Shown here one piece after another: positions 1-64,000 of a DNA stretch of 64,000 nucleotides. Under the pieces are notes generated by a model, which was not told where the DNA came from, searched no databases, and worked only from the letters and a program-made list of their open reading frames with translations. This DNA comes from Halobacteriovorax sp. (GTDB lineage: Bacteria > Bdellovibrionota > Bacteriovoracia > Bacteriovoracales > Bacteriovoracaceae): contig PBIO01000019.1 in NCBI GenBank assembly GCA_002720865.1, forward strand, positions 1-64,000, given 5' to 3'. Positions within the stretch are counted from its first letter, which is position 1. Every line of letters starts with the position of its first letter. The position numbers were made by a program, and so were the translations under genes.

Positions 1-17
1 AAGTTTTAGTGTAAGAA

Positions 18-78
18 AGATATTCAAAATCTAGCTTGCGAAGCAAGTTGATCCAGGATGGATCAATTTTGAATGTCT
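18..78. repeat. branched inverted-repeat element
   Basis: A 13-bp outer stem (18-30 with 66-78, one G-T wobble) closes two inner hairpins, 35-39/43-47 with loop GAA and 48-54/60-66 with loop AGGAT. Together they can fold as a three-way junction on either strand. It lies 3' of the minus-strand gene ending at 133, with no T-run, so it is not a classic intrinsic terminator. It may be a repeat element or a structured RNA end. The function is unknown. Confidence 0.45.
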
Positions 79-132
79 AAAAACTAGGAAGGTTTTAATT
101 TTATCACCACCCAAGTAGGTCAGTTTAAAAAA

Positions 133-2433
133 CTAATAGTGAACTTCAATATCGTATGGCTTTGCGGTAGTGCCCTTTTTAAAGGCGTTATCTAACATAC
201 CGGCAGAAGCATAAGAGCCAATATTAAAATCTAAATATCTGGCCATTATATCAGTTACGCTTCTGGTGCAGTTAGTGGTTCTTATATAGTATTGTCCTTC
301 TCTTTCAACCACAGGTATTTTTACTTTTCCATTAACAAAGTACTTTAGACCTCCGATCTCCTCAATATTAGCTCTGATAAGCCCTTTGTTTTTTGAGTTC
401 ACCATCTTAAACCCACCGGTAACTTCTTTGACCAGTTCATCAGTACCCCATATATCAAATGGGGGAAAATTATTTTTAGAGGCAGACTTAATAAAAGCTT
501 CAATTTGCTCTGTCATTTCATTAATCTTTTGTCTGTCGATTCGATAAACTCTTCCAACAGCGCCAGATTCGAATCCCGAAAATCTTTTTGAAGAGGTCAT
601 TGTCGAACCAAATAAAACACCATTAACTGAATAATGTCTCGTTCCAACTCTTATTTCCATATGACCAGTTTTGCCGATATCTCTATAGGCGATTTCTACG
701 GTATTTTCTAAATAATTCTTATAAGTAAAGTTGGAGCTATTAGGTCTTTTGAACTTATAAACTTTTTCCGAGGTTTCTTCGAAGAACTTTAAGTTAGGCA
801 GGTAGGAATATTGTAAGTCTCTCTTTTTCCCCTGAACTGTTTTATTAAAGTTTTCAAAGAAATCGGAGTACTTAGATTTATGGGCCCAATCGGCAATTAA
901 AACTCTAACTTCTTTAAGAGTTTCCGGTGTCACTTCAGTTACGTCGTATTTTCTAATTAGTTTTTGAACTTCTTTGATAAATCTAAGCTGTTGCTGTTTT
1001 GTTATATTATCGAAGGCCATAAGCTCATCTTTATTAAGAGATTCTCTTATCGGGTGGTTTAACCAGTCTTTAAGGGGGTAGAGCAGCCTATGTTCAAAGT
1101 CAGCGCCACTTTTTCCACCTCCCATTTTTCGGTTATATTTTAAAATTTCTTCACTTAAAGCTAAGAAGAATAACTCCATATCCTCTGCTTCTTCCTTAGT
1201 AAAATTATAACGAGCCATTCTCTCTTGAATGGTTGTGGAGGAAACCTGTGTGGATTTTGAAAAGTGAGAGTAGTGATCAAGGTCACCATACTGGTCAATA
1301 TCTCTTGCTAGTTTGGTTAAAGAGTCAAACATGTCTTCATATCTTTTATGAAACTGTCTTAACTCAAATCCCATCTTTCCTGGACCGTAGGGACCTGCAA
1401 CTCGAAAGTGAGGAGCGTACATGGCCTTGACTCCGGAGATACTAATATCCATTATTCCATTTTCTAAATATTCATCAGCTTCAGTTAGTCGATCTGCCAT
1501 TTTTTGATCAATAGGGCCTAGTGAGTAATGAACGATATTAGCAGAAGGAATGGCCTTTTCGTTTCCTAAGTAGCGTTCAAAGCCATTTTCAAGAACTGAA
1601 AGTTGGTTTCTATCAAACTCATAAAATGTGTAACCTGACATTCCTCTAAAACTAGCATTTGCATCAACCACAAGATGAGGTTGCCAAGAGAATTTTCCAT
1701 AATGTTCTGACATATAGGTAATGAGATTTCTTAGGTCCCCTAGGTTATCAAAAATAAGACCGTTTCCTTCTATAGTTCCATGGGGTTCAATAAATAGGCC
1801 TTCGGGAAGATTTGGGTTCGCGTCGGAAAGGCGAACAAAGATATTATCGACATCGTCTGCATTCTTTTGGGCTTCTTTGGCCAGCCGAAACCTTTGTTCA
1901 ATCCCTAAGCTATACCACTCTTGCTCGGTCAAAGTTTTAACTCTGTATGAGTTTAAGATGGCGGGTACCTCATCAAGGATAAGCTCAAACTCAATCCCAT
2001 AAGATTGAGGGAGCGCTTTATCACCCCCAACAAAGAGCCTTTTAAAAAGCTTTGGATTGGTGTTGTGAGATAGCATAATATCCCGACCAATAAAATTTCT
2101 GATAATATCAATATGGGCCCGCTCAAGAGGGGAACCTGACCTTAAGGCAACTTCAACTGCCTGGCGGTCACTTGTAAAAGGGATCTCGTGAGTAAGTTTT
2201 AAAAATCTAGCGCGCTCAATTTCATCAAGAGTTTCACCGGCCTGAAGTTTTAATAGGCTCGCTTTGACCTTCTTCTTTGTGGTACCGGCAAATAGATTCT
2301 TTAAACCCTTTTTACATGAAAAGAATACCTTCGCTACTGAGGCGGGGGATCTTGAAGAAATCCTTGAATCAGGCTCAAAACTCGAGCAAGAGACCAAGAC
2401 GAAAACGAGTAATAAAATTGAAGTCTTTCTCAC
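133..2433 (-). CDS. large lipoprotein, possible glutamine-synthetase-fold (amidoligase-like) domain
   Basis: I do not recognise a named family. The GTG at 2433 gives MRK followed by a hydrophobic stretch and the lipobox LVSC, so I prefer it over the in-frame GTG at 2484, which would add a 17-residue preceding tail. The mature protein is an envelope lipoprotein of about 750 residues. Short motifs in the first half (GIEFELIL, EPHGTIEGNG, WQPHLVVDA, GFELRQFHK) resemble the E/H/R pattern of the amidoligase branch of the glutamine synthetase fold. That match is by eye and weak. The C-terminal third is mixed alpha/beta with no motif I can name. It is divergent from the CorA-like gene at 2551, with a 117-bp spacer, and has no close operon partner in the window. 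Confidence 0.75.
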   Translation of the reverse strand: MRKTSILLLVFVLVSCSSFEPDSRISSRSPASVAKVFFSCKKGLKNLFAGTTKKKVKASLLKLQAGETLDEIERARFLKLTHEIPFTSDRQAVEVALRSGSPLERAHIDIIRNFIGRDIMLSHNTNPKLFKRLFVGGDKALPQSYGIEFELILDEVPAILNSYRVKTLTEQEWYSLGIEQRFRLAKEAQKNADDVDNIFVRLSDANPNLPEGLFIEPHGTIEGNGLIFDNLGDLRNLITYMSEHYGKFSWQPHLVVDANASFRGMSGYTFYEFDRNQLSVLENGFERYLGNEKAIPSANIVHYSLGPIDQKMADRLTEADEYLENGIMDISISGVKAMYAPHFRVAGPYGPGKMGFELRQFHKRYEDMFDSLTKLARDIDQYGDLDHYSHFSKSTQVSSTTIQERMARYNFTKEEAEDMELFFLALSEEILKYNRKMGGGKSGADFEHRLLYPLKDWLNHPIRESLNKDELMAFDNITKQQQLRFIKEVQKLIRKYDVTEVTPETLKEVRVLIADWAHKSKYSDFFENFNKTVQGKKRDLQYSYLPNLKFFEETSEKVYKFKRPNSSNFTYKNYLENTVEIAYRDIGKTGHMEIRVGTRHYSVNGVLFGSTMTSSKRFSGFESGAVGRVYRIDRQKINEMTEQIEAFIKSASKNNFPPFDIWGTDELVKEVTGGFKMVNSKNKGLIRANIEEIGGLKYFVNGKVKIPVVEREGQYYIRTTNCTRSVTDIMARYLDFNIGSYASAGMLDNAFKKGTTAKPYDIEVHY

Positions 2434-2550
2434 GAGTTCTATTCGGACGAAAGGCTTTATTGTTTTAGTACTTGATTGGTGCACTAGGTTAAGTCTAGGC
2501 TGCTAAAATAACTGAGTTTAATTGCTAATCGGTAGTAAAAACTAGAAAAT

Positions 2551-3465
2551 ATGCTTATGGAATATTCAATAGAACAGCTTACCAGCAAACTCGATTCTGA
2601 CGTGGCCACGGCCCTACTTGAAAGTATTAATCGATCTGAGCAGCAGACTTTCTTTGCTCCTTTTCCGAATGGGTTTTCCCTTTGGTTTAGGTACTTAAAA
2701 ATTGATAATGAAGAGCTTCAGTACGGAAATCATAAATACTTATACTTAGAAAATAAATTATATAAATTTAATTTTGAGAGTAGTGTTTTTGAAGATTTCG
2801 AGGATGGAGTATTAGGGCTTGTAGATGTTCTTGAAAACTATCTTTCAAGTAATGAGTTTATTATCAAAGAGTATATTAACGAAGTAGAAAAGCTCGAAGA
2901 TCTTCTTTATGAAAGAAGTGTTCCAACAGTATTTATGGATATCTGGTTTGATGTTAAAAAAGATTTATCAAGAATTGAGAGGTTTTTAGGTCGCCATGCC
3001 AGGGCACTAAATGGGTTACTAAGCTGGAACGAGAAGAACGCTGATGTTGTTGAATTAGAGCTTATCGATCTTCAGAAAAATAATCATTATCAAATCTCTA
3101 ATGTTCAAGGTGGCCTATCGAGACTTGATCATATTCACCACTACTACAGCTCAATTAAGAACGATAAACTGAATAAAAACATTTACCTATTAACTCTTGT
3201 CTCAGGTATTTTCTTGCCCCTTAATTTAATCGTGGGCTTCTTTGGGATGAACACTAAAGGACTCTTTTTTGAAAATCATGAAAAGGGTACGGAGATGGTG
3301 GTTTATATCTTAGGATCTATTCTTGTGTTTAGTATTCTAGGTCAAACTTTAATAAAACTAGTCGATCGCTTTATTGTTAGAGCACTTCTAGGTAGAACCA
3401 TGCTCTATAAAAATATTTCAAGTGGATTAACTAAAATTGAAAAAAGTCTTGGGATTGATATTTAG
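2551..3465 (+). CDS. CorA-family divalent cation channel
   Basis: An inner-membrane Mg2+ (or other divalent cation) channel of the CorA/ZntB superfamily. The 304-residue length fits the family. A long cytoplasmic N-terminal domain with helical coiled-coil character is followed by two C-terminal membrane segments. The signature GMN sits at the end of the first segment (GFFGMNTKG), and the second segment runs into a short basic tail. The loop after GMN contains NHEKG, a variant of the acidic loop seen in CorA. Start: ATG at 2551 or 2557, neither with a strong ribosome binding site. It is the first gene of a packed plus-strand run; the next gene starts 8 bp after its stop. Known for the family: pentameric channel. 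Ion specificity cannot be read from the sequence. Confidence 0.88.
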   Translation: MLMEYSIEQLTSKLDSDVATALLESINRSEQQTFFAPFPNGFSLWFRYLKIDNEELQYGNHKYLYLENKLYKFNFESSVFEDFEDGVLGLVDVLENYLSSNEFIIKEYINEVEKLEDLLYERSVPTVFMDIWFDVKKDLSRIERFLGRHARALNGLLSWNEKNADVVELELIDLQKNNHYQISNVQGGLSRLDHIHHYYSSIKNDKLNKNIYLLTLVSGIFLPLNLIVGFFGMNTKGLFFENHEKGTEMVVYILGSILVFSILGQTLIKLVDRFIVRALLGRTMLYKNISSGLTKIEKSLGIDI

Positions 3466-3473
3466 GGTTATAA

Positions 3474-4328
3474 ATGGAGAACTTTTTAAATCAAATAAAT
3501 TCATTAATGCTTAAATATCCCTATACTAAAACAGCGGTATTTTCATGTTTGCTTCTGGTCTTCTACTATATTGTAAGATTTCTGTTTTATTCAAATATTG
3601 AAAAAAAGAAAATCTCAAGAAGTGAGAAGAACTTTTTTAAGAAAAAATCGGAACAGTATCTTCGCTATTTTTTCGTGTTGGTTCTTTTTCTGTTATGGTT
3701 TGCTCAGCTGCAGGTTTTCTTCGTTTCAATTTTTGCTATTGCGGCGGCAATTGTTCTAGCTTTTAAAGAACTGATTATGTGTTTGACGGGGGGCCTTCTT
3801 ATTAGAAGCGCCAATACCTTTAAAACCGGTGACCGTATAGAAATGAAAGAGCTTCGGGGGTTTGTTCTAGAAAAAGGACTTTTGGCCACAAAGGTTTTAG
3901 AGCTTGGTCCAGAGAGCAATTCTCAACAAACAACTGGCGATATTATAACCATTCCCAATAGCCTAATGCTTTCACAGGCCCTTAAAAATGAATCTTATTT
4001 TAAAGGGTACTCTATAAAGTCCTTTCACTTTAGAGTTAGTAACTCTAAAGAATTCGATGTGCTTGAAGAAAAGCTTTTAAATTTAGCCAATGAAATTAGT
4101 CAGAGCTATTTAGAAGAAGCCAAAAAAAGTATAGCTAAGTTTTGCGAAAAAGAGGGCTTTGTTATTCCCTCAATAGCCGCAAGAACTAAGATAATTGTTG
4201 AGGACGATAAGTTAATGGCCCTTATTAAATTGCCTGTTATAAATTCCGAAGTTGGGGATATAGAGCAAAAGTTTAATAGACTTTATCTTGATTGGTTAAA
4301 GGAAACGGAGAGCGTCAGTGCATCTTGA
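3474..4328 (+). CDS. MscS-like mechanosensitive channel family protein
   Basis: A membrane protein of 284 residues with two to three N-terminal membrane helices. A hydrophobic Ala/Ile-rich pore-helix-like segment (FAIAAAIVLAFKELIM) and a beta domain with FKTGDRIEM and IITIPNSLML follow, matching the MscS upper cytoplasmic domain (vGD.I and iPN motifs). The pore helix has fewer Gly/Ala than E. coli MscS, so gating may differ. The gene starts 8 bp after the CorA-like gene and overlaps the next gene by 11 bp, so coupled translation is likely. Its likely role is release of osmolytes under turgor, or a family variant with a signalling role. The assignment is family level only. Confidence 0.82.
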   Translation: MENFLNQINSLMLKYPYTKTAVFSCLLLVFYYIVRFLFYSNIEKKKISRSEKNFFKKKSEQYLRYFFVLVLFLLWFAQLQVFFVSIFAIAAAIVLAFKELIMCLTGGLLIRSANTFKTGDRIEMKELRGFVLEKGLLATKVLELGPESNSQQTTGDIITIPNSLMLSQALKNESYFKGYSIKSFHFRVSNSKEFDVLEEKLLNLANEISQSYLEEAKKSIAKFCEKEGFVIPSIAARTKIIVEDDKLMALIKLPVINSEVGDIEQKFNRLYLDWLKETESVSAS

Positions 4329-5490
4329 TCCCCATTTTCAAGAGTTCTCTATTGTTATTCTTTTTCTATTATTTTCAGGGATTGTAACTAAGCTATTGGG
4401 GCTACCCAATGCCATTGGTTTTTTGCTTTCTGGGATTTTAATTGGTCCGGGGGGCCTTGGGATTGTTGATAAAGCCTCGGCCATAAATCAGATCGGTTCG
4501 GCTGGAGTCGTTCTACTGCTCTTCTTCTTGGGGCTTGAAATGTCCCCTAAAGAACTTGTAAAGGAATGGAAGGTAACTGTCCTTGGAACACTTGTTCAAA
4601 TTATTGTCAGTGTGCTCTTTGTAATAGGAATTGGTCACTATTTAGATTGGCCTTTAAATAGATCAATTCTACTTGGCTTTGTCATTAGCTTAAGTTCAAC
4701 AGTCATGGTCATTCAGCTCCTTCAAGATAAAAAACTAACTGACACAAGACTTGGTAAGGATGTTCTAGGTATCCTTATTGCTCAAGATATTATGGTGGTC
4801 CCCATGCTTATTATCGTGGGTATGATGGGGGACTCAAAATTTGAGAAGATTCAATTCATTAAGCAAATTTTTGGAACAATATTATTGGGGCTTATTTATT
4901 ACTTACTACCTAAAATAAATTTTATAAAAGGAAAAATTGTAGATAAGTTAAAAGACGATAATGAAATTCAGGTTCTTTTTTGTCTTTCTTTTGCTTTTGG
5001 TATTGCCCTTCTAAGTGGTGCCTTAGAGCTTTCGACGGCCCTAGGAGCTTTTGTCGCCGGTAGTGTAATTGCACAGCTTAAGCTAGGTCATGTTTTTCAC
5101 CATTCTCTTTTTTCCTTAAAGCTCATCCTTAATGCTCTTTTCTTTTCTACCATTGGTCTACTTCTCGATATTAATTTTTTCCTTAATAATATCGGCTCAG
5201 TTCTCCTGCTTACCTTTGTGGCCATGTTCACTAATACTTTGATAAATGCGGGAATTTTAATTGTCGGAGGACGAAACTGGAAAAACAGTTTGGTTGCTTC
5301 TGCCTTTTTGTCCCAAGTAGGGGAGTTTAGCTTTATCTTAGCGGCCATAGGTATGCAGCAAGGAGTAATCAATGAGTTCTCTTATCAGCTAACCATATTT
5401 ATTATCTTTATTAGCATCCTTATAACACCACTTTGGCTTAAACTAATAACCATTATTAGTAAGCCGACCAACGAAGCACTTTTATCTTAA
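4318..5490 (+). CDS. CPA2-family cation:proton antiporter (KefB/C-like membrane domain)
   Basis: An integral inner-membrane antiporter of the Na+/H+ exchanger (CPA2) family, 390 residues and about 12 hydrophobic segments. The N-terminal region contains GFLLSGILIGPGGLG and LFFLGLEMSP, typical of KefB/KefC and related K+/H+ or Na+/H+ exchangers. ISLSSTVMVIQLL and ALGAFVAGSVIAQ mark the ion-binding core region. No C-terminal TrkA-N (RCK) domain follows, so this is the shorter form without a nucleotide-gating domain. Start is GTG at 4318 inside the end of the MscS-like gene, with GGAGAG upstream. The stop overlaps the next ATG by one base. It is likely part of an ion and turgor homeostasis operon. 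Confidence 0.88.
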   Translation: MHLDPHFQEFSIVILFLLFSGIVTKLLGLPNAIGFLLSGILIGPGGLGIVDKASAINQIGSAGVVLLLFFLGLEMSPKELVKEWKVTVLGTLVQIIVSVLFVIGIGHYLDWPLNRSILLGFVISLSSTVMVIQLLQDKKLTDTRLGKDVLGILIAQDIMVVPMLIIVGMMGDSKFEKIQFIKQIFGTILLGLIYYLLPKINFIKGKIVDKLKDDNEIQVLFCLSFAFGIALLSGALELSTALGAFVAGSVIAQLKLGHVFHHSLFSLKLILNALFFSTIGLLLDINFFLNNIGSVLLLTFVAMFTNTLINAGILIVGGRNWKNSLVASAFLSQVGEFSFILAAIGMQQGVINEFSYQLTIFIIFISILITPLWLKLITIISKPTNEALLS

Positions 5491-7289
5491 TGAAAGCTAA
5501 ATATATAATTTCATTATTAATATTGTTGATCTTTGGTACCGGCTTCCTTCTCGCTCCGGGACTAATTAAAGATAAGTTAATCACAATTATGTCTGAGAAT
5601 ATTGACTCAACCGTTTACTTAGACGAGCTTGAGATTAATCCATTTTCAGCTGAAATTACTCTTATTGGACTATCAATTGGAGAAAAATCTGAGGTACTAG
5701 AACTAAAAAAACTTGTTCTTAGACCAGATCTCTTGTCCTTATTCTCTAAAGAAAAAGTTGTTAAGAGTCTAACTATAGAAGGCCTAGTGCTTAAGGCTAT
5801 ACCCAAGCTAAAAGCACGAAATGAGAAAATAAAGAAGAGTAACTCCACTCTTAAGTTCAAATTAAATGAGCTAAAGCTAAAAGAAATTAAACTGTCACAC
5901 TTTCTTATTCCCCTAAACAAAGATTTAAGTCTCTCAAATGCTCTAATTCATAATATTGATATTGAAGGGAAGAAGCTTAAAGCAAACCTAAAGAGAGCTA
6001 AAATAAAAATTCACGAAAGTGAAATTGATTTAAGCCTAAATTTTAGGCTTGTAAAAGAACCTAGTGGAAAAGGAACGATAAAAATTAAAAACTTTAATCT
6101 TGAGTTTTTAGAGCATAAGAAATTAAAAGAAAAAATTAAAAACTTAGGGGGAGAATTAAGTCTCAACTTAGCTTTAGAGCTAAAAAATAAGGTTGTAACA
6201 AGTACTGGAGAGGTAGAGCTAAAAAAACTTAACTACCTGCCCGAATCAGGTGCTCAGTATCAAATAAATTCACTTTGGATTAAAAAGGACTTTTCTTACT
6301 CTCATGAGAAAACTGTTCTTGATAATGCTGAACTTAAACTACAGGGGCTAACTCAATCTTCGAAAGAAGAGGCTGTTAAACGAATCAAAGGACTTTTAAT
6401 ATCGAATTTGAACCTTAAAAAAGAAGCTGGGAGTAATTTTGATCTAGCGTTTGATGTTAATAAATATGGAAAGATTAATTTCGAAAAAAAACAAGAGAGC
6501 TATAAGGGAAAAATTAAAAATCTTGATTTAAGTAAGTTCTCAAACTTCTTAGTCCTAGATGAAGAGAGTCAGGTTGGCTCAGGAAAATTATTTTTAAATT
6601 TAAAAGGTAAGGTGAAAAAGGACAATCAACTCTCTGGAGACCTAAAGCTTTTTATGGCCCAGCTTGAAATTGAAAAGTCAGGAGATAAGGACATTTCCTT
6701 AATTTCAACCTCTAGGGCCGTGAGCTTAATCAAAGATAAGAATGGAAAAATAGAAATTGAATCAAAGATTACTGGAAGCTTAGACGATCCTAGCTTTAAT
6801 CTTATTTACTTTCTCTCAAAGGGAGTGGGTAATGTTTTGGCGGAAAAATTTTATTCCCTTTTGGCCGTTGAAGCCGCCAAGAAAGTGGCTCCACTTTTAC
6901 TTAGTAGTATCCCCATTAATCCACTAAACGCTATTTCTCTTTTTAAAAAAGGTTATGATTTAGCCGTAAAGCCAAGGTTTGCGGCCATGAACTTTCCTCC
7001 CCATGAGGAAAAGCTAAAGGACAGAGAACTTAAAGTCCTCGATCGAATATTAAACTTTTTGAAAAAAGAAAGTGAAATCTCTCTCAGTTTTTGTGTCGAT
7101 ACTTACTTAAAAGAGGGAGATAGCACTTTAAGTTTAGAAAAGGCTAGATCACTAAGGATTAAAAGATCCGCCTTTATTAGCCAATACATCGTTAAAAAGG
7201 CGCCGCGCGTTGAATCTCAGGTGGTCTTTTGCTCTGAAAAGGCCAAAATAGAGGATTCAGGGAATGCCTCCCTAGAAGTTGAGCTCTAA
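5490..7289 (+). CDS. DUF748 / AsmA-like envelope protein
   Basis: A 599-residue protein with an N-terminal membrane anchor (hydrophobic residues 4-25) and a long repetitive beta-rich body that alternates Lys/Leu/Glu strands. NFNLEFLEHKKLKEK and the short KSLTIEGLVLK and LDNAELKLQG repeats are of the kind seen in AsmA/DUF748 proteins. The last 90 residues (KLKDRELKVLDRIL through KARSLRIKRSAFI) resemble the OmpA-like or peptidoglycan-associated tail often found at the end of DUF748 proteins. Known for the family: periplasm-spanning proteins linked to outer membrane lipid or LPS homeostasis. The start codon overlaps the preceding stop (TAATG). The exact function is unknown. Confidence 0.7.
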   Translation: MKAKYIISLLILLIFGTGFLLAPGLIKDKLITIMSENIDSTVYLDELEINPFSAEITLIGLSIGEKSEVLELKKLVLRPDLLSLFSKEKVVKSLTIEGLVLKAIPKLKARNEKIKKSNSTLKFKLNELKLKEIKLSHFLIPLNKDLSLSNALIHNIDIEGKKLKANLKRAKIKIHESEIDLSLNFRLVKEPSGKGTIKIKNFNLEFLEHKKLKEKIKNLGGELSLNLALELKNKVVTSTGEVELKKLNYLPESGAQYQINSLWIKKDFSYSHEKTVLDNAELKLQGLTQSSKEEAVKRIKGLLISNLNLKKEAGSNFDLAFDVNKYGKINFEKKQESYKGKIKNLDLSKFSNFLVLDEESQVGSGKLFLNLKGKVKKDNQLSGDLKLFMAQLEIEKSGDKDISLISTSRAVSLIKDKNGKIEIESKITGSLDDPSFNLIYFLSKGVGNVLAEKFYSLLAVEAAKKVAPLLLSSIPINPLNAISLFKKGYDLAVKPRFAAMNFPPHEEKLKDRELKVLDRILNFLKKESEISLSFCVDTYLKEGDSTLSLEKARSLRIKRSAFISQYIVKKAPRVESQVVFCSEKAKIEDSGNASLEVEL

Positions 7290-7342
7290 AATAATTTAAA
7301 CTTCTCTATGCCGAAGCTCTCGCTTATTGGTAGAATCCTACC

Positions 7343-7786
7343 GTGAAAAAGAAAGAGAAACTTGCCATAGGCTGGAGAGAGCGGATCGCAATCCCAGAAC
7401 TTAAGATCAAGGAAATAAAAGTAAAAGTCGATACCGGTGCAAGAACATCGGCTCTTCATGTTACTGATTTAGAAATTATAAAAAAGGGTAGAAAAACCTT
7501 TGTGGATTTTTATGTGCATCCCAATCAAGATTCAAGTAGACCGAGATTTAGAAATCTAGTTGAAGTTGAATGTTTTAAAGATGTAAAGAGCTCCAATGGA
7601 GTTAGCTCTAAAAGACCAGTTATAAAAGTTGATGCAAAATTAGGACAAGTAACAAAAACAATAGAAGTAACATTAGTTAATAGAGATATGATGGGATTTA
7701 GAATGCTTTTAGGAAGAGCCGCACTTCGTGGTGAGTTTCTGGTCGACTCTGGCAAATCATATCTATTAGGAAAGGTAAAAAAATGA
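7343..7786 (+). CDS. RimK-associated retropepsin-like zinc protease family protein (PF05618 type)
   Basis: A 147-residue single-domain protein of the family annotated as ATP-dependent zinc protease, which has a retropepsin-like fold. It has the key [12 protein letters not shown] motif near residues 29-40, with the catalytic-type D-T-G-A, and [11 protein letters not shown] near the end, the second fold element. The family is usually found beside RimK-type ATP-grasp ligases, and here rimK starts 4 bp inside this gene. The start is GTG at 7343 without a clear ribosome binding site; a downstream start would remove conserved sequence. Its likely role is in amino-acid-tag chemistry together with the next two genes. 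That is inferred from context only. Confidence 0.85.
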
Positions 7787-8691
7787 AAATAGCAATTATG
7801 TCTAGGGGCCCAAAACTTTACTCAACTCAAAGCCTTGTTAAGGCCTGTAAAGCCAGAGGTCACGAAGTAGAGATTATTAACCCTCTTAAGTGTTATATGA
7901 ATATTACCTCACATAAGCCTACGGTTCATTATAAAGACAAAGTTCTTGATTATTTCGATGCTGTCATTCCTAGAATCGGGGCGAGTATTACTTTCTATGG
8001 AACGGCCGTACTTAGGCAATTTGAAATGGGCGGGGTTTATTCAGCAAATGAGTCCGTTGCGATTAGCCGCTCTAGAGATAAGCTTAGAAGCCTTCAGATT
8101 ATGTCTAAAAAAGGAATAGGTCTTCCTGTTACTGGTTTTGCTAACTCAACGGCCATGACTGAAAACCTCCTCGAGTTAGTGGGAGGAGCTCCTTGTGTGA
8201 TTAAACTTCTCGAAGGAACTCAAGGGAAGGGAGTTGTCTTAGCGGAGAATACGAAGGCCGCTGAAAGTGTCATGGAGCTCGTTTCCGGTACAAAATCAAA
8301 CTACCTTGTGCAAGAGTTTATAAAAGAATCTGGTGGTACAGATATTCGCTGCTTTATCGTTGGTGATAAAGTTGTGGCCTCAATGAAAAGAACTGGGGCC
8401 GAAGGGGACTTTAGATCAAACCTTCACCGAGGTGGTTCAGCTAAAGTTATTAAAATTACTCCAGAAGAAAGAAGCACGGCCGTAAGGGCGGCTAAGGCCA
8501 TGGGGCTTAATGTAGCCGGTGTGGATATTCTAAGATCAAATCATGGTCCACTTGTTTTAGAAGTAAACTCTTCACCTGGACTAGAGGGAATTGAAACCGC
8601 AACAGGTAAAGATATCGCTGGTATGATTATTGATTTTATTGAAAATTCAGTTAAGAAAAAAGTTTCCAATAAAACGCGAGGGGAAGGTTAG
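7783..8691 (+). CDS. rimK: RimK-type alpha-L-glutamate ligase (ATP-grasp)
   Basis: A cytoplasmic ATP-grasp enzyme of 302 residues that closely follows the E. coli RimK pattern along its whole length. Recognised blocks include [14 protein letters not shown] at the start, [68 protein letters not shown] and [13 protein letters not shown]. Known for RimK: ATP-dependent addition of glutamate residues to the C-terminus of ribosomal protein S6, and poly-alpha-glutamate synthesis. It overlaps the zinc protease gene by 4 bp and the desuccinylase-like gene by 1 bp, so the three are translationally coupled. The C-terminal Lys/Arg-rich tail is an addition. Confidence 0.95.
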
Positions 8692-9683
8692 TGCCTAAGA
8701 AGTTAAAAATCGGCGGGGTAGAAGTTAAACCTGGCGAGAAAAAGACGATAAATCTAGAAGTGGCTAAAATTTATGATTCTACAGAGCTCACTATGCCCGT
8801 TAGAGTTATTAGAGGAACAAAAGATGGCCCCATCGTCTTTTTGTCTGCGGCAATTCATGGTGACGAGTTAAACGGTGTCGAAATTATTAGAGAAGTTTTA
8901 AAATATCTTGAGTCTAAAAAAATCAAAGGTACTATTATTGCGGTTCCGATCGTAAATGTTTTTGGTTTTAATAATAAGTCACGCTACCTACCTGATAGAA
9001 GAGACCTAAACCGCTCTTTTCCGGGAAGCACTCACGGATCCTTAGCTTCAAGAATGGCAAAAATCTTTTTAAAAGAAGTCGTATCAAAATGTACTCATGG
9101 AATAGATTTTCATACTGGGGCCATACATAGATCAAACTTCCCTCAAATTAGAGCCGATTTAAGTTGTTCAAAAACGAGGAAGTTTGCCAAAAGCTTTAAT
9201 GCTCCCATGACTCTTGATTCAAAAACAAGAGATGGCTCCTTAAGAGAAGCGGCCAGGAAAAAGGGTGTTTTAACTCTTGTTTACGAAGGGGGACAGGCCC
9301 TTCGGTTTGAAGACTCGGTCATAAAAATGGGGAAAAAAGGTTGTCTTGCGGCCTTAAGAGAGATTGGTGTTTTACTACCTCTTAAAAGGAAGGTTATTCC
9401 TTCGACAGTAAAGGCCTATGGAAGTTACTGGATCAGATCCCCAAAAGGTGGAACCTTTAAACTAGAAGTCTCACTTGGACAGGCCGTAAAGAAGAATCAA
9501 GTCATTGGGGTTATTAACGATCCTCTCGGAGAAGAAGTAGAGGAGATTTTAGTTCACAATAATGGATATATTATAGGTGTTAATGAGCTTCCTTTAGTAA
9601 CCCAAGGGGAAGCTCTTGTGCATGTTGCCACAGTTAAGGGAAGCACTTCGAAAAAAGATAGACTTATGGACTTTGTAGATTAA
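8691..9683 (+). CDS. succinylglutamate desuccinylase / aspartoacylase family zinc hydrolase
   Basis: An M14-like zinc amidohydrolase of the AstE/AspA family, 330 residues. Visible zinc ligands are the HxxE in AIHGDELNGVE (around residue 54) and the histidine in GIDFHTGA. The RDLNRSFPG block supplies the substrate-carboxylate Arg/Asn region, and an E in LVYEGGQA is the likely general base. The C-terminal 80 residues form a beta-barrel cap with GGTFKLEVSLGQAVKKNQ, like a biotinyl-lipoyl fold. Start is GTG at 8691 with GGGGAAGG upstream, one base inside rimK. Together with RimK and the retropepsin-like protein it is a known genomic trio. Removal of an amide-linked amino acid is a plausible but unproven role. 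Confidence 0.9.
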   Translation: MPKKLKIGGVEVKPGEKKTINLEVAKIYDSTELTMPVRVIRGTKDGPIVFLSAAIHGDELNGVEIIREVLKYLESKKIKGTIIAVPIVNVFGFNNKSRYLPDRRDLNRSFPGSTHGSLASRMAKIFLKEVVSKCTHGIDFHTGAIHRSNFPQIRADLSCSKTRKFAKSFNAPMTLDSKTRDGSLREAARKKGVLTLVYEGGQALRFEDSVIKMGKKGCLAALREIGVLLPLKRKVIPSTVKAYGSYWIRSPKGGTFKLEVSLGQAVKKNQVIGVINDPLGEEVEEILVHNNGYIIGVNELPLVTQGEALVHVATVKGSTSKKDRLMDFVD

Positions 9684-9692
9684 AATTTAGCT

Positions 9693-12600
9693 ATGCGCAA
9701 TTTACTCTTAGTCCTTTTCATAACTTTCTCACATAACCTTTACTCAAAAGACTGTTACGAGAATAAAACATTTAGTTTACTAACAAATCAAATAGGCCAA
9801 ATTAAAAACCTGATAAATGGTGAAGCCAGCAAAGGAAGTATCTTCTCTGTATTTGGTGAAGGGTTCGTACTAGATGATACTCCTAGATTAATTAGTGAGC
9901 TCGAAAAGCAAATTTCTGAAAGAAAGGGAATTTCATTAGAGCACGAATTACTTCATAAATGTCTTCAAGATAAAAAGATAAAAAAAGCTGGGGAGTTAAG
10001 CGATTTATCAATAGAGCTTACTAAGCTTAAGATTGAGCTATTAAAAAAGAATAAAAATTTAAATAATGCAATCGTTAAAAAAATCGAAGGGGAAAACCAG
10101 GTCCCGGAGATTAAAGAAGAAATAGAAAAAGAGAATAAGGCCAATGAGCTTGCCAAAAAAGTACTAACGAGTGAAGTCCTTGAAGCAGAAAGTACGGCCA
10201 CGATATCAACCGACTTAAAAGTAAAAAGGCTGGCGGCCTACAGGTCTGAGTTAACAAAACTAAAAATCGAACTCTTAAATAAAAAGATTGAGCATAATAA
10301 GGCCTTAGAGAGCAAGCTGAAGTACTTTGAAGATCAGTCTGAATTTCTCTCAAGCGTTCTCGTCGGAATTGAAGGCTTAAGTGAAAAAGAGGTGGCCCAA
10401 AGATTAAAGAAAACCGAAGAAATATGGATCGAAATCTCCTCTCGAAACTACAATATCTTTAGTGCAGGGGAGAGCTTTCAGCTTCCTCAAATCCCAAGTT
10501 CTACGATTACGGATACGGGAAGAGAAGACTTAAAAAAAGAAGTTTCGGATCTAAACTCCCTTAATCAAGAGTTAGTGATTTTTAAGCAAAAGACTTTAAC
10601 TGAGCTGACCTCTAAAAAGAATCATGAGTTAAAGCTCCATAATGATCTGCTTCTTCAAGTGAATAATGTAAGAGGTGTCCTTTATAATCTAGTACCTAGT
10701 AGCTTTGTTGTTAAGCAGGCTCTTACCATCGATTATTATAAAAAACTTATAAAAGAAGTGGCCGCATCTCCTTTTAGAATCTTAAGCTATTTTTACTCAA
10801 AGTTTCTCTACATTAGGGACGAGGTCTCTAAAGGAAATGAAGGCTTTAAAACCCTCGGTTACGATATTGTTTACTTAAGTTTTCTCGCTCTTATCCTGTT
10901 TGCTATAAAAACGGTTTTCTCAAACTCAAAGCAATGGGTTGATGGGCGGTTTATATCATTTTTTTCAAAATTTAGGTCGTATCAGCTAGTTAAAGGAATC
11001 CTTAGTCTTTGGAATAAAATCAAGGACAATACTGAGGATTTTCTCTGGCTTGGCCTTATTTATTTTATAAGAGAGCAGGATTTCTTAAGTGATGTAAGAA
11101 TCGTTTTAGATATTTTTCAAGTTATTTTTATAAGCCGAATTTTGAAGTCCGGAGTTATCCTTTTCTTTGGTTCTATTTCAAGAATTGACGTAAAAAGCTT
11201 TGCTGCCTTTAAAAGAAAGGCGCAGCTAGCAGCAAAATACTTTACTAATATTTATTTATTTTACGCACTTTCATTGATTTTTGTAGATGCTACCATCGGT
11301 CGAACTTATATCTTCTCTATTGTTAAATATACCGTCATTTTTTATTCCATATTCAGGTTAGTTGTAACTTCTTCAGATTGGGAAAAAGAGTTTTGGGTTT
11401 ATATCGAAAAGAACTTTTCCGGTTTTATCGTATCAAGACTTGAAGGCATTTTTAAGTTTTTTCCTCAAAAGTTAAGGGCCACGACTTATTTTGTTATCAT
11501 TATTTTATTTTCGATATTGAACCTATTTATTAGGGCAACTGAAAACTTTGAAATTTCAAAGAAAATCTCCGCTAATATTTTTAAAAAACAGATTGAGAGA
11601 GTAGAGGCTGAAAATGGATCTGACGAAGTCATTCCAGAGGAATACGCAAAATATTTCCAGTTAAATTCAATAGAGAATGAACAGGATTATGTTTGTGTAA
11701 GCGAAACTCTTGAAAACTCAATTATCGACGAAATGAAGGAGTGGATAACTGATAAAAGCGAGGAGCATTCCCTCGTTGTATTTGGGGACAAAGGAGTTGG
11801 GAAGACTACTCTTCTGAAACACTGTCTTGAAACTATTAATGGTGAATTCTCAGAACAAGTAAGAGTCATTAAAACTAAGATTCCTGCTAAAGTTTTAAAT
11901 AAAAAGGATCTTCAAAATTTTATTTGCCGGACAATTACAGGTAAAGAGATGGAAGGTAGTTTTGATCTCTACCAGTTGGATAAGGCCCTAGACAAAAAAG
12001 TTATTATCTTTTTTGATGAGGCTCAGAATAGCTTTCTTTCCCAAGTAGGCGGGTTTGATGCGTATGAGTATCTACTTAATTTACTTAACTTTAATACGGA
12101 AAATATATACTGGGTAATGTCTTTAAATAAATATAGCTGGCTTTATTTGGATCGGGCCTTCGGAAGAAATCAGTTCTTTAGAAATGTCTTTGAAATTAAA
12201 GGGTGGAGCGATTTAAAGATTAAAGAATTAATTATGAGTCGCCATAGTAAAACGGATTATAGCCTTTCTTTTGATTTACTAATCAATGCGACGAGGTCCC
12301 AAGATGAGATAGATCGCTATGCCTCTGTTGAATCCAAGTTTTTTAAATTACTTTGGGAGCTTTCCCGCGGAAATCCTAGGGCCGCTCTCTATCTTTGGAT
12401 GACGGCACTCTCAAGAAAACGACTGAAGACGTTTAACGTCAATATTCCTAAAGAGGTGGACCTGGCGGGGTTAGAGAAACTCCCAGATGATCTAATGTTC
12501 GTGATAGCTCATGTTTTAAAACATGAAAACTTAACCGCAAAAGAAATTGAACATGTGACAAATCTTCCTAATGGAATCGTTAGGAATGCCATTAAGGTAG

Positions 12601-12716
12601 GTCTAGAAAAGAACTTTCTTTTTAAAGATGAGAGAAATCGATACATGATTGATATCGCAAGCCAATACGGCGTGATTAAATTTTTAACCTTAAAGAACTT
12701 TATTTATGGAAGCTAA
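9693..12716 (+). CDS. membrane-anchored AAA ATPase with periplasmic coiled coil (split MscK-like architecture)
   Basis: A 1007-residue protein of unrecognised family. A signal peptide (MRNLLLVLFITFSHNLYS) is followed by about 350 residues of Lys/Glu/Leu-rich coiled coil, predicted periplasmic. A block of roughly five membrane helices spans about residues 390-620, and then comes a cytoplasmic P-loop ATPase. The Walker A GDKGVGKTT is at 698-706, and the Walker B IIFFDE ends at D775-E776. The C-terminal 80 residues look like a winged-helix or lid domain (LTAKEIEHVTNL). The signal peptide, coiled coil and membrane block recall MscK/MscM channels, whose MscS domain here is the next, 11-bp overlapping gene. 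I infer that the two form one complex. No experimental homologue is known to me. Confidence 0.8.
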   Translation: MRNLLLVLFITFSHNLYSKDCYENKTFSLLTNQIGQIKNLINGEASKGSIFSVFGEGFVLDDTPRLISELEKQISERKGISLEHELLHKCLQDKKIKKAGELSDLSIELTKLKIELLKKNKNLNNAIVKKIEGENQVPEIKEEIEKENKANELAKKVLTSEVLEAESTATISTDLKVKRLAAYRSELTKLKIELLNKKIEHNKALESKLKYFEDQSEFLSSVLVGIEGLSEKEVAQRLKKTEEIWIEISSRNYNIFSAGESFQLPQIPSSTITDTGREDLKKEVSDLNSLNQELVIFKQKTLTELTSKKNHELKLHNDLLLQVNNVRGVLYNLVPSSFVVKQALTIDYYKKLIKEVAASPFRILSYFYSKFLYIRDEVSKGNEGFKTLGYDIVYLSFLALILFAIKTVFSNSKQWVDGRFISFFSKFRSYQLVKGILSLWNKIKDNTEDFLWLGLIYFIREQDFLSDVRIVLDIFQVIFISRILKSGVILFFGSISRIDVKSFAAFKRKAQLAAKYFTNIYLFYALSLIFVDATIGRTYIFSIVKYTVIFYSIFRLVVTSSDWEKEFWVYIEKNFSGFIVSRLEGIFKFFPQKLRATTYFVIIILFSILNLFIRATENFEISKKISANIFKKQIERVEAENGSDEVIPEEYAKYFQLNSIENEQDYVCVSETLENSIIDEMKEWITDKSEEHSLVVFGDKGVGKTTLLKHCLETINGEFSEQVRVIKTKIPAKVLNKKDLQNFICRTITGKEMEGSFDLYQLDKALDKKVIIFFDEAQNSFLSQVGGFDAYEYLLNLLNFNTENIYWVMSLNKYSWLYLDRAFGRNQFFRNVFEIKGWSDLKIKELIMSRHSKTDYSLSFDLLINATRSQDEIDRYASVESKFFKLLWELSRGNPRAALYLWMTALSRKRLKTFNVNIPKEVDLAGLEKLPDDLMFVIAHVLKHENLTAKEIEHVTNLPNGIVRNAIKVGLEKNFLFKDERNRYMIDIASQYGVIKFLTLKNFIYGS

Positions 12717-13542
12717 AAACACGACACTCTTCGTCCTAGACTTTTTGAAATTAGATAAAGTTCTACTCTTTGTCGTTTTAATCGTTGGGATCGTTCTTTT
12801 TATAAAACTTGTTAATATTTGGACGACTAAATTACAGGAAAAGTTTTCTGGGAAAAGACTTACTATTTTACAAGTTGCCACAGTATTCTCTTTCTTTGTT
12901 TATCTGATAGGATTTTTAGGCTCATTTTATGTTGTCTTTAAACCCTCAAAAGAGATTTTAGTCACAATTGGTGGTTCTGCCGCAGTTGCTATTGGTTTTG
13001 CTTTAAAAGACCTGGTGGGATCAGTCATTGCTGGGTTTATCCTTCTTTTTGATAGGCCTTTTCAGGTGGGGGATCGAGTCGCCTTTGGAGATGTTTATGG
13101 AGAAATTAAAAGTATTGGTCTAAGATCAGTAAGACTCCAAACTCTAGACGATAATCTAGTCACAATACCAAACTCGAAATTTTTAACTGATGTCGTTTCT
13201 AGTGGAAATAGTGGCGCTCTAGATATGATGATCGTGGCAAATTTCTATATCTCAATCTACGAAAATTTAGATCGCGTAAGAAAGTCACTTCATGAAGTGG
13301 TTATTACCAGCCGTTTTGTTTATCTTGAAAAACCTGTTGTGGTGACATTTGATGAAGTTCCGCTAGCTCAGACTTTTGCTATAAAAGTAGGAGTAAAGGC
13401 CTACGTGCTTGATGTTAAATATGAGAAAGCTTTTTTAAGTGATATTATCTCTAGAGGTAATAAAATTCTAAAGGAGACGAATGTGGCAAGACCAGTGACT
13501 TACAAACTTGATGAAAGGGGAGATGGTGAAGCTCAGTATTGA
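12706..13542 (+). CDS. MscS-family mechanosensitive channel
   Basis: An inner-membrane channel of 278 residues. Two N-terminal membrane helices are followed by a classic MscS pore helix and loop (GGSAAVAIGFALKDLVGS), then FDRPFQVGDRVAFG and LVTIPNSKFL of the beta domain, and a C-terminal alpha/beta domain. It is much closer to canonical MscS than the gene at 3474. It overlaps the membrane AAA ATPase by 11 bp, and the amino acid:carrier ligase start lies inside its last codons, so the three are translationally coupled. I infer that it supplies the pore of the AAA protein's complex. Alternatively it is an independent osmotic safety valve that shares an operon by chance. Confidence 0.9.
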   Translation: MEAKNTTLFVLDFLKLDKVLLFVVLIVGIVLFIKLVNIWTTKLQEKFSGKRLTILQVATVFSFFVYLIGFLGSFYVVFKPSKEILVTIGGSAAVAIGFALKDLVGSVIAGFILLFDRPFQVGDRVAFGDVYGEIKSIGLRSVRLQTLDDNLVTIPNSKFLTDVVSSGNSGALDMMIVANFYISIYENLDRVRKSLHEVVITSRFVYLEKPVVVTFDEVPLAQTFAIKVGVKAYVLDVKYEKAFLSDIISRGNKILKETNVARPVTYKLDERGDGEAQY

Positions 13543-14698
13543 TATTGGCTTTGAGGCCAATGATGTTGATATTGAAAATCTTCAGACTGGACTGGCCTAT
13601 ATAAGTCAGGATATTGAAAACTTTGTCATTGATAAAGAAAAGCAAATTATCCATTTTGAACTTAAGAAAGACTCAGATGCCTCTCAGTTAGAAGTCTTAT
13701 TAAAAGAAGCTATTCTAAAATTTCGACCTTTTTCAGAGGACGATTCCACAGTAATTCTACATGATTTTAAAAGCTATGAGGTTGCTAACTCAGAAAATGT
13801 CTTCAGTGCTTTGGTAGAAAGGGGAGATATTACAGAGTATAACGAAGGCTACTTCGCTTTAAGCGGAAAGCTTTTGCAAAATATGAAGAAAATTGATGAA
13901 GAACTTTTAATCTTTGCTAGATCGCTGAGTTCAAGTGAAGTTATCTTTCCAATAACTACACAAATCTCTAATTTAAATAAACATGATTTCTTTAAGCAAA
14001 CTCCTCAGTTTGCCAATTTTATTTCTACCCTTAGAGAAGACATTGAGAATATTTCAAATCTATCTAAAGGTCTTTCTGGGGATGACGAGTTCAAAATCAC
14101 TGAGCATGTTCATGATCCAAAATGTATGTGCCGCTCTGCCGTTTGTTTAAATAGTTATCCTCGGTATGAGAATAAAAAATTTAGAGAGGAACAAAATATA
14201 GCCTTAACTTCAGTGGGCAAAGTTTTTAGGAATGAATCCAAAAATGTTCAGTCACTAGAAAGGCTCCATGAATTTTCAATGCGAGAAATTATCTTTTTTG
14301 GGTCAGCCGAATATGTTGATGAATCATTAAAAAAATGTGTTCAGTGGTGTGTGGACTTTATTAAAAAATTCAAATTAAAGTCGATCATACAATCCGCCAA
14401 TGATCCCTTCTTTGCAGAAAATTTTTCTACTTTGCAGTTCTATCAAAGATCACAGGTCTCCAAATATGAAGTAAAACTTTTTAACCCTGCCTCACAAAAT
14501 CAAGTTTCTTGTGCCTCTTTGAATAACCATGGGACTCATTTCTCAAAGGCTTTTAATATTAAGTTTGAAAATGATGAGTATATCTTTACTGGCTGTGCCG
14601 GTTGGGGACTTGAAAGATGTATCTTCATGATTTACGCTCAGTATGGTGTTGAGGAAGAAAAATGGCCGGTTGAGCTAAGAGAGTTCTTTAAGCTTTAG
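13523..14698 (+). CDS. SerRS-like amino acid:carrier protein ligase
   Basis: A class II aminoacyl-tRNA-synthetase homologue of the amino acid:[carrier protein] ligase family, which activates Gly or Ala and loads it on the phosphopantetheine of a small carrier protein. Visible: C208 in CLNSYPRY, motif 2 FRNE (R236) with HEFSMRE (E255), NNHGTHF, and motif 3 GCAGWGLER (C358). C208, E255 and C358 match the Cys-Glu-Cys zinc site known for this family. IFPITTQISNL and FFKQTPQFANF match the family's N-terminal catalytic blocks. It lacks a tRNA-binding arm. Roughly 120 N-terminal residues are extra. Start: ATG at 13523 with AGGGG close upstream; TTG 13508 and ATG 13511 are alternatives. The stop overlaps tail to tail with the carrier protein gene by 11 bp. 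Confidence 0.85.
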   Translation: MVKLSIDIGFEANDVDIENLQTGLAYISQDIENFVIDKEKQIIHFELKKDSDASQLEVLLKEAILKFRPFSEDDSTVILHDFKSYEVANSENVFSALVERGDITEYNEGYFALSGKLLQNMKKIDEELLIFARSLSSSEVIFPITTQISNLNKHDFFKQTPQFANFISTLREDIENISNLSKGLSGDDEFKITEHVHDPKCMCRSAVCLNSYPRYENKKFREEQNIALTSVGKVFRNESKNVQSLERLHEFSMREIIFFGSAEYVDESLKKCVQWCVDFIKKFKLKSIIQSANDPFFAENFSTLQFYQRSQVSKYEVKLFNPASQNQVSCASLNNHGTHFSKAFNIKFENDEYIFTGCAGWGLERCIFMIYAQYGVEEEKWPVELREFFKL

Positions 14699-14912
14699 AT
14701 TCAAGAACTTCAATAATCTTTTGGACAGAATCCATTTGAGCAATTTCACCCATTTCAAATTTCGTGGAAAAGTTAGCTTCTAACTTCATTATCATTTGTA
14801 AATGTTTTAATGAGTCCCACTCTTTTAAATTATTGATAGTAGTGTCAGTATTAACGAGAGATGAATCGACCCCAAAAACTTCTGAAAAAGCAGTTTGAAT
14901 CTTATCTAACAT
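14688..14912 (-). CDS. acyl/aminoacyl carrier protein (DltC-like)
   Basis: A 74-residue four-helix carrier protein. The phosphopantetheine serine is S34 in WDSLKHL, the expected DSL motif; the N-terminal MLDKIQTAFSEVFG and central NNLKEWDS fit DltC/ACP helices. The strong ribosome binding site AAGGAG sits 6 bases before the ATG and overlaps the stop of the upstream microprotein. It is the last gene of a minus-strand set SGNH - MBOAT - microprotein - carrier, and it converges with the ligase gene on the other strand. The likely cargo is an amino acid loaded by that ligase and handed to the MBOAT. A fatty-acid role is unlikely, because no fatty acid synthesis genes are near. Confidence 0.9.
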   Translation of the reverse strand: MLDKIQTAFSEVFGVDSSLVNTDTTINNLKEWDSLKHLQMIMKLEANFSTKFEMGEIAQMDSVQKIIEVLESKA

Positions 14913-14921
14913 AGAAACTCC

Positions 14922-15023
14922 TTAGAATTCGTATTGAAAGCCAAATTGATAATCACCAACGTAGAGTACGCAGACAAGAATTAGTAAGAGTAATAGGTGC
15001 TTAATCATTATGGTTAAATTCAT
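14922..15023 (-). CDS. 33-residue membrane microprotein, DltX-like
   Basis: A very short gene: one membrane helix after a short N-terminus carrying Lys/His (K8, H9), then Asp and an aromatic end, FGFQYEF. The charge pattern predicts an N-in, C-out orientation. It begins with ATG that overlaps the MBOAT stop (ATGA, 15020-15023), and its stop TAA runs into the AAGGAG of the carrier gene, so the coupling is tight. Known for Dlt systems: DltX is a membrane microprotein whose C-terminal hexapeptide tyrosine shuttles the acyl group from the MBOAT to DltD. Here the end is F-x-Y-x-F, one residue shorter between Tyr and the last Phe than the DltX motif as I recall it. The assignment is strong by context and modest by sequence. 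Confidence 0.72.
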   Translation of the reverse strand: MNLTIMIKHLLLLLILVCVLYVGDYQFGFQYEF

Positions 15024-16243
15024 AAGAAGCTAAAGATCCTTTTAATTATTGCCGTCTTTTCAATAAATATTATCAAGCTAAATACAAAAAAATGAAAGGT
15101 GGTTAGAGTTGCTAATACTCTCACCATTGTCGATTTTTGGTACCACTGCATTCTTTCCTGACCGATTAATTTAGGTAATTGAGAGCTATAAACTTGAAAG
15201 GCAGCCAGGGCCAGACCATGACATAGGCCATACCAAAGATAAATGCTCTTATCTCCATGCCAAATTCCTGCTAAAACAAAAGTAATTATGTAGGAAATCG
15301 CCGCAATCGCCACAAAGTTTTTAAATCCTATTCTTATAAAAAACATTTGTAGGGGAAAATAAATATAGTCCCTTAACCAGTGGATAAAACTAATATGCCA
15401 GCGATTCCAAAATTCTTGAATATTTCTGGCCATAAAAGGGTTGTTAAAGTTTTCGGGCGTCTTAATGCCAAGAAGTCTTGATATTCCAATGGCAATATCA
15501 CTATAGCCAGAGAAATCTAAATAAAGAACAAAAGCGTATAAGTAAGAGCCTAGAAATAGACTAGAAGTAGGAGCTTGGGCCAAGTCTATATTATTTATTC
15601 CGAAGATTGATAGTCCATAAAGAGAATCAGCGATTAATGCTTTTTTAAAAAGACCAAAGATTATCCTTGATACAGCTAAGTAGGTTTCTTTTGCACCAAG
15701 AGGAGTGCTTATATTGGCGTCTTGGATAAATCGGTCGAATCGATCGAGTGGTCCCGAAAGGTAACAAGGAAAAAATAAGAGGTAGTTTATATAATGAAAG
15801 AAATCTGGTTTTTCTTTTAGTTTACCCTGGGCCGTATCAACCACAAGAGAGATGAGTTTGAAGCTAAAGAAAGAGATGCCAATAAAGCTAATCGGCTTTA
15901 AAAGGCTTGCGCTTAGTGGAAAAAAAGCAATAAAAAAGCTTTGAACTAAACTGTACTTATAAAAGCATAAAGCAATTAAACTTATCCCAATTAGTAGTCC
16001 AGTCAAGAACTTGTTGGTCCTTTGCTTATATAGGGCCAAGATTCCTAAGTAATTGGTGCCTAGAAAAAAGAAAAGTAATAAGAGGTGCTTTTTACGGTAG
16101 TAAAAAAGCAAGACGATAAAGCTAAGATTTAAAAATGCTAAAACTTTTTTTCTACTTTCTGGCCCCTTACAGAGATTCATAATGAAAAAAGCAATTAGGA
16201 CAAATAAATAGTAAGAAAGCGACTTTAAATCAATCAATTCCAA
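15020..16243 (-). CDS. MBOAT acyltransferase (DltB/AlgI-like)
   Basis: A polytopic inner-membrane O-acyltransferase, 407 residues with about 11 hydrophobic segments. Characteristic blocks are FPCYLSGPLDRF, YLDFSGYSDIAIGISRLLGI, NIQEFWNRWHISFIHWLRDY (N280, H283) and AGIWHGDK with the invariant catalytic-type H329; a second His is at 342 (LCHG). Known for the family: DltB takes D-alanine from carrier DltC in the cytoplasm and passes it across the membrane. The gene overlaps the SGNH gene by 14 bp upstream and the microprotein by 4 bp downstream. AlgI in alginate acetylation is an alternative relative, but the adjacent carrier protein favours a Dlt-type donor. Confidence 0.92.
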   Translation of the reverse strand: MELIDLKSLSYYLFVLIAFFIMNLCKGPESRKKVLAFLNLSFIVLLFYYRKKHLLLLFFFLGTNYLGILALYKQRTNKFLTGLLIGISLIALCFYKYSLVQSFFIAFFPLSASLLKPISFIGISFFSFKLISLVVDTAQGKLKEKPDFFHYINYLLFFPCYLSGPLDRFDRFIQDANISTPLGAKETYLAVSRIIFGLFKKALIADSLYGLSIFGINNIDLAQAPTSSLFLGSYLYAFVLYLDFSGYSDIAIGISRLLGIKTPENFNNPFMARNIQEFWNRWHISFIHWLRDYIYFPLQMFFIRIGFKNFVAIAAISYIITFVLAGIWHGDKSIYLWYGLCHGLALAAFQVYSSQLPKLIGQERMQWYQKSTMVRVLATLTTFHFFVFSLIIFIEKTAIIKRIFSFL

Positions 16244-17177
16244 GCCCCTTTAAATCAATTGAAATGATTTTTCCCATTCTCCTATTTCCAGCTGGATTTA
16301 AATGAATATAATCTAAAAAGTTTTCAGAATTTGACTCTAGGCTATTCGTATAATCAAAAAAGTTAACTTCTAAAGGGACTAACTCTTCTTTTACACTTAG
16401 TTTAAACTCTTCAAAATCTTTTTTATTAAAACTAGTGTCGCTTTTATAGATTGGATCAAAATAGGCCAGAACCACTATTTTGTTCTCTTTGGCCTCTGTA
16501 ATAAGAGATTTTAAAACGCTAAAGCTTTGCTTAGCCTGGGTTTTGATATCAAGAATGCTCACCCCTTTTTTCCCATAGATATCGGTGCTCATTGTGGGAC
16601 CGTAAATTTTCTCTTTTAAATTAAAGATAGCCGACTTTAACTCTAGAAGTTCTACTGGAGGATAGGCCACTTTCATAGAATCCGAAGTAAAAAAAGAAAA
16701 TAGCTTTTTATTATCTTTTTGTTTTTGAATTTGCTCGATATGGTCTTTTGGCAATGAGCTTTTCAATAACTCTAGATTATTCCACTCAAGAAACCCGCTC
16801 TCATTATTGGCAAAGAGCCCTGGATTTATACCTATGATGAGAACTTTTGGATTATATTTAAGGGATAGTTTAAAGAGGGTTAAGAGCGCCGTAGTGGAGG
16901 CACCTAGAACCCCTAGATTATAGCTTTGATAATTGGTGAGATGTTGGTTTAACTGGTCGCTAATATTATTCATTTTGGGAATATTGCTTCCGGCCACGGA
17001 GGAGTTACCGAGAAAAATTATTTTTTCTTTCAGATCAGTTTTTGAAACTAAGTGCTGACTTAAGTTTGTCGCGCCTGTGTAGAGGTAGGGATGAAGGCCC
17101 TCTTTAGAGCTTTTTATAAAGATTGGCTTAATGACAATAATAGTTAAAAAAATACTAAAAAGTAAAAACCGGTACAT
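16230..17177 (-). CDS. SGNH-fold envelope transferase (DltD/AlgJ-like)
   Basis: A single N-terminal membrane anchor (hydrophobic residues 4-20) and a periplasmic SGNH/GDSL domain, 315 residues. The nucleophile block is FLGNSSVAG (S59 or S60), the second block is NLGVLGASTTA, and the catalytic Asp-His pair is DYIHLNPAGN (D289, H292). Known for DltD and AlgJ/AlgX: the final acyl transfer to the envelope polymer outside the cytoplasmic membrane. Start: ATG at 17177 with AAGGAAGAG upstream; the longer TTG start at 17195 has no good site. It leads the set and overlaps the MBOAT start by 14 bp. The acceptor polymer cannot be told from the sequence. Confidence 0.85.
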   Translation of the reverse strand: MYRFLLFSIFLTIIVIKPIFIKSSKEGLHPYLYTGATNLSQHLVSKTDLKEKIIFLGNSSVAGSNIPKMNNISDQLNQHLTNYQSYNLGVLGASTTALLTLFKLSLKYNPKVLIIGINPGLFANNESGFLEWNNLELLKSSLPKDHIEQIQKQKDNKKLFSFFTSDSMKVAYPPVELLELKSAIFNLKEKIYGPTMSTDIYGKKGVSILDIKTQAKQSFSVLKSLITEAKENKIVVLAYFDPIYKSDTSFNKKDFEEFKLSVKEELVPLEVNFFDYTNSLESNSENFLDYIHLNPAGNRRMGKIISIDLKGLGID

Positions 17178-17235
17178 TCGCTCTTCCTTGAACAATATTA
17201 AAATTATAACAAGGGGGAAGCCCTATTACTAGAGT

Positions 17236-18564
17236 CTAGAGGGCCTGGAAATTACCGTTTACCTTAGTGTTGTTAAAATCGACAACGGAAATCATTTTAT
17301 GAACTGTGCCATCGTTTAAGGTTATTTTAAATTGATACTTCCCAAGGGGGAGAACTTTATAAAACTCGCCACCACTAAAAGGATAACTTCCAAGAGCGGT
17401 TTCTTTTTCATTATCAAATGACTTTAGCTTTTTGATCTCAACCTTACCTTTGGTTTTTGGTAAGTCTGGAAAGTAAAAGCCAGCTCCTTGATGAATACGG
17501 CTTAGGTATTGGACAAGAGACTCTCTATTTTCTTCATAAAATTGAGGAATTTCACTATAGTTTGGCCATTTATGATCACTAAGCTCAATCGTAACTTGTA
17601 GGTCGTTGTACCAATAGTAGCTCCAGTCCTGCATTCCCCCATCCACATGGTACCAGCGGTAGCCGTTCACGATTCCATCTTGAAACCTGGAAGAGTTTCT
17701 CATGGGCTCATTAAAAGAGGCGTACTCTTTTGATAGATCAATAATTAAATCTGTTAGGGGAGCGTCTTCAGCATGAGTATCCCAAGGGTAATTCACAACA
17801 ACAGAGCCACCGTGAAAGTTAGCGGAGAGGGCAAATTTTCTCTTGGCCTGAAAAAGCATAATGGCCTTAGTCTCAGGCTCTCTTCCTTCTATGTCATTAG
17901 TATTATCCGTTGTTGTAAAATCAGGAAAATCTCTATTGAGATCCGACCAGCGGGCGTTACCTCTTCTTTTCGCTGCAGCTCCATCAGGATTCATTGAAGG
18001 GATAATATAAACTTCAGAATTATTGATAAGTTCTGTAATGGTTTGATCACCATTTTTATATCTCGTGATAAGCTCGTCAACTAAACGAACCATAAGCTCT
18101 CGCCCGACAATTTCGTTTCCATGCATATTAGCTATAAACTTTACTTCTGGCTCTACTTCATCCAGTTCTACATTATCTGAAAACTTTAAGGCCCATAGTT
18201 CGCGTCCCTCATGGGACTGGCCGATAGAGAACATTTTTACAAAGCTATCGTGATCTTTAACGAGGTCTTTTAATTGTTTTTCAATTTCCTCTGGAGTTGG
18301 ATATCCACCGAGGTTCTTATTATCTTCATGCATCTCCGCAAGAACATCATGGTCTAACTTTAAAAGCTTTAAATATTTGCCAAGTCCCTTGGGTCCATAG
18401 GCCTCAAAGCCTTCTTTTGTTCTATGGTCGATTGAAATTTCTTTATGTTGATTTAGAATTTTTAAGCTCTCGCCTGTGGAGTCCCAAACAAAGAAGCCCT
18501 CTTCCGTCACTGCTGCACCGGCGGAACTGATATAAAGAAAGCATAGAATAAGACGTAAAAACAT
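17236..18564 (-). CDS. secreted M14 zinc carboxypeptidase (CPD/CPN-type)
   Basis: A secreted peptidase with an N-terminal signal peptide (MFLRLILCFLYISSAGA) and an M14 catalytic domain of about 300 residues. Visible ligands: HGNEIVGRE (His, Glu), NANFHGG for the third zinc ligand region, SDLNRDFPD (Asn, Arg for the substrate carboxylate), and the general-base Glu in VTIELSDHKWP. The last 75 residues, with VLPLGKYQFKITLNDG, look like the transthyretin-like domain that follows the catalytic domain in CPD/CPN-type members. It probably trims basic or other C-terminal residues in periplasm or medium; a role in digesting prey or environmental peptides is inference. Minus strand, 58 bp after the start of the SGNH gene, and not clearly in its operon. 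Confidence 0.92.
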   Translation of the reverse strand: MFLRLILCFLYISSAGAAVTEEGFFVWDSTGESLKILNQHKEISIDHRTKEGFEAYGPKGLGKYLKLLKLDHDVLAEMHEDNKNLGGYPTPEEIEKQLKDLVKDHDSFVKMFSIGQSHEGRELWALKFSDNVELDEVEPEVKFIANMHGNEIVGRELMVRLVDELITRYKNGDQTITELINNSEVYIIPSMNPDGAAAKRRGNARWSDLNRDFPDFTTTDNTNDIEGREPETKAIMLFQAKRKFALSANFHGGSVVVNYPWDTHAEDAPLTDLIIDLSKEYASFNEPMRNSSRFQDGIVNGYRWYHVDGGMQDWSYYWYNDLQVTIELSDHKWPNYSEIPQFYEENRESLVQYLSRIHQGAGFYFPDLPKTKGKVEIKKLKSFDNEKETALGSYPFSGGEFYKVLPLGKYQFKITLNDGTVHKMISVVDFNNTKVNGNFQAL

Positions 18565-18718
18565 TTGAATACCTTACACCAGTGTGAGGGGATAAGTGGA
18601 GCTGATTCTTGCTATCTAGTAAAAGCTTCATGGGTTTAAGTGTCTGAAAATATTGGACTTTTTCTATGTGTCATAAGTCTCAAAATCATTTATTTTCTTA
18701 CAGTAAATAATCAGGAAC

Positions 18719-19657
18719 TTAAGGGTTCCAGTCTAGGTCAACAACTATAGGTAAGTGATCAGATGGTAGGGCGTAGCCTTCATGGGGAAACTGAGGCCTC
18801 TTGTAGGGAATGCCATCTTGGTCTTTATAATAATAGAGACCTGAGGTTTCTATTTTTACTTTCGATTGCAGGCTCTTCGGCAAAAATAAATAGTCTAGCT
18901 GATCGTGAATGGGAGTTTTCAAGCGGTCAAAGTAGACATGGCTAGCGCGTTCATCTTTAGGTAGGTTCATGACCTCTAGTACGTCTTTTAGTTCGGTCTC
19001 ATCATGAATCCTTTGAAACTCCGGGTGCCCACCGGGCCTAGCGTGCCCATTAAAGTCCCCCATAATCATAATAGGAACTTTAGACTCAAACTTTTTATCA
19101 ATGGCCTGGTAAGTATCAACTAAAAGCTCTACTTCTGCTTTTCTTCTCATAGTGCTTTCGTTATCAAGGCCTTCGACATCTAAGCGGCTTTTTAAATGAA
19201 CGTTTAGGATGATGAGCTTTTCTTCTCCATCTTTTAATAGCCTTAGTTCGGCAATATCCCGGCTCATAAACCAAGGTCCCTGTAGCATTGGATCTTCAGA
19301 TCTGTAGTTTAAAGGAATTTCAGAATTTCTGTGGGTAAGATGTTCGAAGGTATAACCCGTATCCTTTCTGATAAGAAAACCTAGCTCAATCTCTCTGTCT
19401 GAGTTTCCTTGAATAAGGCTATGGAGGTATTTATCTTCTAGATATTTTTCTTTAAAAGTGTTTAAGGACTCTTCTCCGCCCACTTCGCTTAAGGCCATAA
19501 CATCAGCATTTATATCGAGAATCGCTTCAGCAAGTGAGCGGCATTTTTCCTGGCTTTTTAGAGGGCGGTATTTTTTATTCTCTTCTTCCTCCCCGGGTTT
19601 ATGGTGAAGAAAAAGGTTTTCCATATTAAGAGAGCCTATCTTCAATTGCAGCTCCAA
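18719..19657 (-). CDS. endonuclease/exonuclease/phosphatase (EEP) family protein
   Basis: A 312-residue EEP-fold hydrolase without a signal peptide. The fold markers are SLNMENLF at the start (Asn for metal), MALSEVGGEES (Glu), MIMGDFNGHA (catalytic Asp and Asn) and the C-terminal LPSDHLPIVVDL (Asp-His). These cover the full EEP catalytic set. The family includes DNases, phosphodiesterases and lipid phosphatases, and substrate cannot be told here. The start overlaps the end of the upstream secreted gene by 16 bp, so the two are coupled and the enzyme may act on an envelope or secreted target despite lacking its own signal. Confidence 0.87.
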   Translation of the reverse strand: MELQLKIGSLNMENLFLHHKPGEEEENKKYRPLKSQEKCRSLAEAILDINADVMALSEVGGEESLNTFKEKYLEDKYLHSLIQGNSDREIELGFLIRKDTGYTFEHLTHRNSEIPLNYRSEDPMLQGPWFMSRDIAELRLLKDGEEKLIILNVHLKSRLDVEGLDNESTMRRKAEVELLVDTYQAIDKKFESKVPIMIMGDFNGHARPGGHPEFQRIHDETELKDVLEVMNLPKDERASHVYFDRLKTPIHDQLDYLFLPKSLQSKVKIETSGLYYYKDQDGIPYKRPQFPHEGYALPSDHLPIVVDLDWNP

Positions 19658-20442
19658 CCGAGGGCAATAGTCTTAAAGTTCTTACTACTTTGGTCCCAGA
19701 TGGCCTTACAAAAAAAGCCTTGATAGAGGTTTTGGTTTTTTATTCCGGCACTGAAGGCTTTTGCTAATTCCTCAGGGCATTTGATCTCACTGGGGAACTT
19801 TTTAGGTAGGTAAGTTTGATCAGCTCTTAATTTTCCATTGGGACTAATCCAAAGCCCAAAGTAATGGCCTTCTTCCTCTATTGTAAAATAAAGTTTTTTA
19901 TCACTAATGAAGAGGGGAGCCTCGGCCCTAGGAATAATATAAGTTGTTACTGATTTATCCTTGTTTAAAACATAAGCTCTGTTTACTAAGACTTCTGTAC
20001 CCTCTTTAAATTGTTTAAGAACAGCGCCGAAGTTTTTATACCAGGCTTCGGCGATATAAATCTTTTCTTCAGTATTAACTAGTCCTTCAGTGCTAGGTTT
20101 TGGATTATGCTTAGGACAAAAGGAGTCCCAAATAATTAAAGTGGGCTCTTTGATGACCTTATCTCTTGTCCAAACCTTTAAAGGTATTCCGTTTTTCTTT
20201 CTAAACTTTTCAATACTTTTATAGGGATTCTTTTTGGAAAGAGTGGCGAGCCAGCTCTTTCGTAGGTTCCCCATCTCTTTTACACAGAGACTATTGGTAG
20301 GGCAGCCCTCATAAGGATGATCCAGCATATGGGCCTTAAACTGGCCTACTTCTTCGATGGGTTCAAATCCTTTGTCCTGGGCCCAAACCTGGAGTGAGGA
20401 AAAAATGACTAGTAGAGTTATCAATAAGTTTGCGTTGCTCAT
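19642..20442 (-). CDS. secreted protein of unknown function
   Basis: Not recognised. It is 266 residues with a clear signal peptide (LLITLLVIFSSLQVWAQ). The mature part has six Cys (CPTNSLC, SFCPK, IKCPE, FFCKA, GWSC), consistent with disulfides in the periplasm. A basic helical stretch, KSWLATLSKKNPYKSIEKF, sits near residue 70. A beta-rich middle contains VNRAYVLNKDKSV and LYFTIEEEGHYFGLW. It overlaps the EEP gene by 16 bp. There is a divergent spacer of 238 bp to nrdJ. I see no enzymatic motif. Confidence 0.75.
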   Translation of the reverse strand: MSNANLLITLLVIFSSLQVWAQDKGFEPIEEVGQFKAHMLDHPYEGCPTNSLCVKEMGNLRKSWLATLSKKNPYKSIEKFRKKNGIPLKVWTRDKVIKEPTLIIWDSFCPKHNPKPSTEGLVNTEEKIYIAEAWYKNFGAVLKQFKEGTEVLVNRAYVLNKDKSVTTYIIPRAEAPLFISDKKLYFTIEEEGHYFGLWISPNGKLRADQTYLPKKFPSEIKCPEELAKAFSAGIKNQNLYQGFFCKAIWDQSSKNFKTIALGWSCN

Positions 20443-20544
20443 AAAAATTGTAAGAAAAAATTAGTACCTATGCATTTTAGTCACTGATAGAACTTACGGT
20501 CAAAGCACATCGGGCATAGAGAAGTTTTGCGACCTAGGATAGGT

Positions 20545-20560
20545 ACACAATATCTAGTAT
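20545..20560. promoter_or_regulatory. putative NrdR box
   Basis: ACACAATATCTAGTAT, 120 bp before the nrdJ start, matches the near-palindromic NrdR box consensus acaCwatATaTwGtgt well. NrdR represses ribonucleotide reductase genes when dATP is high. A second box usually lies about three helical turns away; the only candidate (20579-20594) is weak. Confidence 0.6.
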
Positions 20561-20680
20561 TTCGTCAGATTTATGACGCGCCTATATACAAGATGTTGTG
20601 GTTTAAGGATTGACTGCACCCCATATCTTGCCTTTTAATAGATAGTACACAACACAAAAAAAAATTTCGGGAGCAGTAAA

Positions 20681-23600
20681 ATGAAAATCAAGAGGCTTTT
20701 CACTAAAAAGGGAAAGAATCCCTATCAGGGAATCAAATTCACCAAAAGAATGAGTGAAGTTCGCCATGTGGACGGAAGTGGGACCAATTCCATGGAAGTA
20801 ACAGTCCCAGAGTCTTGGTCTCAAGTGGCCACAGATATTATTGCCCAAAAATACTTTAGAAAGACCGGAGTTCCTCAAACCGATGAAAAGGGAAAGGTTC
20901 TTTTAGATGAAAATGATAACCCCATACTTGGAAGCGAGACTGATTCAAGACAAGTTTTTGATCGCCTTTCTTTTTGTTGGAGAACCTGGGGTGAAAAGCA
21001 TAATTATTTTGATACTAAAGAAGACGCGGACGCTTTTCAGGATGAGATGGCCTATATGCTATGTAATCAAATGGCGGCCCCAAATTCACCTCAGTGGTTT
21101 AATACAGGACTTCATTCAAGCTATGGAATTTCTGGTTCTCCTCAAGGTCACTATTATGTAGATGCTAAAACTGGTGAAGTTGGACTATCAACTTCAGCCT
21201 ATGAACGTCCTCAGCCTCACGCCTGTTTTATTCAATCCATTGATGATGACTTAAATGGTCCGGGCGGAATTATGGACCTATGGTCTAGAGAAGCTCGTCT
21301 CTTTAAATACGGTTCAGGAACTGGAACAAACTTTTCAAACTTAAGAGGTTCAGGTGAAAAACTCTCAGGCGGGGGAACATCATCGGGGCTTATGAGCTTT
21401 CTTCAAATTGGAGACCGCGCAGCCGGTGCCATTAAGTCAGGTGGAACAACAAGACGTGCCGCTAAAATGGTTACACTTAATATAGATCACCCAGATGTTG
21501 AAGAGTACATCGCTTGGAAAGTGGTTGAAGAAAGAAAGGTTGCAGCACTTGTTACAGGCTCAAAGGTTTGTAAAAAACATTTAAGTAATATCTTTAAGGC
21601 CATGAAGGAAGTTGAAGGTGAGTCTCGCTTTTTCCCAAAAGCTAACCCCGCCCTTAAAAAAGCGATTAAAGAGGCTAATGCTGATACCGTTCCTATGAAC
21701 TATGTGCATAGAGTGATCGAGCTGGCCAGACAAGGGGCTAAAGAGCTTGTCTTTGAAGAGTATGATACGGACTGGACCTCAAAAGCCTACGAAACTGTTG
21801 GGGGACAAAATTCAAATAACTCTCTTAGAATTCCAAATGCTTTTTTCAAATTGCTTGAAAAAGATGGAGACTGGAATTTAATTAATAGAACAGACGGAGC
21901 CATCGCCAAAACTTTAAAGGCTCGCGATCTATGGGAACAAATCACAGAGGCCGCATGGAATTGCGCTGACCCAGGTCTTCAGTTTGATGACACAATTAAT
22001 GAATGGCATACCTGTCCTGAGGGCGGAAGAATCAATGCTTCAAACCCTTGCTCTGAATATATGTTCTTAGATAATACGGCCTGTAACTTGGCTTCTATGA
22101 ACTTAGTTAAGTTTCAAGATGAAGTGACGGGAATGTTTAATATTCCAGCCTTTGAGCATGCCTGCGAGCTATGGACAATGGTGTTAGAGATCTCTGTTCT
22201 TATGGCCCAATTTCCATCTAAGGAAATAGCAGAACTTTCATTTCAATACAGAACCACAGGTCTTGGTTACGCCAATATTGGCGCTCTTTTAATGAGACAA
22301 GGTCTTGCTTATGATTCAGAAAAAGGACGTCAAATGGCCGCTGCCATTACGGCCATCATGGGCGGTGTTGCTTATAAGACTTCAGCCTTAATGGCCAAGG
22401 AGCATGGGCCTTTTGCGCGCTATGAAGAAAACAAAGAGCATATGCTTAAAGTTATTCGTAACCACAGAAGAGCCGCCCATAATGCTTCAGACTACGAAGA
22501 TTTAACAGTAAAGCCCGTTGGTCTAGACGGGGCTACGATTGATAGTGCTTTAGCTAAGGCCGCCACTAAGGCCTGGGATGAAGCGCTAAAATACGGTGAA
22601 AAGTATGGCTATCGAAACGCACAAACCACAGTTCTTGCACCTACAGGAACTATTGGTCTTGTTATGGACTGTGACACCACTGGGATTGAGCCAGACTTTG
22701 CCCTTGTCAAATTTAAGAAACTTGCTGGGGGAGGCTATTTTAAAATTATCAATCAGTCCGTGCCACAGGCCCTTACGGCCCTTGGTTATAAAGCGGAACA
22801 GATAAAAGATATTACTGACTACGCAGTAGGAAAAGGAACACTAGTTGGTTGCCCTGTAATCAACGCTAAATCGTTAGAGGAAAAAGGTCTTGATGGATCA
22901 ATGATTGCCAAAGTTGAAGAGTCTCTGGCAAATGCCTTTGAACTTAGCTTTGCTTTTGCACCTTATATTTTGGGAATAGATTTTCTAAAAGAGAAATTCA
23001 ATCTTTCTGACGAGCAATTAGCTGACCCAATGTTTAACGCATTGGATGCCATGGGATTTACGGCAGAAGAAATTCAAAAGGCCAATGATTATGTTTGTGG
23101 AACTATGTCAGTAGAAGGAGCTCCGCATTTAAAAGAGGAACATTTAAACGTTTTTGACTGTGCCAATAAATGTGGAAGGACCGGAACGAGATTAATCTCG
23201 GCGGAAGGGCATATCAGAATGATGGCAGCCACTCAGCCCTATCTTTCTGGTGCTATTTCAAAAACAATTAATATGGCCAATGAAGCTACGATCGAAGATG
23301 TTTCGAAGGCCTATAAGCTTTCATGGTCTTTAATGCTTAAAGCAAATGCCATCTATAGAGACGGATCAAAACTTTCTCAACCTCTAAACGCAGCGGCCTT
23401 TGAAGAGCTTGCTCTTATGGACGTAGATGAAACTCCAATGACTGAACAAGTTCAAATGGTTGCGCAAAAAGTAGTGGAAAAAATTGTTTATAAAGAGCAG
23501 TCTTCTAGAAAGATGCTACCAAACTGTAGAAGTGGATATACTCAAAAGGCCAATATTGGCGGACATAAAGTATATTTAAGAACTGGTGAATATGAAGATG

Positions 23601-24166
23601 GTAAACTAGGTGAAATATTTATTGATATGCATAAGGAAGGAGCAGCATACCGTTCTCTCATGAACTGCTTCTCTATCGCTATTTCTCTTGGTCTTCAATA
23701 TGGTGTTCCTCTTGATGAACTAGTTGATGCCATGACCTTCACAAGGTTTGAGCCTAATGGAGTTGTTCAAGGTCACGACAATATTAAAATGGCCACTTCC
23801 GTTGTAGATTATATCTTTAGAGACCTTGGAATGCGCTACCTTGGTAGACATGATCTTGTTCATGTAAAGCCAAAGGACTTAGATTCTTCTGCTATCGCCG
23901 ATGAGGAAACTGATGAGGAACCATTATTAACTATAATGGAAGATCGTCAGACTACTCACGCCGACGGACAAGTTTCTGTTGAGACCCATAAAGTTTTTAC
24001 AAAAAAAGACGACGCTAAAATGGTTACTGAGATGAAAAGAAGACAAGCTGCTAAGATGAAAGGCTACGAAGGTGACGCCTGTTCAAATTGTCATGCTATG
24101 ACTCTGGTTAGAAACGGATCATGTATGAAATGTGACTCTTGCGGCGAAACGACTGGTTGTTCTTAA
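20681..24166 (+). CDS. nrdJ: adenosylcobalamin-dependent (class II) ribonucleoside-diphosphate reductase
   Basis: A 1161-residue class II ribonucleotide reductase. The thiyl radical site NPCSE (N455, C457, E459) is intact. The block [10 protein letters not shown] and the [26 protein letters not shown] region fit the NrdJ catalytic barrel. The region [19 protein letters not shown] onward is the TSCPD domain. The C-terminus carries a zinc-ribbon-like Cys set ([16 protein letters not shown]), typical of long NrdJ. It reduces ribonucleotides in the cytoplasm using adenosylcobalamin, with no oxygen requirement. Start ATG has GGGAG upstream. It is monocistronic by spacing, with an NrdR-box-like site upstream and no class I or III genes nearby. 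Confidence 0.96.
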
Positions 24167-24173
24167 AATAAAA

Positions 24174-24194
24174 GGCGCCCAGTTGATGGGCGCC
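24174..24194. terminator. GC-rich hairpin after nrdJ
   Basis: A perfect 7-bp stem, GGCGCCC and GGGCGCC, with a 7-base loop, 8 bp after the nrdJ stop. No T-run follows on the plus strand, but on the minus strand the stem is followed by TTTTATTTT. As an intrinsic terminator it would therefore work best against antisense transcription; for nrdJ it may only stabilise the 3' end. Confidence 0.5.
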
Positions 24195-24210
24195 CATATT
24201 CCAAATATCC

Positions 24211-24981
24211 ATGAAAAAACTATTACTACTATTCTTTCTCATCCTTAATGGGTGTAGCTTTAAATCCTTAGTGCTTCCTAATCTTTCCTTTATTATTGCT
24301 GATAGGGTGGACAGCACTCTTCATCTTTATAATGAACAAGAGTACGAAGTTAGGGATGCGATTAAAAAACTATTAAGAGAAGAAAAAGAGCGTTTCAAAA
24401 AGATTCAAAATTACTTTAATGCAATCAGTATTCAGGAGGTAGATGAGCAAAAGGGCTACCAATTTTTCGCCGATAATTATTATGCTATCGCCTTAAAAGT
24501 TAATCGAATCCTGGCAAAGCAAATGGCCCGATTAGATAAGAAGCAACTTAAGAAATTTCAAAAAACGATCAAAGATGATAATGAAGAAGTTCAAAAGAGG
24601 GCTAAGGAAAAAAAGCCCAAAGATTTTTATAAACGGTATAGCTATTTTTTTGGAGAGTTAACGGGAGAACAAAAAAATCTTATCAATGATAATATGTCTC
24701 TTTTTAGAGACCTGGCAAAAAGAAGAATAGAAGAACGGCTTAAAACTCAAAGAAAGCTTAATCAAATACTAGAACTAAAAGACATAGAAAAAAAAGAAAA
24801 ACTAATCATAGAGTTATTCGATCAAAACGCTGATCGATCTAAGCTCACTCCGGAACGTAAAAAGTCTATGGCGCAGTTCAAAGACTTTGTAAAAAGCCTT
24901 ACTCCTTCGCAAGTAGAACATTTTCAAAAAAAGAGGCTAGAGATTGATAAATGGTTTGAGGCCTACTTTAAGTACTATTGA
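24211..24981 (+). CDS. lipoprotein, DUF6279-like
   Basis: A 256-residue helical lipoprotein: MKKLLLLFFLILNGCSF gives the lipobox LNGC. The body is charged helices with RLDKKQLKKFQKTIKD and LTGEQKNLINDNM, and the end is KRLEIDKWFEAYF. The overall layout (a Cys anchor, then a short stretch with Asn-Leu and a Gln-rich helix) resembles DUF6279-type lipoproteins, a family of unknown function in many Gram-negatives. That is a by-eye match. It follows nrdJ by 44 bp, separated by a hairpin. The stop touches the stop of the convergent DUF952 gene. Confidence 0.75.
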   Translation: MKKLLLLFFLILNGCSFKSLVLPNLSFIIADRVDSTLHLYNEQEYEVRDAIKKLLREEKERFKKIQNYFNAISIQEVDEQKGYQFFADNYYAIALKVNRILAKQMARLDKKQLKKFQKTIKDDNEEVQKRAKEKKPKDFYKRYSYFFGELTGEQKNLINDNMSLFRDLAKRRIEERLKTQRKLNQILELKDIEKKEKLIIELFDQNADRSKLTPERKKSMAQFKDFVKSLTPSQVEHFQKKRLEIDKWFEAYFKYY

Positions 24982-25332
24982 TTAAATCAACTTCGTGGGA
25001 AGCTCAAAACTACCATCGGCACTACAAGGGAACTCAACCTCACCCTCGACGGCCTCAATTTCAAGGGGACCATAGATATGGGGAAAAAGGATTCCGCTAA
25101 GGGGAGCCTCTAGGGGTGGTTCAACTTTTATTTCAGCTCCAACTTTTTCTACGTTTATTCTAAGGATTAAAAGATTTTTTTGTCCTTTATAAAAACTATT
25201 GGCGACTTTTTGGAGCTGGTCAGTTTTTGAACAATGAATAAAGCCCTCGTTTGATAGGGAAACTGGTTCATAAAGGCCTTTTTTCTTGGCCGCTTCCCAC
25301 TCGTCTTTGGGGACGATATGAAAGATATTCAT
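24982..25332 (-). CDS. DUF952 family protein
   Basis: A small cytoplasmic protein of 116 residues. NIFHIVPKDEWEAAKKKGLY, SNEGFIHCSKTDQL, VANSFYKGQKNL and LFPHIYGPLEIEAV are the diagnostic conserved blocks of DUF952. The fold has been likened to ADP-ribosyltransferase-like domains. Function is unknown. It overlaps the thioesterase gene upstream by 4 bp, so the two are co-translated. Its stop abuts the convergent lipoprotein gene. Confidence 0.9.
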   Translation of the reverse strand: MNIFHIVPKDEWEAAKKKGLYEPVSLSNEGFIHCSKTDQLQKVANSFYKGQKNLLILRINVEKVGAEIKVEPPLEAPLSGILFPHIYGPLEIEAVEGEVEFPCSADGSFELPTKLI

Positions 25333-25805
25333 TTCTTTGACTTCCTTTTTGATTTTTGAGCCTTAACTCTGGCCTCGCCCTCTTTAAAGCGGCGCTTTTC
25401 TTCATCTGTTTCCACTTGAATACCAGGGATCTCTGTTGGTCTTCCCACATCATTTAATGCAACGAATGTTAGATAGGCAGAGGTTGTATGACGTTTATCG
25501 CCGGTTCTTGGATTCTCGGCCACGACTTTACATCCTATTAACATTGAGCTTTTTCCTACGTAGTTAATTTGCGCTTTTACGCTAACATGGTCTCCAACTT
25601 TAATGGGGGAGAGAAAGCTAATATCGTCAATATGTACGGTAACCACATGTTTATGAGAATGGCGCTCGGCCACCATGGCCGCTGCCATATCAACCCAGCT
25701 CATTACTACTCCACCAAAGATGGTGTTATTTGGGTTGGTATCATTGGGCATTACAATTTGTTGGATCACAACTTCAGAATCGGATACTTTTTTTATTTCA
25801 GACAT
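25329..25805 (-). CDS. acyl-CoA thioesterase (hotdog fold, YciA-like)
   Basis: A hotdog-fold thioesterase of 158 residues. PNDTNPNNTIFGGVVMSWVDMAAAM carries the conserved Asn/Gly/Asp of the YciA/BACH group, and DISFLSPIKVGDHVSVKAQI and TSAYLTFVALNDVG are the matching strands. It likely hydrolyses acyl-CoA thioesters in the cytoplasm; the preferred chain length cannot be seen. The C-terminal Lys/Arg-rich tail is a common variable extension. It is first gene of a pair with the DUF952 gene (4-bp overlap) and lies 13 bp after the stop of the giant lipoprotein. Confidence 0.92.
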   Translation of the reverse strand: MSEIKKVSDSEVVIQQIVMPNDTNPNNTIFGGVVMSWVDMAAAMVAERHSHKHVVTVHIDDISFLSPIKVGDHVSVKAQINYVGKSSMLIGCKVVAENPRTGDKRHTTSAYLTFVALNDVGRPTEIPGIQVETDEEKRRFKEGEARVKAQKSKRKSKK

Positions 25806-25818
25806 AAGTCTTCCTTAA

Positions 25819-28800
25819 CTAGTTACAATAGAAATGGTGATCCCAACGGAGTCCTTGTTGGAAAAAGTTAAACCCAGAACTATTGTCTCCATCTAAATCA
25901 TTAGTGGAGTCTACTATACTAAAGCGTTTACTGTCTTCATCAGTATTATTAATTTGAATAAATGAGCCGTTATTCGGTTCCCCGTAGAAATATCCAAAGG
26001 CGGCACCTTTTCTCGTTGATCCAGAGGCGCAGTATTCTTGACCGAGTGCAATCAGCTTATTATTAACACCGAGGTTTAATTTCGGCTCCCCACTAACTGG
26101 AACAAAGTCATCTTCAACAAGTCCTCCGGCCGGCTTTTCTTCGCCAATACCCTCTGATGAGATAAACTTATTAAAGTATACATTTAAGTTCGTTCCTTGC
26201 GGAAGTTTACAAGTCCTTTCACCAGCATTATCAACGGTGGAGAAATTAGAGCAGCATTTGTTTGAAGCAGGGGTTTTTTCTCCTAATTCAATACAACATT
26301 TGAACTCATGCCCAGAAAAAATTTGGGGGAGAGAAACCTTATCCTGAAAAGTTATTTTTCCGTTTAAATGATTTGCTAAATTCTCATCGACAGCAGCAGT
26401 AGTATGTGAGCCATCAGAGCCAGAAACGTCGGTTGTGTAAATCTGCTCGAGAGTTTGCTGGTTTTTTAATGGGTCATAATCTATTGAGATAGCATCAAAA
26501 GCCTCTCTAGTGCTTGCGGCTACATCAAAAATTCCACCGACCATTTTAGATCTGTTTGAGTTACAGTAAAGGGGTTCGTAAAAGATCTGTGGTACCCCAA
26601 GAAGCTCTAGTCTTGCTAGCTTTGTTAAGTAGTATAGGGCGTTGCCTGGTTCCATACCATTATCACATTGAGTTGTTCCGGCAACACCTGGAGTTGCACT
26701 ACAAGCAGGTAGGCTTTCATGTCTATAGTTGGCGGAATTTAGAGTCTCATAATTAATTCTTATTCCGGCATAGGCCCAAGTTGCAGCCCCACCAGGAGCT
26801 GTTGGATTTACGGCAACATGAAGAATAGTGGCTTCGACACCTGGAGATGGATCATCTTCAAGGCAATACTCAGCATCGTTAGTCATCCCAGCACCTGCTC
26901 CAGCATTGGGATCCGCTCCAGGAGCGTCACCTAAACCAGTTGCGATCATAGGGTTAGTTCCATTAAAACAAGCCCCAATTCCTTGATTTACTGCCGGAAT
27001 CACAGCAACTTCATTTCCGCTAGAGTCCATTAATCTAATATCAATTGATGTAATATTTGTTTCAGTAAGCGCGCTAACTCCAGCTCCATCAGCTCTCGCC
27101 CCTATAAAGGTTGGTAGATAAACAGAGACACCCCATTTATTAACCGCGTCTTGAAGATAGTTCTTACAATTATCAGTGGGCTGAAAGATTTCATTCCCAA
27201 AGTTTGTAAAATGTCTTGGAATATAAGGACCATCCACAGTCATGGCCTGCTCACAAGGAGTATCTGGCTGTGGTGGAACAATTGGAGTTGTGTCGATAAA
27301 ACCTGTTTGAGCACCAACTCTTTGAGGGTAGGTTATTTCAAAGCCTTGAGCGATTGGAATTTCATTTTGAATACAACCACCATCTCCAGGGGAGCGGCAA
27401 ACGAAGTTTAGATCATTCTCATAATTGAACTGATTGACTTCATCTGGTTTTTCGAAAACAAGTTCATTTTTATAATTAAGACAGCTTAACTGAGTCAAGT
27501 CCATTTGAAGGCGATCGGGATTGGTCCAATCATTAGTTCCATCAGCAAATTTTCTTACCCAACCACCACCGCAGCAAGTTTTCTTACCGGTATCATTAAA
27601 AGTTTTCCACTGAAATCCCCTTGGGGTTTCCGTAGCGGCAACAATTGGAGCTTCAGCAACAGGAGTGGAAAGGGCAGGAAAGACTCCTGCTACACCTTGG
27701 GTAGTCGTTGGACTTGCCACTGTATATCTCGAGTAGCGCCCATCGGCGGTGGGGTCGGTATAAGAAAGAAGATTTGTTTGAAGGTTTGTATTGTCATCAC
27801 CTAAGTCAGGGATAATCGTCGTGTCGCCCTGAGTATACATAGTAAAGTCTTTGCCTACTTCACGGCAGCATCTATTCTTAGACATGTCGTAGTCAAAATA
27901 GTCAGAGGCCGTAACGAATGGCTGCTCTTGAGCTTGACCACATATAAGGGATTCTTGCCAATATTTTTTCTCGGCTTCAGTGTTTCCAAAATAATCAAGA
28001 CCAAAGAAACTGGCCTGATCTGCGTGAAGCTTTCCTGGACCACAGTCTAAGTTTGTATGACAAACAGAGCCTGGTCTTCTAAGGCAAGCATCTTTTACAA
28101 GAGTAGGGTTTAAAATATTCGGAACAGAAATAATATTTTCAGCTTCAATTTGCTCGAAAGTAGAGACACTATTAAAACCATTTGTTCTTTGACTTTCAGC
28201 CCCGCAAGAGTTTTGCTCAGTTCTTTTTGTACTGGTTACTGAGGAAAAATCTATAAGGTAATCACCAACTTCCGTTGCGTTTCCATCTACTGTTTCAAAA
28301 ACTGGGCAAGTTTGAATTCTTGCGAACCCATTGGCACTAGAATTACAGCTTGAAATTTGAGAAATATAATCCGTTCTATTTGAGCTATCACTATTTTCAT
28401 GTTGTTTCTCGGGGTCTGGATGAATTCTTTTACCTGGTCGGCAAATTCCCCAATCTCCAACATTATTCGTAAAGTTAGCGGCGTTATGTTCCATATTGGC
28501 CTTGATCTCTGCCGTTAATGAAGCATCATTTTTTAGATAATTGAGTGGTCTTCCTAAAAAGTCTGCTTCCTGCCCAAAGATAACTGTTTCGACCAGGTTA
28601 GGAGTTCTCACAACTTCACGGTTAAAATCACTGGCCTCTAGTGAGGCACAGTAGAAGTTTGGTGCGCAGGTGAAAAGTTCTCTGTCTGCAGTATTGATCA
28701 TTCCAGAGTTATAACTTTGCTTACAAGGTGAACCAGCACCTCTATAGACACATTTTTTAGAGCTTCCTTGGGGCTGATTACCCTGAAGGATAGAAGCATA

Positions 28801-31029
28801 AGTGGCATCATCAAATTCTTCATTGGCAGTTTCATTGCCTTCTGAATCAAACTTCGGCCATTTTGTTCTATATCTAGAAGTATCAGCGCAGGTATACTCC
28901 CATCCTAGTTTAGCTACACAGTCCGCATCAACATCACATTGATGATGGTATTGACAGGTAGCTGCTTGATTTTGGTTGGGATCATTTGGTGATAGATTAG
29001 GGTCATAGTCAAAGTCTGGGGCCGTATTATTTCCTAAATCAGTAATAATATTTACGAGGATATTTGTTGGTTCAGCCAAGTCAGCAAAAGGAGCATTAAT
29101 GGCCAGGAAAAGTTTTGTCGAAGATGAAGTGACTCTTCTACCATTTCCAATGGCAAACCATTTGACCCCATCAAAAGAGCCGATAAGGGCACCCTTATTA
29201 AAGCCATACCAATCTCTTTGATATCCATTAACAAAATAAGCGGATTGAGTTGCGAGTCTGTTTAGTCTTTGTGTTTGAACATTTTGATCCTTCTTATGAG
29301 AAAAAGGGATCATTGTAGGTGGAACCCAGCAAGCACGACCAAAGATAGTATCTTCGTAATTACCATTGGTAAGATTATTCTCGTAAGTATTTCTACTGGT
29401 GGTATAGCCAGTCCACTGAAGGCCAAGGCCTGCCGTAGTTTGTGGGTGAGAAGAAAAATTATTAAACCATGAATCGTCTGCACATTGCGGGCATGGAGTA
29501 GAGAAGCCTGAAACCGCTGCTAGGATATAGGTTTGGTCCAACTCTACATTAACCACATGGGCAGGGTGAGCACGACTTAAGTCGACTTTAAATTGACCAA
29601 GAATACTATTCATATTGAAGCTATCACTAATAGGATCTGTCTTTCCAACTTCATCTAAGTATGAAAACTCAACGCCTTCTGGCTCGACAGCAGGTGAAGC
29701 ATTTAAAAGAGTACTAACATCATCCACGGCAGTACCGTCAGTCGCTTTAAAGAATCTATGGGGGGCACTTCTTATAGAAAGGTTTAGGGCCAAGTTCTGA
29801 AAAGGAGTCGGGTCCGTTACAGGTGGAGGTGTAAAACAAATGATATTTGTTATATTTCCACCTACATCTCTAACGGCTTCTAGCCCAAAGTCCGGACACT
29901 GTGGATTGTCTGGTTCTGTTGGAAAGGGGTCGGCTTGGCAACCACATCTCGCCCATACATCTGCTCTAATGGCCTTGAAGCTCGTTTCGTCGTTTGTTGG
30001 AGCGCAGTTGGCATAACTAGCTGGTTCTTCCTTGGCTCCTTCTAAACAATTGAAATCCTCTATATCACTTTGTAGTTGAGCTGCTGCAGTCGCTGCTGCA
30101 TCAGGAAGAGGAGTTGGAGTAGGTTCTACTGTCTGATTTATCGAGCAGATAAAATATACACTTGGGTAATTAACGAAGTTATTTGGATTTAGACCAACGT
30201 CAGCCAAGGCCTGATTATAATCTGGTTCGGAAGAAGCATTAGGCTTTTCTTGACCATCGTTTACGCATTGTCCATTTGAACAACAATCAAATCCTTTTGC
30301 CACACATTCTGAATTGGTACAGCTACTTGTTTGTGTATTTGAGTTATTTTTTACATCCACTCTCAGCCCTAAGCCTGATAGGTCAAGGCTAGTTGAAGGA
30401 ACTAAGTCGGTTACGCCAATTGTTGCATTGATTGAAGTATAGAGAGAGATATTACTTGATTGCAATATTCCAGAGCAAGTTGGGCATAGGTCGTCTAGAG
30501 AGTATGACGTTTCTCCTGCCGTTACTGCCGCGCCGGTCACTCCAACAGAATTGATGAAAAGAGGACCAACACCATCACAAGCGGTACTATTTAATGTTTT
30601 TTCAGGAATATCAATTCTTAAAAGCTTTTCATTTACCCCAGTCGTAATATTATTAAAACTTATGGGAACAGCTCTAATTCTTAAGTGCTCGTTGAAGGTG
30701 TCGTTGTCTACATCTTGGTAACTGGCCACCATACAATAAGTAAAACTAAAGTTGGATCCGATTGATAAAAAGTCATGTAGCTCTTCACCACGTAAATAAA
30801 CTACGGTGTTAGTATCTTCGTTTAAGGTAATTGAGCCTTCAATCTTTGTGCCGCTATACCAGTAAAGGGATTCTCCTCCACCAAAAGTAGGGTCTTGGGT
30901 TGTACCCCCATTATTTTTAACATTGCTTGAGTCTGATTTTGATTTTCTTTTTTTAGATGGAGAACTAGGCACACAGCTAGCTAGCATGACGGCGGCAATT
31001 AAGAATATGATTGTCGTAAGCTTTTTCAT
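25819..31029 (-). CDS. giant cysteine-rich lipoprotein of unknown function
   Basis: Not recognised. The ATG at 31029 gives a clean lipoprotein signal MKKLTTIIFLIAAVMLASC, so I prefer it over 31068, which adds 13 residues. The mature protein is about 1,718 residues and predicted to sit in the outer membrane or on the surface. It is rich in Cys, Asn, Asp and Thr, with at least five Cys-Cys pairs (DCCSNGQC, CCREVG, TCCGGG, KCCIEL, KCCSNF) and blocks that resemble small disulfide knots between beta-rich spacers. A Lys/Ser linker follows the lipobox. No transmembrane barrel or enzyme motif is visible. A surface adhesin or scaffold is a guess from size and composition. No operon partner is certain. 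Confidence 0.8.
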   Translation of the reverse strand: MKKLTTIIFLIAAVMLASCVPSSPSKKRKSKSDSSNVKNNGGTTQDPTFGGGESLYWYSGTKIEGSITLNEDTNTVVYLRGEELHDFLSIGSNFSFTYCMVASYQDVDNDTFNEHLRIRAVPISFNNITTGVNEKLLRIDIPEKTLNSTACDGVGPLFINSVGVTGAAVTAGETSYSLDDLCPTCSGILQSSNISLYTSINATIGVTDLVPSTSLDLSGLGLRVDVKNNSNTQTSSCTNSECVAKGFDCCSNGQCVNDGQEKPNASSEPDYNQALADVGLNPNNFVNYPSVYFICSINQTVEPTPTPLPDAAATAAAQLQSDIEDFNCLEGAKEEPASYANCAPTNDETSFKAIRADVWARCGCQADPFPTEPDNPQCPDFGLEAVRDVGGNITNIICFTPPPVTDPTPFQNLALNLSIRSAPHRFFKATDGTAVDDVSTLLNASPAVEPEGVEFSYLDEVGKTDPISDSFNMNSILGQFKVDLSRAHPAHVVNVELDQTYILAAVSGFSTPCPQCADDSWFNNFSSHPQTTAGLGLQWTGYTTSRNTYENNLTNGNYEDTIFGRACWVPPTMIPFSHKKDQNVQTQRLNRLATQSAYFVNGYQRDWYGFNKGALIGSFDGVKWFAIGNGRRVTSSSTKLFLAINAPFADLAEPTNILVNIITDLGNNTAPDFDYDPNLSPNDPNQNQAATCQYHHQCDVDADCVAKLGWEYTCADTSRYRTKWPKFDSEGNETANEEFDDATYASILQGNQPQGSSKKCVYRGAGSPCKQSYNSGMINTADRELFTCAPNFYCASLEASDFNREVVRTPNLVETVIFGQEADFLGRPLNYLKNDASLTAEIKANMEHNAANFTNNVGDWGICRPGKRIHPDPEKQHENSDSSNRTDYISQISSCNSSANGFARIQTCPVFETVDGNATEVGDYLIDFSSVTSTKRTEQNSCGAESQRTNGFNSVSTFEQIEAENIISVPNILNPTLVKDACLRRPGSVCHTNLDCGPGKLHADQASFFGLDYFGNTEAEKKYWQESLICGQAQEQPFVTASDYFDYDMSKNRCCREVGKDFTMYTQGDTTIIPDLGDDNTNLQTNLLSYTDPTADGRYSRYTVASPTTTQGVAGVFPALSTPVAEAPIVAATETPRGFQWKTFNDTGKKTCCGGGWVRKFADGTNDWTNPDRLQMDLTQLSCLNYKNELVFEKPDEVNQFNYENDLNFVCRSPGDGGCIQNEIPIAQGFEITYPQRVGAQTGFIDTTPIVPPQPDTPCEQAMTVDGPYIPRHFTNFGNEIFQPTDNCKNYLQDAVNKWGVSVYLPTFIGARADGAGVSALTETNITSIDIRLMDSSGNEVAVIPAVNQGIGACFNGTNPMIATGLGDAPGADPNAGAGAGMTNDAEYCLEDDPSPGVEATILHVAVNPTAPGGAATWAYAGIRINYETLNSANYRHESLPACSATPGVAGTTQCDNGMEPGNALYYLTKLARLELLGVPQIFYEPLYCNSNRSKMVGGIFDVAASTREAFDAISIDYDPLKNQQTLEQIYTTDVSGSDGSHTTAAVDENLANHLNGKITFQDKVSLPQIFSGHEFKCCIELGEKTPASNKCCSNFSTVDNAGERTCKLPQGTNLNVYFNKFISSEGIGEEKPAGGLVEDDFVPVSGEPKLNLGVNNKLIALGQEYCASGSTRKGAAFGYFYGEPNNGSFIQINNTDEDSKRFSIVDSTNDLDGDNSSGFNFFQQGLRWDHHFYCN

Positions 31030-31251
31030 CCCTAAAAACTCTTTATCTCCTTCAATCTTATCGGTCATAAGAACCGCTGATTTAGTTTTGAAAACAATAA
31101 GTTATCTCTCTATTTTAACGGATTAGGGGAGTATTAAGGTCTAGTTTTATGGTGAAGAAAGCTTGATTTTTAAGCCTAAGTAAAGGCCTGTAATCAAAGA
31201 GTTTTTTTGACTATAGAGTGAAAGCTAGAAAAACAGAGGTAAAAGCTCTAG

Positions 31252-31275
31252 AAAAAGGCGCCCATTTTAATGGGC
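31252..31275 (-). terminator. intrinsic terminator of the 31285-33765 gene
   Basis: Read on the minus strand, GCCCAT and ATGGGC form a 6-bp stem with a 4-base loop (31260-31275), followed by GCCTTTTTC, ten bases after the gene stop. Confidence 0.75.
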
Positions 31276-31284
31276 AAACTCTTC

Positions 31285-33765
31285 CTAGATACCGGCCGTA
31301 GAGAAGTCAAATCCTGTACTAGGAACCGGCGTTGAAGCCGCTGAAGTAGAAGGAAAAAAGCCTCCTGTTCCTACTGTAGAGACGCTATTGTTATAGACAG
31401 TTCCACCGTAAGAGCCAAGATAGTAAGGGTTATAAACCCCAGGATAAGGATAGAAAATTCCGTTTGTATAGTAATCATTTAGGTAAGCATTACGTGCTGT
31501 AATACCGTCAATAGTATTTTGCTCCCAAATATCAACTTGGGTATTCTGCATTTGACGATTGAGCTCCCATGGTAGGAACTTGAGTCCACCTTCAGCCACT
31601 GACTGTATAACAGTCCATTTTTTTCTTTGTCTTTTTTCAGTTGTTATCCAATCTTTTCCATCCCAATATTCAAAAACCGCTGGGTAGATTTTTTCGTCGC
31701 GTGTTGGAGCAAGTTTAGCAAGATAGTTCTCATTTTGTTTTGAGATATCTGTGCACATGGCATCTATATCTTTTTTTGCTTTAGAATCTTTAGGAAAACT
31801 ATTGATAAAATCAACACTACACTTTTCATTAAGCTCGCTAATAGCCATTCTGTCTGGGGATTGAGGCATGCTCGCAACAATTTTTCCGGCTTCGTCTACT
31901 AGGGCATAGACCTTATCATTGTTACCTGACTTATCGACAACGCATTTCCAAGAGGCCTTATTTTCTTTATCGTAAACGCAATAATTTTGAACACGATCAC
32001 CATAATAAGACAGAAGGCTGATGAGTCCTTTATACTGATCATCATTTTTTACGCCTTTGATTTTAGCATTAATGTCAGCCATTTTTTGATTTAAATCGGC
32101 CTGTTTTGCATCAATTTCTTCTTTAATAGTTCCAGCATTAATTTCTTTTATAAAGTGACCAAGGGAATCCGGGACAATCTCAACTTTGTCACCATTCATT
32201 TTAAAGAGGTTTTGATCTGAAAGAGGTTTCGCTTCCGAACATCGACTATTCTCCTCTTCTCCTTTACTTCTTTTTTCACAGGCCAACTTCATCATATTGA
32301 CCATAAGATCGTTCATTGCCTTGTTCGTGGCCTTCATATCTTCTGGTTTCGGCCTTTGCTCATCTTTACCTTTTTCAGAGGCAAAGAAAGCTTTCATCTT
32401 GTCATCTAAATTACCTGAAGCAAACATATTAGATTCAATACTAATATCATTTCTAAGATCGTTAATATTCTTAAAAATATTTTTGGTGGTTAACTCAATT
32501 GCAGCTTTATTTCCTTTAATTTTTTCTTCAAGGGGTTTTAAATCTGCTTTTTCAGCACCAACGTATAAGTCTTTCATTTGAGTTAAAGTTTCGTTAGCCT
32601 TGTGGTGACCGTGAACTTTCTTAAGAGACTCAACAACCTTTTCGTTGTTGCCACCAATATTGTCGTTTAGCTTTTGTTGAATATCTCCTACTGCATCTAG
32701 ACGAGCAGTGAAAGCTTTTAGATCTGTCGTGTTAGCTAACTTACAGACTCTTGAGGAAGTTGTGCCTTCCATAGTTTTTTGGGCCATACATACCTTGAAG
32801 TCTTCAAAGTCGGCTTTTAAAGTTTCAAAGTCAGCTTTATCTTCTACTAATTTTTTAAAATCTTCATTACTAGACTTAAGCTTATTGATTTCTGCGCTTA
32901 ATTCAGTTGGAGAAAGAAGGGTGACACCATCTAAAAGTGCCTCCCTGTATCTTTTTAATCTTTTTTGCTCCCCCCACTTGGTCAGAGTATTTGAAGCTCT
33001 ATAGGCATCAACAAAACCTTCTACAGATGCTTTAACTTTTGCTGAGCTTGACTCTTCTGCCTTACCAATAATTCTACATAGAGTTGTTGAAAAGCCCGCT
33101 TTGCAAGCATCTTTAAGCTGAGAAAAAGTTTTTCCTTTTGATGTCTTTTTATTTAAATCTAGATCACCTTTAGCGAGACTATTTTTAACCGTATCCTGAT
33201 GAAGATCGCTTTTAACAATATCATTGACGTCAATGAGTAAGTTTTTATGACCTTTAATTGACTCTTTTAAGAGTTGATCCATTAGGGCCATGGTTTCAAC
33301 ATTTTCTAAGTGCTCATCCGTTGCCTTGATATCAGCCTCTAGTTTTTCTAGAGTTAGCTCCTTAGAGTCTTCAAAGCCTGGAATTTTATTTTTAGTTATA
33401 TCCGCGAGAAAGTCTTTATACTTTTTGTTAAGGGCCTTCATTCCATTTAAAAGAATTTGCTGAGATTCTAAATCATTTCTGATTTTTTCCATTTCGTGTA
33501 AAGATTTTTCGCCTTCAACTAATGTAACGGTTCCATCTTCATTAACTTTTGGAAATTTACCTTTAACCTTTTTATTGGCAATTTGTTCTTGAATAGATTT
33601 TACGTTGGCGGATGCCGTTTCACAGTTCTTAGCTGAGCCCGAAGACTTAAACTTAGTTTTTTCCACATTTCGTACTGTTTGAATAACATCTCTTTCTTCT
33701 TGAGTGATAGCACTCGCACCGAATGAGCAAACCAGTAAGCTTAGAATGACAATTTTTTCTCTCAT
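31285..33765 (-). CDS. large secreted coiled-coil protein of unknown function
   Basis: Not recognised. It is 826 residues with a signal peptide (IVILSLLVCSFGASA). The bulk is Lys/Glu/Asp/Ala-rich helix with several coiled-coil stretches and scattered Cys, so it is probably a periplasmic or exported rod. Residues 690-720 hold KIYPAVFEYWDGKDW, and the C-terminal 85 residues are Tyr/Gly/Ser/Pro-rich (NPYYLGSYGG), low-complexity and unlike the rest. The stop is followed by an intrinsic terminator. Upstream is a 150-bp spacer to the next minus-strand gene, with no site I can name. Confidence 0.78.
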   Translation of the reverse strand: MREKIVILSLLVCSFGASAITQEERDVIQTVRNVEKTKFKSSGSAKNCETASANVKSIQEQIANKKVKGKFPKVNEDGTVTLVEGEKSLHEMEKIRNDLESQQILLNGMKALNKKYKDFLADITKNKIPGFEDSKELTLEKLEADIKATDEHLENVETMALMDQLLKESIKGHKNLLIDVNDIVKSDLHQDTVKNSLAKGDLDLNKKTSKGKTFSQLKDACKAGFSTTLCRIIGKAEESSSAKVKASVEGFVDAYRASNTLTKWGEQKRLKRYREALLDGVTLLSPTELSAEINKLKSSNEDFKKLVEDKADFETLKADFEDFKVCMAQKTMEGTTSSRVCKLANTTDLKAFTARLDAVGDIQQKLNDNIGGNNEKVVESLKKVHGHHKANETLTQMKDLYVGAEKADLKPLEEKIKGNKAAIELTTKNIFKNINDLRNDISIESNMFASGNLDDKMKAFFASEKGKDEQRPKPEDMKATNKAMNDLMVNMMKLACEKRSKGEEENSRCSEAKPLSDQNLFKMNGDKVEIVPDSLGHFIKEINAGTIKEEIDAKQADLNQKMADINAKIKGVKNDDQYKGLISLLSYYGDRVQNYCVYDKENKASWKCVVDKSGNNDKVYALVDEAGKIVASMPQSPDRMAISELNEKCSVDFINSFPKDSKAKKDIDAMCTDISKQNENYLAKLAPTRDEKIYPAVFEYWDGKDWITTEKRQRKKWTVIQSVAEGGLKFLPWELNRQMQNTQVDIWEQNTIDGITARNAYLNDYYTNGIFYPYPGVYNPYYLGSYGGTVYNNSVSTVGTGGFFPSTSAASTPVPSTGFDFSTAGI

Positions 33766-33915
33766 AATAATAACCTGTTAAGACTATTCTATTATGAGGT
33801 ATCGGATTCTTAGAAAGAAAACTTTAGTTATTGAGTCGGGTACTCTAAGTGCTCGAGATTATGGGAGCGAACTATAGGTAAATTAGAATTTGGCCTGCAA
33901 CAATAGTTGGCGCTT

Positions 33916-34713
33916 TTAAAACTTAATCCCAAGCCCAAGACCACTAGTAAAACCCGTCGTATCTAGTTGCTTTTCCCAGCGTGCGTGAGTAGCTCCAAGT
34001 TCTAATAGAAAATAGGCCCTTTCATTGGCCGTTGAGTACTTCATCCCAAAAAGGGCACCGTAACTGCGGCTTGTGCCTTTTACATTTTCAGTTCCAAAGC
34101 TAATCGAAGTAAGCTTTCCCTCTGTTTTATAAGTGGAATAAAAAGTATTCAGATAAAACAAAGCAGTCTTACTTGTTCTATACCCAGAGATTAGATTTAG
34201 GTCCCAGGCGTCCACTTCAATTGAGGCACTATAGTCTCTTTGGCTGGCCCCATTATTACTAACGGTTAAAGTTCCCTCACTCTTATCTGAAGAACCATAT
34301 CCGGCAGCTATGGCCATTTTTACTCCCTCCGTAGAAGCCGCTTCTGGGTCACCTATAAATTGAAACTTAAGCCCAAGCATATCAGGGGAGTCATGAACGG
34401 CTCGGTAGTAAAGATCCATTCTTTCAATCAAACTTAAATGGGCATTGGCCCCAAAGGCAAAACTTCTATCTATGGAGGCGTTTGTATTCACCGAAGGGTC
34501 GATATTAAAGACCGCTATAGAATAGACTTCTCCAAGAGTTATTTTCTGGGAGGTTCCTACTGTAAGCTGAGCATTTCCTTTTAACTTCATATCGACAAAA
34601 GAGCCGCCACTTGTTTCGGGAGTCGCGAACCTTGCCGCGGGCATATGATAGTCCACGTCGATGGAACAAGAGGTGATAAAGATTGTTCCAAGAAGTATGA
34701 GAATTTTCTTCAT
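33916..34713 (-). CDS. lipoprotein with beta-barrel-like C-terminal region
   Basis: Not recognised. It is 265 residues from ATG 34713, which gives MKKILILLGTIFITSC (lipobox ITSC). The GTG at 34731 would extend it and overlap the dusB stop, so I reject it. The body alternates short amphipathic strands (GVKMAIAAGYGSS, TALFYLNTFYSTY, RAYFLLELGATHARW) and ends in GLGIKF, with a terminal Phe as in outer membrane barrels. A lipoprotein anchor together with barrel-like strands is unusual. The gene starts 4 bp after dusB, so they may be cotranscribed. Confidence 0.75.
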   Translation of the reverse strand: MKKILILLGTIFITSCSIDVDYHMPAARFATPETSGGSFVDMKLKGNAQLTVGTSQKITLGEVYSIAVFNIDPSVNTNASIDRSFAFGANAHLSLIERMDLYYRAVHDSPDMLGLKFQFIGDPEAASTEGVKMAIAAGYGSSDKSEGTLTVSNNGASQRDYSASIEVDAWDLNLISGYRTSKTALFYLNTFYSTYKTEGKLTSISFGTENVKGTSRSYGALFGMKYSTANERAYFLLELGATHARWEKQLDTTGFTSGLGLGIKF

Positions 34714-34717
34714 AGAT

Positions 34718-35827
34718 TTATCCGTGGCCACCGGCCATAAAAGATTGCTCTGGATCGATCTGCTTATTATTGCGACCGCTCTCCATTAGTGATTTGAAAT
34801 AATTCTCTGTGATCTCTAAAGTTTCGTCAATGCCCTGCGATTTAAAGATCTCATTTCTAAAATGAGCTGCTCCAGCAAAACCTGCTGCAAACCAAACCAC
34901 ATGTTTTCTAAGTTGAACAAGAATGGTTCTTTCACGGTCAGTATAGCTTCTAGTGTAATCAAAAAGCCTTTGCGTAATTTCAATATAATCGGCCGGAGTA
35001 AAAGGAGAGACTTCACCTTCATTGAGATAAGAATCTAAAAAGATAAAGGGGTTTCTTAAAGGACCTCGTCCTAGCATAAGCCCTTGGCATCTTGTTGTCT
35101 TTAATCTCGCCTTAGCTTTTTCTGGAGAGTGGAGGTCACCATTACCGATAATAGGTAAAGGGGATTCGCTAGCTAAAAATTCAAGAAAGTCCCAATCGGC
35201 CTGACCTCGGTACTGCTGAGTTCTAGTTCTTCCGTGGACGGCCACAAATTCGACACCTTCTTCTCTGGCAATTCGAATAATTTCTAAAGCATTACGACTA
35301 TCTTGATCCCAGCCGGTTCTAATTTTTATAGTGAGAGGAATATTTATAGCAGCTTTTATTGATCCAAAATAAGCACCAAGCTTACTCGTATCTTTCATAA
35401 GAGCTGAGCCGCCACCTTTGGTTACGACTTTTCTTACTGGGCATCCCATATTTATGTCGATGAATTTTGGACCGTAATCCTCAGCAACCTTAGCCGCTTC
35501 ACTCATGGCCTTTGGGTCTTCTCCAAACAGCTGAAGCCCAATATTTTCCTCGCGCTCATCAATCGTTAGCATTCTTTTGGTTTTTTCGTTACCGTAATTA
35601 ATACCATGACAGCTTACGAGCTCACTTACGGTTCCTCCCGCCCCAAGGTCTTCCATAAGAAGTCTAAAGGGAGCAGAGCAGATTGCTGACATGGGGGCCA
35701 GAAGTAAAGGGGAGCTAAATCCCACATGACCCAAATGCATAGGGGTGCGCCTTACGATCAATTTATCGATTTTATCCTGTAAGTCCCTTGAAAAAGGATT
35801 ATGAGGCAACTTTAAGCGTGGTTCCAT
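34718..35827 (-). CDS. dusB: tRNA-dihydrouridine synthase (DusB-type)
   Basis: A flavin-dependent enzyme of 369 residues that reduces uridine to dihydrouridine in tRNA D-loops. The TIM-barrel start LLLAPMSAICSAPFR, the signature DINMGCPVRKV with catalytic Cys 129, TIKIRTGWD, VHGRTRTQQYRG and IGNGDLHSPEKA are all present, followed by a helical C-terminal domain. The family subtype (DusB) is by pattern. About 30 extra N-terminal residues precede the barrel. It is followed 4 bp later by the lipoprotein gene. The divergent ffh gene starts 105 bp away. Confidence 0.93.
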   Translation of the reverse strand: MEPRLKLPHNPFSRDLQDKIDKLIVRRTPMHLGHVGFSSPLLLAPMSAICSAPFRLLMEDLGAGGTVSELVSCHGINYGNEKTKRMLTIDEREENIGLQLFGEDPKAMSEAAKVAEDYGPKFIDINMGCPVRKVVTKGGGSALMKDTSKLGAYFGSIKAAINIPLTIKIRTGWDQDSRNALEIIRIAREEGVEFVAVHGRTRTQQYRGQADWDFLEFLASESPLPIIGNGDLHSPEKAKARLKTTRCQGLMLGRGPLRNPFIFLDSYLNEGEVSPFTPADYIEITQRLFDYTRSYTDRERTILVQLRKHVVWFAAGFAGAAHFRNEIFKSQGIDETLEITENYFKSLMESGRNNKQIDPEQSFMAGGHG

Positions 35828-35932
35828 ATAGGCCAGAAAATAGCAAAAAACCTAGTGTTGCGTCAATGAGGTCTGTATTTTCAAAAGGGTCTTTCTCTTG
35901 TTATATTAGCGCCTCATTTTGAGGAGTTACCC

Positions 35933-37384
35933 ATGTTTGATACTTTAAGCGAAAAGTTTTCTGATGCCTTTAAGCACCTTCAAGGTAAAGGCAAGATTTC
36001 AGAGTCCAATATTGAAGACGCCCTTAAGGACGTGCGAACTGCTCTTCTTGAAGCGGACGTAAATTTCAAAGTCGTTAAGGCCTTTATTGGTGCTGTAAAA
36101 GAAAAGGCTCTTGGTGAAAAAGTTATCACCGGTGTTAATCCTGATGAACAATTTATTAAGATTGTTCACGATGAGCTTGCCTCTGTCATGGGAAGTGCCA
36201 ATGAGGAAGTTGATCTAGAGCGACCAGGTCCCGTTCCCGTTTTAGTGGTAGGTCTTAACGGTCAAGGTAAGACAACTTTTACCGGAAAGCTTTCTAAACA
36301 TTTAATCGAAAAGAAAAGTAAGTCTGTACTAGTCGTTCCTGCAGATACCTTTCGTCCAGCCGCTAAGGATCAGTTAATCACTTTATCAAAACAAGTTGGG
36401 GTAGATTATTTTGATAGTGATCTATCTAAGCACCCAGGGGATATTGCTAAAGAAGCTCTAGCCTATGCAAAAGAACAAGGTAAGGACGTGGTCATTATCG
36501 ATACGGCCGGTCGTCTTCATGTTGACGATGAGCTTATGGGTCAGCTTAAAGAAGTAGGGCAGGCCGTAAAGTCTCACAATCCTGAAATTCTTATGGTAGC
36601 CGACGCCATGACTGGTCAAGAGGCCGTTAATGTTGCGAAAACTTTTCACGATGCCTTAGGCCTAACCGGAATTGTTCTTTCAAAAATGGATTCGGACGCA
36701 AAAGGTGGTGCCGCTCTATCCATTCGTCATGTAACCGGAGTGCCAATTAAATATATTTCAACTGGCGAGAAGATGAAGGACCTTGAGCTCTTTCATCCAG
36801 ACAGGCTAGCGGGAAGAATTCTAGATATGGGGGATGTTGTCTCACTTGTCGAAAAAGCTGAAGAGCATATTGATGAGAAAGAAGCTGAACGCATGATGAA
36901 AAATATGGAAAAGGGGAAGTTCACTGTCGATGATTTTATGAAACAGATGGACATGATTAATAACCTTGGATCCATGGGTTCTATTTTAAAAATGATCCCA
37001 GGTATGGGTGGGGCCTTAAGACAAATCGGAGATCTTTCCCCGGCCGAAGATGAAATGAAGCGTATGAAGGTCATCATCAACTCCATGACCAAACAAGAAC
37101 GCCAAGATTATAAAGTGATAAAAGAATCTCGTATAAAAAGAATTGCTACTGGCTCAGGAAACTCTGAGTCGGCGGTTAAGGACTTTATTGCTAAGTTTCG
37201 CCAGATGGAAAAGATGATGGGTGGAATGATGCAAATGATGAAAGGTGGCGGGATGCCGGGGATGCCCGGAATGCCAGGCATGCCTGGGGGGGGCGGCCAA
37301 GCAGGCTTTCGCCAGCAGCCAGGTATGGGCAAAAAACCTAAGAAGAAAGGTAAAAAAGGCGGCCCCTGGGGCGGATTCTTTTAG
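35933..37384 (+). CDS. ffh: signal recognition particle protein Ffh
   Basis: The SRP54 GTPase of 483 residues that targets ribosome-nascent chain complexes to the membrane. N domain, then G1 GLNGQGKTTFTG, DTFRPAAKDQL, DTAGRLHVD and TKMD-type SKMDSDAKGGA, then a Met-rich M domain (MEKMMGGMMQMMKGGG) with a Pro/Gly/Met repeat and a basic tail. Position 5' to rpsP and khpA is the usual order. GAGGAG precedes the ATG, and a CCTCA-TGAGG mini-hairpin overlaps that site. The stop codon TAG lies inside the left arm of a REP-like palindrome (37382-37456). Confidence 0.97.
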   Translation: MFDTLSEKFSDAFKHLQGKGKISESNIEDALKDVRTALLEADVNFKVVKAFIGAVKEKALGEKVITGVNPDEQFIKIVHDELASVMGSANEEVDLERPGPVPVLVVGLNGQGKTTFTGKLSKHLIEKKSKSVLVVPADTFRPAAKDQLITLSKQVGVDYFDSDLSKHPGDIAKEALAYAKEQGKDVVIIDTAGRLHVDDELMGQLKEVGQAVKSHNPEILMVADAMTGQEAVNVAKTFHDALGLTGIVLSKMDSDAKGGAALSIRHVTGVPIKYISTGEKMKDLELFHPDRLAGRILDMGDVVSLVEKAEEHIDEKEAERMMKNMEKGKFTVDDFMKQMDMINNLGSMGSILKMIPGMGGALRQIGDLSPAEDEMKRMKVIINSMTKQERQDYKVIKESRIKRIATGSGNSESAVKDFIAKFRQMEKMMGGMMQMMKGGGMPGMPGMPGMPGGGGQAGFRQQPGMGKKPKKKGKKGGPWGGFF

Positions 37385-37456
37385 GTTCCATGCACCTTTT
37401 GGGGTGTTGCGCGTCATTTGAATGACGCAAAACACCCCAAAAAGAGCATGGAACCT
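37382..37456. repeat. REPIN-like palindrome between ffh and rpsP
   Basis: A long imperfect inverted repeat. Left-arm blocks 37383-37393, 37397-37408 and 37411-37418 pair with 37446-37456, 37431-37442 and 37421-37428. In the left arm, TAGGT-C and CCTTTTGG-G sit at the same spacing as in the 25-bp repeats around the transposase at 40276, so it looks like two inverted REP copies. It may also end ffh transcripts. Confidence 0.65.
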
Positions 37457-37466
37457 TTCTAAGACG

Positions 37467-37495
37467 TTGACATATTTGGACCGGCAACCTATTTT
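37467..37495 (+). promoter_or_regulatory. sigma-70-type promoter for rpsP
   Basis: TTGACA (37467-37472), a 17-base spacer, and TATTTT (37490-37495), 34 bp before the rpsP start and just after the REPIN-like palindrome. This lets rpsP be transcribed independently of ffh. Confidence 0.55.
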
Positions 37496-37529
37496 GGGGT
37501 GCTAAAAGTTAAAAGCTCAGGAGAAGTTA

Positions 37530-37781
37530 ATGCTTTCAATTAGATTATCACGCGGTGGTCGAGTGCACAGACCAGTTTATACAATCGTTGCTGCTGACAG
37601 CAGAAGATCAGCTACAGGGAAATTCCTTGAAAAGCTTGGTCGTTACGAGCCACAAAATGAAGAGGGAGCTACCTTGATTGACGTTAAGGCCGACAGAATC
37701 CAGCATTGGGTTTCTAATGGTGCTCAACTGTCTGATACGGTTAAATCACTTTTAAAGCGTAATAAAATTACTTTAGGTTAA
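37530..37781 (+). CDS. rpsP: 30S ribosomal protein S16
   Basis: The 83-residue S16 protein of the small ribosomal subunit. MLSIRLSRGGRVHRPVYTIV and the block SRRSATGKFLEKLGRYEP are diagnostic. CAGGAGAAG precedes the ATG. It is in the usual place after ffh, but a REP-like palindrome and its own promoter separate the two. It is followed 85 bp later by khpA, with a small hairpin (37824-37843) between. Confidence 0.97.
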   Translation: MLSIRLSRGGRVHRPVYTIVAADSRRSATGKFLEKLGRYEPQNEEGATLIDVKADRIQHWVSNGAQLSDTVKSLLKRNKITLG

Positions 37782-37823
37782 TCTTAGCGCATAATAGTTG
37801 GAGTTGCCGCAGTTTAGCGGGGG

Positions 37824-37843
37824 AAGTACGAGCACACGTACTT
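37824..37843. promoter_or_regulatory. small hairpin between rpsP and khpA
   Basis: AAGTACG and CGTACTT form a perfect 7-bp stem with a 6-base loop in the 85-bp spacer, 24 bp before the khpA start. No T-run follows, so it is probably an RNA processing or stability element. Confidence 0.35.
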
Positions 37844-37866
37844 TCTAATGAAACGAGAGAGATGTT

Positions 37867-38106
37867 ATGAGTGAATTAAAAGACCTTATTAATTACGTAA
37901 GTAAAGCCCTTGTAGATATGCCAGACAATGTTGAAGTTAATGAAATTGTTGGAGAGCAAACTACAGTGATTGAGCTTAAAGTAGATAAAACAGACCTTGG
38001 AAAGGTTATTGGAAAGCAAGGTCGAACGGCCCGCGCCCTAAGAACTATCCTTAATGCGGCCTCAACAAAGCTCAAAAAACGGTCAGTTTTAGAAATCATC
38101 GAATAA
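37867..38106 (+). CDS. khpA: KH-domain RNA-binding protein KhpA (YlqC)
   Basis: A 79-residue single KH domain with the signature [18 protein letters not shown], a perfect G-x-x-G loop. KhpA proteins bind RNA, usually as a heterodimer with KhpB, and help regulate cell division and envelope synthesis in Gram-positives; the role here is unknown. It follows rpsP as in many genomes, but rimM, trmD and rplS do not follow. A terminator lies 36 bp after the stop. The ribosome binding site is weak (GAGAGAG directly before ATG). Confidence 0.92.
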
Positions 38107-38142
38107 ATAAAGAAATTCATACAATTTTTTTTTTGAAAAAAT

Positions 38143-38164
38143 GGACTCGTAAGGGTCCTTTTTT
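38143..38164 (+). terminator. intrinsic terminator after khpA
   Basis: GGACTC-GTAA-GGGTCC stem (one G-T pair) at 38143-38158 followed by six T; ends the ffh-rpsP-khpA region. Confidence 0.7.
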
Positions 38165-38270
38165 ATTGTCTTCTTAATAAAATTTAATCCGCTCTTAATT
38201 TTACTTGAAAAAAAATCCATTGATCAGATTATCCTAAGGGAGAAAGAAAGCATAACCGTAGGTGGTCAGT

Positions 38271-38639
38271 ATGTCTGGGGAATTAAAAGTACTAATTGTC
38301 GATGATGAAGAAGATCTGGCCGAGATCGTTTCGGAGTCTTTAGAAAAAGATTTTTCTTCATCCTATGTTACCTGCGCCGCCAAAGCACTTAGCATGGTAG
38401 AAAATGGTGAAGTTGATGTCATCATTTCTGATTCAAATATGCCAGGAATGACAGGGCTAGAACTCCTTGAAAAATTAAAAGTAAGCCAGTCCAAGGTTCT
38501 TTTTTACCTGGCCACAGGAGATATAGGGGTAACAGAGCAGATGATCCTTGATAAAGGGGGGCATGGTGTCTTTGAAAAACCCTTTAGTCCTAGCGCGATA
38601 GTAGGTAAGATTAAGGAGGATTTTCAAAAAATACAGTAG
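38271..38639 (+). CDS. stand-alone response regulator receiver domain
   Basis: A CheY-like receiver of 122 residues with no output domain. The acidic pair D11-D12, the phosphoryl-acceptor D54 (ISDSNMPGMTG), the T82 switch position (ATGD) and K103 (FEKPF) are all present, so it should be phosphorylated. Start: ATG 38271 with AGGTGG eight bases upstream, preferred over GTG 38262. It is followed 7 bp later by the SIS gene, so co-transcription is likely. No histidine kinase is in the window. Its partner is unknown. Confidence 0.92.
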   Translation: MSGELKVLIVDDEEDLAEIVSESLEKDFSSSYVTCAAKALSMVENGEVDVIISDSNMPGMTGLELLEKLKVSQSKVLFYLATGDIGVTEQMILDKGGHGVFEKPFSPSAIVGKIKEDFQKIQ

Positions 38640-38646
38640 GAGTTTA

Positions 38647-40170
38647 ATGAAGGCCCAAGATTTTTTGGCCATAGCAGATAAGTTTCACCTCGGTAGTCTT
38701 CCTACTGAGCAGCCGCATCCTAAAACCAAACAACTTTCAACCTTAGCTAAGTCAGATTGCTTGAAGGCCGTGACTCTTTTACATCAAATAGATTTAGAAA
38801 TGCTTTCAGTTCTTAGAACAAAACTTTTAGAAATAAAAAAACTATCTAAAGAGTTAAAAGAAGTGTTCTCAAAAGGTGGGCGAGTCTTTCTTTGCGGCTG
38901 TGGGGCGACCGGAAGGCTCTCTCTAGTTTTAGAAACTATTTGGCGCCACGATCATCCCAATGATAATCGCGTGCAGTCTTTTATGGCAGGAGGGGATGTT
39001 GCACTTATTTCCTCAATTGAAAAATTTGAAGATTATCCGGATTATGGAAAACGCCAGCTTGAAGAAATGGGCTTTAAAGAGGGGGATATCCTGCTCGCTT
39101 CTTCTGAAGGAGGTGAAACTCCCTGGGTCATAGGCGCAGCCGAAAGAGCGACGGAGCTTTCTTCCTACGGCTCCTATTTTCTTTATTGTAACCCTGACGA
39201 AATATTAATCAAACAAGTAGAGCGTAGTAAAAAAATTATAGAAAACCCTAAGGTAAAAAAGATTAATCTCTCAACGGGGCCCATGGCCTTAAGTGGCTCA
39301 ACAAGAATGCAGGCCAGCTCTATTTTGATGTACGCCATTGGGCTTGCCCTAAACGGAACTGAAAAAGGTAGCGAATGGATCGAAGAGTCCTTTGAAGGTT
39401 TTAACAAATTCTTTAGTGAACTAGACTTTACCCCCTTTGCGGACTTCGTGATTCACGAAGCTGATCACTATAAAAAGGGTGATTATATTTTTTATCAGTC
39501 CAGTGCCTTCCTTGGGATTTCAATTCTTACGGATACCACCGAGCGCTCTCCAACCTTTAGTTTATTTCCCTTTGAAAATAAAAATGACGAAGAAAAAGCT
39601 AAGCGAGCTTCCCTTGTTTATTTAAAACTTATGGGGGCCACTTCCGCTGAAGAGGCTTGGCGAAAACTTCTTTATAGAGAACCAAGAACCTTTAAATGGG
39701 AAGATTCAGAAGGCTTTGGCGATAGAACAACTCATGAAAAGCTGTTGGGCTTTGATATCTCTGAAAATATTGTCATGGAGCGGGAGAGTTACTTAAAGGG
39801 AAAAAGCACAACCTTTATCATTGAACAATTGGGTGTGGATCTACATTTTAAAATCGATGACCTCAATTGGAGCACTGGAATAAGCCATTTAAATTCATTA
39901 GAAATTCATATGCTCTTAAAAATGATTCTTAATAATCACTCAACTCTCGTTATGGGAAGGCTTGGACGCTATGAAGGAAACTTAATGACCTGGGTCCGAA
40001 CTAGCAACAACAAGCTTATCGACCGCGCCATTCGCTATGTAGAAATTCTCCTAAAAGAAAAAGGAATAAAAAAATCATACGAAGAAATTGCGACGGCACT
40101 TTTTGAGCTTAAGTCTGAGCTCTCGGAAGATGAACCTTTGGTAATGAAGCTCGTTGAAGAACTCTCGTAG
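38647..40170 (+). CDS. SIS-domain protein, MurQ / glucokinase-regulator-like
   Basis: A 507-residue sugar-phosphate-binding SIS protein. The N-terminal half follows the MurQ/GCKR pattern: LCGCGATGRLSLVLE, MAGGDVALISSIEKFED, ASSEGGETPWVIGAAERA and STGPMALSGSTRMQASS. MurQ cleaves the lactyl ether of N-acetylmuramic acid 6-phosphate in cell wall recycling. The protein is much longer than MurQ (about 300 residues), with a second SIS-like half, as in GCKR-type proteins, so a regulatory or different isomerase role is possible. AGGAG precedes the ATG. The stop codon TAG lies inside the left 25-bp inverted repeat of the transposase element. Confidence 0.85.
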   Translation: MKAQDFLAIADKFHLGSLPTEQPHPKTKQLSTLAKSDCLKAVTLLHQIDLEMLSVLRTKLLEIKKLSKELKEVFSKGGRVFLCGCGATGRLSLVLETIWRHDHPNDNRVQSFMAGGDVALISSIEKFEDYPDYGKRQLEEMGFKEGDILLASSEGGETPWVIGAAERATELSSYGSYFLYCNPDEILIKQVERSKKIIENPKVKKINLSTGPMALSGSTRMQASSILMYAIGLALNGTEKGSEWIEESFEGFNKFFSELDFTPFADFVIHEADHYKKGDYIFYQSSAFLGISILTDTTERSPTFSLFPFENKNDEEKAKRASLVYLKLMGATSAEEAWRKLLYREPRTFKWEDSEGFGDRTTHEKLLGFDISENIVMERESYLKGKSTTFIIEQLGVDLHFKIDDLNWSTGISHLNSLEIHMLLKMILNNHSTLVMGRLGRYEGNLMTWVRTSNNKLIDRAIRYVEILLKEKGIKKSYEEIATALFELKSELSEDEPLVMKLVEELS

Positions 40171-40190
40171 GTACACGCTTCCTTTTGGAG
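40166..40190 (+). repeat. REP-like inverted repeat, left copy
   Basis: A 25-bp sequence that is a perfect inverted copy of 40910-40934. It carries GTAG at the outer end, as REP elements do, and a TTCCT-AGGAA mini-hairpin (40179-40193). The stop codon of the SIS gene (TAG, 40168-40170) lies within it. Confidence 0.9.
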
Positions 40191-40230
40191 GAATCAATAG
40201 GTTAGAAGTGAAAAAAATGCGATTTTTTAG

Positions 40231-40255
40231 GGAGTCTTTGAAGACTCCTTTTTTT
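40231..40255 (+). terminator. intrinsic terminator after the SIS gene
   Basis: GGAGTCTT and AAGACTCC form a perfect 8-bp stem with a 2-base loop, followed by seven T. It lies between the left repeat and the transposase, so it would also insulate the transposase from SIS gene transcription. Confidence 0.9.
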
Positions 40256-40275
40256 ATTTGAAGTATTTAGCTTAA

Positions 40276-40908
40276 ATGCCAAGAAAGAATCTAATTCGTC
40301 AGAGTCAATTTCCCTATCATGTCTATATTCGCACCACAAACAAGGATTGGTTTAAGATCCCTATGTACCGCATGTGGGAACTTTGTTTTGAGTGTCTTGA
40401 ATATGCCTTAGATAAAGAGAACGTGGTCATTCATGCATTTGTGCTGATGAGCAATCACTATCATTTGTTAGTGACGACGCCGGAAAGTAATCTTGATAAG
40501 TTTATGGAGCATTTTAATCGACGTCTAAGTAAAAAGATTAATCAAGAAGCGAAAATGCAAAACCATAAATTTGCGAATCGGTATAAGTGGACAATTGTAG
40601 GGACTAGGTCTTACTTATTTAATATCTACCGCTATATTTATCAAAATCCCATACGGGCAGGCTTGTGCCAGCGATGTATTGATTATCCATACACGAGTTT
40701 AAGGTTTAGTCCTTCACAGTTGCGTATTTTAGGAATCAAGGTCCATCTTAATTATTTTGAGTATCGTCAATGGATGGAGGAAAGAGGCGGATGTGAATTT
40801 GAGGATGTGATTCGAAAGGGTCTTAATAAGTCGCATTTTGAGATAAATAGTAAAACAAGAGTCGGTATTCAAAAATTACTCAAGACTGTACCGGCTAAGT
40901 ACCTGTAA
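40276..40908 (+). CDS. REP-associated tyrosine transposase (RAYT, IS200/Y1 type)
   Basis: A 210-residue HUH single-strand transposase. The HUH motif is SNHYHLL (H61, H63) in the typical HAFVLMSNHYHLL block, and the catalytic Tyr is in YRYIYQNPIRAGL (Y118, Y120 or Y122). RAYTs process REP sequences and are usually single-copy domesticated genes. Here it is flanked by 25-bp perfect inverted repeats that resemble REPs, and a palindrome of related sequence lies 2.8 kb upstream at ffh. There is no clear ribosome binding site. The frame is intact, so it is probably functional. Confidence 0.93.
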   Translation: MPRKNLIRQSQFPYHVYIRTTNKDWFKIPMYRMWELCFECLEYALDKENVVIHAFVLMSNHYHLLVTTPESNLDKFMEHFNRRLSKKINQEAKMQNHKFANRYKWTIVGTRSYLFNIYRYIYQNPIRAGLCQRCIDYPYTSLRFSPSQLRILGIKVHLNYFEYRQWMEERGGCEFEDVIRKGLNKSHFEINSKTRVGIQKLLKTVPAKYL

Positions 40909-40909
40909 G

Positions 40910-40934
40910 CTCCAAAAGGAAGCGTGTACCTACG
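40910..40934 (-). repeat. REP-like inverted repeat, right copy
   Basis: The exact inverted copy of 40166-40190, starting 2 bp after the transposase stop. The stop codon of tatA (TAG on the minus strand, 40932-40930) lies in it at the same internal position as the SIS stop in the left copy. Confidence 0.9.
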
Positions 40935-41127
40935 CGTCTTTATCGGTTTTGTCTTCGAGGTTAGCGTCGGCGGTATTTTGGTTTTCTTTGCCTTCTTTAA
41001 GGCCATCTTTGAATTGGTTGATTGAAGTTCCAAGAGCGCGGCCTAATTGAGGAAGCTTCTTTCCACCAAAAAGAAGAAGGACAACCACAAGTAAGATAAC
41101 TAATTCGCCCATTCCTAAACCAAACAT
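40930..41127 (-). CDS. tatA: Sec-independent translocase subunit TatA/E
   Basis: A 65-residue Tat component: one N-terminal membrane helix (LVILLVVVLLLFG), the FGGKKLPQLGRALG hinge with Gly and Pro, an amphipathic helix NQFKDGLKEGKE, and an acidic tail. TatA forms the pore that exports folded proteins with twin-arginine signals. tatB and tatC are not adjacent, so they are elsewhere. The end of the gene lies in the right REP-like repeat. It has its own start 51 bp from the queF stop. Confidence 0.93.
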   Translation of the reverse strand: MFGLGMGELVILLVVVLLLFGGKKLPQLGRALGTSINQFKDGLKEGKENQNTADANLEDKTDKDA

Positions 41128-41178
41128 ACAATTCTCCGTGTTCTTCGTTACCTGATCATTTTAGCTTAAATTCAGGTT

Positions 41179-41688
41179 CTAGTACAATTTTGAAAGAGGC
41201 ATAGAGTATTTGCCCGGTGCGTACTCGCTGAAACGCTTATTTTTAAGGTCTTTAAACTTCTTAGTCCCATTGTCCGCTGAAGCGTAAGGAAAAATGGCGA
41301 TGCCACCTCTAGGGGTAAATTCACCAATGACTTCGAGGTATTTTGGCTTCATTAGTTTCATAAGGTCGTCGCACATAGTTTGAACGCAGTCCTCGTGAAA
41401 GTCCCCATGATTTCTAAAGCTAAAAAGGTAGAGCTTTAGGGACTTTGACTCAACCATGGTTTTATCAGCGATATAATTAATATAGATCTTGGCAAAATCA
41501 GGTTGATTCGTTTTTGGGCATAGAGAGGTAAATTCCGTACAAATAAAGGTCGTCCATGCTTCTGAGCTTGGGTTTTTATTAGGAAACTTCTCAAGGATCT
41601 TTGGAGAGTAGGTGGAGGGATACTCCGTCGTCTCACCGAGACCTAGGTTCTTAACGCCTTTACGTATTTTTTGTACTTTCTTTGCCAT
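41179..41688 (-). CDS. queF: NADPH-dependent 7-cyano-7-deazaguanine reductase
   Basis: Type I QueF, 169 residues, reducing preQ0 to preQ1 in queuosine biosynthesis. The nucleophile is C57 in FTSLCPKTNQPDF, with D64, the VESKSLKLYL block (E80) and FHE at 97-99. About 45 residues precede the core, a Lys-rich N-terminal extension. queC, queD and queE are not in the window, and I see no preQ1 riboswitch upstream. It is probably cotranscribed with tatA (51-bp spacer), although they have unrelated roles. Confidence 0.95.
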   Translation of the reverse strand: MAKKVQKIRKGVKNLGLGETTEYPSTYSPKILEKFPNKNPSSEAWTTFICTEFTSLCPKTNQPDFAKIYINYIADKTMVESKSLKLYLFSFRNHGDFHEDCVQTMCDDLMKLMKPKYLEVIGEFTPRGGIAIFPYASADNGTKKFKDLKNKRFSEYAPGKYSMPLSKLY

Positions 41689-41796
41689 AAGGCTTTTTAG
41701 CAGGGTTCATCTTTAATTTGAAGGCATGTCCAGAAAATGAGTAAGTTTAACTACGGCGGCGCGTTATGGTCAGTTTTTAAGTAATCCTCTATAAAG

Positions 41797-41812
41797 ATGT
41801 CCTCGAGGACAT
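41797..41812. promoter_or_regulatory. 16-bp perfect palindrome overlapping the MFS ribosome binding site
   Basis: ATGTCCTCGAGGACAT is a perfect palindrome with GAGGA, the likely ribosome binding site of the next gene (5 bp before ATG 41815), in its right half. It could be an operator, or it may close the ribosome binding site as RNA. Confidence 0.45.
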
Positions 41813-41814
41813 TT

Positions 41815-43155
41815 ATGACAGCTACAGATTCACCAAAATTATCGCCTCAGGCGGTTTCATCTTTAAAAATTATCTTTCTTACCTTGTTTTTAGACTTGGT
41901 GGGGTTTTCGATAATCTTTCCACTCTTTCCGGCCATGGCCAAACATTATCTTGCGGTAGATGGGGAGAATATTCTTCTTCGTTTTATCTTTGATAGTATT
42001 CGCCAGCTAACTGAAGTGGGTGGTTCTGATGTCAATGGAATTGTGCTTTTTGGCGGGGCCCTAGGGGGTCTTTATTCATTACTACAATTTATCGCTGCTC
42101 CAATTTGGGGAAGTCTTTCTGATCGAATGGGAAGAAAGCCCATACTTATGATTTCAGTTTTTTGCTTGGCCCTAAGCTATTTGATGTGGGTCTTTGCTGG
42201 CTCTTTTACGGTCCTAGTCTTGGCCAGATTTATCGGCGGAATTATGGGCGGAAATATTTCTGCGGCCACTGCGGTTGTTGCCGATGTAACGACGAGAGAA
42301 ACTCGTTCTCGCGGAATGGCCACCATTGGAATTGCTTTTGCCATGGGATTTATAATTGGTCCGGCCATGGGGGGAATTTGCTCAATGTATAATCCTCTAA
42401 TTAATAACCCCGAGTGGGCGGCCTATGGAATAAATCCTTTTAGCGCGCCGGCGGCCTTGGCCTTTATCCTAGCTTTTATCAATTGGTTCTTTATTTGGAG
42501 AAGATTCAAAGAAACTCTTCCTGAGGAAAAAAGAGGGAAGCCTTCAAGTGATCGCACCAATAATATCTTAAAACTTTTTAAACCTCTTCCTTATGAAGGA
42601 GTAAACCTTACTAACTTTGGGCATTTTTTATTTCTTACGGCCTTTAGTGGAATGGAATTTACTTTGACCTTTTTGGCGGTCGAAAAACTTAGCTACTCGT
42701 CTATGGATAATGCCTATATGTTTATCTTTATCGGCTTTATCATTGCCCTTGTTCAAGGGGGCTTTGTGCGAAGAAGAGCCGGAAGTATCGGAGAGAAAAA
42801 AGTGGCCATGATGGGGCTAGTGACTATTATTCCAGGCCTTATTCTTATTGGTATGGCTTCAAGCTCTTTTCTTCTTTATGCAGGGCTATTCTTTTTAGCG
42901 GCGGGCTCGGCCATGGCCATTCCTTGCTTAACTAGCTTAGTAAGTTTATTCACTCCATCAGAGGAGCAAGGAAAAGCTGTGGGGATTTTTAGAAGTTTAG
43001 GGGCCCTGGCACGAGTGATCGGACCGATTGGAGCTTCAATTCTTTATTGGAGAATGGGTTCAAGTTGGCCTTATTATTTAGGTGCAGCTTTTTTAATTAT
43101 TCCAATATTGATGATCGGAAAACTTCCTAAGCCAAATAAAGACGTAACCGCTTAA
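41815..43155 (+). CDS. major facilitator superfamily transporter (drug-efflux-like)
   Basis: A 12-helix inner-membrane transporter of 446 residues. The motif A variant SDRMGRKPILM lies between helices 2 and 3, and FIGGIMGGNISAATAVVADVT with GIAFAMGFIIGPAMGG gives the antiporter-type motif C region, as in TetA-like proton antiporters. A large central loop between the halves contains KETLPEEKRGKP. Start: ATG 41815 with GAGGA at 41805-41809; ATG 41797 is in frame but would make the palindrome coding and has no site. Substrate is unknown. It converges with the MBL gene (4-bp stop overlap). Confidence 0.9.
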   Translation: MTATDSPKLSPQAVSSLKIIFLTLFLDLVGFSIIFPLFPAMAKHYLAVDGENILLRFIFDSIRQLTEVGGSDVNGIVLFGGALGGLYSLLQFIAAPIWGSLSDRMGRKPILMISVFCLALSYLMWVFAGSFTVLVLARFIGGIMGGNISAATAVVADVTTRETRSRGMATIGIAFAMGFIIGPAMGGICSMYNPLINNPEWAAYGINPFSAPAALAFILAFINWFFIWRRFKETLPEEKRGKPSSDRTNNILKLFKPLPYEGVNLTNFGHFLFLTAFSGMEFTLTFLAVEKLSYSSMDNAYMFIFIGFIIALVQGGFVRRRAGSIGEKKVAMMGLVTIIPGLILIGMASSSFLLYAGLFFLAAGSAMAIPCLTSLVSLFTPSEEQGKAVGIFRSLGALARVIGPIGASILYWRMGSSWPYYLGAAFLIIPILMIGKLPKPNKDVTA

Positions 43156-43814
43156 GAAAGAAAAGGGTTATTTGATTTTTCAAAATGGATCAGAGTTTCT
43201 GGTCCATGACCGGTTATGACTTCTGTTTCTCCCGGGAGTCCAATCAGGCGATCTTTAATACTTTTTAATATTTGATTTGTATCGCCCCCAGGTAAGTCAG
43301 TTCTTCCTATACTTCCTTTAAAGAGGGTATCTCCCGCAAGCAAGACTGGAGTATCAAAGTAGTCCGTATAAAAACAGCACGAACCTGGCGTATGTCCTGG
43401 AGTATGAACTGTATGGAGAAATTCTTTTAATTCAGTAGATTCTAAAGAAAAGGTTTCGTTGTCTACCAAATGAGAATGAATTTCACCTGGCTTAGCAACG
43501 GGCTGGTTAAAGAACATGCCTTGTTCTGCCAAGGCCTCATATAAAAACATATCTCCGTCATGTAAATGAGATGTGGCCCCTGTTTTTCTCGCCACCTCGG
43601 CACTCTGTCCAATATGATCAAAATGAGCATGAGTATGAAGAAGCTTTTTAACATCTAGCTCTCTTTCCTCAATAAGGTTCATGATTTGATCAAGATCATT
43701 TCCCGGGTCAACTACTATAGCTTCCTTGGTTGATTCGCTATAAATTAAAGAGCAATTACATTGAAAGGAGCCAACTGGAAATGATTCAAGAACTAGGTCA
43801 TTTTTTCTTCTCAT
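43152..43814 (-). CDS. metallo-beta-lactamase-fold hydrolase (glyoxalase II-like)
   Basis: A 220-residue MBL hydrolase. It has the zinc motif HAHFDH (HxHxDH), TPGHTPGSCC (third His) and LAGDTLFKGSIGRTDLPGG (bridging Asp), ending in VITGHGPETLI (last His). This is the YcbL/GloB-like subgroup that often hydrolyses thioesters such as S-lactoylglutathione. The start overlaps the end of the ATP-grasp gene by 4 bp, so they are coupled. Exact substrate is unknown. Confidence 0.92.
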   Translation of the reverse strand: MRRKNDLVLESFPVGSFQCNCSLIYSESTKEAIVVDPGNDLDQIMNLIEERELDVKKLLHTHAHFDHIGQSAEVARKTGATSHLHDGDMFLYEALAEQGMFFNQPVAKPGEIHSHLVDNETFSLESTELKEFLHTVHTPGHTPGSCCFYTDYFDTPVLLAGDTLFKGSIGRTDLPGGDTNQILKSIKDRLIGLPGETEVITGHGPETLIHFEKSNNPFLS

Positions 43815-44626
43815 AAATTTCTCTCTATTAGTGCCTGTGCCGTATCAAAATTGTGAAGCTTATCAAACTCTTCAAAACCGGGAGTTGTGTTTATTTCTAT
43901 AATTACTGGCTCGCCATTAAAAATACCAATATCTACACCTAGAAATTGCTCTGGTAAAAGTTCATTAATCCTTTGGATTAACGGTTCAAATTCTTTTGGT
44001 AAGAGTGTTTTTCTTGTCTCACACCTTTTGGCGTTGGCCCTAAAGTCTGAAGTTAGCTTTTTTTCAATGACCCCTAGAACTTCATTATTTAATAAGAGGA
44101 CCCTATACTCGCTACTGAAGTTTAGCCTAGGCTGAATAATATAGCGTTCATCTTTTCGAGCATGATTTGAATCAAGAAGAGATAATAATGATTCTGAGTC
44201 CTTTAGTAGCATAACTCCAATTCCTTGATTACCTCGAATCGTTTTGACGACAAACTCATCATAAGGGGGGAGCTCTTTAGGTTTAAGTTTTCCGCGACAA
44301 AGAAAAGTTGGGATATGGGGGAGGTTAAAATTTTTAAAGAATAAAAACTGCTTATCCTTTCCTCTTAATAACTCAGTAGTCGAAGTTGAATTAATGACTT
44401 TTAGGCCTTTATTCTCAAGATGTTTTGAAACGATTAAGTCGATATCATCAAAAGAGATTCCACTATCTCGATGAAGGACGAGCCTATGCTCAGGTTCTTC
44501 TGGAAGACCAACGAACTGGTTACTTTGAAGAACCTCTACTTTTAAAGACAAATTGCCTGCGGCGCGCAACAGTCTTTGGTGAGAATAGGTCTCTTGATTT
44601 CTTGTTATTATAAGTAGTTCTGCCAT
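43811..44626 (-). CDS. RimK-like ATP-grasp ligase (second copy, divergent)
   Basis: An ATP-grasp enzyme of 271 residues, clearly RimK-like but much more divergent than the copy at 7783. Visible: VVKTIRGNQGIGVMLL (ATP-binding loop), YRVLLLNNEVLGVIEKK, DFRANAKRC where RimK has DFRSNLHRG, and VIIEINTTPGFE (metal-binding E-x-N). Family members join amino acids to peptides, proteins or cofactors, and the substrate here is unknown. It is upstream of, and coupled (4-bp overlap) to, the MBL hydrolase. Divergent from the M14 lipoprotein gene by a 72-bp spacer. Confidence 0.9.
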   Translation of the reverse strand: MAELLIITRNQETYSHQRLLRAAGNLSLKVEVLQSNQFVGLPEEPEHRLVLHRDSGISFDDIDLIVSKHLENKGLKVINSTSTTELLRGKDKQFLFFKNFNLPHIPTFLCRGKLKPKELPPYDEFVVKTIRGNQGIGVMLLKDSESLLSLLDSNHARKDERYIIQPRLNFSSEYRVLLLNNEVLGVIEKKLTSDFRANAKRCETRKTLLPKEFEPLIQRINELLPEQFLGVDIGIFNGEPVIIEINTTPGFEEFDKLHNFDTAQALIERNL

Positions 44627-44698
44627 AACTGACGAAAATGTTTCACGAATAGACTTAAAAAGCTATAATAAATTGCTATTTAAATAGTGTGGAGCACC

Positions 44699-45823
44699 AT
44701 GGCTAAGATAAAGAAAAAACGCACAGCTTTAGGCCTTACCTTTCTTACGATTCTCGTTTGGGTGGGTTGCTCTAAATTAGTTTTAGATAAAGAATCCAAA
44801 AAGAAAACACAAAGTGTTCAATCGAGTAGTACAGAGAATAAAGTAAAGACTGTCGCAGATTCTTTTGAAGAAAAAGAAAAGAACATGGGGGCCACCTATG
44901 TTGAAAAAAATGAAAGAAGAGAAAAAGTTACTGAGTTTTGTAAGAAGATAGAGAAGCGTTTTACAAAATATGGATGGGGAAAGTCTAAGTGTATGAACTA
45001 CCCATGGAACTTCGTTAGAACTTCAGTTAAGGGCGATCCACTTATATGGATGACCTTTGGAAATGAAACGGAAAAAAGAAAAGAGACTACTCTTATTCTT
45101 TGCGGTGTTCATGGAGATGAAATAACTCCTATTAAGTTTTGTTTTGATATTTTAGATCATATGAACTCTGTTGCTGCCGGCACTGAGAAAAACCATGAAA
45201 AGGATGACCTAAAAGACCGCCTTGTATTAATCGCACCCATTGTAAATCCTGATAGCTTCTTCAAAAAGTGGCCCACCAGAACTAATGCCAATGGTATTGA
45301 TGTAAATAGAAATTTTCCAACTCGAGACTTTAATAGCCAGGCCATGAAGCTTTGGAAGGGCCGGTATAAAAAGGATAAGAGACGCTACCCTGGAAAGGTC
45401 GCCATGAGTGAACCTGAGACACTTTTTCAGGTGAACTTATTAAAAAGGTATAACCCCGACAAAATTATTTCAGTTCATGCACCTCTTACAATGCTAGATT
45501 ATGATGGTCCTGCCGATAGGCATGCGGGCGGGGTAGTAGGTTCAAGTGCCAACCAGCTCTTAATGCAAATGAGTGAGCAGGCAAAAGGTTATAAGATTAA
45601 GAATTACCCTTTCTTTCCTGGGTCCCTTGGAAACTACGCCGGTAATGAAAGAAATATTCCAACCTATACTTTAGAGCTTCCAAGCTCTGATAATAGAAAG
45701 AGTAAAAAGTATTGGCGTCTCTTTAAAGACGCCATCCATTCGGCCATCATGCATAAGATGGACAAAGAAATGGAAGTGGCCAGAGATGAACGAGCCCCTT
45801 CTGACTCTAGCAAACAGAATTAA
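44699..45823 (+). CDS. M14 murein peptide amidase-like lipoprotein (MpaA-type)
   Basis: A zinc amidase-type M14 protein of 374 residues from ATG 44699 (GGAG 4 bp upstream; the GTG at 44687 is an alternative). A lipoprotein-like signal ends in VWVGC after a Lys/Arg-rich start. Catalytic pattern: LCGVHGDEITPIK (H, E), ANGIDVNRNFPTR (Asn, Arg), IISVHAPLTMLDYDGPAD (third His) and YTLELPSS (Glu). The SVHAPL and LDYDGP blocks resemble MpaA, which removes meso-diaminopimelate from murein tripeptides. MpaA is cytoplasmic, so this one, with its lipoprotein anchor, would act on periplasmic or external peptidoglycan. A use in prey wall digestion is inference. Confidence 0.88.
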   Translation: MAKIKKKRTALGLTFLTILVWVGCSKLVLDKESKKKTQSVQSSSTENKVKTVADSFEEKEKNMGATYVEKNERREKVTEFCKKIEKRFTKYGWGKSKCMNYPWNFVRTSVKGDPLIWMTFGNETEKRKETTLILCGVHGDEITPIKFCFDILDHMNSVAAGTEKNHEKDDLKDRLVLIAPIVNPDSFFKKWPTRTNANGIDVNRNFPTRDFNSQAMKLWKGRYKKDKRRYPGKVAMSEPETLFQVNLLKRYNPDKIISVHAPLTMLDYDGPADRHAGGVVGSSANQLLMQMSEQAKGYKIKNYPFFPGSLGNYAGNERNIPTYTLELPSSDNRKSKKYWRLFKDAIHSAIMHKMDKEMEVARDERAPSDSSKQN

Positions 45824-45880
45824 TCGGGTATCTAAATTCTTGATATCATTCTTTAAGCCTCTTTTTTTTGGCGGTTTCAC

Positions 45881-45907
45881 TTAAATTTTACAAAAATGCT
45901 CCGATAA
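45881..45907 (+). promoter_or_regulatory. candidate sigma-28 (FliA) promoter
   Basis: TTAAATTT (45881-45888), an 11-base spacer, and TCCGATAA (45900-45907) match the sigma-28 consensus TAAAGTTT-N11-GCCGATAA at 13 of 16 positions with exact spacing, 36 bp before the ATG of the PilZ/GAF/AAA regulator. Confidence 0.45.
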
Positions 45908-45943
45908 GTTCGAAGTAAAGAACTAACTTAAACGGAGAGCACC

Positions 45944-47893
45944 ATGCTTACGAGTTTTTCAGAATTTAAATTCTATCAATCTTTTAGAATCCCTGTTGAA
46001 AAAGCAGATAACTTAAGGTTTTTAATTCAAAAGGAAAATGACCTTGGGAAATTTGAGTATATCGATGATGGCTCTTTAGAAGATATTTCAGTAACCGGAC
46101 TTGGGTTTTCAACAAAAGAGAGGATCTCAGTAGGTCAGGAACTTTCTATTTCTCTTCAGTTTAAGAAGTATCACCTCGACCTAACGGGAAGAGTGGTTCG
46201 AGCTTTTACAAATAGCTTGGAAGATAGTGAGATTATTTACGGAGTAGAAATCGATGAAGAAAAAGGTTTAGGAAAGTTTTTAGAGCATTATGTAATGAGC
46301 TTTTCTTCAGACAGACTTAAAGATTGTCTAATCGACTCTGCCTTAAAGGAAAGATACACAAAAGCCTCAGATGGCTTTGAAATGTTCTCTCTACTATTAT
46401 CTCTCTTTAAAGATATAAATCAGTTTGGCGATAAAGATGGCTTTATTGATAATATGCTTGAAGAAGTGGTTCGTATTATGAACGCTCAAAGAGCGACTAT
46501 CTTTTTAATTAACCCAGACACTAATGAGCTTGAAGCAATAAGTGCTCTTGGGGTTGATAAGTCGGTTCTTAAATTTGATTATAGATTAGGTATTGCCGGT
46601 AGTGTTTTTACAACAGGTGTGGCCTTAAATATTGATACGATTAACCAGAGCACAAGGTTTAATGATAATTTTGATAAAAAACTAGAGTTTGAAACCAAGT
46701 GTATTATTTGTCATCCGATTCATAATAGGGAAGATAAGATCATTGGTGTAATCGAGGTTATTAACAAAAGAAATCAAGATCGGTTTACCGTAGACGATGA
46801 AAAAACGATGAAGGTTCTTACCTTGATCTTTTCTTCAGTCTTTCATAAGTATGATCCGATTTCTGAATCTTCTCAGATTAGAAGATTCTCTCAGCCTTTT
46901 GATAGAAAGCATGCTCTTATTGGTAAAACTCCTCAAATGGCGAGTCTTAGAAATTCAATCATTAAGATGAAGGATATCGATGCTCCAGTGCTTATCACTG
47001 GCGAGTCGGGTACAGGTAAATCACTCTATGCTCAAATCCTTCATAATGAAGGACAGAGAGGCTTAAAAACTTATGAGTACATCGATTGTAATAATAAAGA
47101 CATGGTCTCATTAGGTAATGAACTTTGGGGTGAAGAAGAAACTGAGTGTAAATTAACTAAGTGTCAGGGCGGAACTCTGTATTTAAAAAATATTACGAAA
47201 TTACCACTGGAATACCAAAGTAAGTTGGCCTCTATTTTACATGAAGGCGGACTACCGGGTGGAAAAGTAACTCTTGATATTAGAATTATTTCTTCGTGTT
47301 CAGATGACATTGGTCAGCTGGTAGATAATGGACAGTTTGATAGAAGTCTTTATGAGTATATCAATAAGGCACATATTCATATCGAACCCCTAAGAAGAAG
47401 AGCCGACGATGTTGAACATCTTGTGGACTACTTTCTTAAAATTGAATGTAAGCAACAAGGACTACTACTGAAGAACTTTGCTCCAAAAGCAATGGATCAG
47501 TTAAAGCAATATGACTGGCCAGGAAACGTAGCAGAACTTAAAAAGTCAGTTGAAAGAGCGGTTCTTTATAATCCAAAGGCCCATATCATTACAGATTTAG
47601 ATCTTGGAAGCTCGGCTTCTCCACTTGTGGACATTGGTTCAAAGCAAAGAATGTTTGGAGATGTTCCATTTGTAAGTGACTTTAATATTCCACTTAAGGA
47701 CCGTCTGGCCTTGGTAGAACGAGAGATGATCCTTGCTGAAATTAAGCGTAATAACGGCAATAAATCTAAGGCAGCTAAGGAGATGGGAATCTCAAGAGAG
47801 GCCCTTAGAAAGAAACTTCTCATCTCTGACGAGGTCTATGCCCGTCACCACGGAGATACTATCGAGGTTGATGACGAGAAAGTTGCGGCTTAA
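45944..47893 (+). CDS. PilZ-GAF-AAA-Fis regulator, degenerate sigma-54 activator type
   Basis: A 649-residue transcription regulator. PilZ domain (about 10-115; DISVTG at 47-52, the c-di-GMP motif half), GAF domain (about 165-300), AAA+ domain (about 325-500) and Fis-type helix-turn-helix (GNKSKAAKEMGISREALRKKL, 605-625). Walker A GESGTGKS (353-360) is intact, but the sigma-54-contacting GAFTGA loop is absent (LWGEEETECKLT), and Walker B reads GGTLYLKN, with K415 and N416 in place of the Asp-Glu pair. The RR finger region is present (EPLRRRADDVEHL). It should bind nucleotide but probably neither hydrolyses ATP normally nor opens sigma-54 promoters. CGGAGAG precedes the ATG. A sigma-28-like promoter is upstream. 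Confidence 0.9.
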   Translation: MLTSFSEFKFYQSFRIPVEKADNLRFLIQKENDLGKFEYIDDGSLEDISVTGLGFSTKERISVGQELSISLQFKKYHLDLTGRVVRAFTNSLEDSEIIYGVEIDEEKGLGKFLEHYVMSFSSDRLKDCLIDSALKERYTKASDGFEMFSLLLSLFKDINQFGDKDGFIDNMLEEVVRIMNAQRATIFLINPDTNELEAISALGVDKSVLKFDYRLGIAGSVFTTGVALNIDTINQSTRFNDNFDKKLEFETKCIICHPIHNREDKIIGVIEVINKRNQDRFTVDDEKTMKVLTLIFSSVFHKYDPISESSQIRRFSQPFDRKHALIGKTPQMASLRNSIIKMKDIDAPVLITGESGTGKSLYAQILHNEGQRGLKTYEYIDCNNKDMVSLGNELWGEEETECKLTKCQGGTLYLKNITKLPLEYQSKLASILHEGGLPGGKVTLDIRIISSCSDDIGQLVDNGQFDRSLYEYINKAHIHIEPLRRRADDVEHLVDYFLKIECKQQGLLLKNFAPKAMDQLKQYDWPGNVAELKKSVERAVLYNPKAHIITDLDLGSSASPLVDIGSKQRMFGDVPFVSDFNIPLKDRLALVEREMILAEIKRNNGNKSKAAKEMGISREALRKKLLISDEVYARHHGDTIEVDDEKVAA

Positions 47894-47920
47894 TAAGAGT
47901 TCAAATTTAGTCATATATTA

Positions 47921-47944
47921 GGGCAGCTTAGGCTGCCCTTTTTT
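47921..47944 (+). terminator. intrinsic terminator after the PilZ-GAF-AAA gene
   Basis: GGGCAGC and GCTGCCC, a 7-bp stem with loop TTAG (47921-47938), then six T (47939-47944). The convergent gene stops at 47943. Confidence 0.88.
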
Positions 47945-48641
47945 ATAGCTTATCTGTTATTTTTTGAAGGTTGGATTCAAGGTTTAACTTGGCTTCTACC
48001 TGACAATCTATAGGTACTTCCATTGGAGGAATCTGAACTTTAGCTTTTTCATCGAGTTCTAGTTTGAAGCCGTCTACTTTCATGGAAACTTCGCCTTCAA
48101 AAGGAAAATCCATTTTCATTGGGATTTTAGTTTTAATAGGGATTTTTACCGTGCCGATTCCTAAAACTTTTGTTTCAAATACGGTATCTACAGGAATATC
48201 GAGATCCACGGGTATGATGGCTTTTACATGAACTTTTTCGTTTATATCTAAAAGAGTAGAGACCTTAAAATTTGCCTCCACGGGTTCATCAAGTTCTATT
48301 TTTATTCTTTCGTGAATATCTGCCCTGATAGGAATTTTTTTATCTTTAACCAACTTAAAGAGATTGTCCTTAATTGAATCAACTTCCTCGAATGACTTAT
48401 GAAAAATAGCAAACAAAATTAAGAAGAAGAGTGACATGCCAAAGTACATGGCAATCAAAGCAACAATCCACCAACGGTAGTCAATTGTCTCGATTGTGTA
48501 GATAATGCTATTAAATTTTCCGGCTCCAATCATTATTGGTCCTGAGAAAAGAATAAAACCTACTAGCAGTGCCACAGCAAAAAAGAATTGAACTATTAAT
48601 CCCCACTTCAAAAATCCAAGTGCGTTGGAGAGCATTTTCAT
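47943..48641 (-). CDS. membrane protein of unknown function
   Basis: Not recognised. It is 232 residues with two N-terminal hydrophobic segments (about 10-40 and 58-84) separated by a short loop, then a hydrophilic tail of about 140 residues made of Pro/Lys/Asp-rich beta-like strands (VHVKAIIPVDLDIPVDT, GTVKIPIKTKIPM). The alternation suggests a beta-rich domain on one side of the inner membrane. The gene starts 2 bp after the yjbQ stop and is in the same operon. The T-run of the convergent gene's terminator overlaps its stop. Confidence 0.75.
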   Translation of the reverse strand: MKMLSNALGFLKWGLIVQFFFAVALLVGFILFSGPIMIGAGKFNSIIYTIETIDYRWWIVALIAMYFGMSLFFLILFAIFHKSFEEVDSIKDNLFKLVKDKKIPIRADIHERIKIELDEPVEANFKVSTLLDINEKVHVKAIIPVDLDIPVDTVFETKVLGIGTVKIPIKTKIPMKMDFPFEGEVSMKVDGFKLELDEKAKVQIPPMEVPIDCQVEAKLNLESNLQKITDKL

Positions 48642-48643
48642 AA

Positions 48644-49060
48644 TTAGCCTTTGATAAACTTCAGTTGCATAGTGCGGGTTTTATTTGAATCCCTAAACTC
48701 ACAAAGATAAATGCCTTGCCAGGATCCGAGCTGAATCTCTCCGTCTTCTACGATGAGTTGCAGTGAGTTTTGAAGAAGGATGCTTTTCATATGAGAGGGA
48801 CTGTCATCTGGTCCCTCTGCTGTATGCTCTATAAAAGCTAAGTTTCTCGGAGCCAAATGCTTTAAGAACTTTTCCATGTCAGTTCTAGCGCTTGAGTCAT
48901 AAGACTCATTAATGGTTAGTCCGCAGCTAGTATGGGGATTGAAAAGAATTAGTAGACCGTTTTGCTCGGAGCTATTGTCTTTTAAACTTGAGTGAACCAC
49001 TTTTGTGATGTCTACAAATCCTTCACCGCTCGTCTGGATGGGGAGTTTCCAGCTTTTCAT
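48644..49060 (-). CDS. YjbQ family protein (UPF0047)
   Basis: A 138-residue YjbQ-type protein. LILFNPHTSCGLTINESYD, FIEHTAEGPDDSPSHMKSIL and LGSWQGIYLCEFRD are the diagnostic blocks with the conserved His/Glu/Asp. E. coli YjbQ has a weak thiamine phosphate synthase activity; the true role is unsettled. It is upstream of the two-segment membrane protein (2-bp spacer) and divergent from cdaA (103-bp spacer). Assignment is to family; function is not proven. Confidence 0.92.
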   Translation of the reverse strand: MKSWKLPIQTSGEGFVDITKVVHSSLKDNSSEQNGLLILFNPHTSCGLTINESYDSSARTDMEKFLKHLAPRNLAFIEHTAEGPDDSPSHMKSILLQNSLQLIVEDGEIQLGSWQGIYLCEFRDSNKTRTMQLKFIKG

Positions 49061-49163
49061 TTTTGTACCTCATAAAGTTTTGAAATCTATAGGAAAGTCC
49101 TCTAACTACCGATAAATAGTGTAACGAATATATTAAGAAGTGGCGAGCAAAGCGCGAGGATAA

Positions 49164-49976
49164 ATGGAAGTCATTGACGTCTTTTTTCAACAGTTCAATA
49201 TGAAGGATTTCGCCGATATCGGTGTGGTTTCCTTTTTGATCTATCAGGGACTAAAAATTGTTCACGGTACTCGTGCTGTTCAGATGCTAATGGGACTTGG
49301 TTTACTTGTTTTTTTGTATTGGATGGCAGTTTCCTATAAGCTCTATTCTTTAAACTGGCTTCTTGCTCACTTCTTCGATTCTTTCTTTTTGATTGCCATT
49401 ATTATTTTCCAAGATCAATTTCGGGCAGCTCTTGCCAGTGTTGGTACTGGAAGAAAGAAATGGATTTTCAGAAAAAATAGTGATGAAGAAATGCCAATGG
49501 AAGAAATAATCGATGCCGCTATGGTTTTTTCAAAAGAGAGAATTGGAGCAATCATGGTTATTGAAAGAACTCAAGGACTGGCCAACTATATTTCAACGGG
49601 TACCCAGTTGCAGTCAGAAATTCATTCAGATATTCTTTACTCAATTTTTCAAAGCCGAAGCTCTCTTCATGATGGAGCGGTTATTTTTTCTGGGGGCAAG
49701 ATCGCGGCAGCGGGTTGTTTTTTACCACTTTCAAAAGATATCGAAATTCAAAAGCATATGGGGACCCGCCACCGAGCGGCCATGGGTCTATCTGAGCATA
49801 CTGATGCTGTAATCTTAACTGTTAGCGAGGAGACCGGGCAGATAAATTTTTGCATTGATGGACAATTTAAACCCTGCGAAAGTGCCGGTGAGATCAGACA
49901 GTATTTGAGGCATTTGTTAGGCGGAGAAAAACTTGATGAATCACTTCTTAAAAAAGCTGAAGGGGGACTATCGTGA
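49164..49976 (+). CDS. cdaA: diadenylate cyclase (c-di-AMP synthase)
   Basis: CdaA/DacA of 270 residues. Three N-terminal membrane helices are followed by a DAC domain with HDGAVIF (DGA, 170-172) and GTRHRAAMG (RHR, 202-204), the two nucleotide-binding signatures. It makes c-di-AMP from two ATP at the inner membrane. GAGGA lies before the ATG. It overlaps the YbbR gene by 4 bp and is followed by glmM, the conserved cdaA-cdaR-glmM order in which GlmM and CdaR can modulate cyclase activity. Ion transporters at 2551-5490 are logical but unproven targets. Confidence 0.95.
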   Translation: MEVIDVFFQQFNMKDFADIGVVSFLIYQGLKIVHGTRAVQMLMGLGLLVFLYWMAVSYKLYSLNWLLAHFFDSFFLIAIIIFQDQFRAALASVGTGRKKWIFRKNSDEEMPMEEIIDAAMVFSKERIGAIMVIERTQGLANYISTGTQLQSEIHSDILYSIFQSRSSLHDGAVIFSGGKIAAAGCFLPLSKDIEIQKHMGTRHRAAMGLSEHTDAVILTVSEETGQINFCIDGQFKPCESAGEIRQYLRHLLGGEKLDESLLKKAEGGLS

Positions 49977-50905
49977 ATGGTACTCGCTCTCAAAAAGCTC
50001 AATCAGAAAGAGTAAGAAGACATCTTCTTAAGTTATTAGCAGTACTCTTTTCATTTAGCCTTTGGTTTTATGTTTTAAACTCCGAGTCTTTAGAAGTACA
50101 AATCAAACTTCCGATTGTTTTGATTCCTGTAGAGGGTAAAGCTCTTACAGAAGTTCCAACTAGTGAGCTCCATGTTAAAATTAAAGGTCCAAGGGTCTTC
50201 GTAAGAAATATATTTGAAAAAGGCGAAAGAGTCTTTTTAGATTTGAAGAAAAGAGGAATTAAAACTAAGGAAGGTCTGCGAGTTAAAATCTTACCTAGTG
50301 ATATACCTCATCCTCTAGGGGTAGAGGTCACTGATATTCAACCTTCATTTCTTGATATAAAGCTTGAAAAGAGAACTACAAAGACCATTCAAATAAAGCC
50401 ATTTCTAGTAGGAACAGTTCCTAACCAGCTTGAGCTTATTAAATATGAAGTGGTCCCATCATCCTTGAAGATTAGCGGACCAAGAAGCTATCTTAAGACC
50501 TTTGATTCTTTAGAAACAGCTCCTATTGAGCTTGATAAGTTAGAGGGAGATGGAAGAGTAAAGGTTTTACTTAAGGATTTGGACCTACGAATAAAGTCTG
50601 AAGAGAATATTAAAGAAGCGGAGTTTTTGTATAGGGTCAGACCAAAGAAAGCTAACTTTACTTTAAAGGAAGTAAAGATTCGTTTTTTGACTTCGTCTAC
50701 TGAGTTCGTAAGCAAAGTTAAAACGGTTAGTTTAGATGTTTTATTGCCTGAGGGTACAAAACAAATTAGTCCTCAAGATGTAAAAGTTGTTGCAGAGATT
50801 CCAGAAGGAGCAAAGGGCGATACAAAAGTTAAATTAAATGCAGAGCTTCCAGAGGGAGTTCATTTATTGCAAATATATCCAGAGAGCATTAATGTGAGTC
50901 TCTGA
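49973..50905 (+). CDS. cdaR: YbbR-like regulator of diadenylate cyclase (CdaR)
   Basis: A 310-residue bitopic protein with one N-terminal membrane helix (LAVLFSFSLWFYVLN) and several periplasmic YbbR repeats, recognisable by lines such as VPTSELHVKIKGP, VEVTDIQPSFLDIKLEK and YEVVPSSLKISGP. The regular P-x-x-[IV] strand-turn pattern repeats about three to four times. CdaR binds and modulates CdaA in Gram-positives. It is coupled to cdaA by a 4-bp overlap, and glmM follows 13 bp later. Confidence 0.9.
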   Translation: MNGTRSQKAQSERVRRHLLKLLAVLFSFSLWFYVLNSESLEVQIKLPIVLIPVEGKALTEVPTSELHVKIKGPRVFVRNIFEKGERVFLDLKKRGIKTKEGLRVKILPSDIPHPLGVEVTDIQPSFLDIKLEKRTTKTIQIKPFLVGTVPNQLELIKYEVVPSSLKISGPRSYLKTFDSLETAPIELDKLEGDGRVKVLLKDLDLRIKSEENIKEAEFLYRVRPKKANFTLKEVKIRFLTSSTEFVSKVKTVSLDVLLPEGTKQISPQDVKVVAEIPEGAKGDTKVKLNAELPEGVHLLQIYPESINVSL

Positions 50906-50918
50906 AGAAGGAATTTTT

Positions 50919-52283
50919 ATGGGTAAGAGAAAACTATTTGGAACTGATGGAATTAGAGGAAAAGCAAACGTCTATCCTATGACAGGGGAGATTGCCATGC
51001 GTTTAGGTAGGGCCGTCACCCAGTATTTTCAAAAGACGTCGGGAAGAAATAAGCAACCCTTAATCATTGTGGGAAAGGATACTAGGCTAAGTTGTTATAT
51101 GCTCGAGCAAGCTATTTGTTCAGGGATCTGTGCCCAAGGTGGAAGAGTTATTCTAACTGGACCATTACCGACTCCTGGTGTTGCATTTGTAACTAAATCT
51201 ATGCGTGCCAATGCGGGGATCATGATCTCGGCATCTCATAATAATTTTGATGATAATGGTATTAAACTCTTTGATGCGGACGGTTTTAAGCTACCTGATG
51301 AAGTTGAGCTTGAGCTAGAAAAAATGCTTCTAAATCCTGAATTGATTTCTGTTAAAACAGGAGGAGACCTTGGAAGAGCTGATAGATTAAAAGAGGTTTT
51401 TGGGCGCTATTTAGTTCATACAAAAGCTGCTCTTGAGTCTGAGTTTAACTTAGAAGGAATGAGGCTTGTTGTCGATTGTGCTAATGGTGCCGGTTATAAA
51501 GTTGCTCCCATGATTTTTAGCGAGCTTGGTGCTGAGGTATTTCCAGTAGGCGTTAGTCCAAATGGACAAAATATTAATAGCAAGTGTGGGTCTATGCACC
51601 CAGAAGCGGCTGCAGAGGAAGTTCTTAAATTTAGGGCTGATCTTGGAATATGTCTTGATGGGGATGCGGACCGAATCGTGATCATTGATTCAGACGGTGT
51701 GCCTGTTGATGGGGATAAATTAATTGCTCTGCATGCAAGAACTTTACTTGAACACGGAAAGTTAAAAAAAGGTGATACGGTAGTTGGAACAATAATGAGT
51801 AATCTAGGTCTTGAGGTTTACTTAAAAAGTCTTGGGCTTAATTTTCATCGGACAAATGTCGGGGACAGATATATCTTAGAGTATATGCGGGAACATAATT
51901 GTATTCTGGGCGGTGAGCCAAGTGGTCATATTATCTTCGGCGAGCATGCGACGACTGGAGACGGTGCATTAGCGGCCTTGAAAACCATTGAATGTATAAA
52001 AACTTACAATAAACCGCTTAAAGATTTATTAAAAGAAGTTGCTCTTTTCCCGCAGGTGTTAAAGAATGCCAGAGTTCAGAGAAAGCCTGATTTTGAGTCG
52101 GTTGACTCCATCAAAAAGGCCTTAGCTGAAGTTGAAAAAAAGATGGGTGAAAAGGGGCGAGTCGTCCTGCGTTATTCCGGGACTGAACCTTTGGCCAGAG
52201 TAATGGTTGAGGGGGAAGATGAGAAACTTGTAAATGAAGTTTGTGAGCATCTTGTAGGAATAGTTAGCGACGAACTAAGTTAG
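50919..52283 (+). CDS. glmM: phosphoglucosamine mutase
   Basis: A 454-residue GlmM that converts glucosamine-6-P to glucosamine-1-P for UDP-GlcNAc, needed for peptidoglycan and LPS. FGTDGIRGKANV opens the protein. The phosphoserine loop is SASHNNFDDNGIKLF (nucleophile S106; Asn instead of the usual Pro after HN). The metal loop is DGDADRIV, the sugar loop GGEPSGHI, and the phosphate loop RYSGTEPLARVMVEG. It is third in the cdaA operon. The stop is followed at once by a hairpin that pairs with the pdxJ ribosome binding site. Confidence 0.97.
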   Translation: MGKRKLFGTDGIRGKANVYPMTGEIAMRLGRAVTQYFQKTSGRNKQPLIIVGKDTRLSCYMLEQAICSGICAQGGRVILTGPLPTPGVAFVTKSMRANAGIMISASHNNFDDNGIKLFDADGFKLPDEVELELEKMLLNPELISVKTGGDLGRADRLKEVFGRYLVHTKAALESEFNLEGMRLVVDCANGAGYKVAPMIFSELGAEVFPVGVSPNGQNINSKCGSMHPEAAAEEVLKFRADLGICLDGDADRIVIIDSDGVPVDGDKLIALHARTLLEHGKLKKGDTVVGTIMSNLGLEVYLKSLGLNFHRTNVGDRYILEYMREHNCILGGEPSGHIIFGEHATTGDGALAALKTIECIKTYNKPLKDLLKEVALFPQVLKNARVQRKPDFESVDSIKKALAEVEKKMGEKGRVVLRYSGTEPLARVMVEGEDEKLVNEVCEHLVGIVSDELS

Positions 52284-52285
52284 AC

Positions 52286-52308
52286 CTTCCCCGTCTATTG
52301 CGGGGAAG
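52286..52308 (+). promoter_or_regulatory. hairpin sequestering the pdxJ ribosome binding site
   Basis: CTTCCCCG (52286-52293) and CGGGGAAG (52301-52308) form a perfect 8-bp stem with a 7-base loop. The right arm holds GGGGAAG, the likely site just before ATG 52310, so translation would depend on opening this stem. No T-run follows, so it is not a terminator. Confidence 0.55.
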
Positions 52309-52309
52309 T

Positions 52310-53065
52310 ATGACGACAGCACGTCTTGGAATAAATATCGATCATGTGGCCACTCTTAGGCAGCAAAGAGGAGAGGAGTACCCCTCCATGGCCTTGGCTG
52401 CAAGAACTGTTCTTGAAAACGGTGCCGATCAAATAACAATTCATTTAAGAGAAGACAGACGTCATATTCAGGACGCTGATGTTCCTGTGGTAAAAAAAAT
52501 CTGTGACGAGTTCTCTCAGCCTTTAAACTTTGAGATGGGTTGTCATCCTGAAATTATTAAACTGGCTATTAAGACATCTCCTGCCTGGGTTTGTTTGGTT
52601 CCAGAAAAAAGAGAAGAGCGAACTACTGAAGGGGGCTTAGACTTAATTGATCCAGATAACTTTAGAAGAGTTCGCGAAGCTACAGAGAAAATTAGAAAAG
52701 AAGGAATTATGGTAAGTCTTTTTGTTGAGGCTGACCTTGCCACTTTAGAAAAGGCTAATGAACTTGGTGTAGAGGCAGTGGAAATCCATACCGGAGATTA
52801 TGCAAGAGACTTTCAGGATGGAAGGAATTTGACTCCGCATCTAGAAAAATTTTACGAAGCAAAAAACTATTTGGATAAATATGAAATTGGTTGTCATGCA
52901 GGACATGGACTTACTGACTTAAGTACAGAAACCTTATTAAAAAATAAATTGTTTGTAGAGTATAACATCGGACATTGGATAATTTGTCAGTCCGTTTTTG
53001 AAGGACTAGGGAGAACGACTGAAAAATTGGTCGACCTGTTTAAAAAATATCCTGTGGAGGAATAA
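52310..53065 (+). CDS. pdxJ: pyridoxine 5'-phosphate synthase
   Basis: PdxJ of 251 residues, which condenses 1-deoxyxylulose 5-phosphate with 3-amino-2-oxopropyl phosphate in vitamin B6 synthesis. LGINIDHVATLRQQRG, HLREDRRHIQD, GCHPEI and GCHAGHGL are the expected active-site blocks. Start: ATG 52310, with GGGGAAG before it; a TTG at 52298 lies in the hairpin loop and would not have a site. It overlaps the nnr start (TAATG) by one base. Its place in the c-di-AMP/GlmM operon is unusual but clear. Confidence 0.96.
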   Translation: MTTARLGINIDHVATLRQQRGEEYPSMALAARTVLENGADQITIHLREDRRHIQDADVPVVKKICDEFSQPLNFEMGCHPEIIKLAIKTSPAWVCLVPEKREERTTEGGLDLIDPDNFRRVREATEKIRKEGIMVSLFVEADLATLEKANELGVEAVEIHTGDYARDFQDGRNLTPHLEKFYEAKNYLDKYEIGCHAGHGLTDLSTETLLKNKLFVEYNIGHWIICQSVFEGLGRTTEKLVDLFKKYPVEE

Positions 53066-54660
53066 TGAGAGTCGTAGATAAAGAAGAAATGAGGGCCATT
53101 GAAAACCAAGCGATTGAAGGGCATGGATTTAATGTTGATCTAGTAATAGAGAATGTTGGTATTAGAGGTGCGGACTTTATAGAGCATGTGATTTTAGAAA
53201 ATCATGAATTTGAGGAAATTGTTTTCTTAATTGGACAAGGAAATAATGGAGCTGATGCTTTAGCGATCGCGAGACATTTAAGAAACAAAGGACTCGCTTG
53301 TAGGGCCTTTACTCTATTTCCAGAAGAGGACTTTACTCCTGCCTTATTAGAACAAAAAAGAATTGCAGAAAAGTTTGGAGTGAAGTTTACAGAGCTATCT
53401 GGAACCGATCAACTCAAAGCCTACTTTCTTCAAACACAAGAAGATTATTGCGTTATAGATGGAATCCTTGGAATTGGGTTTAGAGCTCCTCTTTCAAATT
53501 ATCTTTTTGATATTGTAAAAATAGTGAATGACCATGCCACCGTAGTGGTTTCTCTAGATATTGCCACCGGAGTTGAAGCCAATTCTGGGACGGTCAATAG
53601 CGAGGCCATTGATGCAGATTATACTTTGGCCATAGGTCTGCCTAAAACGGGACATTATATTGGGGATGGTGCCAAACAGTCTGGAGAAATCGCAGTCCTA
53701 GATGCAGGTTTTCCCGCTGCCACAATGGAAGGAGGGGATAAAGCTCTTCTACTATCTGAGAATCTATCGGGGATTTATGAAGGACGATCCAAGTTCGCCC
53801 ATAAAAATACTTTTGGTCACGCTCTTGTGGTGGGAGGCTCTCCTGGGATGACAGGAGCATTAATCATGGCTTCAGAAGCAGCATTAAAAGTTGGAACTGG
53901 TTTAGTAACTGCAGCCACTTGGAATGAGTCCTATCCTGAAGCAACCGCGAGAATGACTCCAGAGATTATGACTGGCTTAGTCCCAACAGAAAGAGATGAT
54001 GTAGAGGATATAATTAGGGTATTAGAAAGATATGACTCAATTGTTATTGGCCCTGGTATGGGTCGAACTGGTAAGACCAGATCAACAGTTGTTAAACTTC
54101 TTTCAAATTTTGCAGGTCCAGTTGCCGTTGATGCAGACGGAATTAATGCTCTTTCTATAAAGGAAGATGCCGAACTACTTAAATCAAGAAAAGGCGCAAC
54201 AATTCTAACTCCCCATATTGGAGAGTTTGCTTCTTTTATGGGAGTCTCTAATGAAGAGGTTCTCGATAATCCAATCGACTTGTTAAAAGAAGCAGTTGAT
54301 AAGACAAACTCTTGTATTATCTTAAAAGGAGCTTGTTCTTTCTTAGGTTTTCCATCAGGGGAAATTTTGATTAATTATTTTCCTAATGATGGCATGGCCT
54401 CTGGTGGGTCTGGAGACGTACTTGTCGGAATGCTTGGTGGACTCTTGGCCCAAGCTGCCCCTGATAAAATTGATAAAAAGAAAAGTGGTTTATTCACTGA
54501 CGATGACAGGTATAATCAAGCTATCTGCTTAGGGGTGTCGATACATACTTTAGCCGGAAAACATGCTGCCAATAAAATTGGTCCAGAAGCGATGACGGCC
54601 AGAAGTATAACTGAGCATATAAGTGATGCTTTTTTAGAGTTAGCTCAGAACGAGTTATAG
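53065..54660 (+). CDS. nnr: bifunctional NAD(P)H-hydrate epimerase/dehydratase
   Basis: A 531-residue fusion that repairs hydrated NADH and NADPH. The N-terminal YjeF_N epimerase domain (about 1-220) has EIVFLIGQGNNGADALAIARHL and VVVSLDIATGVEANSG. The C-terminal dehydratase domain (about 240-531) has HALVVGGSPGMTGA, SIVIGPGMGRTGKT and the C-terminal catalytic block NDGMASGGSGDVLVG. The epimerase needs no cofactor; the dehydratase uses ADP or ATP. It overlaps pdxJ by one base and is followed 12 bp later by tsaE, a common neighbour. Confidence 0.95.
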   Translation: MRVVDKEEMRAIENQAIEGHGFNVDLVIENVGIRGADFIEHVILENHEFEEIVFLIGQGNNGADALAIARHLRNKGLACRAFTLFPEEDFTPALLEQKRIAEKFGVKFTELSGTDQLKAYFLQTQEDYCVIDGILGIGFRAPLSNYLFDIVKIVNDHATVVVSLDIATGVEANSGTVNSEAIDADYTLAIGLPKTGHYIGDGAKQSGEIAVLDAGFPAATMEGGDKALLLSENLSGIYEGRSKFAHKNTFGHALVVGGSPGMTGALIMASEAALKVGTGLVTAATWNESYPEATARMTPEIMTGLVPTERDDVEDIIRVLERYDSIVIGPGMGRTGKTRSTVVKLLSNFAGPVAVDADGINALSIKEDAELLKSRKGATILTPHIGEFASFMGVSNEEVLDNPIDLLKEAVDKTNSCIILKGACSFLGFPSGEILINYFPNDGMASGGSGDVLVGMLGGLLAQAAPDKIDKKKSGLFTDDDRYNQAICLGVSIHTLAGKHAANKIGPEAMTARSITEHISDAFLELAQNEL

Positions 54661-54672
54661 AAAGGGAAAGTA

Positions 54673-55128
54673 ATGAAGTTACTTCGTGAATGGAAAAAAG
54701 TTTTTGAAGCAGACTTAGATTCGATTATTACGGAAATGAAAGATTCCCTAGAGTCTCCAACTATCTTAATTCTAACTGGAGATCTAGGAACTGGAAAAAC
54801 GACTTTTACAAAAGCCTTTGTAAAATCTGAAAGCGATGAAGTGACCCCAGAAGTATCAAGCCCAACATATTCCATAATTAATGAGTCAGGAAATATTGTT
54901 CACGCTGACTTTTATCGTTTGAAAAGTTCGGAAGAAATTATTCACTTAGAATTACCACTTTACTTAGAGGATAAAGAGTTTTTCTTGATCGAGTGGGGGA
55001 AGGCTTATGTGGACGATATAAAAAAACATGTAACTGAAGACTTTTTTTATTACGAATTAATCATCACGAGTAATGATGGTGAGATGAGTTCTCGAAACTA
55101 TTCCTTATATGAGATCACCGATTTATAA
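54673..55128 (+). CDS. tsaE: tRNA threonylcarbamoyladenosine biosynthesis ATPase TsaE
   Basis: TsaE of 151 residues, the small ATPase that works with TsaB and TsaD in t6A37 tRNA modification. The Walker A is LTGDLGTGKTTFTKAF. SSPTYSIINE follows, with HADFYRL and FLIEWGKA, in the order seen in the family. It is the last gene of the cdaA operon. AAAGGGAAAG is upstream. No terminator with a long stem is obvious; a short TACCT-AGGTA inverted repeat with a 12-base gap lies 17 bp downstream. Confidence 0.94.
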   Translation: MKLLREWKKVFEADLDSIITEMKDSLESPTILILTGDLGTGKTTFTKAFVKSESDEVTPEVSSPTYSIINESGNIVHADFYRLKSSEEIIHLELPLYLEDKEFFLIEWGKAYVDDIKKHVTEDFFYYELIITSNDGEMSSRNYSLYEITDL

Positions 55129-55319
55129 AAAATGCTTTAGTACCTGAACCTTTTTCTAGGTAATTATTGCCGACTCTCTTACTTGGTTAATAAATAAAAT
55201 TAAAATATTTTTTTATTTTGGCATGAGGTTAACCTGTTGAAATTATGGACTTTTTAACCATTCTTAGGCCCGAGTAAGAAAGTGTGAGAAAAAACTGAGC
55301 CTTTTAATTTTTAAACCCA

Positions 55320-55349
55320 TTGACGTGCTCGGAAATTGCGGGCGATAAT
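55320..55349 (+). promoter_or_regulatory. sigma-70-type promoter of the leader/Rrf2 genes
   Basis: TTGACG (55320-55325), an 18-base spacer, and GATAAT (55344-55349). The 367-bp region 55129-55495 holds this promoter, the small leader ORF, and otherwise AT-rich sequence with no site I can name. I see no IscR type 1 site. Confidence 0.55.
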
Positions 55350-55374
55350 TAACTTGGATTTGAGGTGATCACTG

Positions 55375-55461
55375 ATGAAAACTTTATTTCCAAGCAAGCT
55401 GGATGCGAGCTTTTCTGAGACGGCACACCAGAAACGCAAAATGAATGAATCAGGCTTTTAG
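55375..55461 (+). CDS. 28-residue leader ORF upstream of the Rrf2 regulator
   Basis: A short ORF with a good ribosome binding site (GAGG nine bases before ATG), 25 bp after the promoter -10 and 34 bp before the regulator start. The product is Lys/Ser-rich with no Cys and no signal peptide (MKTLFPSKL at the start). It could be a translated leader controlling the next gene, or chance. No attenuator hairpin with a T-run is apparent after it. Confidence 0.4.
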   Translation: MKTLFPSKLDASFSETAHQKRKMNESGF

Positions 55462-55495
55462 CTAACTTATTTGGATTTTTTATGGAGGAAGACCA

Positions 55496-56023
55496 ATGAG
55501 ACTTACATCAAAAGGACGTTACGCAGTTAGAGCAATGTTGGACCTTACTACTCACTCAAGTGGTAACCCAGTTCGTCTGCAAGAAATTTCAACAAGACAA
55601 AACATTTCATTACACTACCTAGAGCAGCTTTTCAGAAAGCTTCGTAACGGGAACGCTGTGAAGTCTGTAAGAGGACCAGGTGGCGGTTACGTACTAGCTA
55701 GAAGTATGGATCAAATCACAGTTAAAGATGTTCTAGACTGCGTTGGTGAAAATATCAACCCAGCCAAAGATATCGTTGGGACAGAAGCTGAACAGTCAAA
55801 CACTGTAGAGTTTCACCTTTCTAAGAACTACTTCCAAAATCTTGGAATCATCATGAGAGAGTATCTATCGACAACATCTCTAGGTGACTTAGTTCGTAAA
55901 GCTAAGGAAATTGAAATTCCAGCAACAGAAGCTCCGGCTCCTACTGCTACAGCCCCAACTTCAAATGAAACTACTGGTTTTGGTGGCGCAATTAGGAATC
56001 CAATTGGAGAAGTTAACCAGTAA
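55496..56023 (+). CDS. Rrf2/IscR-type transcription regulator lacking cluster cysteines
   Basis: A 175-residue winged-helix regulator. The Rrf2 start MRLTSKGRYAVRAMLDL, the LHYLEQLFRKLRNGN recognition helix and SVRGPGGGYVLAR wing are all canonical, as is the SLGDLVRKA helix near the end. IscR holds a [2Fe-2S] cluster with three Cys and a His around residues 92-107. Here that segment (90-107) has no Cys at all (only C82 upstream and H107), so no cluster of the usual type can form. A Pro/Thr/Ala-rich tail of about 35 residues follows. AGGAAG lies before the ATG. The cysteine desulfurase gene starts 20 bp before its stop. Confidence 0.92.
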   Translation: MRLTSKGRYAVRAMLDLTTHSSGNPVRLQEISTRQNISLHYLEQLFRKLRNGNAVKSVRGPGGGYVLARSMDQITVKDVLDCVGENINPAKDIVGTEAEQSNTVEFHLSKNYFQNLGIIMREYLSTTSLGDLVRKAKEIEIPATEAPAPTATAPTSNETTGFGGAIRNPIGEVNQ

Positions 56024-57170
56024 AAGACATTACCTAGATTTCAATGCTACATCCCCTTTTGCTCCCTCAGTTTCTGAGTGGTTGGCAAAAGGGGATTTGC
56101 TTTATGCAAACCCCTCATCAGTTCACGCGACAGGAAAAAAGGGACGAAAGTTTCTTAATGAGGCCCGTGACTATATCTACAATACATTTAAGTTAAAACC
56201 AAAAGAATTTGATCTCGTCTTTCACTCTGGAGCTTCGGAAGGAGTTAACGCCCTCGTTAAAGGACGTGCTCTTCATTTAATGAGTGAAGGGAAGGTTCTT
56301 AACTTCTTTAGAAGTGCTACGGATCATAGCTCTGTTAGAAATATGCAGGACGACTTAGAACTTCTTGGTCATAAAATGACTGTGTTTCCAGTTAAAGAAA
56401 CTGGAGAGATAAATGTTGAAAAATTAATTGAAGAAATCAATAAAGCAGAAGGTGAAGTCCTTCTAAACTTCACACCAATGAATAATGAGACAGGAGTTTG
56501 TTGGGACTGGAAGCTTGCAAATAAAATAAAGAAAGAAACAAATTGCCTTGTTCATATGGACACGGTTCAGACAGTTGGGAAAGTTCCTGGTTGGAATGAG
56601 CTTGACCCAGAAATGGACCTCTTTACTTATTCAGCTCATAAATTCGGAGCACTTAAAGGCGTTGGATTTAGTTTTATTAAAAAGGGATTTGAGTTTAGAC
56701 CTTTTATTAGTGGGGGCGGGCAACAGGGAGGCCTTAGATCTGGTACAGAAAATACAGTTGGTGTTTATACTATAAAACTGGCCCTTGAAGATCTTGAAAA
56801 TGAAGATTTAAAAGAAATAGAGAAAGCTAGAGTCTTATTTGAATCGGGTCTTAAGAAAATACTCGGGGATAAAGGTCATATTGTCGGGGAAAAAGCAGAG
56901 TTTCGTGCTGTGAATACGACAAACTTTATTACCCCAGGGGTGATTAGCCAAACCACTGCTATCGCTCTTGATATTGCGGGGATTGATATTAGTACTGGTA
57001 GTGCTTGTAGCTCAGGAGCGGTCATCCCGAGTAAGGTTTTACAAGGAATGGGATACTCCGACGAAGATGCCATGTCAGCAGTTAGAGTTAGCTTTGGACC
57101 TGATTTTAATTGCGAACAAGTAAAACCAATTTTAGATATTTTTGAAAAAGTTTTAAGCAAGAATTTATAA
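56004..57170 (+). CDS. cysteine desulfurase (NifS/IscS family)
   Basis: A PLP enzyme that supplies persulfide sulfur for iron-sulfur clusters or tRNA thiolation. RHYLDFNATSPF opens the conserved region. SGASEGVN, ATDHSSVRN, HMDTVQTVGK (Asp, Gln for PLP), SAHKFGALKGVGF (catalytic Lys) and TGSACSSGAVIPS (active Cys loop) follow. The best start is TTG at 56004, with AGGA six bases upstream; the longer TTG at 55911 would add 31 residues read out of frame through the regulator's conserved end. The 388-residue length then fits the family. No scaffold gene (iscU, sufBC) follows. It is coupled to the Rrf2 regulator. Confidence 0.92.
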   Translation: MEKLTSKRHYLDFNATSPFAPSVSEWLAKGDLLYANPSSVHATGKKGRKFLNEARDYIYNTFKLKPKEFDLVFHSGASEGVNALVKGRALHLMSEGKVLNFFRSATDHSSVRNMQDDLELLGHKMTVFPVKETGEINVEKLIEEINKAEGEVLLNFTPMNNETGVCWDWKLANKIKKETNCLVHMDTVQTVGKVPGWNELDPEMDLFTYSAHKFGALKGVGFSFIKKGFEFRPFISGGGQQGGLRSGTENTVGVYTIKLALEDLENEDLKEIEKARVLFESGLKKILGDKGHIVGEKAEFRAVNTTNFITPGVISQTTAIALDIAGIDISTGSACSSGAVIPSKVLQGMGYSDEDAMSAVRVSFGPDFNCEQVKPILDIFEKVLSKNL

Positions 57171-57191
57171 CAAATCATAAGGGAGAGAATT

Positions 57192-57743
57192 ATGAAGTCT
57201 ATCGCGCTAATCCTAAGCCTAGGGTTTTCATTATGTACGTTTGCTAATCAAGCCGAAGTTAAAGAACTTGTTGCTGACTATTTGCTAACAAGTAAAATAG
57301 AAAAGCATCCAAATCCGGAGCAATGTTACCCAAGAAGAGGACAGTGCTTAAAGGTCGGTTGTGAAATGCTTGGTTCTTTTGGTTGCGACAGTCGTTCAGA
57401 AATCTCTCAAATGTCGCTAGCTTGTCGCGGAAATTTTTCCGGTGACTGTTTGGCCGACACAAAAAGATACTTAAGTTCAATTCACAGAAATGATATTGAA
57501 GAAGTAGAAGAGCTCGCTAAGGCCTGCTCCGGAGTATATGGAAATGGCTGCCTTCAAACTTCGACGAGCATGTTAAGTCGTATGGAGTATGATGATAGAG
57601 GAGAGCTAGTAGAGTTGATTCAGTCTTGTAGAGGATTGATGGACGGTGATTGTACAAGATATGTTTGTAATCAATTGGGACGTTTTAAGTGTGACGACCG
57701 TGAAGAAATCATGGCCGTCAATCGCGAATGCGCAGGTCAGTAG
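57192..57743 (+). CDS. secreted cysteine-repeat protein
   Basis: Not recognised. It is 183 residues with a signal peptide (LILSLGFSLCTFA). The mature part is a tandem repeat with a period of exactly 34 residues: C78, C112, C146 and C180 are spaced 34 apart, as are C86, C120 and C154. Each unit carries an acidic helix (DDRGELVELIQSC, DDREEIMAVNREC) followed by a Gly-rich turn. The even spacing suggests an elongated disulfide-bonded helical solenoid in the periplasm. GGGAGAGA lies before the ATG. The stop is one base from the convergent gene's stop. Confidence 0.8.
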   Translation: MKSIALILSLGFSLCTFANQAEVKELVADYLLTSKIEKHPNPEQCYPRRGQCLKVGCEMLGSFGCDSRSEISQMSLACRGNFSGDCLADTKRYLSSIHRNDIEEVEELAKACSGVYGNGCLQTSTSMLSRMEYDDRGELVELIQSCRGLMDGDCTRYVCNQLGRFKCDDREEIMAVNRECAGQ

Positions 57744-57744
57744 T

Positions 57745-58917
57745 TTACTTTCCTGTATAACGGGAGCCGTTAACTTCATCAAAAACGGTTCCCTCATCTA
57801 AGTTTACATCTTTAGTTAATCTAACAGCTTCATTCTTTTGCTTTTTAATATTATTGGCCTGTATAACTTCTAGGTTTGCTAGGCATGAAACAGTTTTTTG
57901 AAGAGCATCACAAACACCATATCTAGCATCTGGCTCGCCTCCTAAGTCGGAGGAACTTCGAACCCAAGTGGCGTAGCTGGAGCCGGTTAGTACTGGAGCA
58001 TGAGCAGAGATTGGAAACATTTGCTGAATAAGACCAGGGCTATTTTTATCAATCTTGGCACATTTTCCTCCTAATGGTTTGTACTTACCACTATCGGATG
58101 AGGTTTCTCTGTCGACCTTGTTTTTACCAGAAAACTTTTTTAGAAGTGATGAGATCACTTTTGTGCTGTCTACTTTACCCCTAGTCTTCATAGAGTTTAA
58201 GATCTTTTGAAAGTCACTTCCTATTCTGCGCGAGCTATACTTAGACATTTCGTGAGTCTTTTTATCGCACTCTCTATATGCTAAATTTAATTGTTCTGTA
58301 AAAGCGTGGGCGAGATCAACTGAATATTGACCAACCTCCCAAAACCAAGGTTTGTCATAAGTAACGCTGATAACTCCTGAGGCATTTAAGACGACTAGTT
58401 CTTGAACTCTCGTCTTGTCATAATTATAGGCATGAGCCTTAGGAACTAAAAAGTTTAGAAAGCTTGTTTTTTTAGCGTTAGATTTTTTAATAAAACTTAA
58501 AAGCCTATTTTGAAACATTGGTAGAGTTTCTTTTTTGTCTAAGTTAAATTCTTTACCGTTAACATACACTCTATCCAATAGAAGATCTGCCGCGGAAAAG
58601 CTAATTCGGTTTTGAGCGACCTCTAAGACATAGTACTGATCTCTTTTTCTAATAGGAATAAGTCTTTTTGTGCGAGTTCTTTTTGATTGCGTCTTAATAA
58701 GGTCTTTAGCATCTTTATTTTTAATCCCACTAATTAGCCAGTTTAAGCCTTCCTTATTATATTTTTTTATTCGTTTCTCTAGAACCAACTCGTGAGCTTT
58801 TATATAGGACTTCATGGTGAACTCATTCGGAAGAAATTGTTCATCATTTTCTCCAAGTCCGGCAAAGGAAGAGTAAGAAAACAGAGTAATGCTTAAAATA
58901 AAGATAATAGTTCTCAC
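57745..58917 (-). CDS. secreted protein of unknown function
   Basis: Not recognised. It is 390 residues with a signal peptide (TIIFILSITLFSYSSFA). The body is very basic (many Lys/Arg), for example TKRLIPIRKRDQYYVLE and RRIGSDFQKILNS, with four Cys near residue 220 and in the last 120 residues. A short hydrophobic stretch (VPKAHAYNYD) and WFWEVGQYSVDLAHAF lie in the middle. No catalytic motif is visible. It is convergent with the 34-residue-repeat gene (1-bp gap); a long hairpin lies upstream at 58984-59015. Confidence 0.75.
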   Translation of the reverse strand: MRTIIFILSITLFSYSSFAGLGENDEQFLPNEFTMKSYIKAHELVLEKRIKKYNKEGLNWLISGIKNKDAKDLIKTQSKRTRTKRLIPIRKRDQYYVLEVAQNRISFSAADLLLDRVYVNGKEFNLDKKETLPMFQNRLLSFIKKSNAKKTSFLNFLVPKAHAYNYDKTRVQELVVLNASGVISVTYDKPWFWEVGQYSVDLAHAFTEQLNLAYRECDKKTHEMSKYSSRRIGSDFQKILNSMKTRGKVDSTKVISSLLKKFSGKNKVDRETSSDSGKYKPLGGKCAKIDKNSPGLIQQMFPISAHAPVLTGSSYATWVRSSSDLGGEPDARYGVCDALQKTVSCLANLEVIQANNIKKQKNEAVRLTKDVNLDEGTVFDEVNGSRYTGK

Positions 58918-58983
58918 GTAAACTCCAATAAGGATATTGTACTATTCTTATCGGTTACTACCTAAAAACATTGAGTAATTAAG

Positions 58984-59015
58984 ACTCTAAGCCCGTAAAA
59001 TTAGGGGCTTAGAGT
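58984..59015 (-). terminator. long hairpin between two minus-strand genes
   Basis: ACTCTAAGCCC and GGGCTTAGAGT form a perfect 11-bp stem with a 10-base loop. On the minus strand it is followed by CTTAATT, a poor T-run. It is placed to end the transcript of the 59054 gene. Confidence 0.6.
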
Positions 59016-59053
59016 TGGTTATGAAATATTGTTTAGTGCCTGAAATTATTGGA

Positions 59054-59245
59054 TTAATCAGTTGTTGGGTGCTCTTTTAGGTAGTCACAATGGCTGGCCC
59101 TAAAGCGTTTTAAGGCAATAACCACAAGCTCCTCAAGGTTATACTCAGAGTTTTCGGCCATTCTCTTATAGTCTTCTACGACTTTCTTTTCGATCTTTAC
59201 GTTGAGCTCTGAGAGCTCTCCTTCATTATGTACTTGTGAACGCAT
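59054..59245 (-). CDS. small helical protein, possibly ribbon-helix-helix-like
   Basis: A 63-residue protein from ATG 59245 (AGAGAG upstream), preferred over the TTG at 59290, which adds 15 residues. SELNVKIEKKVVEDYKRMAE followed by NLEELVVIALKRF has the strand-helix-helix pattern of Arc/MetJ-type regulators, but conservation cannot be judged. It is divergent from thrA with a 95-bp spacer. Local regulation of the thr genes is possible but not shown by any operator I can see. A hairpin lies 3' of it. Confidence 0.6.
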   Translation of the reverse strand: MRSQVHNEGELSELNVKIEKKVVEDYKRMAENSEYNLEELVVIALKRFRASHCDYLKEHPTTD

Positions 59246-59340
59246 AAATTGCTCTCTTTTTAAATTATTGCCCGAGGATATAAGGGCCAAGCACCTTCAG
59301 TCAATAGACTAGGGGCTTCTAAATCATTACAATAATTCAA

Positions 59341-61821
59341 ATGAAGAATTATAAGGTCCATAAATTCGGTGGAAGTTCACTTGCTGATACAGAGCGTCTG
59401 AACTGTGTTTATAAAATTATCTTGGCTGAACACGATGGCCTAAGTGCTTGCGTTCTTTCAGCAATGGGTGGAGTCACGGATAAGCTTGTGCAAATCGCTG
59501 AGCTTGCCAGCGCGGAGCCTAAAATAAGTGGTCAAAAATCAAGCGAATTATTTGAACATTTTGAGTCTACCGCAAAGAGTTTTTTGAGCGCCGAAAATTC
59601 ACAAAAATTTTTAAATTCGATAGAAAAAGACTTTGAAGACTTAAAGGATATTTTAAAAAGTATCTCTATAGTCAAAGAATGTAGTGAAAATAATCACGAC
59701 TATATTGTGGGACTAGGTGAAGTTTGGACTGCTCAATTGATGGCCGCAAAATTTGTGGAAGAGGGTAAAAACTGTGAATGGATAGATGCTAGAGAAGTTC
59801 TCGTTGTTAAAGAAGATGAACTTGGAAAATCTGTTGACTACGATTCAAGTGGTAAGAACCTTGGGAATCTCTTAGGTAAGGCAAAAGCTGAGTTTTATAT
59901 TATCACGGGTTTTGTAGCAAGAACCAAAGAGGGAGCGATCACAACTCTAGGTAGGAACGGTTCCGACTTTAGTGCATCAATTTTTGGAAATTTATTAAAT
60001 GCAGACTCTGTAAGTATTTGGACCGATGTGGATGGAGTTATGAGTGGGGACCCACGAAAGGTTCCAGAAGCTAGAGTTATAGATAATTTAACTTATCAAG
60101 AAGCTACAGAGCTTGCCTACTTTGGTGCAAAAGTTGTTCATCTTAAAACAATGTTACCTGCTCTAGAGAAGAAGATTCCTATTTGGATTAAAAACACTTT
60201 TAATCCCGGAGCAAAAGGGACTCGAATCGGCGGTGTTATCAATCAAGAGATGACAAAGGAAAGCTCCCGAATAAAAGGCTTTACTACCATCAATAAAATC
60301 GCCTTATTGAATGTGGAAGGAACGGGAATGATTGGTGTTCCTGGTATTGCTGCAAGATTGTTTGGGGCGATGAATGAAAATAATATTTCGGTCGTCTTAA
60401 TCTCACAGGCCTCAAGTGAGTACTCAATTTGTTTTGCTATTCCAGAAGCACAAGTCGATGCCGCAAGAAAATGCGCAGAGGAAGCTTTCTTTGGAGAAAT
60501 CTCTCAAGGGAAAATTGAAAGAATTGAAATTGAAAAAGATTGCTGTATTTTGGCGGCGGTCGGCGATCAGATGGTAGGAACCATCGGTGTTTCGGCAAAA
60601 CTTTTTTCTGCTCTTAGCAAAGCTGGAGTAAATATACGGGCCATTGCTCAGGGATCCTCTGAAAGAAATATTTCTGTGGTTATTAAAGATGCCGATTCAA
60701 CGAAGGCCCTTAATGCGGCTCATTCAGCTTTTTACTTATCCAGCCAAACCTTTAGTCTTGGGTTAATAGGTCCAGGAGTTGTAGGTGGAACCTTACTTAA
60801 TCAGTTAAACTTAGAAATTTCTGAGTTAAAAGAAAAACATAATTTAGATATTCGCGTTAGGGGAATTACGAACTCAAGAAAGATGATCCTAGATGAGAAG
60901 AACCTTATTTTAAAGGACTGGGAAAGTTCCCTAGAGAATTCGACAGTTGAAGCAAATATTTCAAAATTTGTTGAACATATAAAGACGGACTTTATTCCTC
61001 ATACCGTTCTAATCGACTGCACAACCAGTGAAGTGGTGGCCAAGCAGTACAACGGCTGGCTTGAAAAAGGAATACACGTCATCACTCCTAATAAGAAAGC
61101 TGCGACATTCCCCATTGAAGAATATCTGGACTTAAAAGCAAAAGGGGCAAGTCTAAATAGTCACTTTTTGTATGAAACCACTGTAGGGGCCGGACTACCG
61201 GTTATTGGAACTCTTCAGGAACTTGTTAGAACGGGTGACGAGATTCTTCAGATTGAAGGTGTTCTCTCTGGAACCTTAGCTTATCTTTTTTATCATTTTG
61301 ATGGCACTAGGGCCTTTAGTGAGATTGTAAGAGAGGCAAAAGAGAAAGGTTTTACAGAGCCGGACCCAAGAGACGACTTATCAGGAATGGATATTGTTAG
61401 GAAGGTGGTTATTCTTGCTAGAGAGATTGGACTTGATATTGAAATTGAGGATGTGGAAGTATCAGGTTTAGTGCCTAAAGAACTCGAAAATGTTTCCATT
61501 GATGAGTTTTTAGATGGACTTTCAAAATATGATGATGAGTACAAAGATAAAGTAGCCGAGGCAATTTCAAAAGGACAAGTCCTTAGGTATGTTGGGATTA
61601 TAGAGCCAAATGGAAAAAGTAGAGTAGAACTTAAAACCTATGAGCAGTCACATCCTTTTTCTAGGATTAAAGCGACTGATAATATTGTAGCATTTCGAAC
61701 AAAGAGATATGACGAACAACCCTTAATTGTTCAAGGACCTGGAGCTGGTCCCGCTGTTACGGCAGCTGGGGTCTTTGCAGACTTATTAAAATTAGCTCGA
61801 TATACAGGCTCTAGACTATGA
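59341..61821 (+). CDS. thrA: bifunctional aspartokinase / homoserine dehydrogenase
   Basis: An 826-residue fusion that catalyses the first and third steps from aspartate to threonine. Aspartokinase domain (about 1-300): VHKFGGSSLAD, GRNGSDFSAS, TDVDGVMSGDPR. Two ACT domains (about 310-460) for threonine feedback: INKIALLNVEGTGMIG and DCCILAAVGDQM. Homoserine dehydrogenase domain (about 475-826): LIGPGVVGGTLLNQL (Rossmann), TPNKKAA and YETTVGAGLPVI, ending in PGAGPAVTAAG. It overlaps thrB by 4 bp. I see no leader peptide rich in Thr/Ile in the short upstream spacer, so classic attenuation is not evident. Confidence 0.97.
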   Translation: MKNYKVHKFGGSSLADTERLNCVYKIILAEHDGLSACVLSAMGGVTDKLVQIAELASAEPKISGQKSSELFEHFESTAKSFLSAENSQKFLNSIEKDFEDLKDILKSISIVKECSENNHDYIVGLGEVWTAQLMAAKFVEEGKNCEWIDAREVLVVKEDELGKSVDYDSSGKNLGNLLGKAKAEFYIITGFVARTKEGAITTLGRNGSDFSASIFGNLLNADSVSIWTDVDGVMSGDPRKVPEARVIDNLTYQEATELAYFGAKVVHLKTMLPALEKKIPIWIKNTFNPGAKGTRIGGVINQEMTKESSRIKGFTTINKIALLNVEGTGMIGVPGIAARLFGAMNENNISVVLISQASSEYSICFAIPEAQVDAARKCAEEAFFGEISQGKIERIEIEKDCCILAAVGDQMVGTIGVSAKLFSALSKAGVNIRAIAQGSSERNISVVIKDADSTKALNAAHSAFYLSSQTFSLGLIGPGVVGGTLLNQLNLEISELKEKHNLDIRVRGITNSRKMILDEKNLILKDWESSLENSTVEANISKFVEHIKTDFIPHTVLIDCTTSEVVAKQYNGWLEKGIHVITPNKKAATFPIEEYLDLKAKGASLNSHFLYETTVGAGLPVIGTLQELVRTGDEILQIEGVLSGTLAYLFYHFDGTRAFSEIVREAKEKGFTEPDPRDDLSGMDIVRKVVILAREIGLDIEIEDVEVSGLVPKELENVSIDEFLDGLSKYDDEYKDKVAEAISKGQVLRYVGIIEPNGKSRVELKTYEQSHPFSRIKATDNIVAFRTKRYDEQPLIVQGPGAGPAVTAAGVFADLLKLARYTGSRL

Positions 61822-62735
61822 CAAAAAAAATTACAGCGTTTGCTCCTGCTACCTGCGGAAATGTTTGTGTCGGATACGACATCTTAGGACTTTGTTATAG
61901 TGGTGTAGGAGATAAAGTAACTGTTCAAAAGACAGCAAAACCAGAAGTCATTATTGAGTCTATTACTGGTGAAGATTCATTATCTCTTGACCCAACAAAA
62001 AACACAGCTGGCGTTGTTCTCTTAGAATTTATAAAAAAGGAAAGCCTTTCATTTGGCTTTTCAATTGAAATTGAAAAAGGAATTTCACTAGGTTCCGGAA
62101 TGGGAGGGTCTGCCGCTTCAGCAGTTGCCGCTCTTGTTGCAGCCAACACCTTTTTAGAAACACCTATTTCTAAAAATAAACTACTTGAGTACTCTCTTAA
62201 AGGTGAAGAGCTGGCCTGTGGTCACGGGCATGCTGATAATACAGCCCCATGTTTGTATGGAGGATTAGTTTTATTATCAAATGGGGAAGTCGTTGAACTT
62301 CCTTTTCCAGAATTTATTCAAATCCTTCTCATTCATCCTCACCTTACAGTTAATACAAAGGATGCCAGGTCAGTATTAAAACCTGAGTTCAAGCTAGAGG
62401 AGTACGTAAAACAAAGTCAAAACCTAGCAGGATTTATTGCCGGACTTTATAAAAATGATCCTAGCCTAATTAAAAACTCATTTGAAGACGTCCTTGTAGA
62501 GCCACTAAGAGCAAAGCTTACGACTGGCTTTACTGAGTGTCAGGGATTGGCAAAAGCAGAAGGGGCTCTTGGATATGCTTTAAGCGGATCAGGACCTTCG
62601 CAAATTGCCTTATGCGAAAGTAGAGAGCAAGCGGAAAACCTTAGGGATAAAATCACTTCCTTCTATGACTCAAAAGGAATCGAGACTGATTCTTATATTG
62701 GCTCAGTAAATAATGAGGGAGCTAAAGTTTTATGA
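61818..62735 (+). CDS. thrB: homoserine kinase
   Basis: A GHMP kinase of 305 residues that phosphorylates homoserine. FAPATCGNVCVGYDILGLC is the first block, the ATP loop is GISLGSGMGGSAASAVAAL, and the third motif is GALGYALSGSGPSQIAL. HGHADNTAPCLYGGLVLL supplies the active-site part between them. It lies between thrA and thrC with 4-bp ATGA overlaps at both ends, so all three are translated in concert. Length and motifs are standard for the family. Confidence 0.97.
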   Translation: MTKKITAFAPATCGNVCVGYDILGLCYSGVGDKVTVQKTAKPEVIIESITGEDSLSLDPTKNTAGVVLLEFIKKESLSFGFSIEIEKGISLGSGMGGSAASAVAALVAANTFLETPISKNKLLEYSLKGEELACGHGHADNTAPCLYGGLVLLSNGEVVELPFPEFIQILLIHPHLTVNTKDARSVLKPEFKLEEYVKQSQNLAGFIAGLYKNDPSLIKNSFEDVLVEPLRAKLTTGFTECQGLAKAEGALGYALSGSGPSQIALCESREQAENLRDKITSFYDSKGIETDSYIGSVNNEGAKVL

Positions 62736-63997
62736 AAGCAGTTTCAACCCGTGGCAAATCACCTAAAGTGGATATTTCAAAATGCATTTTAGAGGGACTT
62801 GCACCTGACGGGGGACTGTATGTTCCGACTTCATGGCCTAGTTGTTTAGAAAATAGTTCTACTAAGAGCTTTAAAGAATATGCTTATCAAGCGATTGCTC
62901 CTTTTTTTAAGGATGACCCTCTTGAACAAAAACTAGAGGGATTTATAAATAGGGCCTTTGATTTTGTTCTTCCCGTCTGTTTTGTGGAAAAAAATCATGC
63001 AATCCTTGAGCTATTTCATGGGCCAACGGCGGCCTTTAAAGATTTTGGTGCCCGGTTTTTGGCAGAAGTCTTAAGCGAGATTGGAAAAAACCATGGGGAA
63101 CTAACTATTTTAGTGGCAACAAGTGGTGACACTGGAGGGGCCGTAGCATCTGCTTTTTATGATAAGCCAGGGATTAAAGTAGCTATTCTATACCCAAAGG
63201 GAAAGGTTTCTCCTCTTCAAGAACAACAACTTACATGTTGGGGCAAGAATATAAAAAGTTTTAGAGTTGAAGGTACTTTTGATGACTGTCAGAGCATAGT
63301 TAAAGAAGCCTTTAACGATGTTGATATTAAAAATAAATTCAACTTAACTTCTGCTAATAGTATCAATCTTGGAAGACTACTTCCTCAAATGGCCTATCAA
63401 GGTTTTAGCGCTAAGCTTTTTAGAGGTAGTGCAGGGGTCAATCCCAATATTGTTATTCCTTCTGGAAACCTAGGGAATGCCTTTGGGGCTTTTTGGGCGA
63501 AAAGTATGGGAGCTCCAATTGATAAAATTGTACTCGCATCTAACGCCAATACGACAATTCCCAACTTTTTTATTGATGGTCAATACAGTCCAAAGGCTTC
63601 AGTCTCAACTTTAGCTAATGCTATGGACGTTGGAGCTCCAAGTAATATGGAGCGATTACTTTATCTCCACCCAGACTTTCAAAAATTAAAAAATATCGCC
63701 ATGGGGATAAGTGTAAGTGATGATGAAATAAAAAATGAAATAAAAAACTTTTTTGAGAAACATCAAATGCCTATATGTCCCCATACAGGCGTGGGTGTAT
63801 TTGCAGCCAGAAAAATTCTTGGGGATTTGCCTTACTTAGTTTGTGCTACAGCACATCCCTCTAAATTTAGAGAAGTTGTAGAACCAGAGATAGGAACTAA
63901 GTTAATTCTTCCTCCTAAACTTTCCAGTCTTATGGAAATGGAATCTAGTGCAATTGATATAGAAGCTAGTTTAGAAGTTCTTCTTAATCATTTTTGA
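62732..63997 (+). CDS. thrC: threonine synthase
   Basis: A PLP-dependent enzyme of 421 residues that converts O-phosphohomoserine to threonine. The N-terminal block STRGKSPKVDIS is typical of the long form, the PLP lysine is in HGPTAAFKDFGARFL, and SGDTGGAVASAF and PSGNLGNAFGAFWAKSMG are the phosphate and cofactor regions. TANSINLGRLLPQ appears as TSANSINLGRLLPQM. The gene is complete: the TGA at 63995 is three bases before the window end. It overlaps thrB by 4 bp and closes the thrABC operon. Confidence 0.97.
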   Translation: MKAVSTRGKSPKVDISKCILEGLAPDGGLYVPTSWPSCLENSSTKSFKEYAYQAIAPFFKDDPLEQKLEGFINRAFDFVLPVCFVEKNHAILELFHGPTAAFKDFGARFLAEVLSEIGKNHGELTILVATSGDTGGAVASAFYDKPGIKVAILYPKGKVSPLQEQQLTCWGKNIKSFRVEGTFDDCQSIVKEAFNDVDIKNKFNLTSANSINLGRLLPQMAYQGFSAKLFRGSAGVNPNIVIPSGNLGNAFGAFWAKSMGAPIDKIVLASNANTTIPNFFIDGQYSPKASVSTLANAMDVGAPSNMERLLYLHPDFQKLKNIAMGISVSDDEIKNEIKNFFEKHQMPICPHTGVGVFAARKILGDLPYLVCATAHPSKFREVVEPEIGTKLILPPKLSSLMEMESSAIDIEASLEVLLNHF

Positions 63998-64000
63998 AGT

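Follow-up and report, generated by a model that had tools for sequence, protein, structure and literature searches.

What do the small class II synthetase-like enzymes that attach amino acids to carrier proteins do for the cell? These amino acid:carrier protein ligases are known to take Gly or Ala as cargo, and the role of the resulting aminoacylated carriers was unknown according to a 2022 review (PMC9437257). For a paralogue of seryl-tRNA synthetase (SerRS) and its carrier, a note in proof from 2010 predicted that an amino acid is joined, via Atu2574, to an amino group on a sugar of the cell surface (PMC2922099). In the 64-kb stretch of DNA analysed here (the window), which comes from a relative of predatory bacteria, such a ligase is part of a five-part gene set at 13523-17195 that resembles the Dlt system, and every part lies at the position given in an earlier, sequence-only reading:

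13523..14698, plus strand: amino acid:carrier protein ligase, class II with a type-2 SerRS-like core, predicted carrier loader
14688..14912, minus strand: carrier protein of 74 aa, phosphopantetheine site Ser34 (EWDSL)
14922..15023, minus strand: X, a 33-aa single-span membrane peptide ending in GFQYEF, DltX-like, candidate acceptor Tyr31
15020..16243, minus strand: DltB-like MBOAT acyltransferase, His283 and His329
16230..17195, minus strand: SGNH protein with an N-terminal membrane span and a DltD-like predicted fold, Ser59, Asp289 and His292

Residues of the SGNH protein are numbered from the ATG at 17177, which seems a more probable start than the TTG at 17195. The genes for the SGNH protein, the MBOAT, X and the carrier overlap their neighbours or lie 9 bases apart and were therefore read as one operon. 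The ligase gene meets the carrier gene tail to tail with an overlap of 11 bases, and its 5′ end lies inside the 3′ end of an MscS-like gene (12706-13542). Scans for promoters and terminators gave no clear excess over shuffled sequences. In the region 7343-13542, genes of the Zn_protease family, for a RimK ATP-grasp protein and for an AspA/AstE-like protein stand in a row, followed by the genes for a membrane AAA ATPase of 1007 aa (9693-12716) and for the MscS-like protein.

The assignments made in the sequence-only reading held for each part. The proposed carrier with its DSL motif and S34 matches PF00550 above the cut-off and contains EWD-S34-L; the proposed MBOAT with a WHG histidine (H329) matches PF03062 (8e-22) and has both His283 and His329; the GNSS and DxxH motifs of the proposed SGNH protein were found as G57-N-S59-S and D289-Y-I-H292; and the 33-residue membrane microprotein corresponds to X. 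The class II ligase said to carry a C208/E255/C358 site and to lie tail to tail with the carrier gene does so, and it aligns with Bll0957.

The ligase matches PF00587 (6e-13), and its top NCBIfam model is the amino acid--[acyl-carrier-protein] ligase NF005479, with 127 bits against a cut-off of 357; judged from its sequence, it is a divergent branch of the same superfamily. A profile built from 11 ligase relatives and searched against the PDB found Bll0957 (the glycine:carrier ligase of the 3MEY family) at 2e-46 and type-2 SerRS at 6e-38. Among these 11 relatives, one of them truncated, C208, E255 and R236-x-E238 are invariant; C358 and R365 are almost invariant. The Cys, Glu and Cys of the window ligase align with those at chain positions 151/196/299 of Bll0957 (PDB 3MEY), which we take to be residues 131/176/279 in native numbering, with a role in zinc binding. 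In Bll0957 and type-2 SerRS, this metal site binds the amino group. The enzyme has class II motifs 2 and 3 besides the Cys-Glu-Cys site, is 391 aa long, has no tRNA-binding domain and has its partner carrier adjacent. Its AlphaFold model (pLDDT 81) is closest in fold to type-2 SerRS and next to Bll0957, alone and with its carrier (4H2S); compared with Bll0957, there is an extra N-terminal stretch of about 75-100 residues. An ordinary SerRS is encoded elsewhere in the genome.

The MBOAT scores 246 bits with the DltB model TIGR04091 (cut-off 375), and its profile search of the PDB returned only DltB (1e-62). Both histidines, His283 and His329, are conserved between the window protein and six close relatives and correspond by position to DltB His289 and His336, the key residues of that enzyme (PMC11035591). 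The protein ends in KRIFSFL, so that a PatA-type FXYXXF ending is absent. In the Dlt system, DltB transfers D-Ala to the Tyr in the C-terminal FXYXXF motif of DltX, from which it passes to DltD, whereas MBOAT-SGNH pathways outside Dlt work without carrier or DltX and have the motif on the MBOAT itself (PMC12148441). Peptide X had no family match, contains one hydrophobic span and terminates exactly at GFQYEF, i.e. FXYXF, one residue short of FXYXXF. This ending is invariant in seven loci, and reads GFQYNL in a further genome of the window's own genus (G002) and NFQYVQ in the distant genome G179. A degenerate DNA pattern for GFQYEF-stop matched in 8 of the 129 family genomes, the reversed control in none. 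Six of the matches are five-part loci and one belongs to a core with a different loader (G072, below); the last, in G109 (L048/L051), was rejected as chance, there being no plausible ORF on that strand.

The SGNH protein gave only sub-threshold Pfam matches, none of them to DltD, and its profile found no significant sequence match in the PDB. Its predicted model (pLDDT 71, moderate, from four sequences) has DltD as the top fold match, with Z 14.3-15.6 over 257-266 aligned residues, whereas generic SGNH folds align over about 165-200 residues only.

The adenylating enzyme DltA had been reported absent from the set, and we found no TIGR01734 match over the cut-off in the genome. The best matches to this model were NRPS frames on contig C31 or acyl-CoA-synthetase-like proteins, and no DltA-like enzyme was found outside these. 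A DltA among the C31 NRPS domains was rejected, as these domains sit in frames of 1273-2194 aa. The NRPS genes (C31, about 229000-291000) are accompanied by a phosphopantetheinyl transferase, the only one in the genome by the Pfam ACPS model, so that the window carrier would have to rely on it unless the genome has one of another type.

The sequence-only reading depended on conserved synteny, and the set has indeed been kept together in relatives. All five parts occur together in six family genomes and in three arrangements. G001 (L028) has the same module and flanks as the window; in G064 and G066, the order is SGNH-MBOAT-X-carrier-ligase on one strand; and in G126 and G087, the ligase gene is divergent from SGNH-MBOAT-X-carrier. 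Since the set recurs in relatives it is not a chance assembly, and the three arrangements of the same parts speak for a functional unit and against a mere inherited neighbourhood. Among the 129 family genomes, members of the MBOAT clade score 610-657 bits in seven genomes and 383 in G002; everything else, including AlgI-type MBOATs, which were not counted as members, scores ≤209. The ligase occurs in nine family genomes, the MBOAT clade in eight and both in six (hypergeometric p about 4e-7, kinship ignored).

Outside the family, looser versions of the set were detected in two further families of its phylum. All five genes (SGNH, MBOAT, X, carrier and ligase) are present in G179 (L103), and G342 (L107) combines ligase and carrier with an SGNH-like protein and an AlgI-type MBOAT whose own C-terminus contains NFYYARF. 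At the G342 locus (L107:4399-7722), the ligase and this MBOAT with its C-terminal Tyr motif seem to have come together independently. G172 (L031) has a carrier, a ligase and an MBOAT, the last of these truncated at the contig end. A divergent set in G032 (L016:10198-14039), near a NeuB-type nonulosonate gene, has ligase, carrier, MBOAT and SGNH genes contiguous, but with FNG in place of WHG in the MBOAT and the DxxH of the SGNH protein lost; no X peptide was seen at this locus. This set may be either a decayed or a rewired system.

Two of the eight genomes with a clade MBOAT, G072 and G002, have no ligase anywhere, and their loci bear directly on what the ligase does. In G072 (L050), a 496-aa DltA-like enzyme occupies the divergent position held by the ligase in G126 and G087. 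Among NCBIfam models, it scores 247 bits with the amino acid adenylation domain and 228-246 bits with DltA models (TIGR01734 228), all below cut-off. The Asp in the FDxS segment is retained, and an Ala replaces the Cys that DltA has in its FLFCGE segment; we take the Asp to bind the amino group and the Cys to favour D-Ala. In G002 (L082:4303-9222), the SGNH-MBOAT-X-carrier core is joined by a FadD/MenE-like acyl ligase. The same locus encodes a 324-aa protein without a Pfam match that may make or modify the acyl group. Unless the ligase acts as the loader, it is difficult to account for a constant core whose neighbour is a class II ligase in some genomes and one of two kinds of ANL enzyme in others. 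A fusion points in the same direction: in G003 (L015:2520-4010), the ligase is C-terminally fused to a carrier domain (EWDSL), and the fusion gene lies between 2OG-oxygenase-like and sugar acyltransferase-like genes. The MBOAT tree did not resolve the direction of the swaps.

From these comparisons, it appears most likely that the ligase loads the carrier and that the MBOAT, X and the SGNH protein carry the aminoacyl group to an acceptor outside. We consider with good confidence that the locus encodes an envelope aminoacylation pathway of the Dlt type, in a Gram-negative host and with a synthetase-like enzyme as its loader. The Dlt-like pathway of the sequence-only reading is thus upheld in outline, by the absence of DltA and the conserved synteny, to which the loader swap in G072 and G002 is added. 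For the chemical steps, the cargo and the acceptor, we infer the following. The ligase would use ATP to activate a small amino acid and attach it to the carrier through the phosphopantetheine arm on Ser34; Gly or Ala is the most likely cargo, because known ligases load them. At the cytoplasmic face, the MBOAT would accept the aminoacyl group from the carrier, and the MBOAT channel would lead this group to X, where Tyr31 of the C-terminal GFQYEF would receive it. In the periplasm, X would then hand the group on to the SGNH protein at Ser59, and the SGNH protein would esterify a surface polysaccharide.

The proposed acceptor comes from gene neighbourhoods. In L036, L038 and L050, the module has a polysaccharide flippase gene (PF01943) and genes for group 1 glycosyltransferases on its flanks, and L037 has the same gene order by ORF comparison; no polysaccharide cluster surrounds the module in the 64-kb window itself. 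The location among surface-polysaccharide genes in four relatives suggests a surface polysaccharide as the acceptor. The aminoacyl group might instead form an amide with a sugar or lipid A at their amino groups, or be moved to a periplasmic protein, and the 2010 prediction of ligation to a sugar amino group via Atu2574 (PMC2922099) speaks for such an outcome. We regard it as unlikely: family and ORF inspection found no gene of that canonical context adjacent to the module, and the DltB-X-DltD machinery yields O-esters in the characterised case.

Not every ligase of this family has such neighbours. In 5 of the 15 ligase genomes in the phylum, there is no adjacent MBOAT, which indicates that the family also serves other pathways. 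Ligase relatives occur in 75 plasmid records. No MBOAT was present near them in the annotated Phyllobacterium and Streptomyces contexts, none was named in the Apilactobacillus plasmid context, whose genes are mostly hypothetical, and in one Burkholderia record the region carries no annotation; the only MBOAT match on a plasmid (Leptolinea) had no annotated ligase or carrier. The Phyllobacterium context (acyl-CoA dehydrogenase/DUF1839/glycosidase) is of the kind in the 2010 note and unlike that in the window. One could suppose that the window ligase and carrier belong to another aminoacyl pathway, with a small peptide or a modified amino acid as its product, and are only neighbours of an ordinary acetyl-CoA-dependent MBOAT-SGNH acetylation pair, as family ligases elsewhere are found with acyl-CoA dehydrogenase, DUF1839 and glycoside hydrolase genes or in KAS-like clusters, all without MBOAT. 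However, the five genes are linked in all three arrangements, the DltB-type MBOAT is accompanied by a separate X with the carrier gene directly after it, and other loaders stand beside the same core, which makes this explanation quite improbable. That the loader charges a non-standard small acid, the DltB likeness saying nothing about cargo, is very improbable: the FadD-like loader of G002 shows that the core can be fed by a family using other acids, but the window ligase keeps the Cys-Glu-Cys amino-group site of Bll0957 and type-2 SerRS.

Returning to an aminoacylation pathway loaded by the ligase, we lean towards a broader proposal: MBOAT, X, SGNH protein and carrier may form a general chassis for acyl export, with the cargo determined by the loader, an exchangeable part drawn from unrelated superfamilies (class II ligase, or DltA-like or FadD-like ANL enzyme), and envelope esterification may be the first defined role of amino acid:carrier protein ligases.

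Compared with the Gram-positive Dlt system for teichoic acid D-alanylation (DltA-DltC-DltB-DltX-DltD), the window set is alike in its carrier, DltB-like MBOAT, microprotein with a C-terminal Tyr motif and DltD-like SGNH protein. It differs in having a class II synthetase-like ligase instead of DltA and a Gram-negative host; in addition, its X motif is one residue shorter, its MBOAT is under the DltB cut-off and its SGNH protein is missed by the DltD Pfam model. In outline, its predicted workings are thus those of Dlt, yet it is not classed under that system, since it lacks DltA and its MBOAT, SGNH protein and X lie beyond the curated definitions. Bll0957-type ligases (3MEY, 4H2S) share the class II core, the Cys-Glu-Cys site, the adjacent carrier and the lack of a tRNA-binding domain, whereas the window ligase has its N-terminal extension and an MBOAT-X-SGNH context rather than acyl-CoA dehydrogenase, DUF1839 and glycosidase genes. 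With AlmEFG, which places glycine on lipid A in Vibrio cholerae, the set has in common a carrier-based envelope aminoacylation in a Gram-negative. There, adenylation is the work of the ANL enzyme AlmE, and AlmG differs from an MBOAT-SGNH pair (in part PMC12930378). PatA-PatB and related Gram-negative acetylation systems also pair an MBOAT with an SGNH protein and share the idea of an acyl-Tyr shuttle, but they have no carrier or microprotein, use acetyl-CoA as donor and bear FXYXXF on the MBOAT (PMC12148441). The sequence-only reading knew of no description of the combination, and our literature search, with most subscription papers outside it, found no paper joining an amino acid:carrier ligase with a DltB/MBOAT, X and an SGNH protein.

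The locus offers a concrete, testable answer to the question of what amino acid:carrier protein ligases are for, and would give them a first likely job. It would extend carrier-fed, microprotein-shuttled acylation to Bacteriovorax-type Gram-negatives, and its relatives provide a natural loader-swap series, with class II, DltA-like and FadD-like enzymes beside one transfer core, from which the cargo choice of the MBOAT may be learned.

Follow-up and report, generated by a model that had tools for sequence, protein, structure and literature searches.

An open reading frame (ORF) of 33 residues on the minus strand of the window (the whole 64,000-nucleotide stretch of Halobacteriovorax sp. DNA analysed here) is confirmed as a real gene. 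The membrane microprotein that it encodes is conserved among a group of predatory-type bacteria and probably acts as acyl shuttle in a Dlt-like pathway for aminoacylation of the envelope. The operon order on this strand is SGNH protein, DltB-like MBOAT, microprotein and carrier protein. A gene for a tRNA-synthetase-like ligase, which was absent from the initial annotation and is at least as interesting as the microprotein, converges on the carrier gene. The features of the locus are:

13508..14698, plus strand: aminoacyl-tRNA-synthetase-like amino acid:[carrier protein] ligase, 396 aa (family and structure matches)
14688..14912, minus strand: phosphopantetheine carrier protein, 74 aa (PP-binding match in Pfam/NCBIfam; Ser34 invariant, 11/11)
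14918..14923, minus strand: AAGGAG, which overlaps the microprotein TAA and is likely to be the carrier gene's ribosome-binding site
14922..15023, minus strand: membrane microprotein, 33 aa, C-terminus GFQYEF, predicted acyl shuttle (translation, conservation, codon changes)
14931..14933, minus strand: codon of Tyr31 (position C-2), predicted acyl-accepting residue (invariant, 9/9)
15020..16243, minus strand: DltB-like MBOAT of 407 aa that has no shuttle motif at its C-terminus (Pfam, NCBIfam, structure profile)
16230..17195, minus strand: SGNH-fold protein with an N-terminal membrane helix, in the DltD position (GDSL-type hydrolase match; model)

A conserved 33-residue microprotein

The microprotein is translated from 15023..14922 as MNLTIMIKHLLLLLILVCVLYVGDYQFGFQYEF (33 aa), and the plus-strand frame over the same interval is interrupted by stops. 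The initial annotation had proposed the ORF without naming a strand, and both of the junctions that it described are present in the sequence: the start ATG and the MBOAT stop share ATGA, and the TAA abuts the AAGGAG of the carrier gene, running into the GGAG ahead of the carrier ATG. Its proposal of one helix with a positive N-terminus holds for the helix, there being a single hydrophobic stretch, although the charge is weak in this copy (K8, H9), with one Lys at the N-terminal edge of the stretch and acidic residues behind it. The microprotein has no Pfam or NCBIfam match.

A search with the MBOAT in 129 genomes of the order found eight with a close form of ~400 residues, and in the phylum set of 368 genomes there are nine with a match at E≤1e-50. 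All nine loci with a close MBOAT, the ninth being in G157, have a microORF directly behind it that encodes 33–38 aa and ends F-Q-Y-x-x-stop. The end is exactly GFQYEF in seven of the nine; in G038 it is GFQYNL, and in G157 it is NFQYVQ, with no final aromatic residue. Across the nine-sequence alignment only a single Lys ahead of the helix and the F-Q-Y of the C-terminal motif are invariant. The window's copy (G000) and its nearest relative (G037, from the same genus) have 29 differences, distributed 7/0/22 at codon positions 1/2/3, and the last seven codons have no non-synonymous changes in any of the six pairs tested. This pattern of codon changes shows the microprotein to be under strong purifying selection. 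A degenerate DNA pattern for GFQYEF-stop matches ten of the 368 genomes, and seven of these matches are the microprotein gene itself; the other three (G075, G182 and G244) have no comparable ORF or MBOAT adjoining, and a backward control of the pattern gives one match. The initial annotation had suggested a variant DltX-like shuttle, and had named loss of the frame or of the Tyr in relatives as evidence against it. No such loss is seen: with both kept at nine of nine loci, and with the evidence for selection, that reading is well supported.

Position of the tyrosine in split and fused shuttle motifs

The published shuttle motif is FXYXXF, carried by DltX in the Dlt pathway and, in enzymes of the PatA kind, by the MBOAT itself as a fusion; the motif Tyr of DltX receives the acyl group, and the Tyr is auto-acetylated in PatA (PMC12148441, in the sections available). 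The microprotein resembles DltX in its very small size and single helix, in the genes alongside it, which encode a carrier, an SGNH protein and a DltB-type MBOAT, and in having a C-terminal aromatic motif with an invariant Tyr. There are also several departures. DltX is ~50 aa (PMC5541007, part of the text) compared to 33–38 aa for the nine microproteins; the microprotein gene sits between the MBOAT and carrier genes; and the host is Gram-negative. Furthermore, the Tyr is at C-2 in place of C-3 and none of the nine has a C-terminal FXYXXF, in agreement with the initial annotation, which had put the spacing one residue away from that of the DltX motif. The Pfam DltX profile (PF12459) matches none of the nine microproteins even at E 10, which rules out membership of that family, and it finds nothing in the window's genome, with control matches in B. 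subtilis and L. lactis. No canonical DltX for direct alignment was found in the Clostridium tunisiense genome or in 99 genomes of its order, and the comparison therefore rests on the motif as printed in the available part of PMC12148441.

Fused motifs are also present in relatives within the order. From the order-wide MBOAT matches, 30 loci (8 close and 22 longer) were examined together with nine further places, two of which repeat L013 and L025. Twenty of these 22 longer MBOATs end in an intact FxYxxF-type motif with the Tyr at C-3, and the remaining two have broken frames with ...SPFIYFRF and ...TEFIYFNF downstream. The seven additional places include five with the Tyr at C-3, one that is cut by a contig end, and one (G019 contig 62) without a fused motif. 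Thus all nine split microproteins have the Tyr at C-2, against C-3 where MBOATs of this order carry the motif as a fusion. The PatA-type motif is like that of the microprotein in following a membrane helix and placing F-x-Y at the C-terminus; it differs in being fused to the MBOAT (mostly in longer open frames), in the C-3 position of its Tyr, and in the use of an acyl-CoA donor (PMC12148441, in part).

Two loci show that splitting and spacing are separable. In G069 (L055 4199–8040) there are genes for a ligase, a carrier and an MBOAT together with a 419-residue gene, and a microORF behind the gene in the SGNH position ends YIYGGL, which is the usual spacing. Because Asn replaces the second conserved His of its MBOAT, this locus may be inactive, and it is excluded from the set of nine. 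The second is G019 contig 62, where a microORF between the gene in the SGNH position and the MBOAT ends LVYRGF, also with the usual spacing. As both of these split microORFs keep the usual spacing, a shuttle can be split without being shortened, and the shortened form is a mark of the window's own branch. The conserved C-2 position in that branch suggests that the Tyr of a shuttle motif can be displaced by one residue, a point relevant to the way in which such a peptide reaches two active sites.

The G019 contig 62 locus (L091 27–4379) contains genes for an FkbH-domain protein, a carrier-like ORF, the SGNH-position gene, the microORF of 39 residues and a DltB-like MBOAT without a fused motif, and it is possibly a shuttle system for another acyl group. 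At a guess from FkbH chemistry, this group would be glyceryl.

G150 encodes an MBOAT of 464 residues that ends in a fused FVYLQF, and a carrier-like ORF is found three genes away. This MBOAT lies near an SGNH-like gene (by eye) and among ketoacyl-synthase and dehydratase genes (L054 942–4148), and this fused shuttle may be carrier-fed. The same genome also has a ligase, a carrier and an MBOAT cut by a contig end. A division in which fused motifs belong to CoA-fed MBOATs and split peptides to carrier-fed ones agrees with the accessible sections of PMC12148441; the G150 locus warns against a strict rule.

The microprotein could instead serve the MBOAT as a single-helix subunit with a structural or regulatory task, its conserved C-terminus docking the SGNH protein and never being acylated, and the spacing, which is unlike the proven FXYXXF, is in keeping with this. 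However, the only invariant residues besides one Lys are F-Q-Y at the C-terminal end, and the MBOAT lacks the fused motif of its longer relatives; therefore there would be no acyl-Tyr carrier in the pathway if the microprotein were absent. We consider the subunit role unlikely.

The MBOAT, carrier and SGNH proteins

The MBOAT matches PF03062 at 1e-21 and the NCBIfam DltB model over its full length at 7.5e-73; its score against TIGR04091 (DltB) is 245.9 bits, under the curated cut-off of 375. Its profile matches DltB alone among solved structures (2e-63), its own C-terminus lacks the shuttle motif, and His283 and His329 are conserved in 10/10 and 9/10 sequences respectively. The carrier gene lies immediately after the microprotein gene in the window and in most of the relatives.

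The SGNH protein may truly start at an ATG 18 bases downstream of the annotated one. Ser65, Asp295 and His298 are identical in 8/8 sequences, and the predicted model (mean pLDDT 74) has an N-terminal helix followed by an SGNH fold. With this model DltD ranks first in Foldseek (1.5e-6), and the VIA-align scores are Z 17.2 for TesA, Z 14.3 for DltD (248 residues) and Z 14.2 for PatB. By sequence there is no match to a DltD model in Pfam (at E≤1) or NCBIfam, and the profile against solved structures gives nothing better than E 0.23. Judging from the model, we describe it as an SGNH-fold protein in the DltD position.

A tRNA-synthetase-like carrier ligase beside the operon

The end of the ligase gene overlaps the end of the carrier gene by 11 bases. 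The ligase matches tRNA-synt_2b (Pfam) and PRK07080, amino acid--[acyl-carrier-protein] ligase (NCBIfam), the latter at 6.1e-37, and scores 127.3 bits against NF005479, under the curated cut-off of 357. Bll0957-type ligases are the best profile match among solved structures (1.2e-39), followed by archaeal-type SerRS, and the predicted model (mean pLDDT 77) aligns by VIA-align to 4h2w with Z 28.0 and to archaeal SerRS with Z 29.8. Residues C213, R241, E243, R259 and E260 are identical in 9/9 sequences, and C363 and R370 in the eight of nine that reach them. The gene at 13508..14698 is thereby predicted to encode an amino acid:[carrier protein] ligase with a class II synthetase core, and not DltA. 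It is like the Bll0957-type enzymes in having this core, near archaeal-type SerRS, and in adjoining a carrier gene; it differs in its extra N-terminal region, with ~95 residues unaligned to Bll0957, and in having a Dlt-like acyltransferase as its neighbour. Glycine use by the Bll0957-type enzymes is taken from PDB titles. DltA shares the role proposed for the ligase, that of loading a carrier with an amino acid, but has an unrelated adenylation fold; in the window the synthetase-like enzyme takes its place, and the window's genome has no DltA over the cut-off.

In the 368 genomes of the phylum, the MBOAT (E≤1e-50) is found in nine, the ligase (E≤1e-50) in eight and both in seven (Fisher 1.7e-12, with genomes treated as independent and no correction for kinship). 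The two genes are adjacent in all seven, in three arrangements: converging (G000, G037), divergent (G035, G093) and in line (G010, G008, G157). At E≤1e-25 the ligase is in 13 genomes of the phylum, with an MBOAT beside it in nine and none in four (G020, G159, G164, G275). Beyond the phylum, ligase loci were examined in Clostridium, Apilactobacillus, Streptomyces, Priestia and Phyllobacterium, and none of the five has an MBOAT within the flanks covered; in a plasmid search there were 75 weakly matching records, and the flanks of the four examined are without an MBOAT. A scan of named genomes gave nine ligase loci, and as these came from a single peptide pattern they have little bearing on absence elsewhere.

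These data also bear on whether the ligase and carrier belong with the acyltransferase. They might serve a separate NRPS-like pathway, with the MBOAT using acyl-CoA and the neighbourhood being coincidental, and the family ligases without an adjoining MBOAT (5/5 loci examined outside the phylum and 4/13 inside) are compatible with this. Against it, adjacency persists in 7/7 close genomes despite changed orientation, and the carrier gene is directly behind the microprotein gene in the window and most relatives. We regard such a separation as very unlikely. A chance ORF without function, which being short and without a family match might be suspected, is rejected with near certainty by the codon-change evidence for purifying selection, with the ORF kept in 9/9 loci, the 7/0/22 codon bias and the unchanged last seven codons in six pairs.

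Two of the nine genomes with the microprotein, G016 and G038, lack this ligase. In its place G016 encodes an amino-acid adenylation protein that stands alone, is DltA-like (5.7e-73, below the cut-off) and has a linear gramicidin synthase as its best PDB match; G038 has an acyl ligase with malonyl-CoA synthetase as its best PDB match. The FkbH-domain protein of G019 contig 62 scores over its curated cut-off.

Proposed pathway

In returning to the microprotein as a probable acyl shuttle, we note that what is observed is the genes, their conservation, the active-site residues, the family relationships and the linkage, and that the roles are transferred from work on Dlt and PatA (PMC12148441, in part); from these we infer the chemical steps, topology, amino acid and acceptor. 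The ligase would activate a small amino acid with ATP and load it onto the phosphopantetheine arm (Ser34) of the carrier. At the cytoplasmic face the MBOAT, using its conserved His, would accept the aminoacyl group of the loaded carrier and transfer it to Tyr31 of the microprotein. The microprotein would lie in the membrane N-in/C-out, with FQY placed on the outer side of the MBOAT. The aminoacyl-Tyr would then move to the periplasmic SGNH protein, whose Ser would relay the group to an acceptor in the envelope, such as a polysaccharide. By analogy the amino acid may be Gly, Ala or Ser. Several points count against the shuttle: compared with the proven FXYXXF the motif is short by one residue, and G157 has no final aromatic; Pfam DltX has no match among the nine microproteins or in the window's genome; the MBOAT and ligase are under the NCBIfam curated cut-offs, and the SGNH protein is without a DltD model match; the ligase is absent in G016 and G038; and the SGNH model is closer to TesA than to DltD by VIA-align. 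The operon adjoins polysaccharide flippase, glycosyltransferase or methyltransferase genes in G016, G093, G010 and G008, which suggests a polysaccharide acceptor; this is only a hint because the window's operon has no such genes directly adjoining.

A broader possibility, which we hold to be evenly balanced, is that Bdellovibrionota carry a general carrier-to-envelope module consisting of a carrier, a motif-less DltB-like MBOAT, a split shuttle microprotein and an SGNH protein. The loading enzymes would be interchangeable (the synthetase-like ligase in the window, an adenylation enzyme in G016, an acyl ligase in G038 and an FkbH-domain protein in G019), the motif would be fused in CoA-fed MBOATs and on a split peptide where a carrier is the donor, and in one branch the Tyr would have moved one residue closer to the end. 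If so, the synthetase-like ligases would serve to aminoacylate the cell surface, and glycine or an L-amino acid would be a more probable substrate than D-alanine. The biological role of tRNA-synthetase-like carrier ligases was described in 2022 as unknown (PMC9437257, in the portion available), and the conserved link to a Dlt-like acyltransferase offers them a directly testable one. In the open-access papers searched we found nothing joining the ligase with an MBOAT or with Bradyrhizobium, DltB with Bdellovibrio, or DltB with aminoacyl terms. The locus also suggests that a key part of such pathways, at no more than 33 residues, can escape annotation.

Other ligase contexts

Ligases without a nearby MBOAT include that of G020 (L056 2520–4010), which is 496 residues long and whose C-terminal end gives a carrier-like match. 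In G164, G275 and G159 (L057, L058 and L059) a ligase and small carrier-like ORFs are in similar clusters, also lacking an MBOAT, with neighbours assigned by eye, and by the same inspection these represent another ligase context. In the window itself, the region at 9693–13542 encodes a 1007-residue AAA ATPase-domain protein and a protein of the mechanosensitive-channel type; their genes run in the same direction as that of the ligase, and both are conserved in G037 at 83 and 87% identity.
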